Origin: Formosa sp. Hel1_33_131
GTDB taxonomy: Bacteria; Bacteroidota; Bacteroidia; Flavobacteriales; Flavobacteriaceae
Assembly: GCA_949499105.1 (NCBI GenBank)
Contig: CATEFX010000019.1
Span: 124,001-188,000, forward strand
Length of the DNA: 64,000 nucleotides
Reading direction: 5' to 3'
Of the stretch, positions 1 to 64,000 are shown in pieces. Made by a program: the position numbers and the translations under genes. How positions within the stretch are numbered: the stretch's first letter is position 1; each line of letters opens with the position of its first letter. The notes beneath the pieces were generated by a model. That model saw only the letters and a program-made list of their open reading frames with translations, had not been told where the DNA came from and made no database searches.

Positions 1-497
1 GCTTGCCAGTTATAGGCATTCATTAAAAACTGACCAAGGGTAGGAGCAACAATCGGTATCAAGATAAAGATCATCACAATAAACGACATCACTTTAGCCA
101 TATAATCACCTTCGTATGAATCGCGAATCATGGCGATGCTTAAGGTTCTTGGCGATGCCAATCCAATCCCTTGTAAAATACGACCTACAATCAGCACTTC
201 GTAGTTATTGGTATTCACGCAAATAACACTCGCAACAGCAAACACTAAAAACCCCACATAAATAATTGATTTCCGACCATAGCTATCTGATAGTGGGCCA
301 AATATCAACTGACCGAATCCTAAGCCCAGAAAAATCATTGTGATGAGTAATTGATGGTCTTGGGTGTCAGTAACTCCTAAATCGGTTCCTATAACCGCTA
401 GAGCGGGAAGAATCCCATCAATAGATAATGCCACTAACGACATTAATAAAGCCATGATGGCAATAAACTCGATTTTGAGTGCAGGTTGGTTTTGCAT
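1..497 (-). CDS. MFS transporter, Bcr/CflA-type (N-terminal part, runs off left edge)
   Basis: Reverse-strand translation from the ATG at 497 reads MQNQPALKIEFIAIMALLMSLVALSIDGILPALAVIGTDLG...GLGFGQLIFGPLSDSYGRKSIIYVG, with the MFS motif A-like GPLSDSYGRK; open to the window start. Confidence 0.85.
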   Translation of the reverse strand, partial: MQNQPALKIEFIAIMALLMSLVALSIDGILPALAVIGTDLGVTDTQDHQLLITMIFLGLGFGQLIFGPLSDSYGRKSIIYVGFLVFAVASVICVNTNNYEVLIVGRILQGIGLASPRTLSIAMIRDSYEGDYMAKVMSFIVMIFILIPIVAPTLGQFLMNAYNWQ

Positions 498-516
498 CCG
501 GCGAAATTACTGCTAT

Positions 517-1065
517 TTAAATGACTTTCAATACCGCATCCATCACAAACTGATAATAAGGCATATCGGCAGGGACTATTGTGAACGTTGGGTGATTTTG
601 AAGCATACACTCTTTGAGTTCTTCAAAAGAAAAAAGGCGTAGGTCATCCACTTCAGTCTCTTGAATGGTGAGATGAGAAACCGTTGTTTCTAGTTTTATT
701 AAAAATACATGTTGAAATTCGCAGTCAATAATACCGGTATCAAAATGATTGGTATTTTTTCGGATATCAAAAGGGGTTAAATCCTTTTCAAGTATATCTA
801 ACCCAATTTCTTCTTTTACCTCCCGAATCGCACCTTCAATAATGGATTCTCCTGCACTCACATGTCCTGCGACCGAAACATCCCAAAACCCTGGAAAGGT
901 TTGTTTTGTAAGGCTTCGTTTTTGGAGTAAAAGAGCAGGAGCAGGAGTATAAAACCAAACATGCACTGTCGGATGAAACCAACCCTTTTGGTGGGCTTCA
1001 TCTTTTAAGCACGTTTTTCCTGTTGGCTTCCCTTCAGAATCCCAGATGTCTAAATATTCGTCCAC
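517..1065 (-). CDS. NUDIX hydrolase
   Basis: NUDIX box GHVSAGESIIEGAIREVKEEIGL. Confidence 0.9.
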   Translation of the reverse strand: MDEYLDIWDSEGKPTGKTCLKDEAHQKGWFHPTVHVWFYTPAPALLLQKRSLTKQTFPGFWDVSVAGHVSAGESIIEGAIREVKEEIGLDILEKDLTPFDIRKNTNHFDTGIIDCEFQHVFLIKLETTVSHLTIQETEVDDLRLFSFEELKECMLQNHPTFTIVPADMPYYQFVMDAVLKVI

Positions 1066-1071
1066 TAAAAA

Positions 1072-2190
1072 TTAATCAAAATAACTAAACGTTTCACCGT
1101 CTTTGATATTTAATAAAGTTTCGTAAATCATTTTAATGACATTCTCAACATCATCTCTGTGGACCATTTCTACAGTTGTATGCATGTATCGCAATGGTAA
1201 TGAAATCAGTGCAGAAGCAACGCCGCCATTACTATAAGCAAAGGCATCTGTATCAGTTCCAGTCGCTCTCGAAAGTGCGGCACGTTGGAACGGGATTTTA
1301 TGCGCTTCGGCTGTTTCTGTGATTAAATCACGTAATTTTTGTTGAACCGCAGGTGCATATGCTATCACAGGCCCTTTGCCCATTTCGCAATGGCCTTGGG
1401 TCTTTTTATCGATCATTGGAGTGGTGGTGTCGTGTGTCACATCAGTTACAATGGCAACATCGGGTTGAATAGTATGTGTAATCATTTCAGCGCCACGTAA
1501 TCCGATTTCTTCTTGCACGGAATTCGTGATATACAAACCAAAAGGAAGGGTCTTTTTATTTTCATGTAACAATCTAGCCACTTGCGCTATCATAAATCCA
1601 CCCATTCGATTGTCTAAGGCACGACACACAAAATGGTCTTTGTTAAGCACATGGAAAGTATCTGGATAGGTAATGACACACCCGACATGAACGCCCAATT
1701 CATCGACCGCTTCTTTCGTTTTACATCCGATATCAATAAAAATATTATCCGGTTTTGGTGCCTGTTCTTTTGCTAAACTCCGAGTGTGGATGGCTGGCCA
1801 CCCAAAGACACCTTTAACAATCCCCTTTTTGGTATGAATATTGACAATTTTGCTGGGCGCAATTTGATGATCGCTTCCACCATTTCGAATGACATAAATT
1901 AAACCGTCATCAGAAATATAATTGACATACCACGAAATTTCATCGGCATGACCTTCAATCACCACTTTAAATGGTGCATTTGGATTAATGATGCCCACTG
2001 CAGTGCCATACGTATCGGTGATAAAGGAATCTACATACGGTTTTAAATAGTCCATCCAAAGTTTTTGACCATCCCATTCATACCCTGTTGGGGCTGCATT
2101 ATTTAGGTAGTCTTCTAAAAAGGTAAGTGCTTTTTTATCAAGAATCGTTTTTTGTGCCATTTTGAGTTTAATTTTCGTTAAAAATAACAA
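1072..2190 (-). CDS. M42 family metallopeptidase (glutamyl aminopeptidase/endoglucanase-like)
   Basis: Motifs GHADEISWYV, ALDNRMGG, VQEEIGLRGAE; the true start may be the internal Met (MAQKTILDKK). Confidence 0.9.
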   Translation of the reverse strand: MLFLTKIKLKMAQKTILDKKALTFLEDYLNNAAPTGYEWDGQKLWMDYLKPYVDSFITDTYGTAVGIINPNAPFKVVIEGHADEISWYVNYISDDGLIYVIRNGGSDHQIAPSKIVNIHTKKGIVKGVFGWPAIHTRSLAKEQAPKPDNIFIDIGCKTKEAVDELGVHVGCVITYPDTFHVLNKDHFVCRALDNRMGGFMIAQVARLLHENKKTLPFGLYITNSVQEEIGLRGAEMITHTIQPDVAIVTDVTHDTTTPMIDKKTQGHCEMGKGPVIAYAPAVQQKLRDLITETAEAHKIPFQRAALSRATGTDTDAFAYSNGGVASALISLPLRYMHTTVEMVHRDDVENVIKMIYETLLNIKDGETFSYFD

Positions 2191-2260
2191 TTATGAATGA
2201 TAATCACACATAGATTAAAGCATATTTTGTAAATTTGAATCCGCTGTAGTAAAGATAATT

Positions 2261-2923
2261 ATGAGATCGATTTATTATATTCTTTTTTGGTTTCCAGTAC
2301 TCATTTATGGGCAGACCCTCCCTATAGAAAACGATTCTATTTCTGATAAGTTTTTAGTCATTGTTGGGGATACTATCACGAATAATTCGATTGTTTTAAA
2401 TGAGGTTTATATTCTTCCAAAATTAAAAATTCGTAATTCTAAATCGAGACGACGCTATTTAATTTTACAGCGCAAAACCATCAAAGTATATCCGTACGCA
2501 AAGTTAGCATCCGAGCGATTAAAAAGCTTGAATGAGCGGATCACCAATCTTAAGAGTCGACGAAAGCGAAAGAAATATATGCGTATGATTCAGAAGTTTA
2601 TAGAAGATGAGTTTGCCGAAAAACTTAAGAAATTCACAAAAACTGAGGGCCAAATTTTAATTAAATTAATTCACCGACAAACTGGTGAAACCGCTTTTGA
2701 TTTGATAAAATCACTAAGGAGTACTTGGCGCGCGTTTTGGTATAATAATACCGCTCTATTATTTGATATGTCTTTAAAGATTCCGTTTGATCCTTGGACG
2801 TCAGAAGAAGATTATTTGATAGAGGATATTTTGCAACGACAATTCCAAAATGGGCGACTCGAATATCAAAAATCCTTTAATAAGTTTAATCTCTATGAGC
2901 TTTCTGAAGAGTGGAAACCCTAA
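2261..2923 (+). CDS. DUF4294-like exported protein
   Basis: N-terminal signal-like sequence; LQRKTIKVYPYAKLASERLKSLNER...LIKLIHRQTGETAFDLIKSLRSTWRAFWYN resembles the Bacteroidetes DUF4294 family. Confidence 0.7.
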   Translation: MRSIYYILFWFPVLIYGQTLPIENDSISDKFLVIVGDTITNNSIVLNEVYILPKLKIRNSKSRRRYLILQRKTIKVYPYAKLASERLKSLNERITNLKSRRKRKKYMRMIQKFIEDEFAEKLKKFTKTEGQILIKLIHRQTGETAFDLIKSLRSTWRAFWYNNTALLFDMSLKIPFDPWTSEEDYLIEDILQRQFQNGRLEYQKSFNKFNLYELSEEWKP

Positions 2924-2960
2924 AATAGCTACAAATAAAGCGAATTTAAAATAAATCAAA

Positions 2961-3014
2961 TACCGTTTATTGCCCGATGCTATCCGTTTGTTACATGGAA
3001 CGTCCGTTTGTTAC
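2961..3014. promoter_or_regulatory. Three LytTR-like direct repeats (accgtttat / tccgtttgt / tccgtttgt)
   Basis: CCGTTTATT at 2963, CCGTTTGTTAC at 2984 and 3004 (20-21 bp period); each matches the LytTR consensus [TA][AC][CA]GTTN[AG][TG]. Confidence 0.4.
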
Positions 3015-3149
3015 TTAGCGCTTTGTATTCTGAACTAAATGCAGTTATTTTGAAATGAAATAAATCACAAGATTTGTTTAAAGAATTTAAGAATTAATTA
3101 GACTTTTTTGCCCCATTTATTTTAAACCTACTTTAAATACGGTTAAGAC

Positions 3150-3578
3150 TCAAATCTTAATCGTATTTTCGTATAAAGTATAAAATTCTTCAAACTTTAG
3201 CATGGAATCATTTAGAAATTCCATCGCATCTCTCCAGGAAGATTTATCGTGTATTGAAACCTTAGACTCTATTGAGACGTAAACTACTGATATTATTTTG
3301 TCTTCTGGAAGTTTAAAAAACGCATCAAAAATAACCTGAGGTAAAAAATCTGTTTCTAAGATCGATTTGTGGGATACTATTTTGTCCCAATACGCTTGTT
3401 GTTTGATTGGACTCATATCAATACACAAAGCGACATAAGCGGTTTTGGTATCAAAATGAAATTTAAAGTTGAGCCCTTTGACTTTGGTGTTATAGAGAAT
3501 CCAATTTTTTGGGAATGACTTTCCAAAACTGATCCAAAATTCTTGTCTTAATCGTTTCGCTTCATTTTTACTAAACAT
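3150..3578 (-). CDS. DUF4268 domain-containing protein
   Basis: SKNEAKRLRQEFWISFGKSFPKNWILYNTKVKGLNFKFHFD resembles the DUF4268 family. Confidence 0.75.
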   Translation of the reverse strand: MFSKNEAKRLRQEFWISFGKSFPKNWILYNTKVKGLNFKFHFDTKTAYVALCIDMSPIKQQAYWDKIVSHKSILETDFLPQVIFDAFFKLPEDKIISVVYVSIESKVSIHDKSSWRDAMEFLNDSMLKFEEFYTLYENTIKI

Positions 3579-3581
3579 GAT

Positions 3582-4256
3582 TTATATGAAATATGCTAAA
3601 ACAACTGCACCAATAATCATTAAAATTTTATTTAAATTAAAATGGTGGCCTTCGCTGCTTTCAAACAAAATAATGGTCGAGATGTGAAAAAACATCCCTA
3701 TAACCACTGCATTTACACTATAAATAACGGTTGGAGATATGCTCAAAAATTCTGCAGCCAACGACCCTAAGGGGGTCATAAGCGTAAAAACGATTAAAAA
3801 GAGAACCACTTGAGGTTTTGGTAATTTTGATTTTAGTAAAAAGGTGGTGATTAAAATAGCGATAGGGATTTTATGAATGACTACCCCAATAATAATGTTA
3901 TGGTGATCTTTTAAAGGAAAGCCTTCAAAAAAGGCATGAATTGCAAGGCTAATAAATAAAAACCAAGGAAATCTATCTTTGGAATCATGCTGATGCAGAT
4001 GGCCGTGTTCGGCGCCTTTAGAATAAAACTCTAATAATATTTGCAACAAAATACCGCCCATAATAAAGACGCCAATGCGTTTGGTTTCGAGATGAATATA
4101 CACTTGCGGGAGTAATTCAAAAATGGTTGTAGAAAGTAAAAAAGCACCACTAAAGGCCAAAAATAATTTTAAATTTAAGGGCTTAGATTTACTATACAAA
4201 AGTACAATAGCGACCCCAAAAACAACTGCCATAATGGGTCCTAAAAAACTAATCAT
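3582..4256 (-). CDS. ZIP family metal transporter
   Basis: Multi-TM protein with His-rich loop (GAEHGHLHQHDSK), HAFFEGFPL and HKIPIAI motifs. Confidence 0.85.
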   Translation of the reverse strand: MISFLGPIMAVVFGVAIVLLYSKSKPLNLKLFLAFSGAFLLSTTIFELLPQVYIHLETKRIGVFIMGGILLQILLEFYSKGAEHGHLHQHDSKDRFPWFLFISLAIHAFFEGFPLKDHHNIIIGVVIHKIPIAILITTFLLKSKLPKPQVVLFLIVFTLMTPLGSLAAEFLSISPTVIYSVNAVVIGMFFHISTIILFESSEGHHFNLNKILMIIGAVVLAYFI

Positions 4257-4989
4257 TGGTCATAAATATTAAAATTAATCGTTCTGAAGTATCAACATTA
4301 AAGGGCTCTAATTTATAATTTCCAAAACAATCTAACAAATGCAATCCTGCTTTGGAAAGCATCGTTTCAAAATCTTGAAACGTATAAGCACGTACTTTTT
4401 CTTGGAAGTGATAGGTTTGATTCCCATCGGTCACTTCGATATCTTTAGATACAAAACCCTCTTTAAAGTTGCGATTTAGTTCAAACTGAATTTGTTCGTC
4501 TTCATAAAAATTTTGAGGAATTAAATTTTCAATTACTAGAGGACTGTTCATGAAATCAAGGACTCCAATACCATTTGGTTTTAAGCTAGATTTGATGGTT
4601 TGAATGACTCTATAGTTATCTGTGTCATTATCAAAATACCCAAAACTTGTAAATAAATTTAAAACAATCTCAAATTGAGTCGCATACAAATCTCTCATAT
4701 CATGGACCTCAAAGTGTAAAGAATTTGAGGCATGAGTTTGAGCTTGTTGGATACTGTTTTGGGATAAATCCAACCCTGTAACTTGATATCCTAAACTGTT
4801 TAGAAATATAGAATGACGGCCTTTACCACACGCCAGATCCAATATTGAATCTTCGTTGTCTAGATTTAAATAGCGAACGAGCTTCTTTAAAAATAGTTCC
4901 GCTTCGTGATAGTCTCTATTTTTATAAAGTATATGATAATAAGGGGTATCAAACCACGATTGATACCACTTTGGTTGTTCTTTTGTCAT
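4249..4989 (-). CDS. Class I SAM-dependent methyltransferase
   Basis: Motif I ILDLACGKGRHSIFL; VTGLDLSQNSI. Confidence 0.9.
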   Translation of the reverse strand: MTKEQPKWYQSWFDTPYYHILYKNRDYHEAELFLKKLVRYLNLDNEDSILDLACGKGRHSIFLNSLGYQVTGLDLSQNSIQQAQTHASNSLHFEVHDMRDLYATQFEIVLNLFTSFGYFDNDTDNYRVIQTIKSSLKPNGIGVLDFMNSPLVIENLIPQNFYEDEQIQFELNRNFKEGFVSKDIEVTDGNQTYHFQEKVRAYTFQDFETMLSKAGLHLLDCFGNYKLEPFNVDTSERLILIFMTND

Positions 4990-5044
4990 TCAATTTCTTT
5001 AACACGAACAAAAATACTGTATTTTTGGCATCTACTAAATAATT

Positions 5045-6217
5045 TTGATGGAGAATAATTTTAAGATGGTTGCTAAAACCTTATTTGGTTTTGAAGAACT
5101 TTTAGCGAAAGAATTGAATCAACTCGGAGCACAAGCTGTTAAAATAGGTGTAAGACATGTGAGTTTTGTTGGTGATAAAGGATTTATGTACAAAGCCAAT
5201 CTAGGCATTCGTACTGCAATAAAAATTCTTAAACCAATTGCAAATTTTAAGGTAATAAATGAAACAGATTTATATAATAAAGTCAAAGCGATTCCTTGGG
5301 AGGATTATTTAAAATCTGATGGAACTCTCGCTGTAGGTGCCACCCTTAATGGAGAAACTTTTACACATTCTCAATATGTATCCCTCAAAACTAAGGATGC
5401 TATTGTAGATCGTTTTCGAGAAAAATCAGGCGAACGTCCAAACGTAGATTTACGGTTTCCAGATTTAAAAATTGACATCCATATCGATAGACATTTCTGT
5501 ACTGTTTCATTGGATAGTTCAGGAGAATCTTTACATAAAAGAGGCTACAAAGTTGCTACTAATATTGCTCCAATAAATGAAGTTTTAGCTGCTGGATTAG
5601 TTATGCTTTCTGGATGGGATGGACAGAGTGATTTTATGGATCCGATGTGTGGTTCAGGAACAGTTCTTATAGAAGCTGCAATGATTGCGTGTAATATTCC
5701 CCCGAATTTAATGCGTAACGAATTTGGTTTCGAACGTTGGGAAGATTGGGATGTCGATTTATTTGAAAAAATTGAGGAATCCTTACTCTCAAAAACGCGT
5801 GACTTTCATCACAAAATCATGGGGTTTGATAAATCTCCGAGTGCTGTTGAAAAAGCCATTCAGAATGTACAAAATGCCAAGTTAGAGGATTTCATATACA
5901 TTAAACACGAAGATTTTTTTAAAACTCAAAAAGGAGGCGAAGAACATCTACATATGGTATTTAATCCGCCCTATGGTGAGCGATTAGATATTGAAATGGA
6001 AAGTTTTTATGGAGCTATTGGATCAACGCTTAAGCATAAATACCCAGGCACAAATGCGTGGATGATTTCGTCAAACTTGGAAGCATTAAAATTTATTGCA
6101 CTAAGACCTTCAAGAAAAATTAAGCTTTTTAATGCGAAGCTTGAAGCTAAGTTTTTAAAATTTGAGATGTATGCTGGCACTAAAAAAATTCATAAACTAG
6201 AATCTAAAGAGGATTAA
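5045..6217 (+). CDS. THUMP-domain class I SAM-dependent RNA methyltransferase (RlmL N-terminal-like)
   Basis: DPMCGSGTVLIEAAMIACNIPPN and FNPPYGERL motifs with N-terminal THUMP-like region. Confidence 0.9.
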   Translation: MMENNFKMVAKTLFGFEELLAKELNQLGAQAVKIGVRHVSFVGDKGFMYKANLGIRTAIKILKPIANFKVINETDLYNKVKAIPWEDYLKSDGTLAVGATLNGETFTHSQYVSLKTKDAIVDRFREKSGERPNVDLRFPDLKIDIHIDRHFCTVSLDSSGESLHKRGYKVATNIAPINEVLAAGLVMLSGWDGQSDFMDPMCGSGTVLIEAAMIACNIPPNLMRNEFGFERWEDWDVDLFEKIEESLLSKTRDFHHKIMGFDKSPSAVEKAIQNVQNAKLEDFIYIKHEDFFKTQKGGEEHLHMVFNPPYGERLDIEMESFYGAIGSTLKHKYPGTNAWMISSNLEALKFIALRPSRKIKLFNAKLEAKFLKFEMYAGTKKIHKLESKED

Positions 6218-6645
6218 GTTAAGACCCCGATTTTATTCATTTTAGAAGAAAACCACACTAAAAAGATTCCAATAAAAATGGTCGCTAGGGGGAGTATTAA
6301 ATCCAAACCTGTAATTTGTATATCATTTTGAATAAAGAAATTATAGTTCTGATGTACAATCAACGAAATTAGAGAGAAAAGGAATAGTGGATACACAATT
6401 TTTTTTCGAAGCAATAAACCAACAGATCCAAATAAGCCGGCAAAAACAGCCGATGCAAATGCAGCGGTTACCCAAGTTGGAAGATTATGAAAATATTTTT
6501 GTTCACTTTCAGATAACAATTTCATAACATTTTCGCTCATAAATGATTGGCCTATATAGGCAAATACTCCTATAAGATTCCATAAAATGGCAAGGATACT
6601 AATAATCCAAAAATTATTTGTAGGGCGGGGTGGTTGATTTATCAT
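6214..6645 (-). CDS. Hypothetical membrane protein
   Basis: ORF with about 4 predicted TM segments. Confidence 0.65.
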   Translation of the reverse strand: MINQPPRPTNNFWIISILAILWNLIGVFAYIGQSFMSENVMKLLSESEQKYFHNLPTWVTAAFASAVFAGLFGSVGLLLRKKIVYPLFLFSLISLIVHQNYNFFIQNDIQITGLDLILPLATIFIGIFLVWFSSKMNKIGVLT

Positions 6646-6777
6646 AAGTTTAGAGAATTATAATAGTTAATTAAAAGTATCAATTTTCATTACAAACAAA
6701 AATAAATTCACATAAATTTAACTTTCAGTATGATATAGATAATGTTGACTAAAATAAAAATAAACAAAAATTATTCT

Positions 6778-6806
6778 TTGTAAACTCAATAAAGAACGTA
6801 CTTTTG
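6778..6806 (+). promoter_or_regulatory. Bacteroidetes-type promoter (-33 TTG, -7 TACTTTTG)
   Basis: TTG at 6778-6780, 18-bp spacer, TACTTTTG at 6799-6806, upstream of the helicase at 6829. Confidence 0.5.
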
Positions 6807-6828
6807 CAAAAATCAACCAATATTAACT

Positions 6829-8370
6829 ATGCTTTCCATTTCAGAACAAGAAGAACGTAAAACTGGCAAAGAGCTCTACAGCTATCAGAAAGGAGCGATC
6901 CAAAAAATCTTTCAATGCTTTGAAACTGCTGCTGAGGATTACCATTTATTGTACCAGCTACCAACAGGTGGAGGAAAGACCGTTATTTTCTCCGAAATTG
7001 TAAGTCAATACTTAAAAACTCACAAGAAAAAAGTCTTAGTAATGACGCATCGGATTGAGCTTTGTAAACAGACATCTTCTGTTTTAACAGAGTTTGGGGT
7101 GCAAAATAAAGTGATTGATAGTAAAGCCAATTTAGAAGATCAGTCAAATTTTCAGTGTTTTGTGGCGATGGTTGAAACTCTAAACAATCGATTAAAAGAC
7201 GATAAGTTGGATATTTCAGATATTGGACTTATTATTATTGATGAAGCGCACTACAACTCCTTTACAAAGCTTTTTAAGTTTTTTGAGAAATCGTTTATTT
7301 TAGGAGTGACTGCAACCCCTTTAAGCTCAAATATTGAACTTCCAATGACCGACAATTACAATGAGTTAATTGTAGGTGAAAGTATCGAATCGCTGATTGA
7401 AAATGAATTTTTAGCGCAAGCAAACATGTATTCTTATAATGTTGGTTTAACTTCATTAATAGTGGGTGCTAATGGCGATTATACCGTAAAATCTTCGGAG
7501 GATTTATACACCAATAATGAAATGCTTTCCAAGTTAATGGAAGCTTACAATGAGCGTTGTGAAGGCAAAAAAACGCTTATATTTAACAATGGTATTAATA
7601 CTTCCTTATTTGTGTATGATTTGTTTAGGAATGCTGGATATCCTGTAGCACATTTAGACAATACAGCGTCCAAAAAAGAACGGACTCAAATTCTGAAATG
7701 GTTTAAGGAAACACCAAATGCCATCCTAACCTCTGTGAGTATTTTAACGACTGGTTTTGATGAACCAACCGTGGAATCCATCATTCTAAATCGAGCTACC
7801 AAATCGTTGACCTTATACTACCAAATGATTGGTAGAGGGTCCCGTATCTTAAAAAATAAGAACTCTTTTGATGTTATTGATTTAGGAAATAATTTTCATC
7901 GCTTTGGACCTTGGGGAAGTACAAATTTAGATTGGCAACGTATTTTTAGATATCCAAATTATTATTTAGATGGCGTTTTAAGTGACGAAGAGCTCGAGAG
8001 TAATTTTATTTACGAGATGCCCGAAGATATTAGAAGGTCCTTTTCTAATTCAAAGGAAGTCTATTTTGATGTCAACAAAACTTATATACAATCCATTCGA
8101 AATGGCGAATCATCAAAAGTAGTTTTGAAACGCTCCATAGAACAACACGCGCTTATTTGTATTGAAAATAGTGAAGATATTTACGATGCATTAGATCTTG
8201 TAAAACTGTTAGCAGATGATATTGATTTTAGAATTCATCGGTATTCTAAATGTATAAGCAAGAGTACTCATAACTTTTTATCATGGCTTAAAGACGATTA
8301 TAAGAAAAAATTAAGAGCCTATTTAAGAGAAAATTTCGATGAAATTTTAGCCGAAATCCCTAGAGTTTAA
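6829..8370 (+). CDS. SF2 DEAD/DEAH (DEAH) helicase
   Basis: LPTGGGKTVIFSEI (motif I), IIDEAH (motif II), GVTATPL (III), QMIGRGSR (VI). Confidence 0.9.
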   Translation: MLSISEQEERKTGKELYSYQKGAIQKIFQCFETAAEDYHLLYQLPTGGGKTVIFSEIVSQYLKTHKKKVLVMTHRIELCKQTSSVLTEFGVQNKVIDSKANLEDQSNFQCFVAMVETLNNRLKDDKLDISDIGLIIIDEAHYNSFTKLFKFFEKSFILGVTATPLSSNIELPMTDNYNELIVGESIESLIENEFLAQANMYSYNVGLTSLIVGANGDYTVKSSEDLYTNNEMLSKLMEAYNERCEGKKTLIFNNGINTSLFVYDLFRNAGYPVAHLDNTASKKERTQILKWFKETPNAILTSVSILTTGFDEPTVESIILNRATKSLTLYYQMIGRGSRILKNKNSFDVIDLGNNFHRFGPWGSTNLDWQRIFRYPNYYLDGVLSDEELESNFIYEMPEDIRRSFSNSKEVYFDVNKTYIQSIRNGESSKVVLKRSIEQHALICIENSEDIYDALDLVKLLADDIDFRIHRYSKCISKSTHNFLSWLKDDYKKKLRAYLRENFDEILAEIPRV

Positions 8371-8915
8371 TGTTCTCAACCATGTTTTATACTTTCCTTT
8401 TTTTTCTAGTTATGAATACATTTCAATCGCCATCAATTATCTTTAAATTTGAATCTGGAGTCTCTACAAGTGGATGGCAAATCGTAGATGATCGTGTGAT
8501 GGGAGGGATGTCTCAGGGAAAATTTGAGCTCGATTCAGAAGGATTTGGTATGTTTAAAGGCTATGTAACAACTGAAAACAATGGCGGCTTCTCATCCTTG
8601 AGATATGATTTCAATGGCATTAAAACAAATGGCTATGAATCCATCGTTCTAACTCTAAAAGGAGACGGAAAATCGTATCAATTCAGATTAAAAGAATCTA
8701 CCAATCAACGACATTCCTACGTAAAAACGTTTGAAACTACTGGGATAAAGCAAGAGATTGTGATTCCTTTGAATAGCTTTATACCAAAATTTAGAGGTAG
8801 GTCTTTAGAGCTTCCTAATTTTAATGCCAATACAATTAATCAAATTGCATTCTTAATTGGCAATAAAACCAATGAACGTTTTTCGTTACAAATTGAAAGT
8901 ATCTTATTGAGATAA
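8370..8915 (+). CDS. CIA30 family (complex I intermediate-associated protein 30-like) protein
   Basis: WQIVDDRVMGGMSQGKF...GFSSLRYDF...LTLKGDGKSYQFRLK; start codon overlaps upstream stop (taATG). Confidence 0.85.
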   Translation: MFSTMFYTFLFFLVMNTFQSPSIIFKFESGVSTSGWQIVDDRVMGGMSQGKFELDSEGFGMFKGYVTTENNGGFSSLRYDFNGIKTNGYESIVLTLKGDGKSYQFRLKESTNQRHSYVKTFETTGIKQEIVIPLNSFIPKFRGRSLELPNFNANTINQIAFLIGNKTNERFSLQIESILLR

Positions 8916-9095
8916 TAGAGTTGCAAAAGAATTATAGATACTAATATCATTAACCTTTTGTCAAACGCTTTTTTTTTATTTTTCAAACCTGTTAGTGAAT
9001 CACTATTTATAAATAATGTTTTAAATTATTTTATAAAACTGTATATTTTTATATCTTTACTTGTGATTTAAAACTAACCAAAAAAATTAACCAAA

Positions 9096-10028
9096 ATGAA
9101 AACAAAGTTAACAACGTTACTTTTAGTAGTAAGTACTGTATTTGTATTTGCTCAAAAGAAAAAAAATGGAAATATTTACATTAATCATCCTGCAATTGAG
9201 GTCGTAAATCAAATGTATGATGCTGTAAACAGTAATGATTTAGAGTCCTTAAAAAATCTTATTGCAGATAATTATAAAGGTATTTCTGGAGATGGGATGA
9301 ATAAAGACCAAGAACCAGAAACAAAGGAAGAATTTATCCAAAACATTGATGCTTGGAATACGAAAAACAGATATTTCTCTTTAAAAAGTAGTTCAAATGC
9401 ATACCCAGACGCCATTGAGTACAGTGATGATGATTTTAAGGGTGTAACATGGGTTTTAGCATGGGAAACGATGTCAGGAGTCGGCGGAATGACAGGTGTG
9501 AAATTCACGCAACCAAGACACACTCAATATGGGGTGAACTCAGATAATAAAATCTCATTTGTTCGTACGTACATGAACCAAATTCCGTTTATGGAAAGTT
9601 GGAAAAGTAGAAGTCATCTAAGCGATGGGAAAATTTACATGAATCATCCAAATATTAATACGGTAAGAAAATCGATGCATGCGCTACAATACGGAAACAT
9701 GGATCACTTTTTTGAAGCATTTGATGAAACTGCAACATTTGATGGTCTTTTTAGCGATTGGGGTTCCGAGGACTTATCTATGGAGGAGTTTAAAAGTATT
9801 CAGACAGATTTTTTAAATAATTATACCATTGAGAGTTTAGACAATAAGTGGATAAAATACTATGAATTTGATTCTCAAAAAGGACTTGTACAGTCTTGGT
9901 GGCGATTAACGGTTGTGCGTAAATCAGATACTAAAACGATTACAATTCCAGTAATGTTGAACCATCGATTTAATGATGAAGGTAAAATTGTAAAATCATT
10001 TGAAGCTTGGAATGGGGATAAATTGTAA
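9096..10028 (+). CDS. Exported protein with two NTF2/SnoaL-like repeats
   Basis: Signal peptide MKTKLTTLLLVVSTVFVFAQ; two homologous halves (IYINHPAIEVVNQMYDAVNSND / IYMNHPNINTVRKSMHALQYGN). Confidence 0.75.
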   Translation: MKTKLTTLLLVVSTVFVFAQKKKNGNIYINHPAIEVVNQMYDAVNSNDLESLKNLIADNYKGISGDGMNKDQEPETKEEFIQNIDAWNTKNRYFSLKSSSNAYPDAIEYSDDDFKGVTWVLAWETMSGVGGMTGVKFTQPRHTQYGVNSDNKISFVRTYMNQIPFMESWKSRSHLSDGKIYMNHPNINTVRKSMHALQYGNMDHFFEAFDETATFDGLFSDWGSEDLSMEEFKSIQTDFLNNYTIESLDNKWIKYYEFDSQKGLVQSWWRLTVVRKSDTKTITIPVMLNHRFNDEGKIVKSFEAWNGDKL

Positions 10029-10134
10029 TAGTTTTATTGCTATATAATCAATTTTTAAAAAGATATCAAGGGAATTAATCCACCCAACACAGTGTACATT
10101 TTTTTAATTTATTTAAAAATAAGATGTTATATAG

Positions 10135-10164
10135 TTGTTTATCTAATAAAAGATTCTATATTTG
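10135..10164 (+). promoter_or_regulatory. Bacteroidetes-type promoter for the cold-shock gene
   Basis: TTG 10135-10137, 19-bp spacer, TATATTTG 10157-10164. Confidence 0.6.
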
Positions 10165-10194
10165 CAAAAATATTATAAATTTAATTACACTATT

Positions 10195-10386
10195 ATGAGT
10201 AAAGGAACAGTAAAGTTTTTCAATGAATCTAAAGGATTTGGATTTATCACTGAAGAAGGAGTTGAAAAAGATCATTTTGTACACATTTCAGGTTTAGTTG
10301 ACGAAATTCGCGAAGGCGATACCGTTGAATTCGATCTTCAAGAAGGTAACAAAGGATTAAACGCAGTAAACGTAAAAGTTATCTAA
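10195..10386 (+). CDS. Cold-shock protein (CspA family)
   Basis: MSKGTVKFFNESKGFGFITEEGVEKDHFVHISGL (RNP1/RNP2). The ORF-track TTG start at 10162 overlaps the -7 box, so ATG 10195 is preferred. Confidence 0.95.
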   Translation: MSKGTVKFFNESKGFGFITEEGVEKDHFVHISGLVDEIREGDTVEFDLQEGNKGLNAVNVKVI

Positions 10387-10410
10387 TACATATACTTTCA
10401 AGTTTTTATT

Positions 10411-10440
10411 AAAAGCCCATCATTAATGATGGGCTTTTTT
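10411..10440 (+). terminator. Rho-independent terminator after the cold-shock gene
   Basis: Perfect stem AGCCCATCATTAATGATGGGCT followed by T-run. Confidence 0.9.
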
Positions 10441-10529
10441 GTATTCAATCCCAATGAAAAAAAGAGCTCTCATTTAAACCTACTAGTTCAGAATAAAAGT
10501 GTAGCTTCGCGGCTTCTAAAAAAGAGTCT

Positions 10530-10979
10530 ATGAAGCGTATCAGTCAGTACAAGAAGCTATTTGGTGTTGAAAAAGAAATTAATCTTAAAACACTTAAAAA
10601 GAGTTACCGAAATTTAGTGAAAGAATGGCATCCCGATAAATTTCAAGATGGCGATTCTAAGGCCGTAGAGGCCGAATTAAAAAGTCGTGAAATCATCGAT
10701 GGCTATCATTTTTTAGTCAGCATCGCTCCTGAAACGATTGCCGCTAACTTAGAGGAATATACCGAAACCATTACCAATTCTGGTATTGGAGACTACATTC
10801 ATAAAGGACTCCTTTTAGAAATCACTTTTTTAGATGGCACTACTTACGAGTATTTTGGAGTGACGAAACAAATTTATATTAAAATGATTAATTCTAATAA
10901 ATTGAATCGTTTTGCAAAACGTACAATCTATCCAAATTACATCTACAGAAAATCAAAACGCACACTTCAAGAGGCCTAA
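10530..10979 (+). CDS. J-domain + KTSC-domain protein
   Basis: N-terminal YKKLFGVEKEINLKTLKKSYRNLVKEWHPDKF (HPD motif); C-terminal TFLDGTTYEYFGVTKQIYIKMINSNKLNRFAKRTI resembles KTSC. Confidence 0.8.
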   Translation: MKRISQYKKLFGVEKEINLKTLKKSYRNLVKEWHPDKFQDGDSKAVEAELKSREIIDGYHFLVSIAPETIAANLEEYTETITNSGIGDYIHKGLLLEITFLDGTTYEYFGVTKQIYIKMINSNKLNRFAKRTIYPNYIYRKSKRTLQEA

Positions 10980-11102
10980 TACATCTGTTGTTTGTTTCGA
11001 GCTCTCGAGACGTATCTTTACATTCTTTATCAAAAGGCATTTAGTCTTTGCGTTTGTACGATTCTCGAAATTCGTATCGTTATCTTTGCATAAAACAATG
11101 CT

Positions 11103-12413
11103 ATGTCAAAACCATTTTCTGATTTAGGAATTAACCTTCCACTACAACAAGGATTAGCTGATTTGAAAATTTCTGTTCCTACAGATATTCAAACAAAAGT
11201 CATTCCGGTGATTCTCAATCAGCTAGAAGATGTGGTTGCACTGGCCAAAACAGGCACTGGTAAAACCGCTGCTTTTGGAGTGCCGTTGTTGCAATTAATC
11301 GAAACAGAAAACACAGGAATTCAAGTGGTGATACTTGCACCAACAAGAGAGCTAGGACAACAAATCCATGCCAATTTACAGGCGTATGCAGCGCAGATTC
11401 CTGATATTTCGATTGCAGCACTCTGCGGCGGAATTCCAATAAAACCACAAATAGAACGCTTACAAACACCCACACAAATTGTGGTGGCAACTCCTGGTCG
11501 ATTGTTAGATTTAATGGGGCGTGGTGCTATTAACATTAAAAACGTAACCTATTTAGTGCTGGATGAAGCTGATGAGATGGTGACGGCTTTTAAGGACGAT
11601 TTAGAGAAAATCATAAAAGAGATTCCTAAAACAAGACGAACACTTCTATTTACGGCAACCCTTTCTGGAGCGATCAAACAATTGGTTCAAAATTACATGT
11701 CAAAACATATCGTAGAGATCGAAGCCGACATGGGCACATTGGGGCATCAAGGGATCGATCATCGTTATATGGTTGTGGAACCAATTGAGAAATTAAATAT
11801 TTTAATGCATTTTTTAAGTAGCAAAGAAGGACAACGCGGTATTATATTTTGTAAAACGAAAGCAGCGGTTAATAAATTAGCCAAAAATTTAGCCATCAAT
11901 AAATTTTCTTCTGGATCCATACACGGAAGTTTAACCCAAGGTATTCGTGATCGTATCATGGGGCAGTTTAGAGAAGGCCACATTGATATTTTGGTAGCCA
12001 CCGATTTGGCTGCTCGTGGAATTGATGTGAAAGAAATTTCTTATGTTGTTAATTATCATTTACCCGATACGTTTGAAGCTTATGTACACCGTAGTGGACG
12101 AACGGCGAGAGCAGGGGCAAAGGGGCTTTCATTAACCATTCTACAAGAAGATGAAGTTAAAGATATTGCTGATTTTGAAAGCGAATTGGGAATCAAATTT
12201 AGCGTATTCAAAAAAGGGGATGCACAAAGTATTGAAGAAAATAACGGATTGTTATGGGCGAAAAAAATATTTAAAACCAAACCCAATCGAACCGTTTCAG
12301 ATAAATTCAAAGAACAGGTAAGTACCGTATTTCATCATCTGACCAAAGAAGAATTAATAGAAAAAGTATTGGCAAATTATTTGGCACAAACAGGGTCAAA
12401 TCATTCAAAATAG
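11103..12413 (+). CDS. DEAD-box RNA helicase
   Basis: AKTGTGKTAAF, APTRELGQQ, TPGR, DEAD, SGRTARAG. Confidence 0.95.
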   Translation: MSKPFSDLGINLPLQQGLADLKISVPTDIQTKVIPVILNQLEDVVALAKTGTGKTAAFGVPLLQLIETENTGIQVVILAPTRELGQQIHANLQAYAAQIPDISIAALCGGIPIKPQIERLQTPTQIVVATPGRLLDLMGRGAINIKNVTYLVLDEADEMVTAFKDDLEKIIKEIPKTRRTLLFTATLSGAIKQLVQNYMSKHIVEIEADMGTLGHQGIDHRYMVVEPIEKLNILMHFLSSKEGQRGIIFCKTKAAVNKLAKNLAINKFSSGSIHGSLTQGIRDRIMGQFREGHIDILVATDLAARGIDVKEISYVVNYHLPDTFEAYVHRSGRTARAGAKGLSLTILQEDEVKDIADFESELGIKFSVFKKGDAQSIEENNGLLWAKKIFKTKPNRTVSDKFKEQVSTVFHHLTKEELIEKVLANYLAQTGSNHSK

Positions 12414-12447
12414 ACGTTTCTAAACAGAATAAAAAGAACTAATTATT

Positions 12448-13761
12448 ATGGCAAATAGCATCAAACAACAACACGATATTTTAACGAAATTAAATATTCA
12501 TGTCTTAAACCCAATGCAAGAAGAGGCGATTGATGTAATTGATAATACCACCAATACCATTTTGTTATCGCCTACTGGAACGGGTAAAACCTTGGCATTT
12601 CTATTGCCAATTATCAAAATATTGGACCCCGATTGCAACGATGTTCAGGCCTTAATTATCGTCCCGTCTCGGGAACTGGCCATTCAAATTGAACAAGTCG
12701 TCCGTAGTATGGGATCTGGTTTTAAAGTCAATGCAGTTTATGGTGGCCGTCCCATGTCTAAAGATAAGATTGAAATTAAACACGTCCCTGCTATTTTAAT
12801 AGGAACTCCAGGGCGTATTGCAGATCATTTTAGCAACGATCGATTTTCTAAAAAAAGCATCAAATCACTCATCTTAGATGAGTTTGATAAATCGCTCGAA
12901 GATGGTTTTGAGTTAGAAATGAAAGAAATTATCAACCAGTTGCCACACATCAATAAACGGGTGTTAACCTCGGCAACTCAAAGTGTAGAAGTCCCAAGTT
13001 TTGTTCGTCTGGATAAACCCACGACCGTCAACTATCTCAATGAAAAAGTGGTTTCTAAGCTGGAGATTAAAACTGTAGTATCAACGTCTAAAAGCAAACT
13101 ACCTAGTCTGTTGGAACTCATAGGATATCTCGGAAATCAAAATGGCATTATCTTTTGTAATTTAAGAGATAGTATTGCTATTGTGAGTCGGTTTTTAGAT
13201 AAAAATAAAATCAACCACAGTTGTTTTTCTGGTGGGATGGAACAAAAAGACCGTGAACGCGCCCTGATAAAATTCAGAAATGGAACCAACCAGATTTTAA
13301 TTGCGACTGATTTAGCATCTCGTGGAATTGATATTCCAGAGTTAAAATTTATTATTCATTATGAACTCCCGCGTGCTCAGGAAGAATTCATCCACAGAAA
13401 TGGGCGAGCTGCGCGCGTCGATTCAAAAGGAACGGCTTATGTATTGAAAGGCGAAAGTGATAATTTACCCGCCTATGTTAAAGGCTCTAAAGGGATCAAC
13501 ATTTCTAAACAAGCGGTTCGAAAGCCGCAGTTTTGGGAAACGCTGTTTATTTCTGGAGGTCGAAAAGATAAAATCTCGAAAGGTGATATTGCAGGGCTAT
13601 TTTTTAAACAAGGTAATATTACCAAAGATCAGCTGGGCACCATTGAGTTAAAACAAGATTGCGCGTTTGTAGCAGTGCCTAAGGCGATCGCTAATGACTT
13701 AGTAGAGACCTTAAACAATACACGCCTCAAAAAGAAAAAAGTACGAGTGACTGTCTTATAA
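12448..13761 (+). CDS. DEAD-box-type RNA helicase (motif II DEFD)
   Basis: SPTGTGKTLAFLLP, PSRELAIQ, GTPGR, LDEFDK, HRNGRAAR. Confidence 0.9.
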   Translation: MANSIKQQHDILTKLNIHVLNPMQEEAIDVIDNTTNTILLSPTGTGKTLAFLLPIIKILDPDCNDVQALIIVPSRELAIQIEQVVRSMGSGFKVNAVYGGRPMSKDKIEIKHVPAILIGTPGRIADHFSNDRFSKKSIKSLILDEFDKSLEDGFELEMKEIINQLPHINKRVLTSATQSVEVPSFVRLDKPTTVNYLNEKVVSKLEIKTVVSTSKSKLPSLLELIGYLGNQNGIIFCNLRDSIAIVSRFLDKNKINHSCFSGGMEQKDRERALIKFRNGTNQILIATDLASRGIDIPELKFIIHYELPRAQEEFIHRNGRAARVDSKGTAYVLKGESDNLPAYVKGSKGINISKQAVRKPQFWETLFISGGRKDKISKGDIAGLFFKQGNITKDQLGTIELKQDCAFVAVPKAIANDLVETLNNTRLKKKKVRVTVL

Positions 13762-14640
13762 AGCGGTATCAAACCACCACAAGACAATCCGACTTTTCTT
13801 ATTGCCTAAATCCATGGATAAGACCTCAAAGTTTGCGGTTGCTTTTGTGAGTTGTTTTTTTATGCTAGAGAGACTCTCTGATTTTGAAACGAGTGTAGAA
13901 AACACTTTGACCTGATTTTTAAAAGCGATACTTTCTTTAATCAGTCGTTTGACAAAAAGCGCTTCACCACCATTACACCAAAGTTCATTGGCTTGGCCTT
14001 CAAAATTAAGGGCGACTTCTTTTTTATCAAATTCGCGTCCTAAATTATTAAGCTTTCTTTGAGATCCTCTAAACGCCTCTTCTTTAGACGAATGAAAGGG
14101 AGGATTACAAACGGTAAAATCAAATTGATCTTCCGAATGAATTATATTTTTAAAAAGGAAACTCTTGTTTTCTTGGTGTCGAATTTCAATTTTATTTTTT
14201 AATGATTTTGTATGCTGCATATTAGCCTTCGCTATTTCCACTGATTTGGCATCACATTCTGCCCCTACCATGGTCCAATTAAAATGTTGTAATCCCAAAA
14301 TACAATAGATGCCATTTGCACCAGACCCGATGTCCAACCCTCGAAGTTTTGTGTTTATATCGATATTGAATTTTTCTGAAAGGAACTCCCGTAGAAGCAA
14401 CAAATATTCTAAACGTCCAGGGACTGGAGGAATGAGATAGCCCATTGGCAACTCATAGTTCTCAACTTTGAAGTCGGCCAAAAGCATGGCTTTATTCAAT
14501 TCATATACCGCGCTTGAATTACTAAAATCAATGGTCTCTTCACCAGATGGGTTTAGAACAATATGATTTTGAAGTTTGGGATGATGTGTGGCTAATCGTT
14601 TTAGATCGTAACGGTCAGTGTAAGGGTTTTGTGCATGCAT
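13756..14640 (-). CDS. rlmF: 23S rRNA (adenine(1618)-N(6))-methyltransferase
   Basis: ELNKAMLLADFKVENYELPMGYLIPPVPGR, GLDIGSGANGIYCILG, FTVCNPPFH. Confidence 0.9.
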   Translation of the reverse strand: MHAQNPYTDRYDLKRLATHHPKLQNHIVLNPSGEETIDFSNSSAVYELNKAMLLADFKVENYELPMGYLIPPVPGRLEYLLLLREFLSEKFNIDINTKLRGLDIGSGANGIYCILGLQHFNWTMVGAECDAKSVEIAKANMQHTKSLKNKIEIRHQENKSFLFKNIIHSEDQFDFTVCNPPFHSSKEEAFRGSQRKLNNLGREFDKKEVALNFEGQANELWCNGGEALFVKRLIKESIAFKNQVKVFSTLVSKSESLSSIKKQLTKATANFEVLSMDLGNKKSRIVLWWFDTAL

Positions 14641-14748
14641 ACCGGCAAAGGTAGATGATTTTGGTACGAACCATAGTAATCTATATTTTTTTATTTTATT
14701 TGTTAAAATTATTGTTTAATAATATTGTAATTTTGTTAAACATATATT

Positions 14749-17424
14749 ATGTTTCTTAAAAAAGAAAAAATGAAAAAATTTCAAACTTCGTTAGTATTCT
14801 TATTAACCTTATCCAGCTTATTTATTTCGTGCAATTTTGATAATTCCAAACTGCCATTGAATAAGGAAAAAGAGGAGCATAACCCAGATAAAAAAGCGAT
14901 TTGGACTCCCGAGCAAGCGGCACGTCATCAACAAATATTAGCTACATTAACTGAAAAATCTGATAATTTCACAAAAAAAAAATATGCTAAATCTGCTCAA
15001 AACACAACGTACGCTGATGGTGCACTAACAGGAGATTGGACAAATAGAGGTCCAAGAAATATGCCTGGCGCCTTTAGATTTGCTGAAATGCTAGATGGTA
15101 CCGATATTATTTACGGCGTGTCACTTAACCATTACGCTGGTGAATATAACTCAAAATCATATATTTTTAAAGGAACGGTTTATAACCAAACAACACAAAC
15201 AGGTGGAGATGATTTTGAATTATTAACAGCCAATTGGCCAAATAGATATCAAAATTTATTTGCATTTACCATCTCTGATAATACGACACGATTGGTCGCT
15301 CATATAGAAAATGGTCCGTTATATTATTCAGACGATGAAGGAGAAACTTGGACAAAATCTACCGGCTTGTCAGAAGCAAATACGAGTTCTATTATAAATA
15401 GACAAGAAGATCACACCATATATGTTACAGACAATACATCGATTTTCGTTTCCACAGATTTTGGAGTCAGCTTTAATACACTAAAAACTTTTGATACTAC
15501 TAAAAATTCTTTTTTATATACCCCTAGATATAACAAACATAAATCAGCAGCATCAGTCTATTTAGCAAGAGAAGGTTCTTTTTACAAATTAAATAGTTTA
15601 GCGGAATTCGATTTAAAAGGATCCTATCTCACTAGCTCGCACGGCAATAAAGCATTTAGTATCTCAGGAGATGCTCGTCTTTTGTATGCAACTGAGTTTG
15701 GTGAGTATTGGGTTTCAACAGATGAAGGTGTCAGTTGGACACAAAAAACGCCAGCTGGAAGTTGGTATGGTGATCCAACAGACAAAATGGATGCTGGTAT
15801 GTTTCTTGGTGTTCATCCAGAAAACCCATCTATTTCTATTGCAGGCTACTCAAATCCTATAATATCCCTTGATGGATTGAACACAACTGAAGCGAGTGCC
15901 AATTGCTGGGGATGTTATCAAAATGGCACAAACTTAGAGGCGCAAGATTATTATAATCGCATTCGATTTAATTATCATCCAGATTTTCAAGCTTCACATT
16001 TCTTTTACAATGCTTCAGATGAATTATTTTCAGTTAGATGCTCTGATGGTGGTTTGTTTATTTCTTATAAAGAATGGTCCGATTTTCCTGAATCAGGGAT
16101 TAGTTTTAACAATTCTGATTATGCAAATGCACATTATATTAATCTAAATGTTATAAACACTATTAACCCTCTCGTATACAGAGAAAATGTTTTTACAGGT
16201 AAAAATGATCCGGATCATATTAATTTCAGTACTCAAGATCAGGGAAGTCAAAGTATTATCCCTGGAACTAGCGGAGATCAATTAGACTTTTATCAGAGCA
16301 TTGGTGGCGATGGTCCCCCACTAGACAGTTATGATGGAGACTATGTTTGGAAATGGGATAGACGAGGAAATAATGTTTATGCGCCTGTTAGAGCCTACAA
16401 TAGCGACAATAGTTTTAAATCTGTTGGTCAAATAAACGGAGGTTTTAACTCTGCTACTCCAATAGATCTTGTTAATGACACCGAAATGGGATGGGTTCAA
16501 ACTTATATAGATCATGACCAACCAGATAAAAGAATGTGGCTTCTAAAAAAACGTTTGGATAGAGCTACAGTTGATGGAACTAATTTAACGGCACATACTA
16601 TTGATAAAGGAACAAATCAAGTCGCTGCACTTGCACAAGCATGGACTAATCCTAATAAACTTTTCATGCTTCAGGATGGAAACGTTTTTATATCAAATAA
16701 CAGAGGAGATACTTTTGGAGACGCAATATCAACTCCTTTTTCTCAAACTAATGGAGGCTGGGGAAATGGAGACATTGGAAGTGGCGTCGTATTACCAAAT
16801 AATGATAACTGGATATTATTCTGTGGCCCAAGTAATAATAACATTGGCTCCATTCTTTCAACAGACGGAGGTACGAGTTGGATAGATATAACCGGTGATT
16901 TTCCGTCAGGATCTGACGCCCAAACAGGAGGAATGATTGCGACTCCTGACAACAAATATATTTTTGCAGGTACAGATATAGGTCCTTATGTTTTTGTAGT
17001 TGACGATTTAACATGGTATTCAATTGCTGAAGGGATTGGGTTTTTTAATGCTATGGATGTAGATTATATTGAATCCATCTCAACGGTTAGATTTGGATCT
17101 TGGGGCTCTGGAATATTAGATTTTACGATCATTGATCCAACTTTAGAAGTGGACAAAACCAAAGACGTTGAGGCCCTTGTTATTTTTCCTAATCCAGCTA
17201 AAAACTTTGTTAATTTAAAGTTGAGAGGGTTTGAGAACTCACAAGTTGTGATACAAATGTTTAGTTTAGAAGGTAAAATGGTTTTGAATAAGAATCATAA
17301 ATTTCAAACAAATTTAAAGAGTGTTACTTTAGATGTTTCTAGTATTTCACCAGGAATATATCTAGTGAATATTTTAGATGATACTAAAAAGCAATTTACA
17401 ACTCAAAGGTTAATTATCAAATAA
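14749..17424 (+). CDS. T9SS type A sorting-domain protein with BNR/VPS10-like repeats, candidate lipoprotein
   Basis: MKKFQTSLVFLLTLSSLFISCNF signal with lipobox-like cysteine (likely start 14770); several Asp-box-like motifs (SDDEGETWTK, STDEGVSWTQ, STDGGTSWID); C-terminal VIFPNPAKNFVNLK...ISPGIYLVNILDDTKKQFTTQRLIIK typical of a T9SS CTD. Confidence 0.85.
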   Translation: MFLKKEKMKKFQTSLVFLLTLSSLFISCNFDNSKLPLNKEKEEHNPDKKAIWTPEQAARHQQILATLTEKSDNFTKKKYAKSAQNTTYADGALTGDWTNRGPRNMPGAFRFAEMLDGTDIIYGVSLNHYAGEYNSKSYIFKGTVYNQTTQTGGDDFELLTANWPNRYQNLFAFTISDNTTRLVAHIENGPLYYSDDEGETWTKSTGLSEANTSSIINRQEDHTIYVTDNTSIFVSTDFGVSFNTLKTFDTTKNSFLYTPRYNKHKSAASVYLAREGSFYKLNSLAEFDLKGSYLTSSHGNKAFSISGDARLLYATEFGEYWVSTDEGVSWTQKTPAGSWYGDPTDKMDAGMFLGVHPENPSISIAGYSNPIISLDGLNTTEASANCWGCYQNGTNLEAQDYYNRIRFNYHPDFQASHFFYNASDELFSVRCSDGGLFISYKEWSDFPESGISFNNSDYANAHYINLNVINTINPLVYRENVFTGKNDPDHINFSTQDQGSQSIIPGTSGDQLDFYQSIGGDGPPLDSYDGDYVWKWDRRGNNVYAPVRAYNSDNSFKSVGQINGGFNSATPIDLVNDTEMGWVQTYIDHDQPDKRMWLLKKRLDRATVDGTNLTAHTIDKGTNQVAALAQAWTNPNKLFMLQDGNVFISNNRGDTFGDAISTPFSQTNGGWGNGDIGSGVVLPNNDNWILFCGPSNNNIGSILSTDGGTSWIDITGDFPSGSDAQTGGMIATPDNKYIFAGTDIGPYVFVVDDLTWYSIAEGIGFFNAMDVDYIESISTVRFGSWGSGILDFTIIDPTLEVDKTKDVEALVIFPNPAKNFVNLKLRGFENSQVVIQMFSLEGKMVLNKNHKFQTNLKSVTLDVSSISPGIYLVNILDDTKKQFTTQRLIIK

Positions 17425-17565
17425 CTATTATTCTAAGAGTTGTTTCATTAGTAACTCATACATAAAAGATTAGTAGTCTTATTCTATTATTAAAAAAGTC
17501 TAGGTCAGCATTTGTAATTGCTTTCCTAGGCTTTTTTATGACGTCTAAAAGTTATTAAATTTATT

Positions 17566-18201
17566 TTATAGAAACGAATGTCGTTGTTCCTCTGTTGAAG
17601 ACCCGGTGAGTAACTGATTGAATATTTTAATCGTATTAAAATCTTGTGTGATTTGTTCAGAAACGCCTACGCCAGAAACTCCGGTCTCAAGAATGGCTTT
17701 GACATCGGTTGTTGTGATGCCTCCAACGCCAATAATAGGGGTTTCTGTTTGTAAAGCTTCTAGGATAGCCGTAAAACCATTTAAGCCTAACACAGTGCTT
17801 TGCGTATCTTCAGTAGCACTGAAAGGCGCTAAATAGATATAATCGACTTCTTTTTCGATAAAGGTTTCGCAGTCTTGCAAGGCGTTTGCAGTCGCTCCAA
17901 TCAATTGCCAAGAAAACAACTCTTTTCTAAGAGTCGTAGGGCAGAGGGTCGTTTCATCCAAATGGATCCCATCTACTTTTAGGTCTTTTGCTATTTTATA
18001 ATGTGCGCTTATCATTAAACGTGTTTGAAAATGAGCCGTGATCTCTCTTGCTTGTTTCGCTATTTTTAAATATTTTTTTTCTGAACTATCTTGTAAATCT
18101 AAGACCACTAATTCTACACCCGAAGCACAGGCATTTTGAATATGATCAAGGTGTTCTTTTGGCGAATTTCCTTGAGAGATATAATGTAATTTCGGTATCA
18201 T
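17566..18201 (-). CDS. thiE: Thiamine phosphate synthase family (ThiE/TenI-like)
   Basis: GVELVVLDLQDSSEK, GIHLDETTLCPTTLRKE, YIYLAPFSATEDTQ, PIIGVGGITTTDVKAILETGVSGVGVSE. Confidence 0.8.
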   Translation of the reverse strand: MIPKLHYISQGNSPKEHLDHIQNACASGVELVVLDLQDSSEKKYLKIAKQAREITAHFQTRLMISAHYKIAKDLKVDGIHLDETTLCPTTLRKELFSWQLIGATANALQDCETFIEKEVDYIYLAPFSATEDTQSTVLGLNGFTAILEALQTETPIIGVGGITTTDVKAILETGVSGVGVSEQITQDFNTIKIFNQLLTGSSTEEQRHSFL

Positions 18202-18242
18202 TTTGACGTCGTATTTTGTATCGATATAGATCGGCAGTCTAA

Positions 18243-18854
18243 CTAAGAAGCGATTATTTTAGAATATTCCATGAAATAGGATTGAAAGCGCTTGAGTACG
18301 GGGTGCATTTTTTCTGAATAAAGCACAAACTGACATTTTTGAATACTTTGAGTGATCGACATGAGCGCTGTGTATGCAGAATTTTGAATGAGAAACTCAG
18401 CGTCATCAATACTAAATATTTTTAATTTAGAAGTGCCAACGCCATTTAACAAAAACAACTTGTTCATGGTCTTTGGGGTCGTGATAAGAATGTCAACCCC
18501 TTCATAAATTTCAGATTTCTGAATATCAATATGAAGCTCTTCATAGCCGACATAAACACGTAAGGAATTGTGTTTGGTATAGGATAAAAAGGCCTCATAC
18601 AGTTCTAATGCACGCTCTTTATTTTCCACAAGAACAACCGCTCTTGGGGCATTTCCATCTGCCTCACATTTCAATTTTTGCAAAGTCGTTAGTATCAGGG
18701 TCGTTGTTTTTCCACTCTCTTTAGGGGCGATACAATACACATTTGATCCGCTTTTGATGACAGGAATACTACGGACCTGAAACGGCGTCGGCGTTATGAT
18801 TTCTAAAGACGCTAGTTTCTCTCGGATATCAGAATGTAATTTTTTAAAAGGCAT
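18243..18854 (-). CDS. Stand-alone degenerate DEAD-box RecA1-like domain protein
   Basis: Q-motif-like TPFQVRSIPVIKSG; APKESGKT for motif I; TTPKT for TPGR; DDAE for DEAD; no RecA2 domain. Confidence 0.75.
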   Translation of the reverse strand: MPFKKLHSDIREKLASLEIITPTPFQVRSIPVIKSGSNVYCIAPKESGKTTTLILTTLQKLKCEADGNAPRAVVLVENKERALELYEAFLSYTKHNSLRVYVGYEELHIDIQKSEIYEGVDILITTPKTMNKLFLLNGVGTSKLKIFSIDDAEFLIQNSAYTALMSITQSIQKCQFVLYSEKMHPVLKRFQSYFMEYSKIIAS

Positions 18855-19174
18855 AGGAATTAAATAGAGGACTTTTTTAGGGTCGTGTATAATGTTTTGG
18901 CAAATATACGGTCTGTAAACGGATTAAAAGGAAAAGTAACTTTTTCTATTCAATAATAAGATCACGAAATACAGAACGTAGTGAGTATACGATGCGTTAG
19001 ATGTGCTATTAAATTACATCTGGGCGATTATTTATGTTTAAAATTAAGAAGTAATAGTCAAACATATTATATCTTTATCTCCTTGTTATAAACAAACAAG
19101 ATTTAGTTAATTAAGAGATCAAATACACGGATTTAAATCAAAAAAACACGTTTCTGAAAAGTCAACCCCAAAAT

Positions 19175-20611
19175 ATTGTTTGGTTAAAACGCGACATTCG
19201 ATCGCAAGATCATGCCCCCTTATTGAAGGCAGAGCGTGCAGGTATCCCATATCGAATCGTCTATTTATTTGAACCTTCTAGAATCGAATACCCAGATACA
19301 AGCCCTCGACATTTACAGTTTGTATATCATTCTATCATCGCCTTAAACACGACCTTGAAACCTTTTAACAGAAAGGTCGAAGTGTTTTATGGAGAAGCCG
19401 TTGACATCTTTAAACATCTTAAAGACAGTTTTGATATCAATACCCTTTTTAGCTATCGAGAAAGTGGTACTCAAGGCTCTTGGGAACGGGACAAAAAAAT
19501 TAAGAGTTACTGTAAAAAATATCAAATTAACTGGCAAGAATTTCAACGGGATGGCATTTTAAGAGGCATTAAAAATAGAGATAATTGGAACCGACAATGG
19601 CATGTGAAAATGCATGAATCTGTAATTCAAAACACCTATTCTGTATCGCAAGAAGCCCCCTTAGAACCTTCTTTTTTAATTCCTGAAAAATTAGAAACGC
19701 AATTAAAAAAATACCCAAAGCAATACCAACCAGCTGGAGAACAAAATGCATGGCGGTATTTAAAATCATTTACCAACCAGCGAGGGTTTAACTACCAAAA
19801 ATACATTTCAAAACCAACCGAAAGCAGGACCGCTTGCAGTCGGCTGTCTCCTTATTTGGCTTGGGGCAATATGAGTATTAAACAAGCTTTTCAGTTTATT
19901 GGCACACATCCAAACGGTACTAAAAACAGCAAGGCGTTTTCGGCGATGTTGACCCGACTGCACTGGCATTGTCATTTTATTCAAAAATTTGAAGTGGAGT
20001 GTCGCTATGAAACCGATTGTATTAATAACGGCTATGAGCTTTTAGAACACGAAAAAAATGAAGCGTTTATAAAAGCTTGGAAAACGGGTACTACAGGGGT
20101 TCCATTGATCGATGCGTGCATGCGTGCTGTGGAGAATACGGGATGGATCAATTTTAGAATGCGTGCCATGGTGGTTTCTTTTTTAACACTAAATCTCGAT
20201 CAAGACTGGAGAGAAGGCACCTACCATTTGGCGCGACAGTTTTTAGATTATGAACCCGGCATACATTATCCGCAGTTTCAGATGCAAGCAGGGACCACAG
20301 GAATTAATACAGTTCGTTTATACAACCCAGTGAAAAATTCACAAGAGCATGACCCCGAAGGGATCTTTATCAAAAAATGGATTCCAGAATTGAGGCAGGT
20401 GCCAATCGCTCATATTCATGAACCTTGGAACATGACCGCGATGGAACAAACCTTTTGTGGTGTACTTATTGGGGAAGACTACCCACTCCCAATCGTCGAC
20501 TTACAAGAGAGTGCCCGCCTTGCAAGAGACAAAATATGGGGACACAAAAATCATCCTGCTGTACAGAAAGAAAAACAACGCCTCTTACAAACACATGTAA
20601 ATGCGAGGTGA
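19175..20611 (+). CDS. Photolyase/cryptochrome family flavoprotein (start uncertain, no in-frame ATG)
   Basis: Upstream of the TTG at 19223 the frame reads [24 protein letters not shown], the conserved photolyase N-terminus; C-terminal [56 protein letters not shown]. Confidence 0.85.
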
Positions 20612-20632
20612 TAACATAAGTGATTATTACTA

Positions 20633-21886
20633 ATGAATAAACAAGATTATAAAATACATATTATTGGAGCAGGAGTCAGTGGTCTTATCGCCGCCATCGT
20701 CTTAGAAAATCATGGCTATCATCCAGTGGTTATTGAAGCGTCGGATCGCGTCGGAGGGCGCGTCAAAACCGATATCATTGACGGATATCAATTGGACCAT
20801 GGCTTTCAAGTACTGCTCACAGCCTACCCAGCGGTTCAGAAGTATCTAGATTACGATGCTTTAGAATTACAAAAAATTTCACCAGGTGCCTCTATTTTTA
20901 AAGGGGATGACCAAAAAATAATAGGCGATCCATTAAGAGATATTTCGTTACTGTTTCCCACACTTTTATCTGGAATAGGGAATTTATCTGATAAAGTTAA
21001 AATACTGAAACTAAACCAAAAGTTAAAGAATAAATCAATGTCGGCTATATTTTCTGAAACAGAACAATCGACCTTGGCATATTTAACGGATTTTGGTTTT
21101 TCAAAGGATATTATTACAGATTTTTTCACCCCATTTTTTAGTGGAATTTTTCTTGAAACCCAACTAGAAACGTCGAGTAGAATGTTTGAATTCGTATATA
21201 AAATGTTTGGTGAAGGGCATGCAACCATTCCAAAAGCGGGTATGGAGGCGATTCCAAAGCAATTATTAAAGACTCTAAAGACCACAACTTTTAAGTATCA
21301 TACGAAAGTTACCGCGCTCAAGGATGGAACCATCACTCTTGATGATGACACGCTATTAGAAAGTCAGTATACTATCGTTGCCACTGAAGCAAGTGGATTG
21401 ATTTCTAATTTAAAAAATCAATCGACCGAATGGAAATCTTGCACGACCTTATATTTTGAAACGGAAACAAGAGCTATTGATAAAAAATTAATTGGGCTTA
21501 TTCCTCAAACGGGAACCTTCATCAATAACATCTTTTACAATAGCAGTCTAAAAAGTGTTTCAAAACCTAAAAAAGAACTGCTGTCTGTGACGGTCACAGA
21601 GGATCAGGGCCTTTCTAATGAAGCCCTTGTAGAGGCCGTTAAAGTGGAGCTGAAAGCCTATTGTGGAGTTACAACTATGAACTTCATTAAGCTGTACTGT
21701 ATTCCAAGAGCACTCCCAAAATTAGCGAATTTAAAATATGAAATGCTTCCGTCTGAAACCCGTTTAACAAGTCGTGTGTTTTTGGCTGGAGACACGCAAT
21801 TAAATGCCTCTTTGAATGCTGCTATGATTTCTGGTGAACGAGCGGCATTGGGTGTTATAGAGTCTTTGAATAATTACATGGATTAA
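20633..21886 (+). CDS. NAD(P)/FAD-dependent oxidoreductase (amine oxidase/protoporphyrinogen oxidase-like)
   Basis: IHIIGAGVSGLIAAIVLENHGYHPVVIEASDRVGGRVKTD Rossmann motif; C-terminal VFLAGDTQLNASLNAAMISGERAA. Confidence 0.9.
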   Translation: MNKQDYKIHIIGAGVSGLIAAIVLENHGYHPVVIEASDRVGGRVKTDIIDGYQLDHGFQVLLTAYPAVQKYLDYDALELQKISPGASIFKGDDQKIIGDPLRDISLLFPTLLSGIGNLSDKVKILKLNQKLKNKSMSAIFSETEQSTLAYLTDFGFSKDIITDFFTPFFSGIFLETQLETSSRMFEFVYKMFGEGHATIPKAGMEAIPKQLLKTLKTTTFKYHTKVTALKDGTITLDDDTLLESQYTIVATEASGLISNLKNQSTEWKSCTTLYFETETRAIDKKLIGLIPQTGTFINNIFYNSSLKSVSKPKKELLSVTVTEDQGLSNEALVEAVKVELKAYCGVTTMNFIKLYCIPRALPKLANLKYEMLPSETRLTSRVFLAGDTQLNASLNAAMISGERAALGVIESLNNYMD

Positions 21887-21965
21887 ATTCATTTATGGTT
21901 CTATGATATTTAAAAACAAGAACCTATCAAAATAATAGCTTTTAATAGGTTCTGTTTTAGTTGTC

Positions 21966-22394
21966 TTAGTGATTGTGATTAGAAGGGTCTTCCTCTAAAA
22001 TTTCATCAGAATTGTTCAATTCCATCTCATGATCATACTGACAACACATCGGTAAATTACCATATGCATTCAGATCGCTCGCAACCTTGTCGGTATCATA
22101 GCCGGACGCTGCAATGGCATTATGAATTTCCATCTCATTGGTCTTAGCTGCATCAAAAGAAACATCTACTTTCTTTTGATCAACATCCCAAGTTGCATTA
22201 GCATCTCCTTCAACTTTGTTCGCAGTTTTTTCAATAGTGTTTTTACACATTCCACAGTTTCCTCTGACTCCGAAACTAAGGGTCATCATTTGCATTTCAT
22301 TTGAAACGGTTGCTGTTTCATTTTTAACCGTCTTTTTATAGCTTAATAATCCGATCGTTGCAATGACAGCCAAACTTAAAATTACTTTTTTCAT
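21966..22394 (-). CDS. Heavy-metal-associated (HMA) domain protein
   Basis: SFGVRGNCGMCKNTIEKTANKVEGDANATWDVDQKKVDVSFD (CxxC HMA motif), His-rich C-terminus. Confidence 0.85.
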   Translation of the reverse strand: MKKVILSLAVIATIGLLSYKKTVKNETATVSNEMQMMTLSFGVRGNCGMCKNTIEKTANKVEGDANATWDVDQKKVDVSFDAAKTNEMEIHNAIAASGYDTDKVASDLNAYGNLPMCCQYDHEMELNNSDEILEEDPSNHNH

Positions 22395-22415
22395 GGTATT
22401 AAAATTTAATTGTTA

Positions 22416-24188
22416 TTATTCTAATACTTGTTTTACTTCGCCACATTTTAGCATGGCTTGTCCGAAATAAGGGTTCACTACCTTTTCTTTTTTACTGAGC
22501 CAATACGCGCCCTTATTGTTGTCTGCCATAGGGCAAAATTGTTGGTATATTTTTTCATTTACCCCAAAGCGTTCAATCGCACTTGTTAAGTAGGAGGAAA
22601 GAAGTTTAAACTGTTTTCTTTGTGCTATTATGTCCGTCGAATTTGAAATTGAAGTCGCAGTATTTTTAATATCCTTTGCGAAGGACATCCAATGGACGTG
22701 CGCATTTTTATTTTTTAATAGATTCGTATCAACCTCCGTTAAATCAGCGAGTACCATTTTGGCGTTTTTCATAACTGCCTCCGAATCATCGTTGACTAAA
22801 TCATCTTTTAAAAGGATATAGCTATCAAACACTTTTTTTAATTGATTTTGAAACGTTTTTGATACTTTAATTCGTTCATTAATAGGAGTAGGGCTGTCCA
22901 TGTCAGTCATGGTCTCCATCATCCCCAAATGCCCTTCGTGACCTATCATTGTTTTTCCTCCCGCTTTGTTCATCATCGACTTTTTGCCTTGTAATTGTGC
23001 CGCAGCATCAACAGTGAAAGCACCGTTTGTCACGATTTCATCACCAAAATTTAGACCCTCAATAACTTCATATGAATCGCCTAATTTAGTTCCTAATACA
23101 ATTTCTTTCATTTCAAAAATGGGCTCGGTGCTATTTGGTTTTAAATACACCACCGATCGAACGCCTGTCCACAACACAGCAGACGCTGGGATTTTCAACA
23201 TTGTTTTCATTGCGGAAGCTTGTGTTCTTTTGATGATGCCTTCAACGAACATTCCAGGTTTAAACACATTGTCTTTGTTGTTTAAAACGGCTCTTAATTT
23301 TACGGTTCTTGTGTTTGCATTTAAAACAGGATCTATAAAATCAACCTTCGCTTTGAACGTTTTATTTGGATTCGAATTCGTCGTTATTGAGATTTCTTGT
23401 CCTTTTTCAAATAGATCAATTTGATTTTCATACACATCAAAATTTGCCCAAACCGTATTGAGGTTGGCTATTTTTAATAAGGCTTGACCTTGTTTGATAT
23501 AATCGCCTTGTGCTACTAATTTTTCAGAAACCGTTCCAGAGAATGTCGCATAAATTGGCACGTTGTCTTTGACTTTTTTAGTGGTCTCAATTTGATTGAT
23601 TTGAGCGTCAGAAAGTTTCCATAGTTTTAGTTTATTTCGCACTGCGTTATACAATGCTGGCTGGGATTCTTTTAAAGACACTGCCGTGATTAATTCTTGC
23701 TGAGCCGCATACAATTCTGGAGAATACACCGTTGCCAACAATTGACCTTTTCGTATTTTTTCTCCCGTAAAACTGACATTAAGTTTTTCTATCCTTCCTG
23801 AGAAGTAACTCACTTGAACGGCATTGGCTTCTTCATTTTCAATAATTGTACCTGATAACTTTACCCCACTGTTTTCCATAGCACCCTCACCAATCACAGC
23901 CGTTTGGATGTTGGCCAATGCCATCGCGTTTTCGGTCAGTTTAAACTGATCGGCCGCTAAACCCATTGCAGTTGTTTCGGCAGGAATTAAATCCATCCCA
24001 CAAATAGGGCAATCACCTGCTTCAGGAAGCATGATTTGCGGATGCATAGAGCAGGTCCACATTTGATCTGTTTCAGCCATTTCAGCGTGATTGTGTGCTG
24101 TTTTTTCGTTGGATGAATTTCCGAAAAGGAACCAACCTAATAACAATCCAACAGCTAATATTCCGATATAAATAATGTATTTTTTCAT
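22416..24188 (-). CDS. cusB: Efflux RND transporter periplasmic adaptor (CusB-type)
   Basis: MWTCSMHPQIMLPEAGDCPICGMDLIP heavy-metal-binding motif, membrane-fusion-protein core, C-terminal DUF3347-like domain. Confidence 0.85.
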   Translation of the reverse strand: MKKYIIYIGILAVGLLLGWFLFGNSSNEKTAHNHAEMAETDQMWTCSMHPQIMLPEAGDCPICGMDLIPAETTAMGLAADQFKLTENAMALANIQTAVIGEGAMENSGVKLSGTIIENEEANAVQVSYFSGRIEKLNVSFTGEKIRKGQLLATVYSPELYAAQQELITAVSLKESQPALYNAVRNKLKLWKLSDAQINQIETTKKVKDNVPIYATFSGTVSEKLVAQGDYIKQGQALLKIANLNTVWANFDVYENQIDLFEKGQEISITTNSNPNKTFKAKVDFIDPVLNANTRTVKLRAVLNNKDNVFKPGMFVEGIIKRTQASAMKTMLKIPASAVLWTGVRSVVYLKPNSTEPIFEMKEIVLGTKLGDSYEVIEGLNFGDEIVTNGAFTVDAAAQLQGKKSMMNKAGGKTMIGHEGHLGMMETMTDMDSPTPINERIKVSKTFQNQLKKVFDSYILLKDDLVNDDSEAVMKNAKMVLADLTEVDTNLLKNKNAHVHWMSFAKDIKNTATSISNSTDIIAQRKQFKLLSSYLTSAIERFGVNEKIYQQFCPMADNNKGAYWLSKKEKVVNPYFGQAMLKCGEVKQVLE

Positions 24189-24192
24189 GTGT

Positions 24193-25359
24193 TTAATTTG
24201 TTAAATAATTAATAACCGCAGTTTGTACGTAATACATTTTTACAGATTCCACCTGACTCATTTGAAACTTCAATTGCAACTCTTGAATGTCAAGCACGTC
24301 GTTAAAATCGATTGTTCCCGTTTCATAGCTTTTAATTAAAATATCTTCAGCATTCTTGGCTTGATTTAGGTTTTTCACTTGCGTATTATAGCTTATTCGT
24401 GCACTAATACGTTGTTTTAAAGCTTTATCTAAAAGTGTTTCCAAGTTGTTTAATCGTTGTTGTTTTTTGAAGGTTATTGCTTGTTTTTGGAGCGTATTTT
24501 GTTTAGTCCTAGATTTGTATTTAGTATTAAAAATTGGAATCGAAAGGGACACCATTGGCATCAAAATATCTTTTCCATTATCGCTAAAATTTACATCGGG
24601 GCGTTTTTCAACATTGACATAATCCAACCCAAATCCAAACATTGGACTGCTTTGCTTTTGGTTTAATAATTCTGATTTTTCAACGGATTCGTAAAGTTTA
24701 TCATACTTTAATAACTCAGGATGTAGGGTCAATTTATCGGCATGCATATCAATAGTATGTTCTGGGATTTTTAAATAATTAATTACTTTGAATGCGATGT
24801 CTTTGTCCCGATTGAGATGTTTATTGAAGTTGGTTTGTTCTGCCAAAAAGTCGTGTTCTAAAACCTGATTGAGTTGCTTCAATTCATTTTTTCGTATCTG
24901 CAATCGCAACACATCTACCACCGAAGCTTTTCCAACTTCCACAGAAGTTAATGCTAGGGTTTCATAGGTTTTAAGTAATGACATATTTTCGACTAAAATC
25001 GTTTGTTTCGCTTTCAATGCATAGAGCTTATAATAAGACTGCGAAATAGATGCAACCAATTTTCTTTTAGCAATGGCTACATCTACATACACGGCATCTG
25101 CCAAAGACGTTGCATAGTTTTCTCTGGCGGTAATAGCACCAAACGAAGGCAGCATTTGTTTAGCAGACACTTTGAAGCGTTGTGCTCCTGTTCTTGTCTC
25201 TGGTTCACTGACAAAGTAGCCCACTCCAATTTGTGTATTAGGCAAGGTGTTTGCTTCGTTTACTTTTTCGGTAGCAATGCTATATTGCAATTCAAATTTT
25301 TGAATTTCTGGATTATTCTTTAATGCTACATCAATAAGTGTTTCTAACTGCTGAGCACT
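24193..25359 (-). pseudogene. TolC family outer membrane factor, 5'-disrupted (no signal peptide or ATG)
   Basis: The frame continues past the TTG at 25290 as SAQQLETLIDVALKNNPEIQKFELQYSIATEKVNEANTLPNTQIGVG, then enters the GTGAAAA repeat array with no ATG. Confidence 0.6.
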
Positions 25360-25740
25360 TATAGAGTGAAAAGTGAAATAGTGAAATAAACTACCTTTTT
25401 TAAGTGAAAAGTGAAAAGTGAAAAACTTGAATCCATTGATTTCTTTAAGAGAAAAGTGAAAATCGAAGTATTGAAAAGAGTGACCTTTTTTAAGTGAAAA
25501 GTGAAAAGTGAAAAAATAAATAGGGTTAATCTTTTTAAGTGTAAATTGAAAAGTGAAAAACGATAAGATTGTTGCCTCTTTGTTTCAAACTCCTCACTTA
25601 TCCCGATCAACTTTACACTTTTAACTAAACACTTATCACTTTTCACTTTAAGCTTATCACTTTTAACTAAACACTTATCACTTTTCACTTTAAGCTTATC
25701 ACTTTTCACTTTCAAAGTATCACTTAACTCTTCTAGCTCT
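25359..25740. repeat. GTGAAAA / TTTTCAC degenerate short-repeat array, opposite orientation in its two halves
   Basis: Left half has aagtgaaaagtgaaaagtgaaaa units (around 25401 and 25491); right half has ...cacttatcacttttcactttaagcttatcactttt... The ORF 25359-25745 (LKVKSDKLKVKSDKCLVKSDK) is its translation. Confidence 0.85.
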
Positions 25741-25746
25741 TTCATA

Positions 25747-26097
25747 TTATTTTCTTTTAGCTGTTTTAATAGAACTCACTAACATTGCTACTAATTCTTT
25801 ATTTAATTCAAAAAGACTTTTGTATTGCTTCTCATCAATATATTTAGTGTCTTTTAGCAAATCCAACCAATACAATGATTCATTAGCTTCTTTAAGAGAA
25901 ATACTCAATTTATGTATAAAATCTGCTTTACTTTGCCCGAATTCAGCTTCTCGGATTAACGCTCCAACAGCAGTTCCACTTCTTAAAAGCTGTTTACTTA
26001 AAACATATTCTTTCTTGACAGAAACTAATCGTTGAGAAAGCTTTACAATAGAAACTGCAAAAGCATAACTTTTAATTTTTAAAATACTTTCACCCAT
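25747..26097 (-). CDS. Four-helix-bundle protein (S23/23S rRNA intervening-sequence protein, Avd-like)
   Basis: KSYAFAVSIVKLSQRLVSVKKEYVLSKQLLRSGTAVGALIREAEFGQSKADFIHKLSISLKEANESLYWLDLLKDTKYI is typical of the family. Confidence 0.9.
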   Translation of the reverse strand: MGESILKIKSYAFAVSIVKLSQRLVSVKKEYVLSKQLLRSGTAVGALIREAEFGQSKADFIHKLSISLKEANESLYWLDLLKDTKYIDEKQYKSLFELNKELVAMLVSSIKTAKRK

Positions 26098-26124
26098 AAC
26101 ATTTACTTTTTATTTATTTCAAAT

Positions 26125-26178
26125 TTTCAACTATTCACTTCTCACTTCTCACTTTTATCTTTTCACTTTTTCACTTCC
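26125..26178. repeat. Second TTTTCAC-type repeat patch flanking the four-helix gene
   Basis: ttcacttctcacttctcacttttatcttttcactttttcacttcc. Confidence 0.75.
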
Positions 26179-27752
26179 AACTCTTGCTTCCAACTATACA
26201 ACACTGGAACCACAAACAAGCTGATTAACGCAATGAGCATACCTCCAAAACTCGGAATCGCCATCGGAATCATAATATCACTTCCGCGACCGGTGGATGT
26301 TAAAATCGGCAACAATGCCAAAATCGTAGTTGCCGTGGTCATTAGGCAAGGTCTGATTCGTTTTTCTCCTGCTTCGACAATAGCGGCTCTAATTTCCTTT
26401 TTGTTTTCAGGGGTATTTCGTTCAAAAGTTTGTTTTAAATAGGTCGCCATGACGACACCATCGTCAGTAGCAATTCCGAAAAGTGCAATAAATCCAACCC
26501 AAACCGCCACACTCAGATTGATGGGATGCATCTGGAATAAATCGCGAAGATTTTCACCAAACACATCAACATTTAAAAACCAATCTTGACCATAGAGCCA
26601 TATCATAATAAAACCACCTGCAAATGCGACTGCAATTCCCGTAAAAACCATGAGTGAAGTCGCTACAGAGCGAAACTGAAAGTATAGAATTAAAAAGATA
26701 ATGAGTAACGCAAGCGGTACCACCACCGATAAAGTTTTTTCTGCACGCAATTGATTTTCATAAGTTCCTGTAAATTGGTAATTAATCCCTTTTGGAACGA
26801 TGAGCGCTCCTGAATCTATTTTGGATTGAATAAGTGCTTGTGCATTTTCAACGACGCTTACTTCTGCAAAACCATCCAACTTATCAAACAAAACATAACC
26901 AACTAAAAAGGTATCTTCACTTTTGATGACTTGTGGCCCTTGTTCGTAACGAATGCTTGCCAATTCGCTTAAAGGCACTGGACTTCCTTTTTCCACAGGA
27001 ATGTATATCTGCTTCAAATCGGTTGGATTCCCTCTTAATTCTCTTGGGTAACGCACCCGAATGCCATAGCGTTCTCGACCTTCAATGGTTTGCGTGATTC
27101 CCATCCCACCTACAGCTACTTTAAGCACATCCTGAACCGCTTGAATGCTGATGCCATAACGAGCAATTTTTTCTCTATCAATATCGATAAGTAGGTAGGG
27201 TTTCCCGACAATTCGGTCGGCATAGACTGCCTGCTGTTTCACGCCCTCGGCTTGTTTTAATAGGGTTTCTAATTGCAATCCAAAGGCTTCGATTTCTTTT
27301 AAGTCCTGTCCTTTTACCTTGATGCCCATTGGCGCACGCATCCCAGTTTGAAGCATGACCAATCGGGTTTCAACCGGCTGAAGTTTTGGAGCAGATGTGA
27401 CACCTGGTAATTTGGTAACACGTACGATTTCATTCCAAATATCATCTGGGGATTTAATTTCTGGACGCCAATTACGGTAAAACTCTCCATCATCATCTTT
27501 TATTAATTGAGACCTTTCTACTGTGCTTAATGTGACATTTTCTGAATTGTTGGGATTTGCAGAAAAACGCCCATCTTTCAATTCAAAAAAACCAGCAGTA
27601 TTTACTTTATAACGCTGGCGATTGCCGTTTTCATTCAGCATGAATTCTGATTTGTATTGATAAACAGTTAAATATGACTGTTTTAGATTTATTTGCTGGA
27701 TCTGGAGGATTATCTCTTGGGTTTGAAGCACAAGTGTAAAATAAATTGCCAT
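26163..27752 (-). pseudogene. cusA: CusA/CzcA-type RND heavy-metal efflux pump, C-terminal half only
   Basis: SPDDIWNEIVRVTKLPGVTSAPKLQPVETRLVMLQTGMRAPMGIKVKG...ATDDGVVMATYLKQTF...IRPCLMTTATTILALLPIL; only 529 aa of a family normally exceeding 1000 aa; the first ~30 residues are antisense to a methyltransferase fragment. Confidence 0.85.
27674..27739 (+). pseudogene. Remnant of a C5-cytosine DNA methyltransferase N-terminus (motif I)
   Basis: ATG ACT GTT TTA GAT TTA TTT GCT GGA TCT GGA GGA TTA TCT CTT GGG TTT GAA GCA CAA GTG TAA = MTVLDLFAGSGGLSLGFEAQV*. Confidence 0.6.
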
Positions 27753-27794
27753 AGCAATTTGATTTTATAAAACAATCGAGCGCTTGGTAGCGGC

Positions 27795-27819
27795 TATTTT
27801 ACATAACGGCTAATTATAG
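27795..27819 (+). repeat. Extra copy of the terminal repeat of the MITE-like element
   Basis: TATTTTACATAA-CGGCT-AATTATAG vs TATTTTACATAA-TATAG-AATTATAG at 27912. Confidence 0.65.
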
Positions 27820-27911
27820 ATACAAATGTTTTTAAACGCTGCGAAGCAAACCGCTTATTAGTTTAATGACCCAAGTTCTAACTATTCTTATGAAAACAAA
27901 TGCTTCTGTGA

Positions 27912-28098
27912 TATTTTACATAATATAGAATTATAGCTATCAAATAAACCCTGAAGTTTTTAAGCCGTAATTTCTTTTAACATAATTGTTAACGATATAG
28001 ACCTAAAGACACTATATCTACAATTATGTGTAAATAGCCTGAAAAACGGCTATACAGAAATTACTATATTTGTACTATAATTTATATTATGTAAAATA
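27912..28098. mobile_element. MITE-like element (~187 bp) with nested inverted repeats
   Basis: Outer arms 27912-27936 and 28075-28098 (24-25 nt, one indel); inner arms 27981-28000 and 28012-28028; no ORF. Confidence 0.5.
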
Positions 28099-28167
28099 GA
28101 ATAATTCAACTTCAAATGCCCTCTATTCAGTTTAGTTCACTAATTTTGTAGCTTACAAATAAAGCCA

Positions 28168-28452
28168 ATGAAAACCCTTACCATATTCCGTGTCATCGCC
28201 TTTTTAGAAGGTTTGTCATATATTCTATTACTATTTGTAGGCGTGCCTTTAAAATATATGAATGGTGACGTGACGCTTGTTAAAATGCTCGGCATGCCGC
28301 ATGGATTTCTATTTATGGCGTATATCGCATTTGTGATTGTATTACGATTCGATCATAAATGGTTTAAAAAACATTTTATTTTAATTGCCTTAGCGTCTAT
28401 CATCCCTTTTGGAACATTTATCGTGGAATATAAACTTAGAAAAATCAGTTAA
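28168..28452 (+). CDS. DUF3817 domain-containing membrane protein
   Basis: FRVIAFLEGLSYILLLFVGVPLKYM...LGMPHGFLFMAYIAFV. Confidence 0.85.
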   Translation: MKTLTIFRVIAFLEGLSYILLLFVGVPLKYMNGDVTLVKMLGMPHGFLFMAYIAFVIVLRFDHKWFKKHFILIALASIIPFGTFIVEYKLRKIS

Positions 28453-28458
28453 CATACT

Positions 28459-29703
28459 ATGAAATACTTATATAATTACATCTATCAAATATTCCTATCC
28501 TGGAATATATCTTCAGATATGGCAAACTTGTTATGTCTTTCTTTGCTATTTTTGGCTTCCATTTTGTTCATTATTCTTGTTGATTATATCATTAGAAAAA
28601 TTATTTTAGGAACGTTTTCCAAGTTAGCTGCGAAATCAAAAACAAACTTTGATGACATCATGGTTACCAATCGGGTGCCTAGAAACATTGCGCATCTGAT
28701 ACCGTTTTTATTGGCTTATAATTTTATTCCAAGCCTGTTTTTTAATTATCCATACTGGCAAATTTTAAGTAAAAAAACAATTTCAGTGGTCGGGATTATG
28801 CTTACAATCATTGGATTGCGAAGTGTCCTAAATTCTATGAAAGCATATTTCAAAACACTTATTTACTTAAAAGATAAACCTGTTGATAGTTATATACAGG
28901 TCTTTATGATTTTTGTCTGGCTTACCGGTATTTTTGCGACAGTCGCTATTATTTCTGGGATTTCATTTTGGGAATTTATTGCGGGATTAGGAACCATATC
29001 GGCCATTATTATTTTGGTATTTAGAGATACTATTTTAGGGTTTGTGGCTAGTATTCAGGTCTCTATTAACGACATGGTTCGTATTGGAGATTGGATTACG
29101 TTTGAAAAATTTGGTGCCGATGGCGATGTGGTTGAGATTAATTTAGCAACAGTTAAGGTTCAAAATTTTGACAACACCATCACCACCATCCCTACCTATG
29201 CCTTGATCTCCGACTCCTTTAAAAACTGGCGCGGAATGGACGAATCGAAGGGACGACGTATTAAGCGTTCTTTGAATATTCGTATGGAGAGTGTTAAAAA
29301 CTTGAGTCAAGAAGACATTCTTCAAATGTCTAAAATTCAACTTATATCCGATTATATTTTACAACGCTCTCAGGACATCAATACTTACAATGAAAATCAA
29401 ACAATTGATAAATCGCTACTAATTAATGGGCGGAATCTAACCAATATTGGCGTTTTTAGAAAATACATGGAAACCTTTATTGAACAACATTCGGCGATCA
29501 ATAAAGACATGATGATTATGGTGCGACAGTTACAACCTACAGCGCAAGGGCTACCCATTGAAATTTATGCCTTTAGTAGTGATAAACGTTGGAAAAACTA
29601 TGAATTTATTATTGCAGACATTTTTGATCATATGATAGCATCTGTAAATGATTTTGATCTAAAAATTGCGGAATCGCCTCTTTTTCCAGTCACTAAAAAA
29701 TAA
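28459..29703 (+). CDS. Mechanosensitive ion channel (MscS) family protein
   Basis: FRDTILGFVASIQVSINDMVRIGDWITFEKFGADGDVVEINLATVKVQNFDNTITTIPTYALI. Confidence 0.9.
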   Translation: MKYLYNYIYQIFLSWNISSDMANLLCLSLLFLASILFIILVDYIIRKIILGTFSKLAAKSKTNFDDIMVTNRVPRNIAHLIPFLLAYNFIPSLFFNYPYWQILSKKTISVVGIMLTIIGLRSVLNSMKAYFKTLIYLKDKPVDSYIQVFMIFVWLTGIFATVAIISGISFWEFIAGLGTISAIIILVFRDTILGFVASIQVSINDMVRIGDWITFEKFGADGDVVEINLATVKVQNFDNTITTIPTYALISDSFKNWRGMDESKGRRIKRSLNIRMESVKNLSQEDILQMSKIQLISDYILQRSQDINTYNENQTIDKSLLINGRNLTNIGVFRKYMETFIEQHSAINKDMMIMVRQLQPTAQGLPIEIYAFSSDKRWKNYEFIIADIFDHMIASVNDFDLKIAESPLFPVTKK

Positions 29704-29706
29704 GCA

Positions 29707-30117
29707 ATGAGTTTAAGAGATTCGAGTTTAAAATCCCTTCGACCTGACGTCATAACAGGAACGGTTAAAACGGAAATGTCATCCGAAGAATATTTTCAAA
29801 ATTCCATTTTACGACCGATTATAAAGTTTCAAAATGATCTGTTAATCGCCGTATTTTTGAATTATTGTAAAACCTACAAAAACGTATTTTTTGATTTGTC
29901 GGTTGAGAAAAAAATCATATATATCGATACTGCGATTGTAAAAAATACCGCTTTTAGAAACAGCCTAAAAGACCTCATTATTGGTCTATTTTCGGTCGAA
30001 GAATACTCGCAGTACATTGAAAATGCATCCGCCTTAAATAAACGAATGACCGGCATTATTAAAGAACGTTTAATTAGCCATGTTCAGTTACTCTCAGAAG
30101 CCCGCCCTACAACGTAG
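29707..30117 (+). CDS. Hypothetical protein
   Basis: ORF immediately downstream of the MscS-like gene, co-oriented. Confidence 0.65.
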   Translation: MSLRDSSLKSLRPDVITGTVKTEMSSEEYFQNSILRPIIKFQNDLLIAVFLNYCKTYKNVFFDLSVEKKIIYIDTAIVKNTAFRNSLKDLIIGLFSVEEYSQYIENASALNKRMTGIIKERLISHVQLLSEARPTT

Positions 30118-30775
30118 ATTCGCCATTCAAATTGGTGGTTAATACCGAGCTCATATAATCAAAATAAGGTCTGATCACTTTAAAACTCTCAACGATTTGA
30201 TGTTCAAAGTCTTTGGATAATACGGCTTTATCAGAATATTTTCGCACAAAAATAAACTGTTTTTTACGAATCAAATCAATGTTTGGATCTTGCTTGTCAA
30301 ACCCTCTTGGAGCCGATTTCAATTCATCCCCTTGAACCGTCCCCCAAACCGCTTTAAATGCAGGTGTATCCATCAACGCTCGGATATCTTCCGAATCCGT
30401 TTCAAACTCTTTACGGATTCTCAAAAGGTCTTCTTTACTAGGATCCCAAAAACCAGTGGCAATAAAACTTTCGTTTTCGGGCGCAAGATGTAAGTAATAA
30501 CCCCCTCTTAATTCTGGTTTGGTCCGATGAAAGCTCCCCCCAAAATGGGTTTTATAAGGTAATTTATTCTTTGAAAAACGAACATCTCTATAAATTCGAA
30601 ATACTTTAAATGTATCAATCGAATCAAACTGGTTTAGGTGCTCAAATAACTGATTGTAAAATTGCTTCACGTCCAATTCAATTTCCTTAAAACTCGCTTT
30701 ATGGTCATGAAACCAATCGCGGTTATTGTTTTTTTGCAATTTTTTTAGAAAACTAAATACATCTTTGGAGATCAT
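30107..30775 (-). CDS. DUF2461 domain-containing protein
   Basis: FLKKLQKNNNRDWFHDHKASF...VFRIYRDVRFSKNKLPYKTHFGGSFHR...GGYYLHLAPENESFIATGFW. Confidence 0.9.
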   Translation of the reverse strand: MISKDVFSFLKKLQKNNNRDWFHDHKASFKEIELDVKQFYNQLFEHLNQFDSIDTFKVFRIYRDVRFSKNKLPYKTHFGGSFHRTKPELRGGYYLHLAPENESFIATGFWDPSKEDLLRIRKEFETDSEDIRALMDTPAFKAVWGTVQGDELKSAPRGFDKQDPNIDLIRKKQFIFVRKYSDKAVLSKDFEHQIVESFKVIRPYFDYMSSVLTTNLNGESTL

Positions 30776-30778
30776 AAC

Positions 30779-31570
30779 TTATGGTTTTTTAAATTCTATT
30801 TTATGTAAAATCAACCCCGATGCCGGTGCAATATAATCCATGACAAACTCACTTTCAGATTTCAAACTGTCTTTAATATACTCCAAATCGATTTCGCCCC
30901 GTCCTAATTTGATCAAAGCCCCCATCATCAATCGAATTTGATGCCGTCCAAACCCTTTTCCAATCACTTTTAAAACATAACTTTTTTTAGGAAAAAAACT
31001 GGCCGTGTACAGTGTGTTCTCAATCAGCTCACAACCGATCAATTCTCGATCATAAACGCCTTCATTCGTAGGTTTATAACAATAGGTTTTATAATTGTTT
31101 TTACCTTCAAACAACAGTGCCCCTTCTTTCATTAAATCGATATCCAATGGCTCTAAAATAGTGGTCAGTATCGGTGCTGCAAACGGATGAAACTTTTCGC
31201 CCTGTGCAAACACATAATGGTATTCTTTTAATTTTGAATCCTGAATGATATTAAATTTCGCATCCACTTCTTCAATGCTCAACGCTCTAATATCTTGTGG
31301 AAGGTTTTGATTAAACGTTCCCATAAATTCGACTAAATCCTGTAAGGGTTGTCCATCTAAAAACAATTCAAAAGCAGCCTCACTCGCGGAGACCATGGCA
31401 TCCGTTCGCCCCGCTCCGAGTGTTTTAAAAGATTGTTCCCCCAATATAAATTTCAGAGTGCGATCAATCATCAGATGCACCGTTTTGGTGTTGGGTTGTT
31501 TTTGCCAACCATGAAACCGGTAGCCTAAAAACTGAACTTTGACCAAATAAAAATAGCGTTTTTGCAACAT
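30779..31570 (-). CDS. truA: tRNA pseudouridine synthase A (TruA-like)
   Basis: FHGWQKQPNTKTV; LGAGRTDAMVSA; GKGFGRHQIRLMMGALIKLGRGEI. Confidence 0.85.
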   Translation of the reverse strand: MLQKRYFYLVKVQFLGYRFHGWQKQPNTKTVHLMIDRTLKFILGEQSFKTLGAGRTDAMVSASEAAFELFLDGQPLQDLVEFMGTFNQNLPQDIRALSIEEVDAKFNIIQDSKLKEYHYVFAQGEKFHPFAAPILTTILEPLDIDLMKEGALLFEGKNNYKTYCYKPTNEGVYDRELIGCELIENTLYTASFFPKKSYVLKVIGKGFGRHQIRLMMGALIKLGRGEIDLEYIKDSLKSESEFVMDYIAPASGLILHKIEFKKP

Positions 31571-31606
31571 GACTACAAGGTCGGTATTTTAAAAAGAGTT
31601 ACAAAA

Positions 31607-32197
31607 TTAATGTCTCGATTTCAAAACCTCAATAACCGAATCGAGCTTAAACCCTTTTGCTTGCAATAAAATTAAGTAATGAAATAATAAATCGGCACTT
31701 TCATTTAAAAACAAATCATCGTTTGCATCTTTCGCTTCAATGATCACTTCAACGGCCTCCTCGCCTACTTTTTGAGCAATTTTATTGATGCCTTTTTCAA
31801 ATAATTCGGACACATAAGACGTTTCGGCGGAAGCATTTTCTCTTCGATAGGAAATAATGGATTCTAATTCTGATAAAAACCCATACGATTCGGTGTTAGT
31901 CGCCCCCCAACAGCTATCCGATCCTTTATGGCAGGTTGGACCTTCTGGAGTTGCCTGAATGAGTAAGGTGTCGTTATCACAATCATTCTTCAAACTGATT
32001 AAAGTTAAAAAATGACCGCTCTCCTCCCCTTTTGTCCAAAGGCGCTGCTTGCTTCGACTAAAGAAAGTTACCTTATTAGTTTCCAGAGTTTTGGAAACCG
32101 CTTCGGCATTCATATACCCGAGCATTAAAACGGTTTTGGTTGTCGAATCTTGAATAATTGCTGGGATTAATCCGGCACTGTTATACTTGATGTCCAT
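31607..32197 (-). CDS. hisIE: Bifunctional phosphoribosyl-AMP cyclohydrolase/phosphoribosyl-ATP pyrophosphatase
   Basis: MLGYMNAEAVSKTLETNKVTFFSRSKQRLWTKGEESGHFL; VGEEAVEVIIEAK. Confidence 0.95.
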   Translation of the reverse strand: MDIKYNSAGLIPAIIQDSTTKTVLMLGYMNAEAVSKTLETNKVTFFSRSKQRLWTKGEESGHFLTLISLKNDCDNDTLLIQATPEGPTCHKGSDSCWGATNTESYGFLSELESIISYRRENASAETSYVSELFEKGINKIAQKVGEEAVEVIIEAKDANDDLFLNESADLLFHYLILLQAKGFKLDSVIEVLKSRH

Positions 32198-32952
32198 TAG
32201 AGTCGTATGTTTATTTGTTTTGATTGTAATTCTTGTTTTAAATCTTTTATTTCAATTTCACCAAAGTGAAATACACTAGCTGCCAAAGCGGCATCTGCTT
32301 TGCCGTCTTTAAATACATCCACAAAATGCGCCATAGTTCCAGCACCCCCAGAAGCAATAATTGGAATGTTTACGGTTTCTGAAAGTTGTGCAAGTGCCTC
32401 ATTTGCAAAACCTGTTTTGACGCCATCGTTGTTCATGGAAGTGAAAAGTAGTTCACCTGCACCTCGAGTTTCCATCTCTTTGGCCCATTCAAACAAGTCT
32501 AACTCTGTAGGAATCGTGCCGCCAGCCAAATGTACCAACCATTTACCATCCACTTGTTTCGCATCGATTGCCACAACAATGCATTGGTTTCCAAAGGCCT
32601 TGGATAGCTCGTTGATAAGCGCTGGACGTTTGATAGCCGCTGAATTTACACCCACTTTATCGGCCCCCGATTTTAGGAGGATTTCGACCCCTTCTTTGGT
32701 ACTCACCCCACCACCAACAGTGAACGGAATGTCAATTTGTTCTGCAACAGACCGCACCATTTCGATGGTCGTGGAACGAGATTCTAAGGTCGCCGTGATG
32801 TCTAAAAACACCAATTCATCGGCACCGTTTTCGGCATATTGTTTTGCTAAGGCGACCGGATCTCCAGCATCTCTAAGGTTTAAAAAATTAACCCCTTTTA
32901 CCGTTCGGCCGTTTTTAATATCTAAGCACGGAATGATTCGTTTTGCTAACAT
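32197..32952 (-). CDS. hisF: Imidazole glycerol phosphate synthase subunit HisF
   Basis: [33 protein letters not shown]. Confidence 0.97.
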
Positions 32953-32954
32953 AC

Positions 32955-33683
32955 TTATGGACGGTTTAATTGATAGGTTTCTAATTGTTTTAAACTGATA
33001 TTTCCTTCGTAAATGGCTTTTCCAATAATAACCCCTTCACATCCCAATTCCGCTAATTGAGGCAACTCTTCAAACGCTGAAATCCCTCCAGATGCAATCA
33101 GATTGACAGGGCTGACAGTGTTTAAAATCGTTTCATATAACTCAAACGAAGGGCCCTGAAGCATGCCATCTTTTGAAATATCGGTACAAATCACATAGGA
33201 GATGCCTTTTGATACAAATTCTTTTATAAATTCGATCACTTCCTTGTCACTCTCTTCTTGCCAACCTTGAATGGCTATTTTTTGATCTAAACAATCGGCA
33301 CCCAATATAATTTTATCAGCACCAAAGGTATCCAGCCAATTTAAAAACTGTGTTGGATTTTTAACCGCAATACTGCCCCCAGTAACCTGATGGGCACCAG
33401 AATCAAATGCGATTTTTAAATCGGCATCGGATTTTAATCCACCTCCAAAATCGACTTTCAAATTGGTGTTTGTCGCAATGGATTCCAAGATATTATGATT
33501 GATAATATGTTGGGCTTTTGCTCCGTCTAAATCTACCACATGAAGATGCTCGATCCCAACACCTTCAAACATTTTAGCAACTTCTAAAGGGTTTTCATTG
33601 TAGACTTTTTTGGTGCTATAATCGCCTTTCGTCAGTCGTACACACTGACCATTAATAATATCGATTGCAGGAATAATTCGCAT
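32955..33683 (-). CDS. hisA: ProFAR isomerase
   Basis: [32 protein letters not shown]. Confidence 0.97.
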
Positions 33684-33684
33684 G

Positions 33685-34266
33685 TTATAAGTTTAAAAAG
33701 TTTTGTAATAATTGAGCCCCGTCTTTACTGCTTTTTTCAGGGTGAAATTGAACCCCATAAAAATTATTGGATTGCAATGCCGCCGAAAATTCCAGTTCAT
33801 ACCTAGAGCTCGCAATGGTTTGCGCCCCAATCGCTGCATAATAACTATGAACAGAGTACATATAGCTATTTTCAGGGATCTCTAACAATAAATCCGATTG
33901 GAGGTTTTGAATTGTATTCCATCCCATATGCGGCACTTTCACCGCATTTGTAAACCGTTTGACCTCTACATCAAAAACGCCAAGTCCTTTAGTATCGCCT
34001 TCCTCAGAATGATTGCACAACAATTGCATGCCTAAACAAATGCCTAAAACATCTTGTTTGAGCGTTGGTATCAACCGGTCTAACTTAGATTTTTTTAACA
34101 TCTCCATGGCCTGACTAGCTTCGCCAACCCCAGGAAATATGACTTTATCAGCACTTAGAATTTCATCGACAGAATTTGATAAAACCGCCTGGATGCCCAA
34201 ACGTTGAAACGCGAATTGAATGCTCTGAATATTCCCTGCTCCGTAATCGATTATAATGACTTTCAT
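33685..34266 (-). CDS. hisH: Imidazole glycerol phosphate synthase subunit HisH
   Basis: [39 protein letters not shown]. Confidence 0.97.
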
Positions 34267-34269
34267 TTA

Positions 34270-35403
34270 TTATAAAGTTCCTTTGGTTGATGGTAAAATC
34301 ATTTTATTGACATCTCTTTTGACAGCCATTTTTATCGCCTTTGCAAATGCTTTGAATATGGCTTCAATTTTGTGGTGTTCATTCGTTCCATCCGCTTGAA
34401 TGTTTAAATTACATTTGGCGCCATCGGTAAAAGATTTAAAGAAGTGCATGAACATTTCTGTGGGCATTTTCCCCACATATTCACGTTTGAAATCGGCCTC
34501 CCAAACCAACCAATTTCTCCCTCCAAAATCAATCGCCACTTGGGCAATACAGTCGTCCATTGGCAAGCAAAATCCGTAACGTTCAATTCCTAGTTTTGAG
34601 CCTAACAACGTATGAAATAAATTCCCTAAAGCAATGGCTGTATCTTCGATCGTATGGTGTTCATCTACTTCTAAATCGCCCACCACTTTAAGATCCAAAT
34701 CCATTTGACCATGACGCGCAATCTGATCTAACATATGATCAAAAAATGCAATCCCTGTATCGATTTTGCTTTTACCAGTCCCATCCAAATTCAGCCTAAT
34801 ATTTATCTTAGTTTCATTGGTATTTCGTACACTAGATCCAACCCGTTGATCGGCTTTCAAAAACTCATAAATAGTTTTCCAACTATTGGTTTCTAAAGCG
34901 ATATAAGGGGTTAATGCATCCTGATTTACGGATATTTCATTTTCTCCTAAATGCGTTTCATCATTGATATAAATGCCTTTACAGCCTAGATTTTTTGCCA
35001 ATTCTACGTCGGTGAGACGATCTCCAATCACAAACGAATTTTCTAAATCATAGGCTTCTGTGAAATAGTCTGTTAACAAACCTGTTTGAGGTTTGCGTGT
35101 TGGCGCATTGTCTTTGGCGAATGTTTTATCAATGAATTGTTTTTCAAAAACAATCCCTTCATTTTTAAAGGTATCGAGTATAAAATTATGAACCGGCCAA
35201 AACGTGTTTTCAGGGTAAATAGCCGTGCCTAAACCGTCTTGATTGGTAATCATTACAATTTCGAAATCCAGTTCTTGACAAATCTTTTTCAAATTAGAAA
35301 ATACATCCGGGTAAAATTCTAGCTTTTCAAAAGAATCAATTTGTTCATCGGCCGTTTCTTTGATGATGGTTCCATCGCGATCTATAAATAATACAGGTTT
35401 CAT
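34270..35403 (-). CDS. hisB: Bifunctional histidinol-phosphatase/imidazoleglycerol-phosphate dehydratase
   Basis: N-terminal [14 protein letters not shown] domain; C-terminal [27 protein letters not shown]. Confidence 0.96.
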
Positions 35404-36443
35404 TTTAGGGTATTTAATAGGGTTAATAATTGAGCGTTTTCAGAAGGGGTTCCTACTGTAATTCTGAGACCGTTTTCACAACCAAATTGGGCGCTTCTAT
35501 TTCTGACGACGATTCCATTTTTTATAAGTTCTGTATACCGTTTATGGGCATCATCTACTTTAATTAAAATAAAATTCGCATCGGAAGGATATATTTTTTC
35601 GATAAACGAATACGACTCAAAGGCCGTCGCTAAATGAGCACGTTCCTTTAAAATCAGGGCAATCTGTTCAGTCACCACTTCCCTGTTTTGGAGCGCCAAT
35701 ATGGCTGCATTTTGGGTAAGCGTATTGATGTTATAAGGTGGTTTTATGTTATTTAATACCGCAATAATATCTTTAGATGCATAGCAAATCCCCAATCGGA
35801 TGCCCGCGAGCCCATAGGCTTTTGAAAGGGTTTGTGTCACAATTAGATTTGGATATTCGTTTAAATATGCTGTCCAGCTCACTTCATTAGAGAAATCAAT
35901 ATAGGCTTCATCAATGATGACTAAGCCATTAAACGCCTTTAAAAGGCGTTCTACTGCCTTGCGATCAACCACATTTCCAGAAGGATTATTTGGCGAACAG
36001 ATACACAGTAACTTCGTCTCTGGTTGAACCTGTTTTAAAATACGATCGACGTCTAAATTGAAGTCTGACGTTAAGGGCACTTGAATATTTTTAATGGCGT
36101 TCAAATTTGCCAATACGTCGTACATCCCATAGGTTGGTGGAAACGTCACAATACGGTCTTGATTGGGTTCACAAAACGCTCTAAAAATTAAATCTAAGAC
36201 TTCATCACTTCCATTTCCCAATAAGATTTGATCCATCGGAACCTTTTTTTGTCCTGAAATTAGTTTTTTTAAGGCCGTCTGTTGGGGATCGGGATATCGA
36301 TTTAACGAATTGTCAAACGGGTTTTCATTGGCATCCAAAAACACCATGTCTGCTTCCAAATCTTTGTATTCATCGCGCGCAGACGAATAGGGTGTCATTC
36401 CATTAATATTAGATCGAAGTAATTTATTTAGATTCATCTTCAA
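35400..36443 (-). CDS. hisC: Histidinol-phosphate aminotransferase
   Basis: [26 protein letters not shown]. Confidence 0.96.
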
Positions 36444-37722
36444 TTGATTTTAGTCGAATAGACACGGCATTCTTATGTGCCATTAAACCTTCGGCTTCCG
36501 CCATAAGTTCGATAGTCGTTCCGATAGTTTGCAAGCCCTCTTTGGAGATTTCTTGAAAGGTGATGTTTTTCAAAAAACTATCCAAGTTGACCCCCGAATA
36601 CGCTTTTGCATAGCCATTTGTTGGCAAGGTATGATTGGTTCCAGACGCATAATCGCCCGCACTCTCAGGCGTGTATTTACCAATAAAAACAGAACCTGCA
36701 TTGATCACGCTATCTACATAAAAGGATGAATTATCGGTGCAGATGATATAGTGTTCAGGACCATAAAAATTGATTAGATCGACCGCTTCCTGATCTGATT
36801 TCACTAAAATTAGCTTCATGTTTTCAAGTGCTTTTTCTAGGATCGATTGGCGTGCTAATAATTGAGTTTGAATACGGACTTGTTTCGCTGTTTCCAAAAG
36901 AAGTGTTTCGTCGGTTGACACCAAAACCACCTGACTGTCAGCGCCATGCTCGGCTTGACTTAATAAATCTGAGGCCACAAAAGCTGGATTGGCATTTTTA
37001 TCGGCCATAATTAGAAGTTCACTTGGGCCCGCAGGCATATCGATCGCAACTCCATATTTGGTTGCCAATTGCTTGGCGACCGTCACATACTGATTCCCTG
37101 GTCCAAAAATCTTAGAAACTTTAGGAATACTAGAGGTTCCAAAAGTCAACCCAGCAATGGCTTGAATCCCGCCTACTTTAACAATCGTTCTAATGCCACA
37201 CAAAGCAGCAGTATACAAAATTTCATTTGCAATGGCGCCTTTCGCATTTGGAGGGGTACATAAAATGATGTTCTTACATCCCGCTAAAGTCGCAGGCACT
37301 CCTAACATTAAAACCGTCGAAAACAAGGGCGCAGTCCCGCCTGGAATGTACAATCCAACCGTTTCAATAGGCCGTTTTTCTTGCCAACAACGAACACCTG
37401 GTTGTGTTTCAATATCTACTTTCGCTGTTTTTTGAGCAGCGTGAAAAACTTCAATATTCGATTTTGCTTGTTGAATGGCTGCTTTTAAATCGTTTGACAC
37501 GAGTGCCGATGCTTGTTCAATTTCTTCTTGAGAAACAAAAGAAGCTGTTAATTCAACCTTATCAAACCGTTTGGTATAGCGAGTAATGGCCGCATCCCCT
37601 TCTTGTTTGACCGCTAAAAACACTTCATCCACAATTGCTTCGATAGCCTCCACAGATTGAGTCGGGCGTTGTAACAAAGTTTCCCATGTTGAAATGGGTG
37701 GATATTTGGAAATAGATGCCAT
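36424..37722 (-). CDS. hisD: Histidinol dehydrogenase
   Basis: KIFGPGNQYVTVAKQLATKYGVAIDMPAGPSELLI; start at the ATG overlapping the hisG stop (TAATG) rather than the longer ORF-track start. Confidence 0.95.
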   Translation of the reverse strand: MASISKYPPISTWETLLQRPTQSVEAIEAIVDEVFLAVKQEGDAAITRYTKRFDKVELTASFVSQEEIEQASALVSNDLKAAIQQAKSNIEVFHAAQKTAKVDIETQPGVRCWQEKRPIETVGLYIPGGTAPLFSTVLMLGVPATLAGCKNIILCTPPNAKGAIANEILYTAALCGIRTIVKVGGIQAIAGLTFGTSSIPKVSKIFGPGNQYVTVAKQLATKYGVAIDMPAGPSELLIMADKNANPAFVASDLLSQAEHGADSQVVLVSTDETLLLETAKQVRIQTQLLARQSILEKALENMKLILVKSDQEAVDLINFYGPEHYIICTDNSSFYVDSVINAGSVFIGKYTPESAGDYASGTNHTLPTNGYAKAYSGVNLDSFLKNITFQEISKEGLQTIGTTIELMAEAEGLMAHKNAVSIRLKSIEDESK

Positions 37723-38579
37723 TAGAGAACCATTTTTTCGATTGGACAAATAAGGATGCCTTGAGCTCCTAATGCTTTTAAATCGTCGATAATATTCCAA
37801 AATTGGTTTTTATCAATCACACTGTGTACCGAGCTCCAGCCCGATTCCGCCAATGGAAGAACGGTTGGACTTTTCATGCCTGGTAAGAGGTTAATAATCG
37901 CTTCTAAACTCTCGTTAGGTGCATTCAAAAGAACGTACTTGGACGATTGTCCTTTAAGCACCGACTCAATACGGAATTTTATTTTATCTAAAATAGCTTG
38001 TTGCGCTGCATTGATGGTTGGAGACACTGCTAAAACAGCTTCCGATTTTAGAATCACTTCCTTCTCAACCAAGTTATTTTTAAACAAGGTACCCCCTGTA
38101 GAAACAATATCCACAATGGCATCTGCTAACCCAATGTTGGGTGCAATTTCAACAGACCCATTAATGACATGGATACTGGCTTTGATATTGTTCTCCTCTA
38201 AAAACGCATTGACGGTATTTGGATACGAAGTCGCAATTTGCTTGCCGTTCAAATCATTGAGAGATTTATATTCCATAGCTTTAGGAACCGCAATAGACAC
38301 CCGACATTTAGAAAATCCAAGTTTAGAGATATACTCAATCGAATTGCCCTTTTCTACCAAAACATTGTTTCCAATAATCGCGGCATCGACCACCCCATCT
38401 TTTAAGTATTGAGGAATATCGCCATTCCGAAGATAAAAGACCTCGACCGGAAAGTTGGTCGCTGTGGCCTTTAGTTGATCCTTACCATTATCAATTGAAA
38501 TACCAATATCTTTCAATAATTTCATTGAGTCGTCTTTAAGTCGACCTGACTTTTGAACTGCAATTTTTAAAGTGTTCAT
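37722..38579 (-). CDS. hisG: ATP phosphoribosyltransferase (long form)
   Basis: IAVQKSGRLKDDSMKLLKDIGI; AIVDIVSTGGTLFKNNL. Confidence 0.96.
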   Translation of the reverse strand: MNTLKIAVQKSGRLKDDSMKLLKDIGISIDNGKDQLKATATNFPVEVFYLRNGDIPQYLKDGVVDAAIIGNNVLVEKGNSIEYISKLGFSKCRVSIAVPKAMEYKSLNDLNGKQIATSYPNTVNAFLEENNIKASIHVINGSVEIAPNIGLADAIVDIVSTGGTLFKNNLVEKEVILKSEAVLAVSPTINAAQQAILDKIKFRIESVLKGQSSKYVLLNAPNESLEAIINLLPGMKSPTVLPLAESGWSSVHSVIDKNQFWNIIDDLKALGAQGILICPIEKMVL

Positions 38580-38604
38580 TCTTAATGTATTTTTATTTTA
38601 AAAT

Positions 38605-38634
38605 TAAAAAACCCGCTTGATTGCTCAAACGGGT
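38605..38634 (-). terminator. his operon attenuator (terminator hairpin before hisG)
   Basis: Minus strand ACCCGTTTGA-GCAA-TCAAGCGGGT followed by TTTTTT. Confidence 0.9.
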
Positions 38635-38669
38635 CTGTTATATAGTTTAATTATTTATCCTACACATCG

Positions 38670-38729
38670 TTACCTCGCTTGATCGCTAGTAAGTAAATGA
38701 TGATGGTATATAAATAATGATAATTTCAT
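38670..38729 (-). CDS. hisL: his leader peptide MKLSLFIYHHHLLTSDQAR
   Basis: Minus strand ATG AAA TTA TCA TTA TTT ATA TAC CAT CAT CAT TTA CTT ACT AGC GAT CAA GCG AGG TAA, 5' of the attenuator and hisG. Confidence 0.85.
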   Translation of the reverse strand: MKLSLFIYHHHLLTSDQAR

Positions 38730-38842
38730 TCTAATAATATTGAGTACAAATATTCAAAAAATAAATAGTTTAAACCTAACTTATTTTTAAAAATTATTGA
38801 TTTCTTAAAAAAGCCAGTATAAACTAACTAATCGTTTGTAAA

Positions 38843-39655
38843 TTATTGATTCCCTAAAATAATTGGCAATCCAGTTTTTCCAGAACCAATAACAATCACT
38901 TTGCTGTTTGGAGATTCAGATAACTTTACAGTCGCTTCAATCCCTTTATCTTGAAGGATTCGATCGTTAAGAGACGCACTTAATATTTTATTGGCATCTG
39001 CTTTACCTTGCGCTTCAATACGTACTTTTTGAGCTTCTTTATCAGCCGTTACTAATCTAAATTCATACTCTAAAGATTCTTGTTCTTGCTTTAATTTACT
39101 CTCAATCGCATTTTTAATGGTGTTAGGAAGTTTTACATCTTCTACCAATACACGTTTTACATTTAAAAATTGACCATCTAATAAAGTGACAACTTCGTCA
39201 AGAATTTCTTGTTCGATCACATCACGCTTACTAGAATACAATTGCTCAGGCGTATAACGTCCCACCACACTTCTTGCCGCTGCATTGACCGCTGGATTTA
39301 AAAGCTCATTCACATAGTCTTCCCCTTTGGTTTTAATTAGACTTCCAAGGTTTTCGTATTCTGGTTCGTACCAGATCGTTCCATTGACTTTAACTTCGAG
39401 TCCGTTTACTGATAAAACATTCATTTCATCCGAAATAGATTGTTGTCTTACTTTGTGGATTAACATACTGTTCCAAGGCGCTACAATTTGAAAGCCTTCA
39501 CCGTACGTTTTGTCCGTCACAATTCCTTCTCCAAAGCGTTCGAATAAGACACCGCCTTCACCTGGGCCGATGGTCACTGCTGTTTTAGATATTAAGAGTA
39601 CTAAAACTCCAAGTATCACGATAATTGGGAGTCCGATTTTAGGTAATTTTTCCAT
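38843..39655 (-). CDS. Prohibitin/SPFH-domain protein
   Basis: PGEGGVLFERFGEGIVTDKTYGEGFQIVAPWNSM...VLVEDVKLPNTIKNAIESKLKQEQESLEYEFRL. Confidence 0.9.
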   Translation of the reverse strand: MEKLPKIGLPIIVILGVLVLLISKTAVTIGPGEGGVLFERFGEGIVTDKTYGEGFQIVAPWNSMLIHKVRQQSISDEMNVLSVNGLEVKVNGTIWYEPEYENLGSLIKTKGEDYVNELLNPAVNAAARSVVGRYTPEQLYSSKRDVIEQEILDEVVTLLDGQFLNVKRVLVEDVKLPNTIKNAIESKLKQEQESLEYEFRLVTADKEAQKVRIEAQGKADANKILSASLNDRILQDKGIEATVKLSESPNSKVIVIGSGKTGLPIILGNQ

Positions 39656-39673
39656 TTTTTTGTTTTAAATTAT

Positions 39674-41725
39674 TTAAATAAGTCCGTTGTATTTTCTTAT
39701 AATCCATTCGATTGCTAAACTCAACACCAGCAATAGCAACCAAAATTTTAGATCGATCAAAGGTACTGATTTTTTAGTGAATTTCTGGATACTTGAAAAC
39801 CGATTATCAGAAATTAAGTGCGCTATTAAATCGTTGGTTTGAGTATCAAAATAAGTCGTTCCATCGGTATGAAGAGCGAGTTGCTCAAGTTGCTCTACAT
39901 TCGCATTTATAAATTGTTGCTCAATATTAAAGTTTAAAATTTCGAACGAACCAAAAGCGCGGTGACTTTTTTTATTTGCACTCACTTCAAAGTTGTAGAC
40001 ACCTGGTTCTAAGGCGCTCAGATTGATCATATAAGTGTTTTGATTCGACACCATGGGGTACTCAATTTGACGCCCCGAGGTCGTTTCTTTAAGCCTAATA
40101 TTTAGCTGTGCATTGGGATCTGGTTCGTAATTTTTATTAAAAAATTGTGCCGATAATTCAAGAGATTGACTTCCATCATAAATGGATTCATAGTTTAATA
40201 TCAGTCGTTTGGTTTGATTTTGAATGTTTAAATATTGAATCATTTTAGCCATCAATGCATCAAAATTTTCAAAATTTTTGGTTTCTCGATACGAATGCAT
40301 GCGCCATTTCCAGAGATTCTCGGCTAAAAGAACAGACGACCTTCTAGCATTGTTTTCGTAAGTAAACCACAAAGGCTCTTGAGTATCGATGCCATTAATC
40401 GATTTAAACACGAATGTTTCATGCCGCACATTGATGTTGATACTTCCAAATTCTGTGCTTAAGGGCGGATAGGAATTAAAAGTGAAATCGGTCGTGATAA
40501 AATTAGCAAAACTTGAGTTAATCCGTCCTTGATAGCTTTCAGTTTGACCTGTAATTTCCTGCTTAAAGTCCGATTGGATAGAATTTAAAAACGACCACTG
40601 GGTTTGGTTCCCTCCTATTATAAATGTGTTTAATTTTCTTTTGTTAATAAAATCAAATGCCGCTTTGAAACTTGGATTCGGTTGATACAGAATCGCAAGG
40701 TCATATTCGTCTTTTAAACGCAGAAAATCAGATGGCGAACAAATGGTTACAAGCCTTTGCTCGTTGGTTTCAATAGACGTTTTAAGAACTCCTAAATCCG
40801 GATGCAATATGGATGAAATTAATGCGATTTTGGTACGTTCATCAATACTTTCAATGGCAATATATTTTTGATTATTAATCGTGTTTTTTTCGTTTTTAAG
40901 GGGCGATAAACCCACTTGATACCGCTGTACTCCTACTTTGGTGGCTGTAATTTTTGGCGTTACAATTTTGATGTTTTGATCTTGTGTAAACCGAACCACT
41001 TCTTTGTGAATAATTCGTGAACCAGAACGAATCGTTAACACCGTCTGAATCGGCGAATTCCCAGAGTAGGACGCTATAATTTCAACGGGGAACTTATTAT
41101 TTAAATAGGTGTATTTATTGACGTTTATTTGTTGAATTTTCAGATCTGTATGAAACATACGATCTCCTAATATAAGCGGAAAAACAACTTGCTCAAACGC
41201 TTTTGAAGCATACTGATAATCCGTACCAATGGTTTGATTTCCATCGGATATGAGCACAATTGGTGCCAATTGGGAATCATAAATAGCCTCAATACCCTGA
41301 AGGCTTTTAGTGATGTTGGTTTGATGGTCATCAAAAGTAAGTGTCGTATTTTGGTTGAGCTGCGCCCCAAAATTGTATAACTTGACCTCATATTTAGAGG
41401 CAATCTCTTTATTATTTACGATCGACTGCACAGCTTTTGAAGCAAGACTATCTTTACCTAAGTACTTTACAGATTGAGAGTTATCGACCGCTACCACAAG
41501 TGTTGGTTTCACAATCGAACTTTCTGAATTCTCAAACTTCGGATTGATGATAAGAAGCAGTAATGAAAAAATTGAGATAAACCTCAAACACGCCAACCCC
41601 CAATGCAACCGATGGCGTTTGGTTTTATATATATACTGAAAAAGCGCTACAAAGAGCGCTAAAATTCCAGATCCAATGATATATAAAATTGTTTGTGTAG
41701 GCATATTAAGATCGGTTGAGAACAA
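39674..41725 (-). CDS. Membrane-anchored VWA-like protein (BatA-type architecture)
   Basis: Two N-terminal TM segments, VVAVDNSQSVKYLGKDS MIDAS-like motif, C-terminal TM. Confidence 0.75.
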   Translation of the reverse strand: MFSTDLNMPTQTILYIIGSGILALFVALFQYIYKTKRHRLHWGLACLRFISIFSLLLLIINPKFENSESSIVKPTLVVAVDNSQSVKYLGKDSLASKAVQSIVNNKEIASKYEVKLYNFGAQLNQNTTLTFDDHQTNITKSLQGIEAIYDSQLAPIVLISDGNQTIGTDYQYASKAFEQVVFPLILGDRMFHTDLKIQQINVNKYTYLNNKFPVEIIASYSGNSPIQTVLTIRSGSRIIHKEVVRFTQDQNIKIVTPKITATKVGVQRYQVGLSPLKNEKNTINNQKYIAIESIDERTKIALISSILHPDLGVLKTSIETNEQRLVTICSPSDFLRLKDEYDLAILYQPNPSFKAAFDFINKRKLNTFIIGGNQTQWSFLNSIQSDFKQEITGQTESYQGRINSSFANFITTDFTFNSYPPLSTEFGSININVRHETFVFKSINGIDTQEPLWFTYENNARRSSVLLAENLWKWRMHSYRETKNFENFDALMAKMIQYLNIQNQTKRLILNYESIYDGSQSLELSAQFFNKNYEPDPNAQLNIRLKETTSGRQIEYPMVSNQNTYMINLSALEPGVYNFEVSANKKSHRAFGSFEILNFNIEQQFINANVEQLEQLALHTDGTTYFDTQTNDLIAHLISDNRFSSIQKFTKKSVPLIDLKFWLLLLVLSLAIEWIIRKYNGLI

Positions 41726-41741
41726 CCGTTGTTAGAATGGT

Positions 41742-42494
41742 TTAAGTGAGCATCCCACCATCAACATTAATGGTTTGTCCAGTGATGTACGCCGATAAAT
41801 CGCTCGCCAAAAACACACAGGCATTGGCAATATCTTCAGGAGTACCACCTCGTTTTAGTGGAATTCCTGCACGCCATCCTGCAACGGTTGCTTCATCTAA
41901 TTTAGCCGTCATTTCTGTTTCAATAAATCCTGGAGCAATCACATTACTTCGGATGTTTCTAGAACCAAGCTCTAGAGCCACAGACTTTGAAAATCCAATA
42001 ATCCCCGCTTTAGAAGCCGCATAGTTGGTTTGACCGGCATTTCCTTTCACACCGACCACCGAACTCATATTGATAATAGACCCTTTTCGTTGCTTTAACA
42101 TGGTGCGTTGCACGGCTTTAGTCATATTAAATACAGACTTAAGATTGACTTCAATAACTTTATCAAAATCAGCTTCGCCCATCCGCATTAGTAAATTGTC
42201 TTTGGTGATTCCAGCATTATTTATCAGAATATCAATGGTTCCGAAATCGGCTAACACATCTACTGCAAGTTGTTGTGCTTCGTCAAAATTAGCAGCATTA
42301 CTTTGATACCCTTTCACCGTTGTTCCATATGCTTGAAGTTCGGTTTCTAAGAGGTTGGCAGCTTCTACAGATGCACTGTACGTAAACGCTACATTGGCGC
42401 CATGCTGTGCAAAAACCGTTGCGATTCCTTTTCCAATCCCACGACTCGCGCCTGTAATAATGGCTGTTTTTCCTTCTAATAGTTTCATATACAA
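41742..42494 (-). CDS. fabG: 3-oxoacyl-[ACP] reductase
   Basis: GKTAIITGASRGIGKGIA; NNAGITKDNLLMRM; YAASKAGIIGFSKS. Confidence 0.95.
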   Translation of the reverse strand: MYMKLLEGKTAIITGASRGIGKGIATVFAQHGANVAFTYSASVEAANLLETELQAYGTTVKGYQSNAANFDEAQQLAVDVLADFGTIDILINNAGITKDNLLMRMGEADFDKVIEVNLKSVFNMTKAVQRTMLKQRKGSIINMSSVVGVKGNAGQTNYAASKAGIIGFSKSVALELGSRNIRSNVIAPGFIETEMTAKLDEATVAGWRAGIPLKRGGTPEDIANACVFLASDLSAYITGQTINVDGGMLT

Positions 42495-42572
42495 TAGCTG
42501 TAAAAATTATTAATTTCAAATATAGTAAAATGGTTTCAAATAAAATTCCTTAAAATCTGATTTGTGAAGGTG

Positions 42573-42920
42573 GGGATCAGTAATTATAAAATTGAATAAA
42601 ACACTTCTTACCCTATCGCTTGCGCAAGTGCCTCGCTTGTGTCTTTAATCACAATCAAAGAATTTATGGTCTTATTACATTTATTACTCAATAACTTGTA
42701 AGCTTACTTATCGTAATGGGCACGAGCAAAAGATGCTCGCGCTAGCTGGGATCAGTAATCATAAAATTGAATAAAACACTTTCCCTATCGCTGGCGCAAG
42801 CGTCACGCTTGTGTCTTTAATCATAATCAAAGAATTTAAGGTCTTATTACATTTATTACTCAATAACTTGTAAGCTTACTTATCGTAATGGGCACGAGCA
42901 AAAGATGCTCGCGCTAGCTG
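42573..42920. repeat. Tandem duplication (2 x ~175 bp) of a palindrome-rich intergenic unit
   Basis: Units 42573-42747 and 42748-42920, both gggatcagtaat.ataaaattgaataaaacact...ctcaataacttgtaagcttacttatcgtaatgggcacgagcaaaagatgctcgcgctagct. Confidence 0.9.
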
Positions 42921-43120
42921 GGGAAACAAATTAATCGCAAGAGTGTTTGCTGTTGTAAAACGACAAACACCTTATGTAGATATTTTAAAGTACGTAGCTT
43001 AAAATTTTAACAATTTTTACTTGTTTTGATCATAGAATACTGGGGAATATAACACCCCTACTATTTCGAGTAACATCAAAATCATTTTATAAAATTTTAC
43101 CAACCCAAATATATAAAAGC

Positions 43121-43153
43121 AAAAAAAACCTCCTAATACTAAAATTAGGAGGT
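43121..43153 (-). terminator. Rho-independent terminator downstream of sucD
   Basis: Hairpin AACCTCCTAAT...ATTAGGAGGTT followed by TTTTTT on the minus strand. Confidence 0.9.
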
Positions 43154-43176
43154 TGATATGAATATGGAAAAATATG

Positions 43177-44049
43177 TTACGCGAGTACTTCGGCCACTTT
43201 TTTTCCTATTTCAGCAGGAGATTCCACAACGTGAATGCCACATTCTCTCATGATTTGTTTTTTAGCTTGTGCAGTATCTTCACTACCGCCTACAATAGCA
43301 CCAGCATGGCCCATCGTACGTCCGGCAGGCGCGGTTTCACCCGCAATAAATCCAACCACTGGTTTTTTGCTGCCACTCTCTTTATACCATTTTGCGGCAT
43401 CCCCTTCCAGTTGACCTCCTATTTCACCAATGACCACTACACATTCTGTTTCTGGGTCGTTGATCAACATTTCGAGGGCTTCTTTAGTGGTGGTTCCAAT
43501 AATAGGATCGCCACCAATACCAATGGCTGTCGTAATTCCTAACCCTTGTTTCACCACTTGATCCGCGGCTTCATAGGTTAAAGTTCCTGATTTGGACACC
43601 ACGCCTACGGTTCCTTTTTTGAATACAAAGCCTGGCATGATGCCTACTTTGGCTTCTCCGGGTGTAATGACTCCGGGACAGTTAGGTCCTACCAAACGAC
43701 AGTCTTTTGTACGGATGTAATTCGCCGCTTTAATCATATCGGCAACAGGAATCCCTTCTGTAATGGTAATGATTACTTTTATTCCAGCATCAGCTGCTTC
43801 CATAATGGCATCTGCAGCAAATGCAGGCGGTACAAAAATAATGGTTGTATTCGCACCAACTTGATCAACCGCTTCCTTAACCGTGTTAAATACCGGTTTC
43901 TCTAAATGCGTTTGCCCCCCTTTTCCAGGCGTCACACCCCCAACAACATTGGTTCCATAATCAATCATTTGAGAGGCATGAAACGTTCCTTCACTTCCAG
44001 TGAATCCTTGAACAATTATTTTTGAATCTTTATTTACTAAAACACTCAT
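43177..44049 (-). CDS. sucD: Succinate-CoA ligase subunit alpha
   Basis: VQGFTGSEGTFHASQMIDYGTNVVGGVTPGKGG; GRTMGHAGAIVGG. Confidence 0.96.
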   Translation of the reverse strand: MSVLVNKDSKIIVQGFTGSEGTFHASQMIDYGTNVVGGVTPGKGGQTHLEKPVFNTVKEAVDQVGANTTIIFVPPAFAADAIMEAADAGIKVIITITEGIPVADMIKAANYIRTKDCRLVGPNCPGVITPGEAKVGIMPGFVFKKGTVGVVSKSGTLTYEAADQVVKQGLGITTAIGIGGDPIIGTTTKEALEMLINDPETECVVVIGEIGGQLEGDAAKWYKESGSKKPVVGFIAGETAPAGRTMGHAGAIVGGSEDTAQAKKQIMRECGIHVVESPAEIGKKVAEVLA

Positions 44050-44137
44050 TTGGTTTTTATTTTATTGTTTAATTTTTACTGCTGCAAATGTAATTTTTTG
44101 AATGGGAATCTTAACAGTTTTAAAGGTAAAATTTAAA

Positions 44138-45079
44138 TCAAGATTCGTTTTCTTTTAAATCCTTAATAATCGCTGGTAATTTACGAAGCAACGCTAATTC
44201 TTTGAGTTTTGCGCGGGACTCTTCTACAGGCGTTCCAAAATAAGTTTTTCCACCTTCTACAGATTTGGTGACTCCGGTTTGTCCCAAAATAACTGCTTTG
44301 GTTCCAATGGTAATTCCACTATTGGTTCCGACTTGTCCCCAAATCGTCACCTCATCTTCTAGGATACAACACCCCGCAATTCCTGACTGGGACGCAATAA
44401 GACATTTTTTTCCTATGATGGTGTCATGCCCCACTTGAATCAGGTTATCCAATTTAGAACCTGCACCAATGGTTGTATCGCCAGTAACCCCGCGGTCAAT
44501 AGTACATGAAGCCCCAATATGAACGTCATTTTTAATCACTACACGCCCACTGGAAAGTAACTGATCATAGCCTTCAGGGCGTTTTTTATAATAAAAGGCG
44601 TTTCCACCCAACACAGTCCCCGATTGAATGACCACATTATCACCAATAATCGTATCGTCAAAAATACTCACATTGGCATGGATCAGCGTGTTTTGACCGA
44701 TTTCTACATTGTTTCCAATAAAACAGTTGGGTTGAATGATCGTCCCCTCACCAATCTTAGCAGACTCTGAAATTACTTTTGAAGATGCTTGAAACGGTTT
44801 GAAATGCGTGGTCAGTTTATTAAAATCTCTAAAAGGATCGTCAGAAATTAATAAGGCTTTCCCCTCTGGACAATCCACATTTTTATTAATAAGTACCACA
44901 GTTGCCTTCGAAGAAAGTGCTTTGTCATAATATTTTGGATGGTCTACAAAAACAATATCTCCGGCGGTTACCACATGAATTTCATTCATACCAAGCACTT
45001 CAAATGAAGAATCACCAACATACTCGCAATCAATCAGCGATGCAATCTCTTTAAGGGTGTGCGGCTGAATAAATTTCAT
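44138..45079 (-). CDS. LpxD-like UDP-3-O-acylglucosamine N-acyltransferase (paralogue 1)
   Basis: Left-handed beta-helix hexapeptide repeats; LIQVGHDTIIGKKCLIASQSGIAGC. Confidence 0.85.
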   Translation of the reverse strand: MKFIQPHTLKEIASLIDCEYVGDSSFEVLGMNEIHVVTAGDIVFVDHPKYYDKALSSKATVVLINKNVDCPEGKALLISDDPFRDFNKLTTHFKPFQASSKVISESAKIGEGTIIQPNCFIGNNVEIGQNTLIHANVSIFDDTIIGDNVVIQSGTVLGGNAFYYKKRPEGYDQLLSSGRVVIKNDVHIGASCTIDRGVTGDTTIGAGSKLDNLIQVGHDTIIGKKCLIASQSGIAGCCILEDEVTIWGQVGTNSGITIGTKAVILGQTGVTKSVEGGKTYFGTPVEESRAKLKELALLRKLPAIIKDLKENES

Positions 45080-45080
45080 G

Positions 45081-45647
45081 TTATTCTTTAACTCTTTCTT
45101 TGTACGATCCTTTTGCGGTCTCTATTTTAATCTTATCCCCTTCATTGATAAACAAAGGCACCATCACGGTTGCACCTGTTTCAACAGTTGCTGGTTTGGT
45201 GGCATTGGTCGCTGTATTGCCTTTAATCCCTGGTTCGGTCGCTGTCACTTCCAAAACCACACTAGCTGGTAAATCGACTGAAAGCGGTGCGTTATCTTCT
45301 GTATTAATTAAAACAGTCACCACTTCACCTTCTTTCATTAAATCGGGACTGTCTAAAACGGCTTTTTGTAATTCAATTTGAGAATAATCGGCCGTATTCA
45401 TAAAATGAAAAGTTTCGCCATCGTTGTATAAAAATTGAAACTTGTGCGTCTCCACACGAACTTCTTCAATTTTATGTCCCGCAGAAAAGGTGTTATCAAT
45501 GACTTTTCCATTGGTCACACTTTTCATTTTGGTTCTAACAAACGCTGGACCTTTTCCAGGTTTTACGTGTAAAAACTCAATCACTTTAAAAATATCGTGG
45601 TTGTAATTAATACATAATCCATTTCTAATATCTGATGTACTTGCCAT
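45081..45647 (-). CDS. efp: Elongation factor P
   Basis: DIRNGLCINYNHDIFKVIEFLHVKPGKGPAFVRTKMKSV. Confidence 0.96.
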   Translation of the reverse strand: MASTSDIRNGLCINYNHDIFKVIEFLHVKPGKGPAFVRTKMKSVTNGKVIDNTFSAGHKIEEVRVETHKFQFLYNDGETFHFMNTADYSQIELQKAVLDSPDLMKEGEVVTVLINTEDNAPLSVDLPASVVLEVTATEPGIKGNTATNATKPATVETGATVMVPLFINEGDKIKIETAKGSYKERVKE

Positions 45648-45654
45648 AGTTTAT

Positions 45655-46440
45655 TTAGTTTGATTTAAAATATCCTTTCATAATTCCACGATGTGAATTC
45701 TTGATGAATTGTAAAATCTCATCACGTTCTGGCGTGGCTTCCATCTCAGCTTCAATAATTTCTGCAGCTTGTGAGTTGTTATAATTTTTTTGGTAGAGTA
45801 ATCTATAAATGTTTTGAATTTCTCTAATTTTATCGGATGCAAATCCGCGACGTCTCAGACCAACTGAGTTTATTCCTACATAAGACAAAGGCTCACGGGC
45901 TGCTTTTACAAAAGGGGGAACATCTTTTCGAACTAAAGATCCACCAGTCACAAAGGCATGGTTTCCGATAGAACAAAATTGATGCACGGCAGTCATTCCT
46001 GCCAACACAACATGGTCGCCTACTGTGGTATGCCCTGCTAAGGTGCTATTGTTTGAAAAAATACAGTTATTTCCAACGGTACAATCATGAGCAATATGGC
46101 AATACGCCATAATCAAACAGTTATCGCCGATAACTGTTTTCATTTTATCGGTAGTCCCACGGTTAATGGTGACACATTCTCTGATTGTAACGTTATTTCC
46201 AATGACGACTGTGGTGTCTTCATCGTCATATTTAAGATCTTGCGGCATGGCTGAAATAACAGAGCCAGGAAAAATACTACAATTTTTACCAATACGCGCC
46301 CCTTCCATAATGGTCACATTAGATCCAATCCAAGTCCCTTCACCAATAACGACATTATTATTAATCGTCGTAAACGGCTCGATGACCACATTTTTGGCGA
46401 TTTTTGCACCAGGATGTACATATGCTAACGGTTGATTCAT
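45655..46440 (-). CDS. lpxA: UDP-N-acetylglucosamine acyltransferase
   Basis: YVHPGAKIAKNVVIEPFTTI; TINRGT; MAYCHIAHDC; GLRRRGF. Confidence 0.95.
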   Translation of the reverse strand: MNQPLAYVHPGAKIAKNVVIEPFTTINNNVVIGEGTWIGSNVTIMEGARIGKNCSIFPGSVISAMPQDLKYDDEDTTVVIGNNVTIRECVTINRGTTDKMKTVIGDNCLIMAYCHIAHDCTVGNNCIFSNNSTLAGHTTVGDHVVLAGMTAVHQFCSIGNHAFVTGGSLVRKDVPPFVKAAREPLSYVGINSVGLRRRGFASDKIREIQNIYRLLYQKNYNNSQAAEIIEAEMEATPERDEILQFIKNSHRGIMKGYFKSN

Positions 46441-46468
46441 TTTGTATTTTTTTTAATGTAAACTCGTG

Positions 46469-47872
46469 TTATTTAACTTTAGATATTTGCGCCATTAATT
46501 CGGCTTCTGCACATAATTTCCCATTGGCATAGGCATAGCCTTGCATGTGACATATCCCTCTTCTTATTGGGGATATTAAGGAACAACTAAATATTAAGGT
46601 ATCGCCAGGGACGACTTTTTGTTTAAACTTCACATTATCCATTTTCATGAAAAACGTTAAATAGTTTTCTGGATCTGGTACGGTATTTAAAACCAGGATC
46701 CCACCTGTTTGGGCCATTGCTTCTACAATTAAAACACCAGGCATGACGGGAGCCCCCGGAAAATGTCCGACAAAAAAGGACTCATTCATTGTGACATTCT
46801 TTGAACCGATGACATGATTTGGCGATAACTCATAGACCTTATCTAGGAATAAAAATGGAGGTCGGTGCGGAAGCATGTCCATAATAGCATTGACATCCAT
46901 TAAAGGCGCTTGATTCAAATCTATATTTGGAACGTTATTACGACGTTCCAATTTAATTATTTTAGATATTTTTTTTGCGAATTGGGTGTTTACAAAATGA
47001 CCGGGTTTATTCGCAATAACTTTGCCTTGAATTCGAGTTCCAATCAGTGCCAAATCGCCAATCACATCCAATAATTTGTGACGGGCCGCTTCGTTCGGAT
47101 AATGTAATGTAAGGTTGTCTAAAATTCCATTTGATTTCACTTTAATAGAATCTTTATTAAACGCTACTTTTAAACGTTGCATGGTTTCTTCAGACAAGGG
47201 CTTGTCAACATACACAATCGCATTATTTAAATCCCCTCCTTTTATCAATCCATTTTCTAGCAACATTTCAAGTTCGTGTAAAAAACTAAATGTTCGAGAA
47301 TCTGAAATATCTTTTTTAAAGTTTGAAAGATGTTGTAAGGTCGCATTCTGAGTCCCAAGCACTTTGGTGCCAAAATCGACCATTGTGGTAACCTGATATT
47401 CATCGGAAGGAATGATGGTGATCTCACTACCCGACTCTTCATCGATATAAGAAATAACGTCTTTAACAACAAAGACTTCTCTAAAAGCATCGAGTTCCTG
47501 AATTCCTGCAGTTTCTAAGGCTTCTATGAAATACTTCGAAGACCCATCCATAATTGGAGGTTCAGAAGTACTTAATTCAATAATGACATTATCAATTTCT
47601 AAACCGACAAGGGCTGCTAACACATGTTCACATGTTTGGATCGTGACTCCATTTTTTTCTAAACAGGTACCTCGTTGAGTATTCGTTACAAGATTGGCAT
47701 CGGCTTTTATAATAGGAGCGCCTTCTAAGTCTATTCGTCTAAAAGAATAGCCACTATTAATTTCAGCGGGTAGAAAATTTAGCTCTACCTCTAAACCTGT
47801 ATGAAGACCGACTCCTGTTAAAGATACTTTTTTAGAAATGGTGGTTTGTTTGGATTCGGTTTTAAAGATCAT
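46469..47872 (-). CDS. lpxC/fabZ: Bifunctional LpxC / FabZ fusion
   Basis: N-terminal [25 protein letters not shown]-terminal [37 protein letters not shown]. Confidence 0.96.
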
Positions 47873-48900
47873 TTTTTAAGGTTTTTTTGTAGGGATTGTA
47901 TATCGTTTACTAACTTAGGGAAATTTTTGAAATGAACATACGACTTATTATAGTCTAAATTACTAAATGCAGGGGTTCCGTTAATGATTTCATTAGATTT
48001 CACACTTTTTGTAACTCCGGACTGCCCAACTATTTTAACATTATCTCCGATAGTGATATGCCCAGCAATTCCGACTTGACCGCCAATTTGGCAATTTGCG
48101 CCAATTTTTGTCGATCCCGCAATGCCTGTTTGGGCGGCAATAACAGTGTTTTCTCCAATGACTACATTATGGGCAACCTGAATTTGATTATCGAGCTTCA
48201 CGCCTTTTCTAATAATAGTAGAACCTAAGGTTGCACGATCAATGGTCGTCGCCGCACCGATATCAACACCATCTTCTAAAATGACATTTCCAATTTGAGG
48301 TATTTTTTTATATTCACCATTTTCATCCGATGAAAACCCAAATCCATCCGCACCAATAATGGCACCCGAATTTATATAACAGTGTGATCCAATCTCACAA
48401 TCAGAATAGACTTTAACGCCCGCAAACAAGGTCGTATTGGACTTTATTTTGACATTATCTCCAATAAACGTATTGGGATGAATTTTTACATGATCGCCAA
48501 TCACCACATTTTCTCCTATATGAGAAAACGCACCAATATAGACTTCTTTACCATAAGACGCCGTTTGTGAAATATAGACAGGCGATTCAATACCTACTTT
48601 GTTATTTTTAGCAAAATTATAATACTCTAGGAGTTTTGTAAATGCATTGTAAGCATTTTCAACCTTAATTAATGTTGGATTGATCTCATTTTCAGACACA
48701 AAATCATGATTAACAATCGCAATAGAAGCTTCGGTTGTATATATGAATGAGGTGTATTTTGGATTTGATAAAAAGGTAAGTGACCCTGGAATACCTTCTT
48801 CAATTTTAGAAAGCGTGTGGACTTCAACATCCGGATTCCCTACAATTTCTCCATTTAATATCTCTGCTATTTGAGTGGCTGTGAATTTCATTATTTGCAA
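47869..48900 (-). CDS. lpxD: UDP-3-O-(3-hydroxymyristoyl)glucosamine N-acyltransferase
   Basis: [49 protein letters not shown]. Confidence 0.94.
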
Positions 48901-48915
48901 AAGTAAAAAAAATTA

Positions 48916-50145
48916 TCAAAGAACATCCTTTGGAAAGCATATATAATACTTTGAAACTGTTTTAGACAGCACTTTCGATGAGAGGTGATCGGATGCTTTT
49001 AAGATATCTTTAATTTTTCCGTTTTTATATAAGATTTTAAGTCCTCCCTGTTCGGGGTTGTACGCCAAATTATCAACACGGCCATGAAACACAAAATAAG
49101 AGGCTTCATTGGCGTTTAACGTATATTTTAAGGCTAGATCTTGTTTCAATGCTTCCACTTTAGATTCAGAAACAGGGTTGTTTTTAAATTTTATTTTTAA
49201 TAAGGTTCTATTTAAGATCATTTTAGAAAGATGACTTAACACAAAATCATCGTGAAATTGCCAAGATTTTAAAGCCGACATTAAATCATAATCATCCAGT
49301 AATGAAAATTGATTCAAAGCCGTTTCATCAAAATTAGCTTGATTTGAGGCCGAATGTAAAAAAAAACTTAGTGCAGAACTCGCTTCTAAATGCATTCCAT
49401 TTTGGGTTAAATCTTTTGCGCGCCTCAAAACACCCATCAGCATTTGTTCGGCCACTAAACTTGTTTTATGAAGATATACTTGCCAGTACATAAGGCGTCT
49501 GGCAGTTAAAAATTTTTCAATTGAATAAATGCCTTTTTCTTCAATAACCAATTCATCATCCACAACATTCATCATAGAGATAAGGCGTTCACTATTAATG
49601 TTTCCTTCTGAAACCCCTGTATAAAAACTATCTCTTTTAAGGTAATCAGAACGATCAATATCTAACTGCCCAGAAATAAGTTGACCAAAAAACATACGAC
49701 TATACTCGCCTTTAAACATTGAAATAGCGGTTTCAAGCGCGCCTTTAAATTCTACATTTAAAGCTTCCATAAATTTTAATGAAATGGACTCATGACTAAT
49801 ATTTTCTACAATGCTATGTTCCATGGCATGACTAAACGGCCCATGACCAATATCATGCAATAAAATGGCGATATATAAGCCGTTTTCTTCAGTGTCAGAA
49901 ATTTGAACCCCTTTAAACCTTAAGATTCGAACTGCATTTTGCATTAAATGTAAGCACCCTAAAGCATGATGAAATCGCGTGTGATGGGCACCAGGGTATA
50001 CCAAGTAGGATAATCCCATCTGAGAGATGCGACGCAATCGCTGAAAATACTTATGAGCAATTAAATCAAAAATTAATGTGTTCGGGATTGTAATAAATCC
50101 GTAAATTGGATCGTTAAATATTTTAAGCTTGTTGTTCGTATTCAA
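48916..50145 (-). CDS. HD-domain phosphohydrolase
   Basis: FQRLRRISQMGLSYLVYPGAHHTRFHHALG; LLHDIGHGPFSHAMEH. Confidence 0.93.
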   Translation of the reverse strand: MNTNNKLKIFNDPIYGFITIPNTLIFDLIAHKYFQRLRRISQMGLSYLVYPGAHHTRFHHALGCLHLMQNAVRILRFKGVQISDTEENGLYIAILLHDIGHGPFSHAMEHSIVENISHESISLKFMEALNVEFKGALETAISMFKGEYSRMFFGQLISGQLDIDRSDYLKRDSFYTGVSEGNINSERLISMMNVVDDELVIEEKGIYSIEKFLTARRLMYWQVYLHKTSLVAEQMLMGVLRRAKDLTQNGMHLEASSALSFFLHSASNQANFDETALNQFSLLDDYDLMSALKSWQFHDDFVLSHLSKMILNRTLLKIKFKNNPVSESKVEALKQDLALKYTLNANEASYFVFHGRVDNLAYNPEQGGLKILYKNGKIKDILKASDHLSSKVLSKTVSKYYICFPKDVL

Positions 50146-50247
50146 ACTTTATAGTGTTAAATTTACATTTTAAACTTTCTTTGAAAGCCTTACGATGTAA
50201 AAGTACTAAAATGAAAGGACTTCTATTCTTAACTAAACATATAATAC

Positions 50248-51798
50248 ATGAGTACTATTAATATTTTATGGGTCGATGATGAAATTGAGTTCTTAAAACC
50301 TCATATCATATTCTTAGAACAAAAAAACTACAATGTGACCCCTTGTCAAAGCGGAACGGAAGCGCTTAACCTTATTAGAGAACATGATTTTGACATTGTC
50401 TTTTTAGATGAAAACATGCCTGGATTATCTGGTTTGGAAACGCTGTCTGAACTCAAAGAAATAAAAGCGACCCTTCCAGTGGTTATGATTACCAAAAGTG
50501 AAGAAGAATATATCATGGAAGATGCGATCGGTAATAAGATTGCCGATTATTTGATCAAACCTGTAAATCCGAATCAAATTCTATTATCACTAAAAAAGAA
50601 TTTGGATCATACCCGATTAGTTTCAGAAAAAACATCGTCTAATTACTTACAAGAATTTCGTAAAATTTCTATGAATTTAAATGATGTAAATTCATTTGAA
50701 GAATGGGAACAATTGTATAAAAAAATTGTGTTTTGGGAGTTGGAATTAGAAGCTTCCAACGATGCTGCGATGCCTGAAATATTAGACGCTCAGAAAACTG
50801 AAGCGAATCATCAATTTGGTCGATTTATTGAAAAATATTACCCAACATGGTTCGAAGATCATCAAGCACCTGTCATGTCGCACACTCTATTTAAAGAGAA
50901 AATAGCGAACGAACTAAGCGCCCATCAACCAACCTTACTCATTGTGATTGATAATTTAAGGTACGACCAGTGGAAAACTCTCGAGCCTACCGTTAATACT
51001 TATTACAAAACACAAGAAGAAAGCCTGTATTTCAGCATCCTACCAACGGCTACACAGTATGCTAGAAACGCCCTATTTTCTGGACTTATGCCCAGTGAAA
51101 TGCAAAAATTATTTCCACAATATTGGAAAAATGATACCGAAGAAGGTGGGAAAAATTTATTTGAGGCCGAGTTTTTAGAAGCACAATTAAAACGCTTGGG
51201 ATTATCGCATTTGACCCATGAATATATAAAAATCACAAACTTAAAAGCGGGTCAAAAATTATCGGAGAACTTTAAGACCAAAGCCAAAAACGACTTAACT
51301 GTTTTGGTGTATAATTTTGTAGATATGTTGTCGCATGCTAAAACCGAAATGGAAGTTCTTAAAGAACTTGCTTCCAATGATAAAGGGTATAGATCATTGA
51401 CTAAAAGTTGGTTTCAAAATTCACCCCTATTAGAAATTATTAAACAAGCCAAAGAACTTAATTTTAAACTCATCATCACCACTGATCACGGGACTATCAA
51501 TGTTAAAAACCCTTCTAAGGTGGTCGGAAATAAAGACACCAGCCTTAACCTTCGCTACAAAACAGGGCGAAGTTTATCATATCAAGACAAAGATGTTTTG
51601 GCTGTAAAAGATCCAAAATCAATTCACCTCCCCTCTTTGGCTATGAATAGCTCATTTATTTTTGCAAAAGATAATTTGTTTTTTGCGTATCCAAATAATT
51701 ACAATTATTATGTAAATTATTTCAGAAACACCTATCAGCATGGCGGGATATCTTTGGAAGAAGTCATCATTCCTTTCGTCGTTTTAAATCCTCGATAA
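50248..51798 (+). CDS. porX: T9SS response regulator PorX (receiver + PglZ domain)
   Basis: INILWVDDEIEFLKPHIIFLEQKNYNV...FLDENMPGLSGLETL; C-terminal PglZ (IVIDNLRYDQWKTLEP, TTDHGT). Confidence 0.95.
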   Translation: MSTINILWVDDEIEFLKPHIIFLEQKNYNVTPCQSGTEALNLIREHDFDIVFLDENMPGLSGLETLSELKEIKATLPVVMITKSEEEYIMEDAIGNKIADYLIKPVNPNQILLSLKKNLDHTRLVSEKTSSNYLQEFRKISMNLNDVNSFEEWEQLYKKIVFWELELEASNDAAMPEILDAQKTEANHQFGRFIEKYYPTWFEDHQAPVMSHTLFKEKIANELSAHQPTLLIVIDNLRYDQWKTLEPTVNTYYKTQEESLYFSILPTATQYARNALFSGLMPSEMQKLFPQYWKNDTEEGGKNLFEAEFLEAQLKRLGLSHLTHEYIKITNLKAGQKLSENFKTKAKNDLTVLVYNFVDMLSHAKTEMEVLKELASNDKGYRSLTKSWFQNSPLLEIIKQAKELNFKLIITTDHGTINVKNPSKVVGNKDTSLNLRYKTGRSLSYQDKDVLAVKDPKSIHLPSLAMNSSFIFAKDNLFFAYPNNYNYYVNYFRNTYQHGGISLEEVIIPFVVLNPR

Positions 51799-51799
51799 T

Positions 51800-52243
51800 A
51801 TGACTCAAGAATTACGATTCAATCTCAATGAACTTTCTGATGTAGCACAAACAGTTCTAAAAAATGTGCAATCAAAAACGCTTTTATTTTATGGCGATAT
51901 GGGTGCTGGAAAAACCACGCTAATTAGTGCAATTGTTAAAGAATTAGGTGGCATTGACAAAACGTCTAGTCCTACATTTTCAATTGTAAATGAATATAAA
52001 GTAAAAAACGACAGCGTTTATCATTTTGACTTCTATAGGCTCAAAAATCAATATGAAGCGTTGGACATGGGAATTGAAGATTATTTTTGTTCTGGATCTT
52101 GGAATTTTCTTGAATGGCCCGATAAAATTCATGACTTACTGCCTCCAAATATATCTATTTTAGAATTATCGGTTGCTGACGATGGGACGAGGATTCTCAA
52201 ACTATCAGAAAAGATACTTTCTGATGAAAGATCAAAAATATAG
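51800..52243 (+). CDS. tsaE: tRNA threonylcarbamoyladenosine biosynthesis ATPase
   Basis: GDMGAGKTTLISAI; SSPTFSIVNEY; FLEWPDKI. Confidence 0.94.
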   Translation: MTQELRFNLNELSDVAQTVLKNVQSKTLLFYGDMGAGKTTLISAIVKELGGIDKTSSPTFSIVNEYKVKNDSVYHFDFYRLKNQYEALDMGIEDYFCSGSWNFLEWPDKIHDLLPPNISILELSVADDGTRILKLSEKILSDERSKI

Positions 52244-52273
52244 TTGTAAATTAGTTACTTTATACTTAGCATT

Positions 52274-53473
52274 ATGCATGAACCAATTTCACCATTTACT
52301 AGAGAACAACTGCTCCCAAAAGAAGAAACTTTAGAGATTTCTAAAGAAAAAGGAGCGTTGTTTATTGGAATCCCAAAAGAAACATCTTTTCAAGAAAAAA
52401 GAGTCTGTCTAACACCCGATGCGGTATCTGCATTGACAAGTAATGGACATCGAGTATTGATTGAATCAGGAGCCGGAGAAAATGCCTGTTTTGAAGATCA
52501 TGAATACAGCGAAGCGGGCGCTGAAATTTCCAGAGATCGAGCAAAGGTCTTTGCATGTCCAACAATCCTAAAGGTTGAACCCCCTACCCTAGAGGAAATC
52601 TCAATGTTAAATCCACAAACACTTTTAATTTCTGCGCTTCAGTTAAAGATGCAGGATAAGGACTATTTTAAAAAGCTTGCCGAAAAACGCATCACAGCCT
52701 TAGGTTTTGAGTTTATTAGAGATCAAGATGGCGATGTGCCAGCAGTTCGACAATTGAGTGAAATTGCGGGTTCTGCTTCTATTTTAATTGCGTCCGAAAT
52801 CATGTCGATCACCAATGAAGGTAACGGGCTTATGTTTGGAAATATTAGCGGGGTTCCTCCGACTGAAGTCGTTATTATTGGCGCTGGAACCGTTGGTGAA
52901 TTTGCGGCGCGATCTGCGATAGGATTAGGGGCTAATGTGCGTGTGTTTGACAATTCAATTACAAAACTTCGCAGCCTTCAAGCCAATATTGGTCGTACCA
53001 TATACACCTCCACCATGCAGCCCAAAAACCTTCAGAAAGCACTCATGCGGTGCGATGTTGCTATTGGCGCCGCAAAAGGAAAAAATAGAGCGCCTATATT
53101 GGTGAACGAAGCATTGGTTGAACAAATGAAAACGGGCGCCATCATCATAGACGTTAGTATTGATATGGGCGGCTGTTTTGAAACAAGTGAAGTCACATCT
53201 CATGACAAACCAACCTTTGTGAAGCACGATGTGATTCATTATTGTGTGCCTAATATCCCTGCGAGATATGCTCGAACCTCCTCAGTATCAATTAGTAATA
53301 TATTCACCCCTTACCTTTTAAAAATTGCTGAAGATGGGGGTATAGAAAATTCCCTACGATTTGATAAGGGATTAAAAAATGGATTGTACTTTTACCACGG
53401 CATTTTAACGAATAAATCTGTGGCCGATTGGTTTGATTTAGACTACAGTGATGTCAATCTTTTAATCTTTTAA
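52274..53473 (+). CDS. ald: Alanine dehydrogenase
   Basis: IGIPKETSFQEKRVCLTPDAV; VVIIGAGTVGEFAARSAIGLGANV; VPNIPARYARTSS. Confidence 0.92.
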   Translation: MHEPISPFTREQLLPKEETLEISKEKGALFIGIPKETSFQEKRVCLTPDAVSALTSNGHRVLIESGAGENACFEDHEYSEAGAEISRDRAKVFACPTILKVEPPTLEEISMLNPQTLLISALQLKMQDKDYFKKLAEKRITALGFEFIRDQDGDVPAVRQLSEIAGSASILIASEIMSITNEGNGLMFGNISGVPPTEVVIIGAGTVGEFAARSAIGLGANVRVFDNSITKLRSLQANIGRTIYTSTMQPKNLQKALMRCDVAIGAAKGKNRAPILVNEALVEQMKTGAIIIDVSIDMGGCFETSEVTSHDKPTFVKHDVIHYCVPNIPARYARTSSVSISNIFTPYLLKIAEDGGIENSLRFDKGLKNGLYFYHGILTNKSVADWFDLDYSDVNLLIF

Positions 53474-53482
53474 AATTAGTAC

Positions 53483-53842
53483 ATGAAAATTGTTCACCGT
53501 TTTGGCTTCTACTTAGGAGGCTTTTCTATAGGCTTAGTCTTTTTAATGTTTTTTTTGAGTGGAAAAAAAACAAGCTGTGCTTATGGGCCCGATGCACGGG
53601 TTTTGAAAAATATTCAAACCAAAAGTATTCAATACTCTGAATCCGTTCAGGAGCAGCTAAATTCTAATAAAATTGATACGTTAACGCTGAATTCTATCTT
53701 TAAAGGCGCAGATATCAATTTTGGGAAAAGTGACACCAAGTCAGTCCCTTGCAGAACCTATTACGTTGAAAATAAAAAGTACGATTTGATTGTTGAAAAC
53801 TGTGAGCGATACGCGCGTTTCAAAACACTGATCATCCATTAG
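53483..53842 (+). CDS. DUF4258-like small membrane/exported protein
   Basis: N-terminal TM, then ADINFGKSDTKSVPCRTYYVENKKYDLIVENCERYARFKTL. Confidence 0.65.
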   Translation: MKIVHRFGFYLGGFSIGLVFLMFFLSGKKTSCAYGPDARVLKNIQTKSIQYSESVQEQLNSNKIDTLTLNSIFKGADINFGKSDTKSVPCRTYYVENKKYDLIVENCERYARFKTLIIH

Positions 53843-55005
53843 ATTTTACGTCGCTTTCTTTCTTTTTTAATAAGAGATAACTCTCTGGTCGTTTGTCCAG
53901 CCACCGAAGTATTCTCTTCCGCCCGTCTAATTAGGTAGGGCATCACATCTCTTACAGGTCCAAAAGGAACGTATTTTGCCACGTTGTAACCATGATTTGC
54001 CAAATTATAACTAATATGGTCACTCATTCCATAAAGCTGTCCAAACCAAACTCGAGGGTCGTTATTTGAAATGTTTGATTCTGCCATTAAATCAACGGCC
54101 AAATGAGAACTTTCTTCATTATGAGTTCCAATAAACACTTGAATGGTGTCCAAGTTAGAAAACATATAAGTGAGAGTGTCGTTAAAAAGTGTATCTGTCA
54201 ATGCTTTCGTTTCACAAATTGGCGATTGATACCCCTTCTCTATAGCTCTTAGGCGTTCCTTTTCCATGTAAGCACCACGCACAATTTTAAACCCAAGATT
54301 AAAATTTAATTCTTTTGCTTTGCTATGAATTTTTTTAAGATAGTCCAGTCGATCCCAACGGTAAGTTTGCAAAGTGCTATATACAATCATTGCATCGGTA
54401 TTGTAGGTTTGCATTAATTCTAAAACCAAATCATCTACAGTGTTTTGAATCCAACTTTCTTCAGCATCAATAAGAATTTTAACGTTGTTTAATTTTCCGG
54501 ATTCACAAACTTTATTGAAACGAGCGATCACCCGATCCCATTCTTTAGTTTCAGAAGTTGATAATGATTTTCCGTCACTAATTTTCTGATAAAGGTCAAA
54601 CCTTCCAAAAGCACTGGGCTTAAAGACCGCAATAGGCATGGCGTCTTTGTTTTTCGAAAATTCAATAAGGTTTAAGATCGTTTCTAGGGCGAAATCAAAT
54701 TGATTCTCCTCCCCTTTCCCTTCAACGGAATAATCTAACACACTATATACGCCACTGCTGTACATTTTATCGATTGTTGGAATACAATCCTGCTCATTAA
54801 CGCCCCCACAAAAATGATCAAAAACAGTCGATCGAATCAACCCCTCAACAGGGAGATGGGCCTTTATTGCAAAATTCGTAGCTGCAGTTCCTATTCGTAC
54901 CAATGGCTCTATGGAAATCATTTTAAATAGAAAATAGGCACGTTCTAAATCTGAGTCCGATTTTAAATGGAACGCTATTTCTGTATTATTGAAATCGATG
55001 CTCAT
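53839..55005 (-). CDS. Proline dehydrogenase
   Basis: LVRIGTAATNFAIKAHLPVEGLIRSTVFDHFCGG; FGQLYGMSDHISYNLA; YVPFGPVRDVMPYLIRRAEENTSV. Confidence 0.93.
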   Translation of the reverse strand: MSIDFNNTEIAFHLKSDSDLERAYFLFKMISIEPLVRIGTAATNFAIKAHLPVEGLIRSTVFDHFCGGVNEQDCIPTIDKMYSSGVYSVLDYSVEGKGEENQFDFALETILNLIEFSKNKDAMPIAVFKPSAFGRFDLYQKISDGKSLSTSETKEWDRVIARFNKVCESGKLNNVKILIDAEESWIQNTVDDLVLELMQTYNTDAMIVYSTLQTYRWDRLDYLKKIHSKAKELNFNLGFKIVRGAYMEKERLRAIEKGYQSPICETKALTDTLFNDTLTYMFSNLDTIQVFIGTHNEESSHLAVDLMAESNISNNDPRVWFGQLYGMSDHISYNLANHGYNVAKYVPFGPVRDVMPYLIRRAEENTSVAGQTTRELSLIKKERKRRKI

Positions 55006-55104
55006 ATAAATTGGTTTTAGTATCGGACAAATATATTTAATCGGAATTACATTAATTGTAAATTTCTACTTAATTTTACGTTTTTCATTTTGACCAAATA
55101 GTTC

Positions 55105-56172
55105 ATGAACTCGATACCATCCACATCCTATTCAATTCATTTTAACGACCGTTGTTATAAAGAGTTGAATACCTATTTAGAAACTTCTAATTTTTCTAAG
55201 ATATTTATATTGGTTGATTCCAATACACACCTCCATTGTTTGCCTAAGTTTTTAGCAAACATACAGGTTGAAATGGCGTTAGAAATCATTGAAATGGAGG
55301 CCGGTGAAATACATAAAACTTTAGATACGTGTACTCAAATCTGGCTCAGTTTGTCGGATTTAGATGGCGACCGAAAATCGCTTATCATCAATTTGGGTGG
55401 TGGTGTGGTGACCGATTTAGGCGGATTTGTAGCGTCTACATTCAAACGAGGCGTATCATTTGTCAATGTTCCTACCTCGCTCCTAGCGATGGTTGATGCT
55501 TCTGTTGGCGGAAAAACAGGGGTTGATTTAGGAACGATTAAAAATCAAATCGGAGTTATTAATTTCAGTGATATGGTGCTTGTAGATCCTTCATTTCTAG
55601 AAACGCTCCCTAAAGAAGAAATGCGATCTGGATTGGCTGAAATGTTAAAGCATGGATTGATTAAAAATGCTGATTATTGGAACCGACTCTGTGATTTAAA
55701 AGAGCTGAATATCTCAGATTTAGAAGGCTTGATTCACGAATCGATTACCCTAAAAAATGAAGTCGTAAAACGAGATCCGAATGAACAAGGCGAACGAAAG
55801 CAATTAAATTTTGGACATACCTTAGGGCATGCGATCGAATCATATTGCTTGGACAATGACCAACTTAAAACATTGTTACACGGTGAGGCAATTGCCGCTG
55901 GAATGATTATGGAAGGCTATCTATCTCATAAAACTTGTGGATTGTCGGAAACAGAACTTATCCAAATAAAAAATACTTTTAAAACCATTTATGGTTCAGT
56001 CGATTTTTCTGAAAACGACAAAAGCTCAATAATTGAGCTTTTGAAATATGATAAAAAGAATTCTCACGGGCAAATTAAATACGCGCTGTTAGAATCTATT
56101 GGATTGTGTCTCGTTGATGTAATTGTTGATGATCATTTAATAGACGAAGCATTTAGATACTACGCATCTTAA
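55105..56172 (+). CDS. aroB: 3-dehydroquinate synthase
   Basis: NLGGGVVTDLGGFVASTFKRGVSFVNVPTSLLAMVDASVGGKTGVD; NFGHTLGHAIE. Confidence 0.96.
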   Translation: MNSIPSTSYSIHFNDRCYKELNTYLETSNFSKIFILVDSNTHLHCLPKFLANIQVEMALEIIEMEAGEIHKTLDTCTQIWLSLSDLDGDRKSLIINLGGGVVTDLGGFVASTFKRGVSFVNVPTSLLAMVDASVGGKTGVDLGTIKNQIGVINFSDMVLVDPSFLETLPKEEMRSGLAEMLKHGLIKNADYWNRLCDLKELNISDLEGLIHESITLKNEVVKRDPNEQGERKQLNFGHTLGHAIESYCLDNDQLKTLLHGEAIAAGMIMEGYLSHKTCGLSETELIQIKNTFKTIYGSVDFSENDKSSIIELLKYDKKNSHGQIKYALLESIGLCLVDVIVDDHLIDEAFRYYAS

Positions 56173-56183
56173 TCCGCCACTAA

Positions 56184-56663
56184 TTACATATCATTAAAGA
56201 TCGAATGCATCAAACGTTTCTTGTCGTTGATACTTTCTTCTAATGAAATCATCGTTTCTGTTCTGTACACTCCTTCAATTTCATCTAGCTTAAAGATAAT
56301 TTCCTTGGCATGTGTGGTGCTTTTTGCACGGATTTTACAGAAAATATTGAATTTTCCAGTTGTAATGTGCGCAACGGTTACATGAGGAATTTCATAAATT
56401 CGCTCTAATACAAATTTTGTTTGAGATGTGTTTTGTAAAAAAACACCTACATAGGCAATAAAAGAATATCCTAATTTCTGATAATCTATGGTTAAAGAGG
56501 ACCCTTTAATTATTTTGGCATCTTCCATTTTTTTTACTCTAACATGAACAGTACCTGCAGATATTAATAATTTTTTTGCGATATCTGTGAATGGAACACG
56601 GGTGTTGTCAATCAGCATATCTAATATTTGATGATCGATTTCGTCTAGTTTTACTTTAGCCAC
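56184..56663 (-). CDS. Lrp/AsnC family transcriptional regulator
   Basis: LDEIDHQILDMLIDNTRVPFTDIAKKLLISAGTVHVRVKKME plus RAM-like domain. Confidence 0.93.
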   Translation of the reverse strand: MAKVKLDEIDHQILDMLIDNTRVPFTDIAKKLLISAGTVHVRVKKMEDAKIIKGSSLTIDYQKLGYSFIAYVGVFLQNTSQTKFVLERIYEIPHVTVAHITTGKFNIFCKIRAKSTTHAKEIIFKLDEIEGVYRTETMISLEESINDKKRLMHSIFNDM

Positions 56664-56734
56664 TTTGCTTGAATTTATTGGTTAATTTTCAATGTTTAGG
56701 CAAATTTACTAAATTTTACACAGTTAAATGTGTT

Positions 56735-57901
56735 TTATGTTAAATTATCATTAACAAAAAGTGATGTTTCCATTAAATCTATCAATAAGAAATCGATTTC
56801 GTAACTTTCTGATAACACGTCAAAATCGGGGTGGGACACCTGCTTAAAATGAGCATCAATTTCTAAATGCCCATATTTTTCATTCAAATCCCCAATAAGA
56901 ACAATTTTAGGTCTGAATTTAATTTGTCCGTTTTCTAATACTTCTGTGTACTGAACGGCGATGTCGCAACTCTTTTTGGGGTCCTCTAAATTAAGGACCG
57001 CATTTCTAATAATAACATCGTGAAACAATTTTTCGTTTTCAGGAATATCAAAGTATGGCGTAAAGCTTTCGCCAGTAACCTCATGATTCGAAATATAATC
57101 AAGCGCGCTCATCAGCGCTAGGGCAAGGTATTTTCTCGTTTTCTCTCTATTGTAGTCCTTTGGGTAATGTCCCGCCTCAAACAACACTGTTGGTACGCCA
57201 TCGCTCTGAAAGGAATCGCCTACACAGTTTGAATTGAACCCATCATCATAGCGCCCAATTTGATTTGGTAAAAACGATTGCAGTGTCTGGTTCATACTCT
57301 GAATTACCTCCATAGCCTTTTGACGCGTACTTGTTAAAGACCGTTCTTCATCTTCTGAAGGCGATAAAAAACTCAAAACAGCTGAATTATTGGTCTTTCC
57401 AGCGCTAAAAATAGTACGTTGTCCGTGCATATTGAAACAAAAATGCGGATTAAAATCCTCAAACACGTTTCTTAAAATTTTGCTTTCACATTGACTCAAA
57501 TTATTTGCATCTCTATTTAGATCAACTTGATTCGCATTGACCCGCGTGTAGGCTTTTGCTCCATCCGGATTAAGTATTGGGATCACATAGAGTGTGCAAG
57601 CGTCTAAGAGAGGCTTACAGCTGTCTAATTCCAAGTAATTAAACAAATCAAAGAGTGCTTTAGTGGTCGTGCTTTCGTTTCCGTGCATTTGAGACCAAAT
57701 CAAGATTCGTTTAGAACCTGTCCCAATTTGAAGTCCATGAATTGGAAGTCCAGCTTCAGAAGCACCCAAAACAGTTTGATTAAATTGGTTTGATACAGAT
57801 TTCAACAAAGGCTCAATATGAGAATTTGTAAGATAGCGATCTCTTAAAGCAACGGCTTTTAAGGAATGATACTGTGATAAAAAGGAGGGTATGTCTAACA
57901 T
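56735..57901 (-). CDS. M14-family zinc carboxypeptidase-like protein
   Basis: WSQMHGNESTTTKALFDL (HxxE); YVIPILNPDGAKAYTRVNANQVDLNRDAN. Confidence 0.9.
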   Translation of the reverse strand: MLDIPSFLSQYHSLKAVALRDRYLTNSHIEPLLKSVSNQFNQTVLGASEAGLPIHGLQIGTGSKRILIWSQMHGNESTTTKALFDLFNYLELDSCKPLLDACTLYVIPILNPDGAKAYTRVNANQVDLNRDANNLSQCESKILRNVFEDFNPHFCFNMHGQRTIFSAGKTNNSAVLSFLSPSEDEERSLTSTRQKAMEVIQSMNQTLQSFLPNQIGRYDDGFNSNCVGDSFQSDGVPTVLFEAGHYPKDYNREKTRKYLALALMSALDYISNHEVTGESFTPYFDIPENEKLFHDVIIRNAVLNLEDPKKSCDIAVQYTEVLENGQIKFRPKIVLIGDLNEKYGHLEIDAHFKQVSHPDFDVLSESYEIDFLLIDLMETSLFVNDNLT

Positions 57902-57916
57902 GTGTATTTAATAACA

Positions 57917-57952
57917 TTACAAAAGTAAACATTCTTACATTTACATTTGTAA
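57917..57952. promoter_or_regulatory. Pair of TTAC-N4-GTAA operators at the M14 peptidase promoter
   Basis: TTACAAAAGTAA 57917-57928 (overlaps minus-strand -7 TACTTTTG) and TTACATTTGTAA 57941-57952. Confidence 0.55.
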
Positions 57953-58130
57953 ACAAGTTTGTTTGGATTTGTTTCACAAAAGTATACGTTGTTATAAGCC
58001 GTATTGTTGCAAAAGATTTTACAAATAAATACAGCGGTTTATATAATCTTTAAAATATTATAAATCAGTTGTATATAAGCTTTAATTAAAGTTATAATTC
58101 GCGTACAATCAGGTCTATTTTACACTATGT

Positions 58131-58189
58131 TTGCGTAATTCAACACGAATTGTTACATTTGTAACGCCTTTATGGTTATACATATGTAA
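58131..58189 (+). promoter_or_regulatory. XRE gene promoter with two overlapping TTAC-N4-GTAA operators
   Basis: -33 TTG 58131-58133, 20-bp spacer, -7 TACATTTG 58154-58161 inside TTACATTTGTAA (58153-58164); second site ATACATATGTAA 58178-58189 just before the ATG at 58193. Confidence 0.6.
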
Positions 58190-58192
58190 ACA

Positions 58193-58579
58193 ATGATAAA
58201 CACTACAGAATTCAATACTCGACTCAAAAAAATCCTTGAATATTATGGATTATCGGCTTCCGCATTTGCAGAAGTGGTCACGGTTCAACGCTCTAGTATT
58301 TCTCACATATTGAGCGGACGAAACAAACCAAGCTTAGACTTTATCTCCAAAGTTCTAAATGCCTTTCCCGAAATTGATCTTCTATGGCTTTTAAGCGGCA
58401 CAGGCGATTTCCCTAGAAACACCACGCCCCCACTTGCCAAAATCAAAAAATCTCAAGAATTAGCAAAACCTACGAATCCTGTAGCAACAATTTCGAGTGA
58501 CGATGAACTAATTGAACGAATCGTTATATTTTATAAAGACGGTAGTTTTAAGAATTATGCGATGAATCCGTCCAAATAA
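58193..58579 (+). CDS. XRE-type helix-turn-helix regulator
   Basis: FNTRLKKILEYYGLSASAFAEVVTVQRSSISHILSGRNKPSLDFISKVLNAFPEIDLLWLLSG. Confidence 0.9.
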   Translation: MINTTEFNTRLKKILEYYGLSASAFAEVVTVQRSSISHILSGRNKPSLDFISKVLNAFPEIDLLWLLSGTGDFPRNTTPPLAKIKKSQELAKPTNPVATISSDDELIERIVIFYKDGSFKNYAMNPSK

Positions 58580-58614
58580 TTTAGATTTCTAAATCCCTTT
58601 TGTATGTTTGTCGT

Positions 58615-58986
58615 ATGAAACATTTAATACTATGTAGTGCGCTGTTACTGCTTCAAAGTTGTTATACCATTGAGAGAAACTGTAATGATTTTAAAACTGG
58701 AAACTTTGAAAGTGAAATCACAATTGACGGAACGCTCTATAAGTCCACTTTTTCTAGAACCCCTAAACTACAGATTGAAGAGTTTAACGGCGTTAAAGAC
58801 TCTTCTTACGTTCGTTGGATCAATGATTGTGAGATGGTTTTTAAAACGATTCATCCTAAAAACCGTGCAGAGAAAAAAGACATTCACCTCAAAATATTAA
58901 CCACCACATCAAAGGGCTATAAATTTGAATATGGCTATGTTGGAGATACTAATAAACAGATTGGAGACGCAAAACGGATCGATTAA
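58615..58986 (+). CDS. Hypothetical lipoprotein
   Basis: MKHLILCSALLLLQSCYTI lipobox; small DNA-topoisomerase-IV-adjacent ORF. Confidence 0.75.
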   Translation: MKHLILCSALLLLQSCYTIERNCNDFKTGNFESEITIDGTLYKSTFSRTPKLQIEEFNGVKDSSYVRWINDCEMVFKTIHPKNRAEKKDIHLKILTTTSKGYKFEYGYVGDTNKQIGDAKRID

Positions 58987-61691
58987 AACATTGTGATCTG
59001 TCCTTCATCATTAATGTCGTTTTCTGGCTCAGATGCTTTCGGTTTTACAGTAGCGTCACTTTTCTGAGTAGTTTCCTCTGAATCAGTAGTGGATGACTCG
59101 GAAACAATCGCATCCGATGGAGTGCTTGATTGAGGCATCACTTCCTCCCCAACAACATCTATTTCTTCGGCAGGCGTATTAGTAGGCTCCTCATAAGGCA
59201 AGGGATCTAAGAGATCAATTTGATTGACCTTTAATTTAGTCAGTTGATTTCCTAAAGCCGACATTCCCTTCACACTAATAAACTGCTCAAAGTCGATGAT
59301 TTGATCTTCACGACGGTCTTTACCTCGATCTTTAGCAAACGATACTTTGGCAACAGGGCGCCAATCGGTAGAGACAATTTCTAGAGTGCTCGACGCATGC
59401 TCAGAAATAAACGTATCTTCTCGGCTTTCGTTTTCAATTAAAAAACGCTTTACATAATATTTTTCTTTATCACCGTCAAAGTAAATAGCAGATATCGGTT
59501 TATTAGGAATCCATTTTTCCAATACAATCATATCATCTTCAAAATGAGCTGTAATTTCTGGAATAATCGTTTTTACAATCCCCGATTGAGTGATCACCAA
59601 AATACGGTCTTCACCTCTAAACTCCCCCACTAATTCACCACGTCCATCGACATTGATGCGCTGAATCGTGTCATCAAACCATATTTTTCGCGGTTTAAGT
59701 GTACTGACTCCCTTTTCTTTGAGTTCAATCCGCTTGATAGCGTGTTTGGTGACTAAATTTCCTTTGGACACCCGTCCTTTTATAATGACATCGGCAAAAT
59801 CGATGTCCCATTTTAGTTTTTTTACACTTCCAACTTGGCGCAATAGCACCGAAACAACTTCACCTTCTCCATTTGGATTGGCAGAAAAATACCACAGATC
59901 AGACCCTGCTTTTCCATTCGTCAAATCATATTCGCGATCTCGAGTGACCCCGGTCACCGCAAAACGTTTAATATAAGACGCACCGCCCTTTCCATCTTTA
60001 TAAATCATATTATAAATGGTCCGCTTGTCTTTCTTTTTGAAAACAGCCACATGAATGATGTCTTTTCCAATAAAGGTTTTGCTATCAACCTTTGTAATCA
60101 TCAACTTACCTTCTTTTGTAAAAACGATGATGTCGTCAATATCACTACAGTCACCAACATATTCATCGCGCTTTAAGCCTGTACCAACAAACCCTTCTTC
60201 TCTATTAACATAAAGTTTTGTGTTTCTAATAATAACCTTCGTCGCATCTACATCACCAAATGTTTTGATTTCAGTTTTACGTTCTTTTCCAGCGCCATAC
60301 TCTGATTTTAAGCGTTTAAAATAATCAATCGCATAGGTAATCAGATTTGCTAAATAGCCCTTGGTTTCTGCAATTTGATCTTCGAGAGCATCAATTTTTT
60401 GTTGCGCTTTATCAATATCAAACTTAGAAATTCTCTTAATTCGAATTTCAGTTAACCTAGTGATGTCTTCTTCGGTAATGGCACGCTTTAAATGTTTGAT
60501 ATGCGGCTGAAGCCCTTTGTCAATAGCGCTGATCACGCCTGGCCAAGTCTCTTCTTCCTCTATATCACGATAGATTCTGTTTTGTATAAAAATGCGTTCT
60601 AAAGATGCAAAATGCCATTGCTCTTCAAACTCACCTAACTTAATTTCTAATTCTTGTTTTAATAATTCGACCGTATGATCTGTAGAATGTCGTAACATTT
60701 CAGTCACTCCAACAAACAAAGGCTTGTTATCTTCAATTACACACCCCAATGGAGAAATAGCGGTTTCACAAGACGTAAACGCAAATAAAGCATCGATCGT
60801 TTTATCTGGTGAAATCCCTGCTGGTAAATGCACTAATATTTCAACTTCAGCAGCAGTATTATCTTCAATTTTCTTAATTCGAATTTTACTTTTCTCATTG
60901 GCTTTAAGAATAGAATCGATCAATGAAGACGTTGTGGTTCCAAAGGGTACTTCGGTAATCACCAACGTATTTTTGTTAAGCTGCGAGATTTTGGCTCGAC
61001 ACCGCACACGTCCACCTCTTAACCCGTCGTTATAGTTAGTAAAATCGGCCACACCTCCGGTTGCAAAATCTGGAAGAATCGTAAATCGTTTTCCTTGAAG
61101 GTGCTTTATTGAAGCCTCAATAAGTTCGATGAAATTATGAGGTAATACTTTTGTTGAAAGTCCAACCGCAATTCCCTCCGCCCCTTGCGCTAGTAATAAC
61201 GGGAACATGACAGGAAGGTTTACAGGCTCTTTACGACGGCCATCATAAGACGATTGCCATTCGGTGATCTTTGGGTTAAACACAACGTCTAATGCAAATT
61301 TAGAAAGCCGCGCTTCAATATATCTTGAGGCCGCTGCTCTATCGCCTGTAAGGACGTTTCCCCAGTTTCCTTGGGCATCAATTAGTAAATCTTTTTGACC
61401 AATCTGTACCATGGCATCTGCAATACTGGCATCGCCGTGTGGGTGGTACTGCATGGTATGCCCAACAATATTTGCAACTTTATTATAGCGGCCATCATCC
61501 AAGTCTTTCATGGAATGTAAAATCCGACGCTGAACTGGTTTAAATCCGTCTTCAATCGCAGGAACTGCACGTTCTAAAATAACATAGGACGCATAGTCTA
61601 AAAACCAATCTTTAAACATCCCCGTAACGCGAGTAATTGTTTCTTGATTGTCCGTATTCTCATGGATTAGATCATCGTTTTCTTCTATCAT
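58983..61691 (-). CDS. parC: DNA topoisomerase IV subunit A (GyrA/ParC family)
   Basis: [55 protein letters not shown]. Confidence 0.92.
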
Positions 61692-63547
61692 ACCTCTTCT
61701 TCGATAATATCTAATTCTACTTTTAGATTTTCAATAATAAATTTTTGACGGTCTGGCGTGTTTTTACCCATATAAAACTGAAGCATTGAATCAATGGTCA
61801 TGTCAGCATCCAGCATCACGGGGTCAAGTCGAATATCTTCTCCAATAAAATATTTAAATTCGTTTGGTGAGATTTCTCCTAATCCCTTAAATCGTGTGAT
61901 TTCTGGTTTAGGTTTTAATTTTTGTACTGCATCTCTTCGTTCTTGTTCCGAATAGCAATAAATCGTTTCTTTTTTATTACGCACTCTGAATAATGGGGTT
62001 TGTAATATATAGAGATGGCCTTCTTTAATAATTTCAGGGAAAAATTGAAGAAAAAAGGTAATCAACAGCAAACGAATGTGCATTCCATCGACATCGGCAT
62101 CGGTCGCAATCACAATGTTGTTATACCTTAAATCCTCAATGGATTCTTCAATATTTAATGCGGCCTGAAGTAAATTAAACTCTTCATTTTCGTACACAAT
62201 TTTCTTGGTCAACCCGTAACAATTCAACGGCTTTCCTTTCAAACTAAAAACGGCTTGTGTATTCACGTCTCTTGATTTGGTAATACTACCAGATGCAGAG
62301 TCACCCTCTGTTATAAAAAGAGTTGATTCCAGATTACGTCCATTTTTGATATCTCCAAAATGTACACGACAGTCTCTTAGTTTTTTATTGTGTAAGCTTG
62401 ATTTTTTTGCGCGATCTCTTGCGATTTTTCGAATGCCCGATAATTCTTTTCGCTCGCGTTCGGCTTGCAAAATTTTTCGTTGGATGGCTTCCGCCGTATC
62501 GGGATTTTTATGCAGATAATTATCTAACTTCGTTTTTAAAAAGTCATTAATAAAGGTTCGAACTGTTGGAAGTTCGCCACCCATATCGGTAGATCCCAAT
62601 TTGGTTTTTGTTTGACTTTCAAATACTGGCTCCATGACTTTGATCGCAATGGCCGATATAATTGATTTTCGAATGTCGGACGCATCGTAGTTTTTTCCAT
62701 AAAACTCACGAATTGTTTTTACCAAAGCTTCTCTAAAGGCTGCTAAATGCGTCCCTCCTTGCGTGGTGTTTTGTCCATTGACAAACGAATGGTACTCCTC
62801 GCTGTACTGGGTTTTACTGTGTGTAATAGCAACTTCTATATCTTCAGCTCTCAGATGTATGATTGGATAGGTCATATCTGTAGCATTGGTGTTATCTTCT
62901 AAAAGATCTTTTAAACCATTTTCACTAAAATATTTTTCACCATTAAATAATATAGTCAGACCTGGATTTAAATACACGTAGTATTTAAGCATCCGTGCTA
63001 CATATTCATTTCTGTATTTATAATTTTTAAAAATGGCTTCGTCGGGCACAAAGGAGACTTTCGTTCCTTTGCGACGGGTGGTGTCATCTAATAAATCTTG
63101 ATGATTTAAAACTCCCGATGAAAATTCTGCAGAAGCTGATTTTCCATCTCTGGTTGACTCCACTCTAAAAAAGGAGGACAAGGCATTAACTGCTTTGGTT
63201 CCAACCCCATTGAGTCCAACCGATTTTTTAAAGGCGCGAGAATCGTATTTACCTCCGGTGTTCATCTTAGAAACTACATCGACCACTTTACCTAAAGGAA
63301 TTCCACGTCCATAATCACGCACAATGACTTTTGTTCCTTGAATGGAAATTTCAATTGTTTTTCCAGCCCCCATCACAAACTCATCAATCGAGTTGTCTAA
63401 AACTTCTTTTAAAAGAATATAGATACCATCATCGGCCGAAGAACCATCGCCAAGTTTCCCAATATACATACCAGGACGCATACGAATATGCTCCTTCCAA
63501 TCGAGGGATCTAATATTATCTTCTGTGTAATCTGAATTTTGGCTCAT
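61688..63547 (-). CDS. parE: DNA topoisomerase IV subunit B (GyrB/ParE family)
   Basis: [51 protein letters not shown]. Confidence 0.92.
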
Positions 63548-63622
63548 AAAGTGTTTCGCGACAGGACGCTAATATAGCACATCAGCATAAAAAATGAAAC
63601 CTTTAAAACACAAATTAATTAA

Positions 63623-63656
63623 CAAAAAAAAACCAATGTTGTTGAGAACATTGGCT
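63623..63656 (-). terminator. Rho-independent terminator downstream of ychF
   Basis: Stem CCAATGTT...AACATTGG with T-run on the minus strand. Confidence 0.85.
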
Positions 63657-63681
63657 TTCAATTTATTAGTTGATATTTTTT

Positions 63682-64000
63682 CTATACATTAAAAAGGAAA
63701 TGCATGACATCGCCATCTTTGACGGTATAGTTTTTTCCCTCTACCCTCATTTTTCCCGCTTCTTTTACTTTTGCTTCGGATCCTAAACTTTCAAAATCTT
63801 CATAGGCAATAACTTCGGCTCGTATAAATCCTTTTTCAAAATCGGTATGGATCACCCCTGCTGCTTGGGGTGCAGTACTACCAATGTTGATGGTCCATGC
63901 GCGAACTTCTTTAACGCCCGCAGTAAAATAGGTTTGAAGTGTTAATAGCTTATAAGCAGATCGAATGAGTTTGGCAGAACCCGGTTCGTCCAATCCTATA
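63682..64000 (-). CDS. ychF: Redox-regulated GTPase/ATPase YchF, C-terminal part (runs off right edge)
   Basis: [52 protein letters not shown]. Confidence 0.95.

What the first reader, a model, noticed from the sequence alone, without database searches (positions are those of the whole stretch)
25359..26180. Four-helix-bundle (S23/IVP, Avd-like) gene bracketed by GTGAAAA/TTTTCAC arrays, inserted between cusA and tolC
Directly seen: on the minus strand cusA runs into the repeat, with its last codons (gaa gtg aaa aag tga) matching repeat sequence. A four-helix-bundle gene follows, then a ~380 bp array in two opposite orientations. A TolC frame then emerges mid-protein (SAQQLETLIDVALKNNPEIQKFEL) with no ATG and no signal peptide. 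This looks like a discrete ~0.8 kb cassette that split a cusA-tolC arrangement, possibly a translational fusion. From general knowledge, this protein family includes 23S rRNA intervening-sequence proteins and is related to the Avd factor of diversity-generating retroelements. Linkage to short GTGAAAA repeats would suggest a poorly described non-autonomous or domesticated mobile unit. That last step is inference.
Basis: partly seen in the sequence, partly recalled or inferred. Interest (0 to 1): 0.72.

Follow-up and report, generated by a model that had tools for sequence, protein, structure and literature searches.

The report
Four-helix gene inside inverted heptamer arrays
A small gene of a widespread but unexplained protein family (S23/IVP) sits in the loop of a long RNA hairpin built from 7-letter repeats; the same layout surrounds most genes of this family in distant bacterial phyla, each with its own repeat word, which points to one unrecognised kind of element related to the intervening sequences of ribosomal RNA.

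Summary
The gene, the arrays and their place between cusA and tolC are real. The array is not peculiar to this locus. In 104 S23/IVP loci of many phyla the flanks have a best period of 7 nt (75) or 8 nt (23). The 3' array is the reverse complement of the 5' array in 76 of 104 loci. The gene is codirectional with both neighbours in 97 of 102 (controls 52-63%). The repeat word differs from locus to locus, yet at one and the same site the two arms change together (p=0.0002 at two sites). Empty junctions exist: one in a close relative of the window's genome at the cus site, and many at a beta-oxidation site. Best reading: IVS-like elements living at operon junctions, a hairpin of heptad arrays with the S23 gene in its loop. 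23S rRNA IVSs, where Coxiella also shows heptamers, would be the rRNA case. At this locus the arrays have invaded both coding ends. In a relative (G124) the array encodes tolC's N-terminus. In this genome the cus operon looks damaged: cusA is N-truncated and tolC lacks an in-frame start. The RNA-level mechanism and S23 binding to the heptads are inference.

The parts
25747..26097 (-). S23/IVP four-helix-bundle gene (116 aa)
   Evidence: PF05635 E=6.8e-26, TIGR02436, 2RLD E=1e-32; dN 0.11, dS 0.80 against the G124 orthologue
26110..26182 (-). 5' heptamer array (GTGAAAA/GTGAGAA), overlapping the last codons of cusA
   Evidence: period-7 island; sequence
25606..25716 (-). 3' array, proximal part, same orientation as the 5' array (AAGTGATAAGC..., 21/42-nt higher-order period)
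   Evidence: TRF, lag-7 island, direct match to the 5' array
25365..25570 (-). 3' array, distal inverted part (TTTTCAC, 45-nt period); pairs with the 5' array and with the proximal 3' array; reads as FSLFTFH in every frame
   Evidence: TRF, inverted score 39 against shuffle mean 22 and 45 against 21, RNA fold
25359..25745 (-). 128-codon open frame made of the 3' array, starting one base after the IVP stop; counterpart of the in-frame tolC leader of G124 but one frame off tolC here
24193..25358 (-). tolC (OEP) reading frame without an in-frame ATG/GTG/TTG before codon 20; native start and signal peptide replaced by array sequence
26163..27752 (-). cusA remnant: C-terminal 529 aa, N-terminal part lost; its C-terminal codons are array sequence

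Best explanation
The thing is one example of a widespread element: an S23/IVP gene enclosed by two arrays of a 7-nt (less often 8-nt) word, the 3' array being the reverse complement of the 5' array, inserted in the sense direction at junctions of transcribed operons. In RNA the two arrays pair into a long stem with the S23 gene in the loop, as in the intervening sequences of 23S rRNA, so the inserted RNA is folded away or cut out by a double-strand RNase and neighbouring cistrons stay usable. The S23 protein (five chains in each solved entry; a homopentamer by publication) most likely binds the array RNA with about 7 nt per subunit. This would explain a fixed period with a free sequence. It helps the element persist and occasionally move or copy to other junctions. 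Shown by sequence: period, inversion, strand bias, sense orientation, operon junctions, empty sites, joint change of both arms, purifying selection on the protein at this site. Inferred: RNA stem in vivo, RNase cleavage, S23 binding, mode of movement. At the window locus the arrays spread into the ends of cusA and tolC; in G124 the array serves as tolC's N-terminus, while in this genome the cus operon appears to be decaying.
For: Period: best lag is 7 (75) or 8 (23) of 104 loci, against 45 of 309 for control pieces; lag excess at 7, 14 and 21 in 29 Flavobacteriaceae genera, in 78 loci of many phyla, in 27 Patescibacteria loci and in most of 10 cyanobacterial plasmid loci. Genome scale: 46 of 110 IVP loci have a 7-mer island within 250 nt; random regions give 1.5 per 100 kb in IVP-bearing and 0 in 400 kb of IVP-lacking genomes. 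Inversion: 76 of 104 above the 99% level of same-spacing controls, direct repeats not. Concerted change of both arms at orthologous sites: p=0.0002 in 29 and in 10 species. Sense orientation: 97/102 against 0.52-0.63. Strand asymmetry: 5' arrays C 9%, G 24%; 3' arrays C 22%, G 11%. Unit mobility: loci at different sites with IVP identity of 60% or more share array sequence in 36% against about 5%. Empty sites: cus and fad junctions, three with arrays but no gene. Protein conserved at this site: dN/dS about 0.14. Coxiella 23S IVS: 28-bp terminal stem, RNase III excision and tandem GACAGAT heptamers before the S23 ORF (PMC4990558).
Against: No expression, cleavage or binding data were available. 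Heptamer arrays also occur without an S23 gene (own genome C18 and C32, G124, acnB 3' region), so arrays are not always tied to the gene. About 6% of loci show neither period 7 nor 8, and a quarter lack clear inversion in the 150-nt flanks; the window's own immediate 3' flank is direct and only its distal part is inverted. No movement event with exact ends or target duplication was seen. In Coxiella S23p appears not to be made (PMC4990558).
Confidence: 0.55

Rival explanations
1. The arrays are ordinary slippage satellites that expand in relaxed intergenic DNA of certain genomes; S23 genes merely lie in such places or tolerate them.
For: Heptamer arrays without an S23 gene exist in the same genomes; other intergenic gaps of IVP loci also show some lag-7 excess (13% against 45%).
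Against: Slippage does not favour period 7/8 over 5, 6 or 9, nor produce inverted partners, a fixed strand bias and joint change of the two arms. Islands are about 50 times denser at IVP genes than in random regions of IVP-bearing genomes and absent from 400 kb of IVP-lacking ones.
Confidence: 0.12
2. A DNA-level mobile cassette: the inverted arrays are terminal inverted repeats used by a recombinase in trans, and S23 is a DNA-binding accessory.
For: Discrete unit with empty sites and patchy occupancy; similar units at different sites.
Against: The ends share no sequence between copies of one genome; no target duplication could be recognised; strict sense orientation (97/102) is not expected of a DNA transposon.
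Confidence: 0.15
3. A fixed regulatory hairpin: the arrays and S23 tune translation or decay of the downstream cistron (operon polarity), kept because useful to the host rather than as a selfish element.
For: Long vertical retention at the same junctions (fad site in 29 species) and purifying selection at the cus site; the period puts stops in all three frames.
Against: Many genera have empty, tight junctions at the same sites; hosts and neighbouring functions vary widely, including cas operons; the repeat word is free to change.
Confidence: 0.18

Closest known systems
23S rRNA intervening sequences (IVS) with S23p ORF (Coxiella, Leptospira)
   Same: S23/IVP gene in the loop of a terminal inverted stem; heptamer repeats next to the ORF in Coxiella (PMC4990558); sense orientation within a transcript.
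   Different: Lies at protein-operon junctions, not in rRNA; long arrays with a locus-specific word; many copies per genome (up to 16).
Heptamer repeats of cyanobacteria and of marine Beggiatoaceae/Bacteroidetes (TAACTGA, PMC4679880; STRR, own knowledge)
   Same: Intergenic tandem 7-mers of variable copy number.
   Different: Here 5' and 3' arrays are inverted partners around an S23 gene; that paper's text mentions neither S23 nor IVS.
Avd of diversity-generating retroelements
   Same: Related four-helix-bundle fold (family knowledge).
   Different: No reverse transcriptase in the genome; Avd model not matched by the window protein.
IVP genes in cas operons (PMC3936711)
   Same: S23 gene between cas genes (cmr3|IVP|cmr2 there; cas6|IVP|cas4 and cmr2|IVP|cmr3 here).
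   Different: That paper treats them as CRISPR-associated; the arrays around these copies suggest the same junction element as elsewhere.

Membership tests
S23/IVP four-helix-bundle family (PF05635, TIGR02436) | profile match over the whole protein above the curated cut-off | tested here: met
   91 bits against 33.8; 102.2 against 24
23S rRNA IVS | S23 ORF enclosed by complementary ends forming a stem | tested here: met
   for the window (predicted fold); 76/104 loci
23S rRNA IVS | located inside the 23S rRNA gene (helix 25/45) | tested here: not met
   lies between cusA and tolC; no Rfam match in the window
23S rRNA IVS | excised by RNase III without religation | not testable with these tools
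   no RNA data
Diversity-generating retroelement (Avd) | reverse transcriptase with template/variable repeats | tested here: not met
   no PF00078 match in the genome (86.6% complete); template/variable repeats were not searched for
Diversity-generating retroelement (Avd) | match to the Avd equivalog model above cut-off | tested here: not met
   window protein not listed; the paralogue scores 28.3 against a cut-off of 80
Insertion sequence / MITE | conserved terminal inverted repeats shared among copies | tested here: not met
   different word at each copy of one genome
Insertion sequence / MITE | target-site duplication at an empty/occupied pair | tested here: inconclusive
   104 bp in G161 correspond to about 800 bp here; the junction was rewritten
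Cyanobacterial-type tandem heptamer repeats | tandem 7-mers, variable copy number, intergenic | tested here: met
   copy number differs at the acnB site

The most novel reading that the evidence does not exclude
S23/IVP proteins define a pan-bacterial class of RNA-level elements in which the protein, not the sequence, fixes a 7-8-nt repeat period: the oligomer reads or builds paired heptad arrays of arbitrary word. rRNA intervening sequences, cyanobacterial and Bacteroidetes heptamer repeats and 'CRISPR-associated' IVP genes are then one phenomenon.
Probability: 0.35. Interest if true: 0.92.

Novelty: new variant of a known kind. Interest (0 to 1): 0.8.

Why it matters
S23/IVP proteins have been known since the 1990s without a function, and tandem heptamers in cyanobacteria, Beggiatoaceae and Bacteroidetes have no accepted origin. 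The link found here makes both testable: predict that S23 pentamers bind RNA with a 7-nt step, that array RNA pairs and is processed, and that heptamer arrays are living or dead S23 elements. It also shows short repeats being taken into coding sequence: in G124 a heptamer array encodes the N-terminus of an outer-membrane protein, and because 7 is not a multiple of 3 each repeat gained or lost shifts the frame while keeping the hydrophobic peptide.

Tried and rejected
RNA duplex energies of 150-nt flanks did not separate own pairs from coding controls because of base composition; local complementarity scores with matched controls were used instead. A strict lag-7 threshold of 0.72 missed the window's own 3' array and was relaxed with other lags as control. 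Stop codons in all frames as the reason for period 7/8: only mildly enriched beyond composition, so not adopted. The single repeat word GTGAAAA as the family mark: rejected, words differ. Retroelement/Avd reading: rejected for lack of RT. Phages as carriers: no match in 50,697 phage records. Rfam: no known RNA family in the window. Using GTGAAAA arrays across the genus to test action in trans: arrays are most numerous in the two genomes found with the window-type IVP, but also occur in others; undecided.

Full report
What is there. On the minus strand, between a cusA remnant and tolC, lies a 116-aa S23/IVP gene (25747-26097). Its 5' side carries a GTGAAAA-type heptamer array (26110-26182). Its 3' side carries first an array in the same orientation (25606-25716) and then TTTTCAC arrays in the opposite orientation (25365-25570). 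These are the only period-7 islands in the 64-kb window. As RNA the stretch folds with z = -3.9, the 5' array pairing with the distal inverted array and enclosing the gene.

The other copies in this genome. The genome has two further S23/IVP genes. One lies between TTAATAC-type heptamers; the other has an 8-mer array (AATTGTGT type) upstream. So each gene has its own repeat word. This turned the question from 'what is GTGAAAA' to 'why does this family live in short arrays'.

Generality. In 29 Flavobacteriaceae genera the flanks show excess self-match at lags 7, 14 and 21 and no comparable excess at other lags. In 78 loci fetched by protein similarity, including Ignavibacteria, Nitrospirae, Geobacter, Gemmataceae, Omnitrophica, Clostridia, Anaerolineae and KSB1 records (names are those of the public records; several are metagenome bins), the result is the same, with a minor 8-nt class. 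Over 104 loci the best lag is 7 in 75 and 8 in 23, against 28 and 17 of 309 control pieces. Twenty-seven Patescibacteria loci behave alike, and so do most of ten cyanobacterial plasmid loci, for example GGGAACA before and TGTTCCC after the gene in Nostoc. Random 20-kb regions contain no 7-mer island in 400 kb of genomes where the family was not found and 1.5 per 100 kb in IVP-bearing genomes; 46 of 110 IVP loci have one within 250 nt.

Inversion and joint change. The 3' flank matches the reverse complement of its own 5' flank above the 99% level of same-spacing controls in 76 of 104 loci; direct matches are at background for most. At one orthologous site in the beta-oxidation operon (29 species) and at another (10 species), the words differ between species but 5' arms fit their own 3' arms better than those of other species (permutation p = 0.0002 each). 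5' arrays are poor in C (9%) and 3' arrays poor in G (11%) on the coding strand. The S23 gene has the direction of both neighbours in 97 of 102 loci; gene triplets in general do so in 52-63%. The strand bias and the strict orientation point to the transcript as the level at which the arrays act; this is inference.

Unit and mobility. When two loci at different sites have S23 proteins at least 60% identical, their arrays are alike in 36% of pairs, against about 5%. In 12 genomes without the family the beta-oxidation junction is mostly a tight 3-30 nt; in three of them short array-like sequence remains without a gene. Up to 16 copies occur per genome. No reverse transcriptase was found in the window's genome, and no phage record carries a close relative.

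The cus locus. In G161 (flanks 97.1% and 95.0% identical) about 104 bp join an intact cusA to a tolC with a normal signal peptide (MKNYNKQFIIKTVIVLCSLFFVLSAKSQ); here about 800 bp lie in that place. Most of the other genera examined have the tight junction; G124 and G002 carry the element, G002 with a decayed S23 gene. G124, at about 76% identity, has the homologous element, so it is older than the G000/G161 split unless recombination moved it. G161 then either lost it by allelic replacement or G000 gained it; the data do not decide. In G124 tolC is open from an ATG at the end of the S23 gene, and its first 80 or so residues are array-encoded (KVKSEK repeats, then a hydrophobic FSLLTFH stretch before SVSG|QQ). 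In G002 the core of the tolC signal sequence is also array-like (VTFSLFTFHFANAQ). In the window's genome the same leader frame is one base off tolC, tolC has no usual start codon, and cusA lacks its N-terminal part, missing with a 5.5-kb stretch relative to G161. The cus operon here therefore looks damaged, although a metagenome assembly error in the repeats cannot be excluded. The S23 gene itself is intact, with dN/dS about 0.14 against G124.

Relation to known things. Coxiella's 23S IVS has a 28-bp terminal stem, is excised by RNase III, and has two to three tandem GACAGAT heptamers before the S23 ORF (PMC4990558). That is the same layout in rRNA. The present elements fail the defining location of an IVS, so they are filed as working like an IVS, not as IVSs. 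MacGregor described TAACTGA heptamers in Beggiatoaceae, cyanobacteria and five Bacteroidetes without an origin and without mention of S23 (PMC4679880). S23 genes inside cas operons were reported as CRISPR-associated (PMC3936711); the arrays around such copies here suggest junction elements. The paper searches found no report of the general pattern, but the library lacks most subscription journals.

Limits. All claims are from sequence. Loci were chosen by similarity score and lean to Bacteroidota and Patescibacteria. Arrays without S23 genes exist. Pairing, processing, binding and the mode of movement need experiments.

Noticed in passing
window 26163-27752: cusA is N-terminally truncated relative to G161 and G124; a 5.5-kb stretch including its N-terminal part is missing, with the junction near 27660-27734.
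   Followed up: partly
own genome C32:16304-16580 (L009) and G161 C16 (L279): A GTGAAAA-type array without an S23 gene downstream of an aconitase-like gene: about 40 units in this genome and about 3 in G161 at the homologous site.
   Followed up: partly
own genome C49:7745-7966 (L002 2770-2992): GTGAAAA turning into GTGGAAA heptamers up to the contig end; repeats of this kind probably break assemblies.
   Followed up: no
window 42573-42922: Two tandem copies of a 172-bp unit (94% matches) found by TRF.
   Followed up: no
L332, L334, L337 (Anabaena, Picosynechococcus, Pseudanabaena plasmids): S23 genes with heptamer or 8-mer arrays between cas6 and cas4 or between cmr2 and cmr3; in Pseudanabaena the arrays are in the same, not inverted, orientation.
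   Followed up: partly
L068 tolC start (G161): The native tolC signal-peptide coding sequence of the empty allele is itself a loose 7-nt repeat (TTGTTCT); chance or a relic is undecided.
   Followed up: no
L236 (Geobacter-type genome G167): S23 gene between 6-nt repeats (GGTAAA / TTTACC), a rare exception to period 7/8.
   Followed up: no
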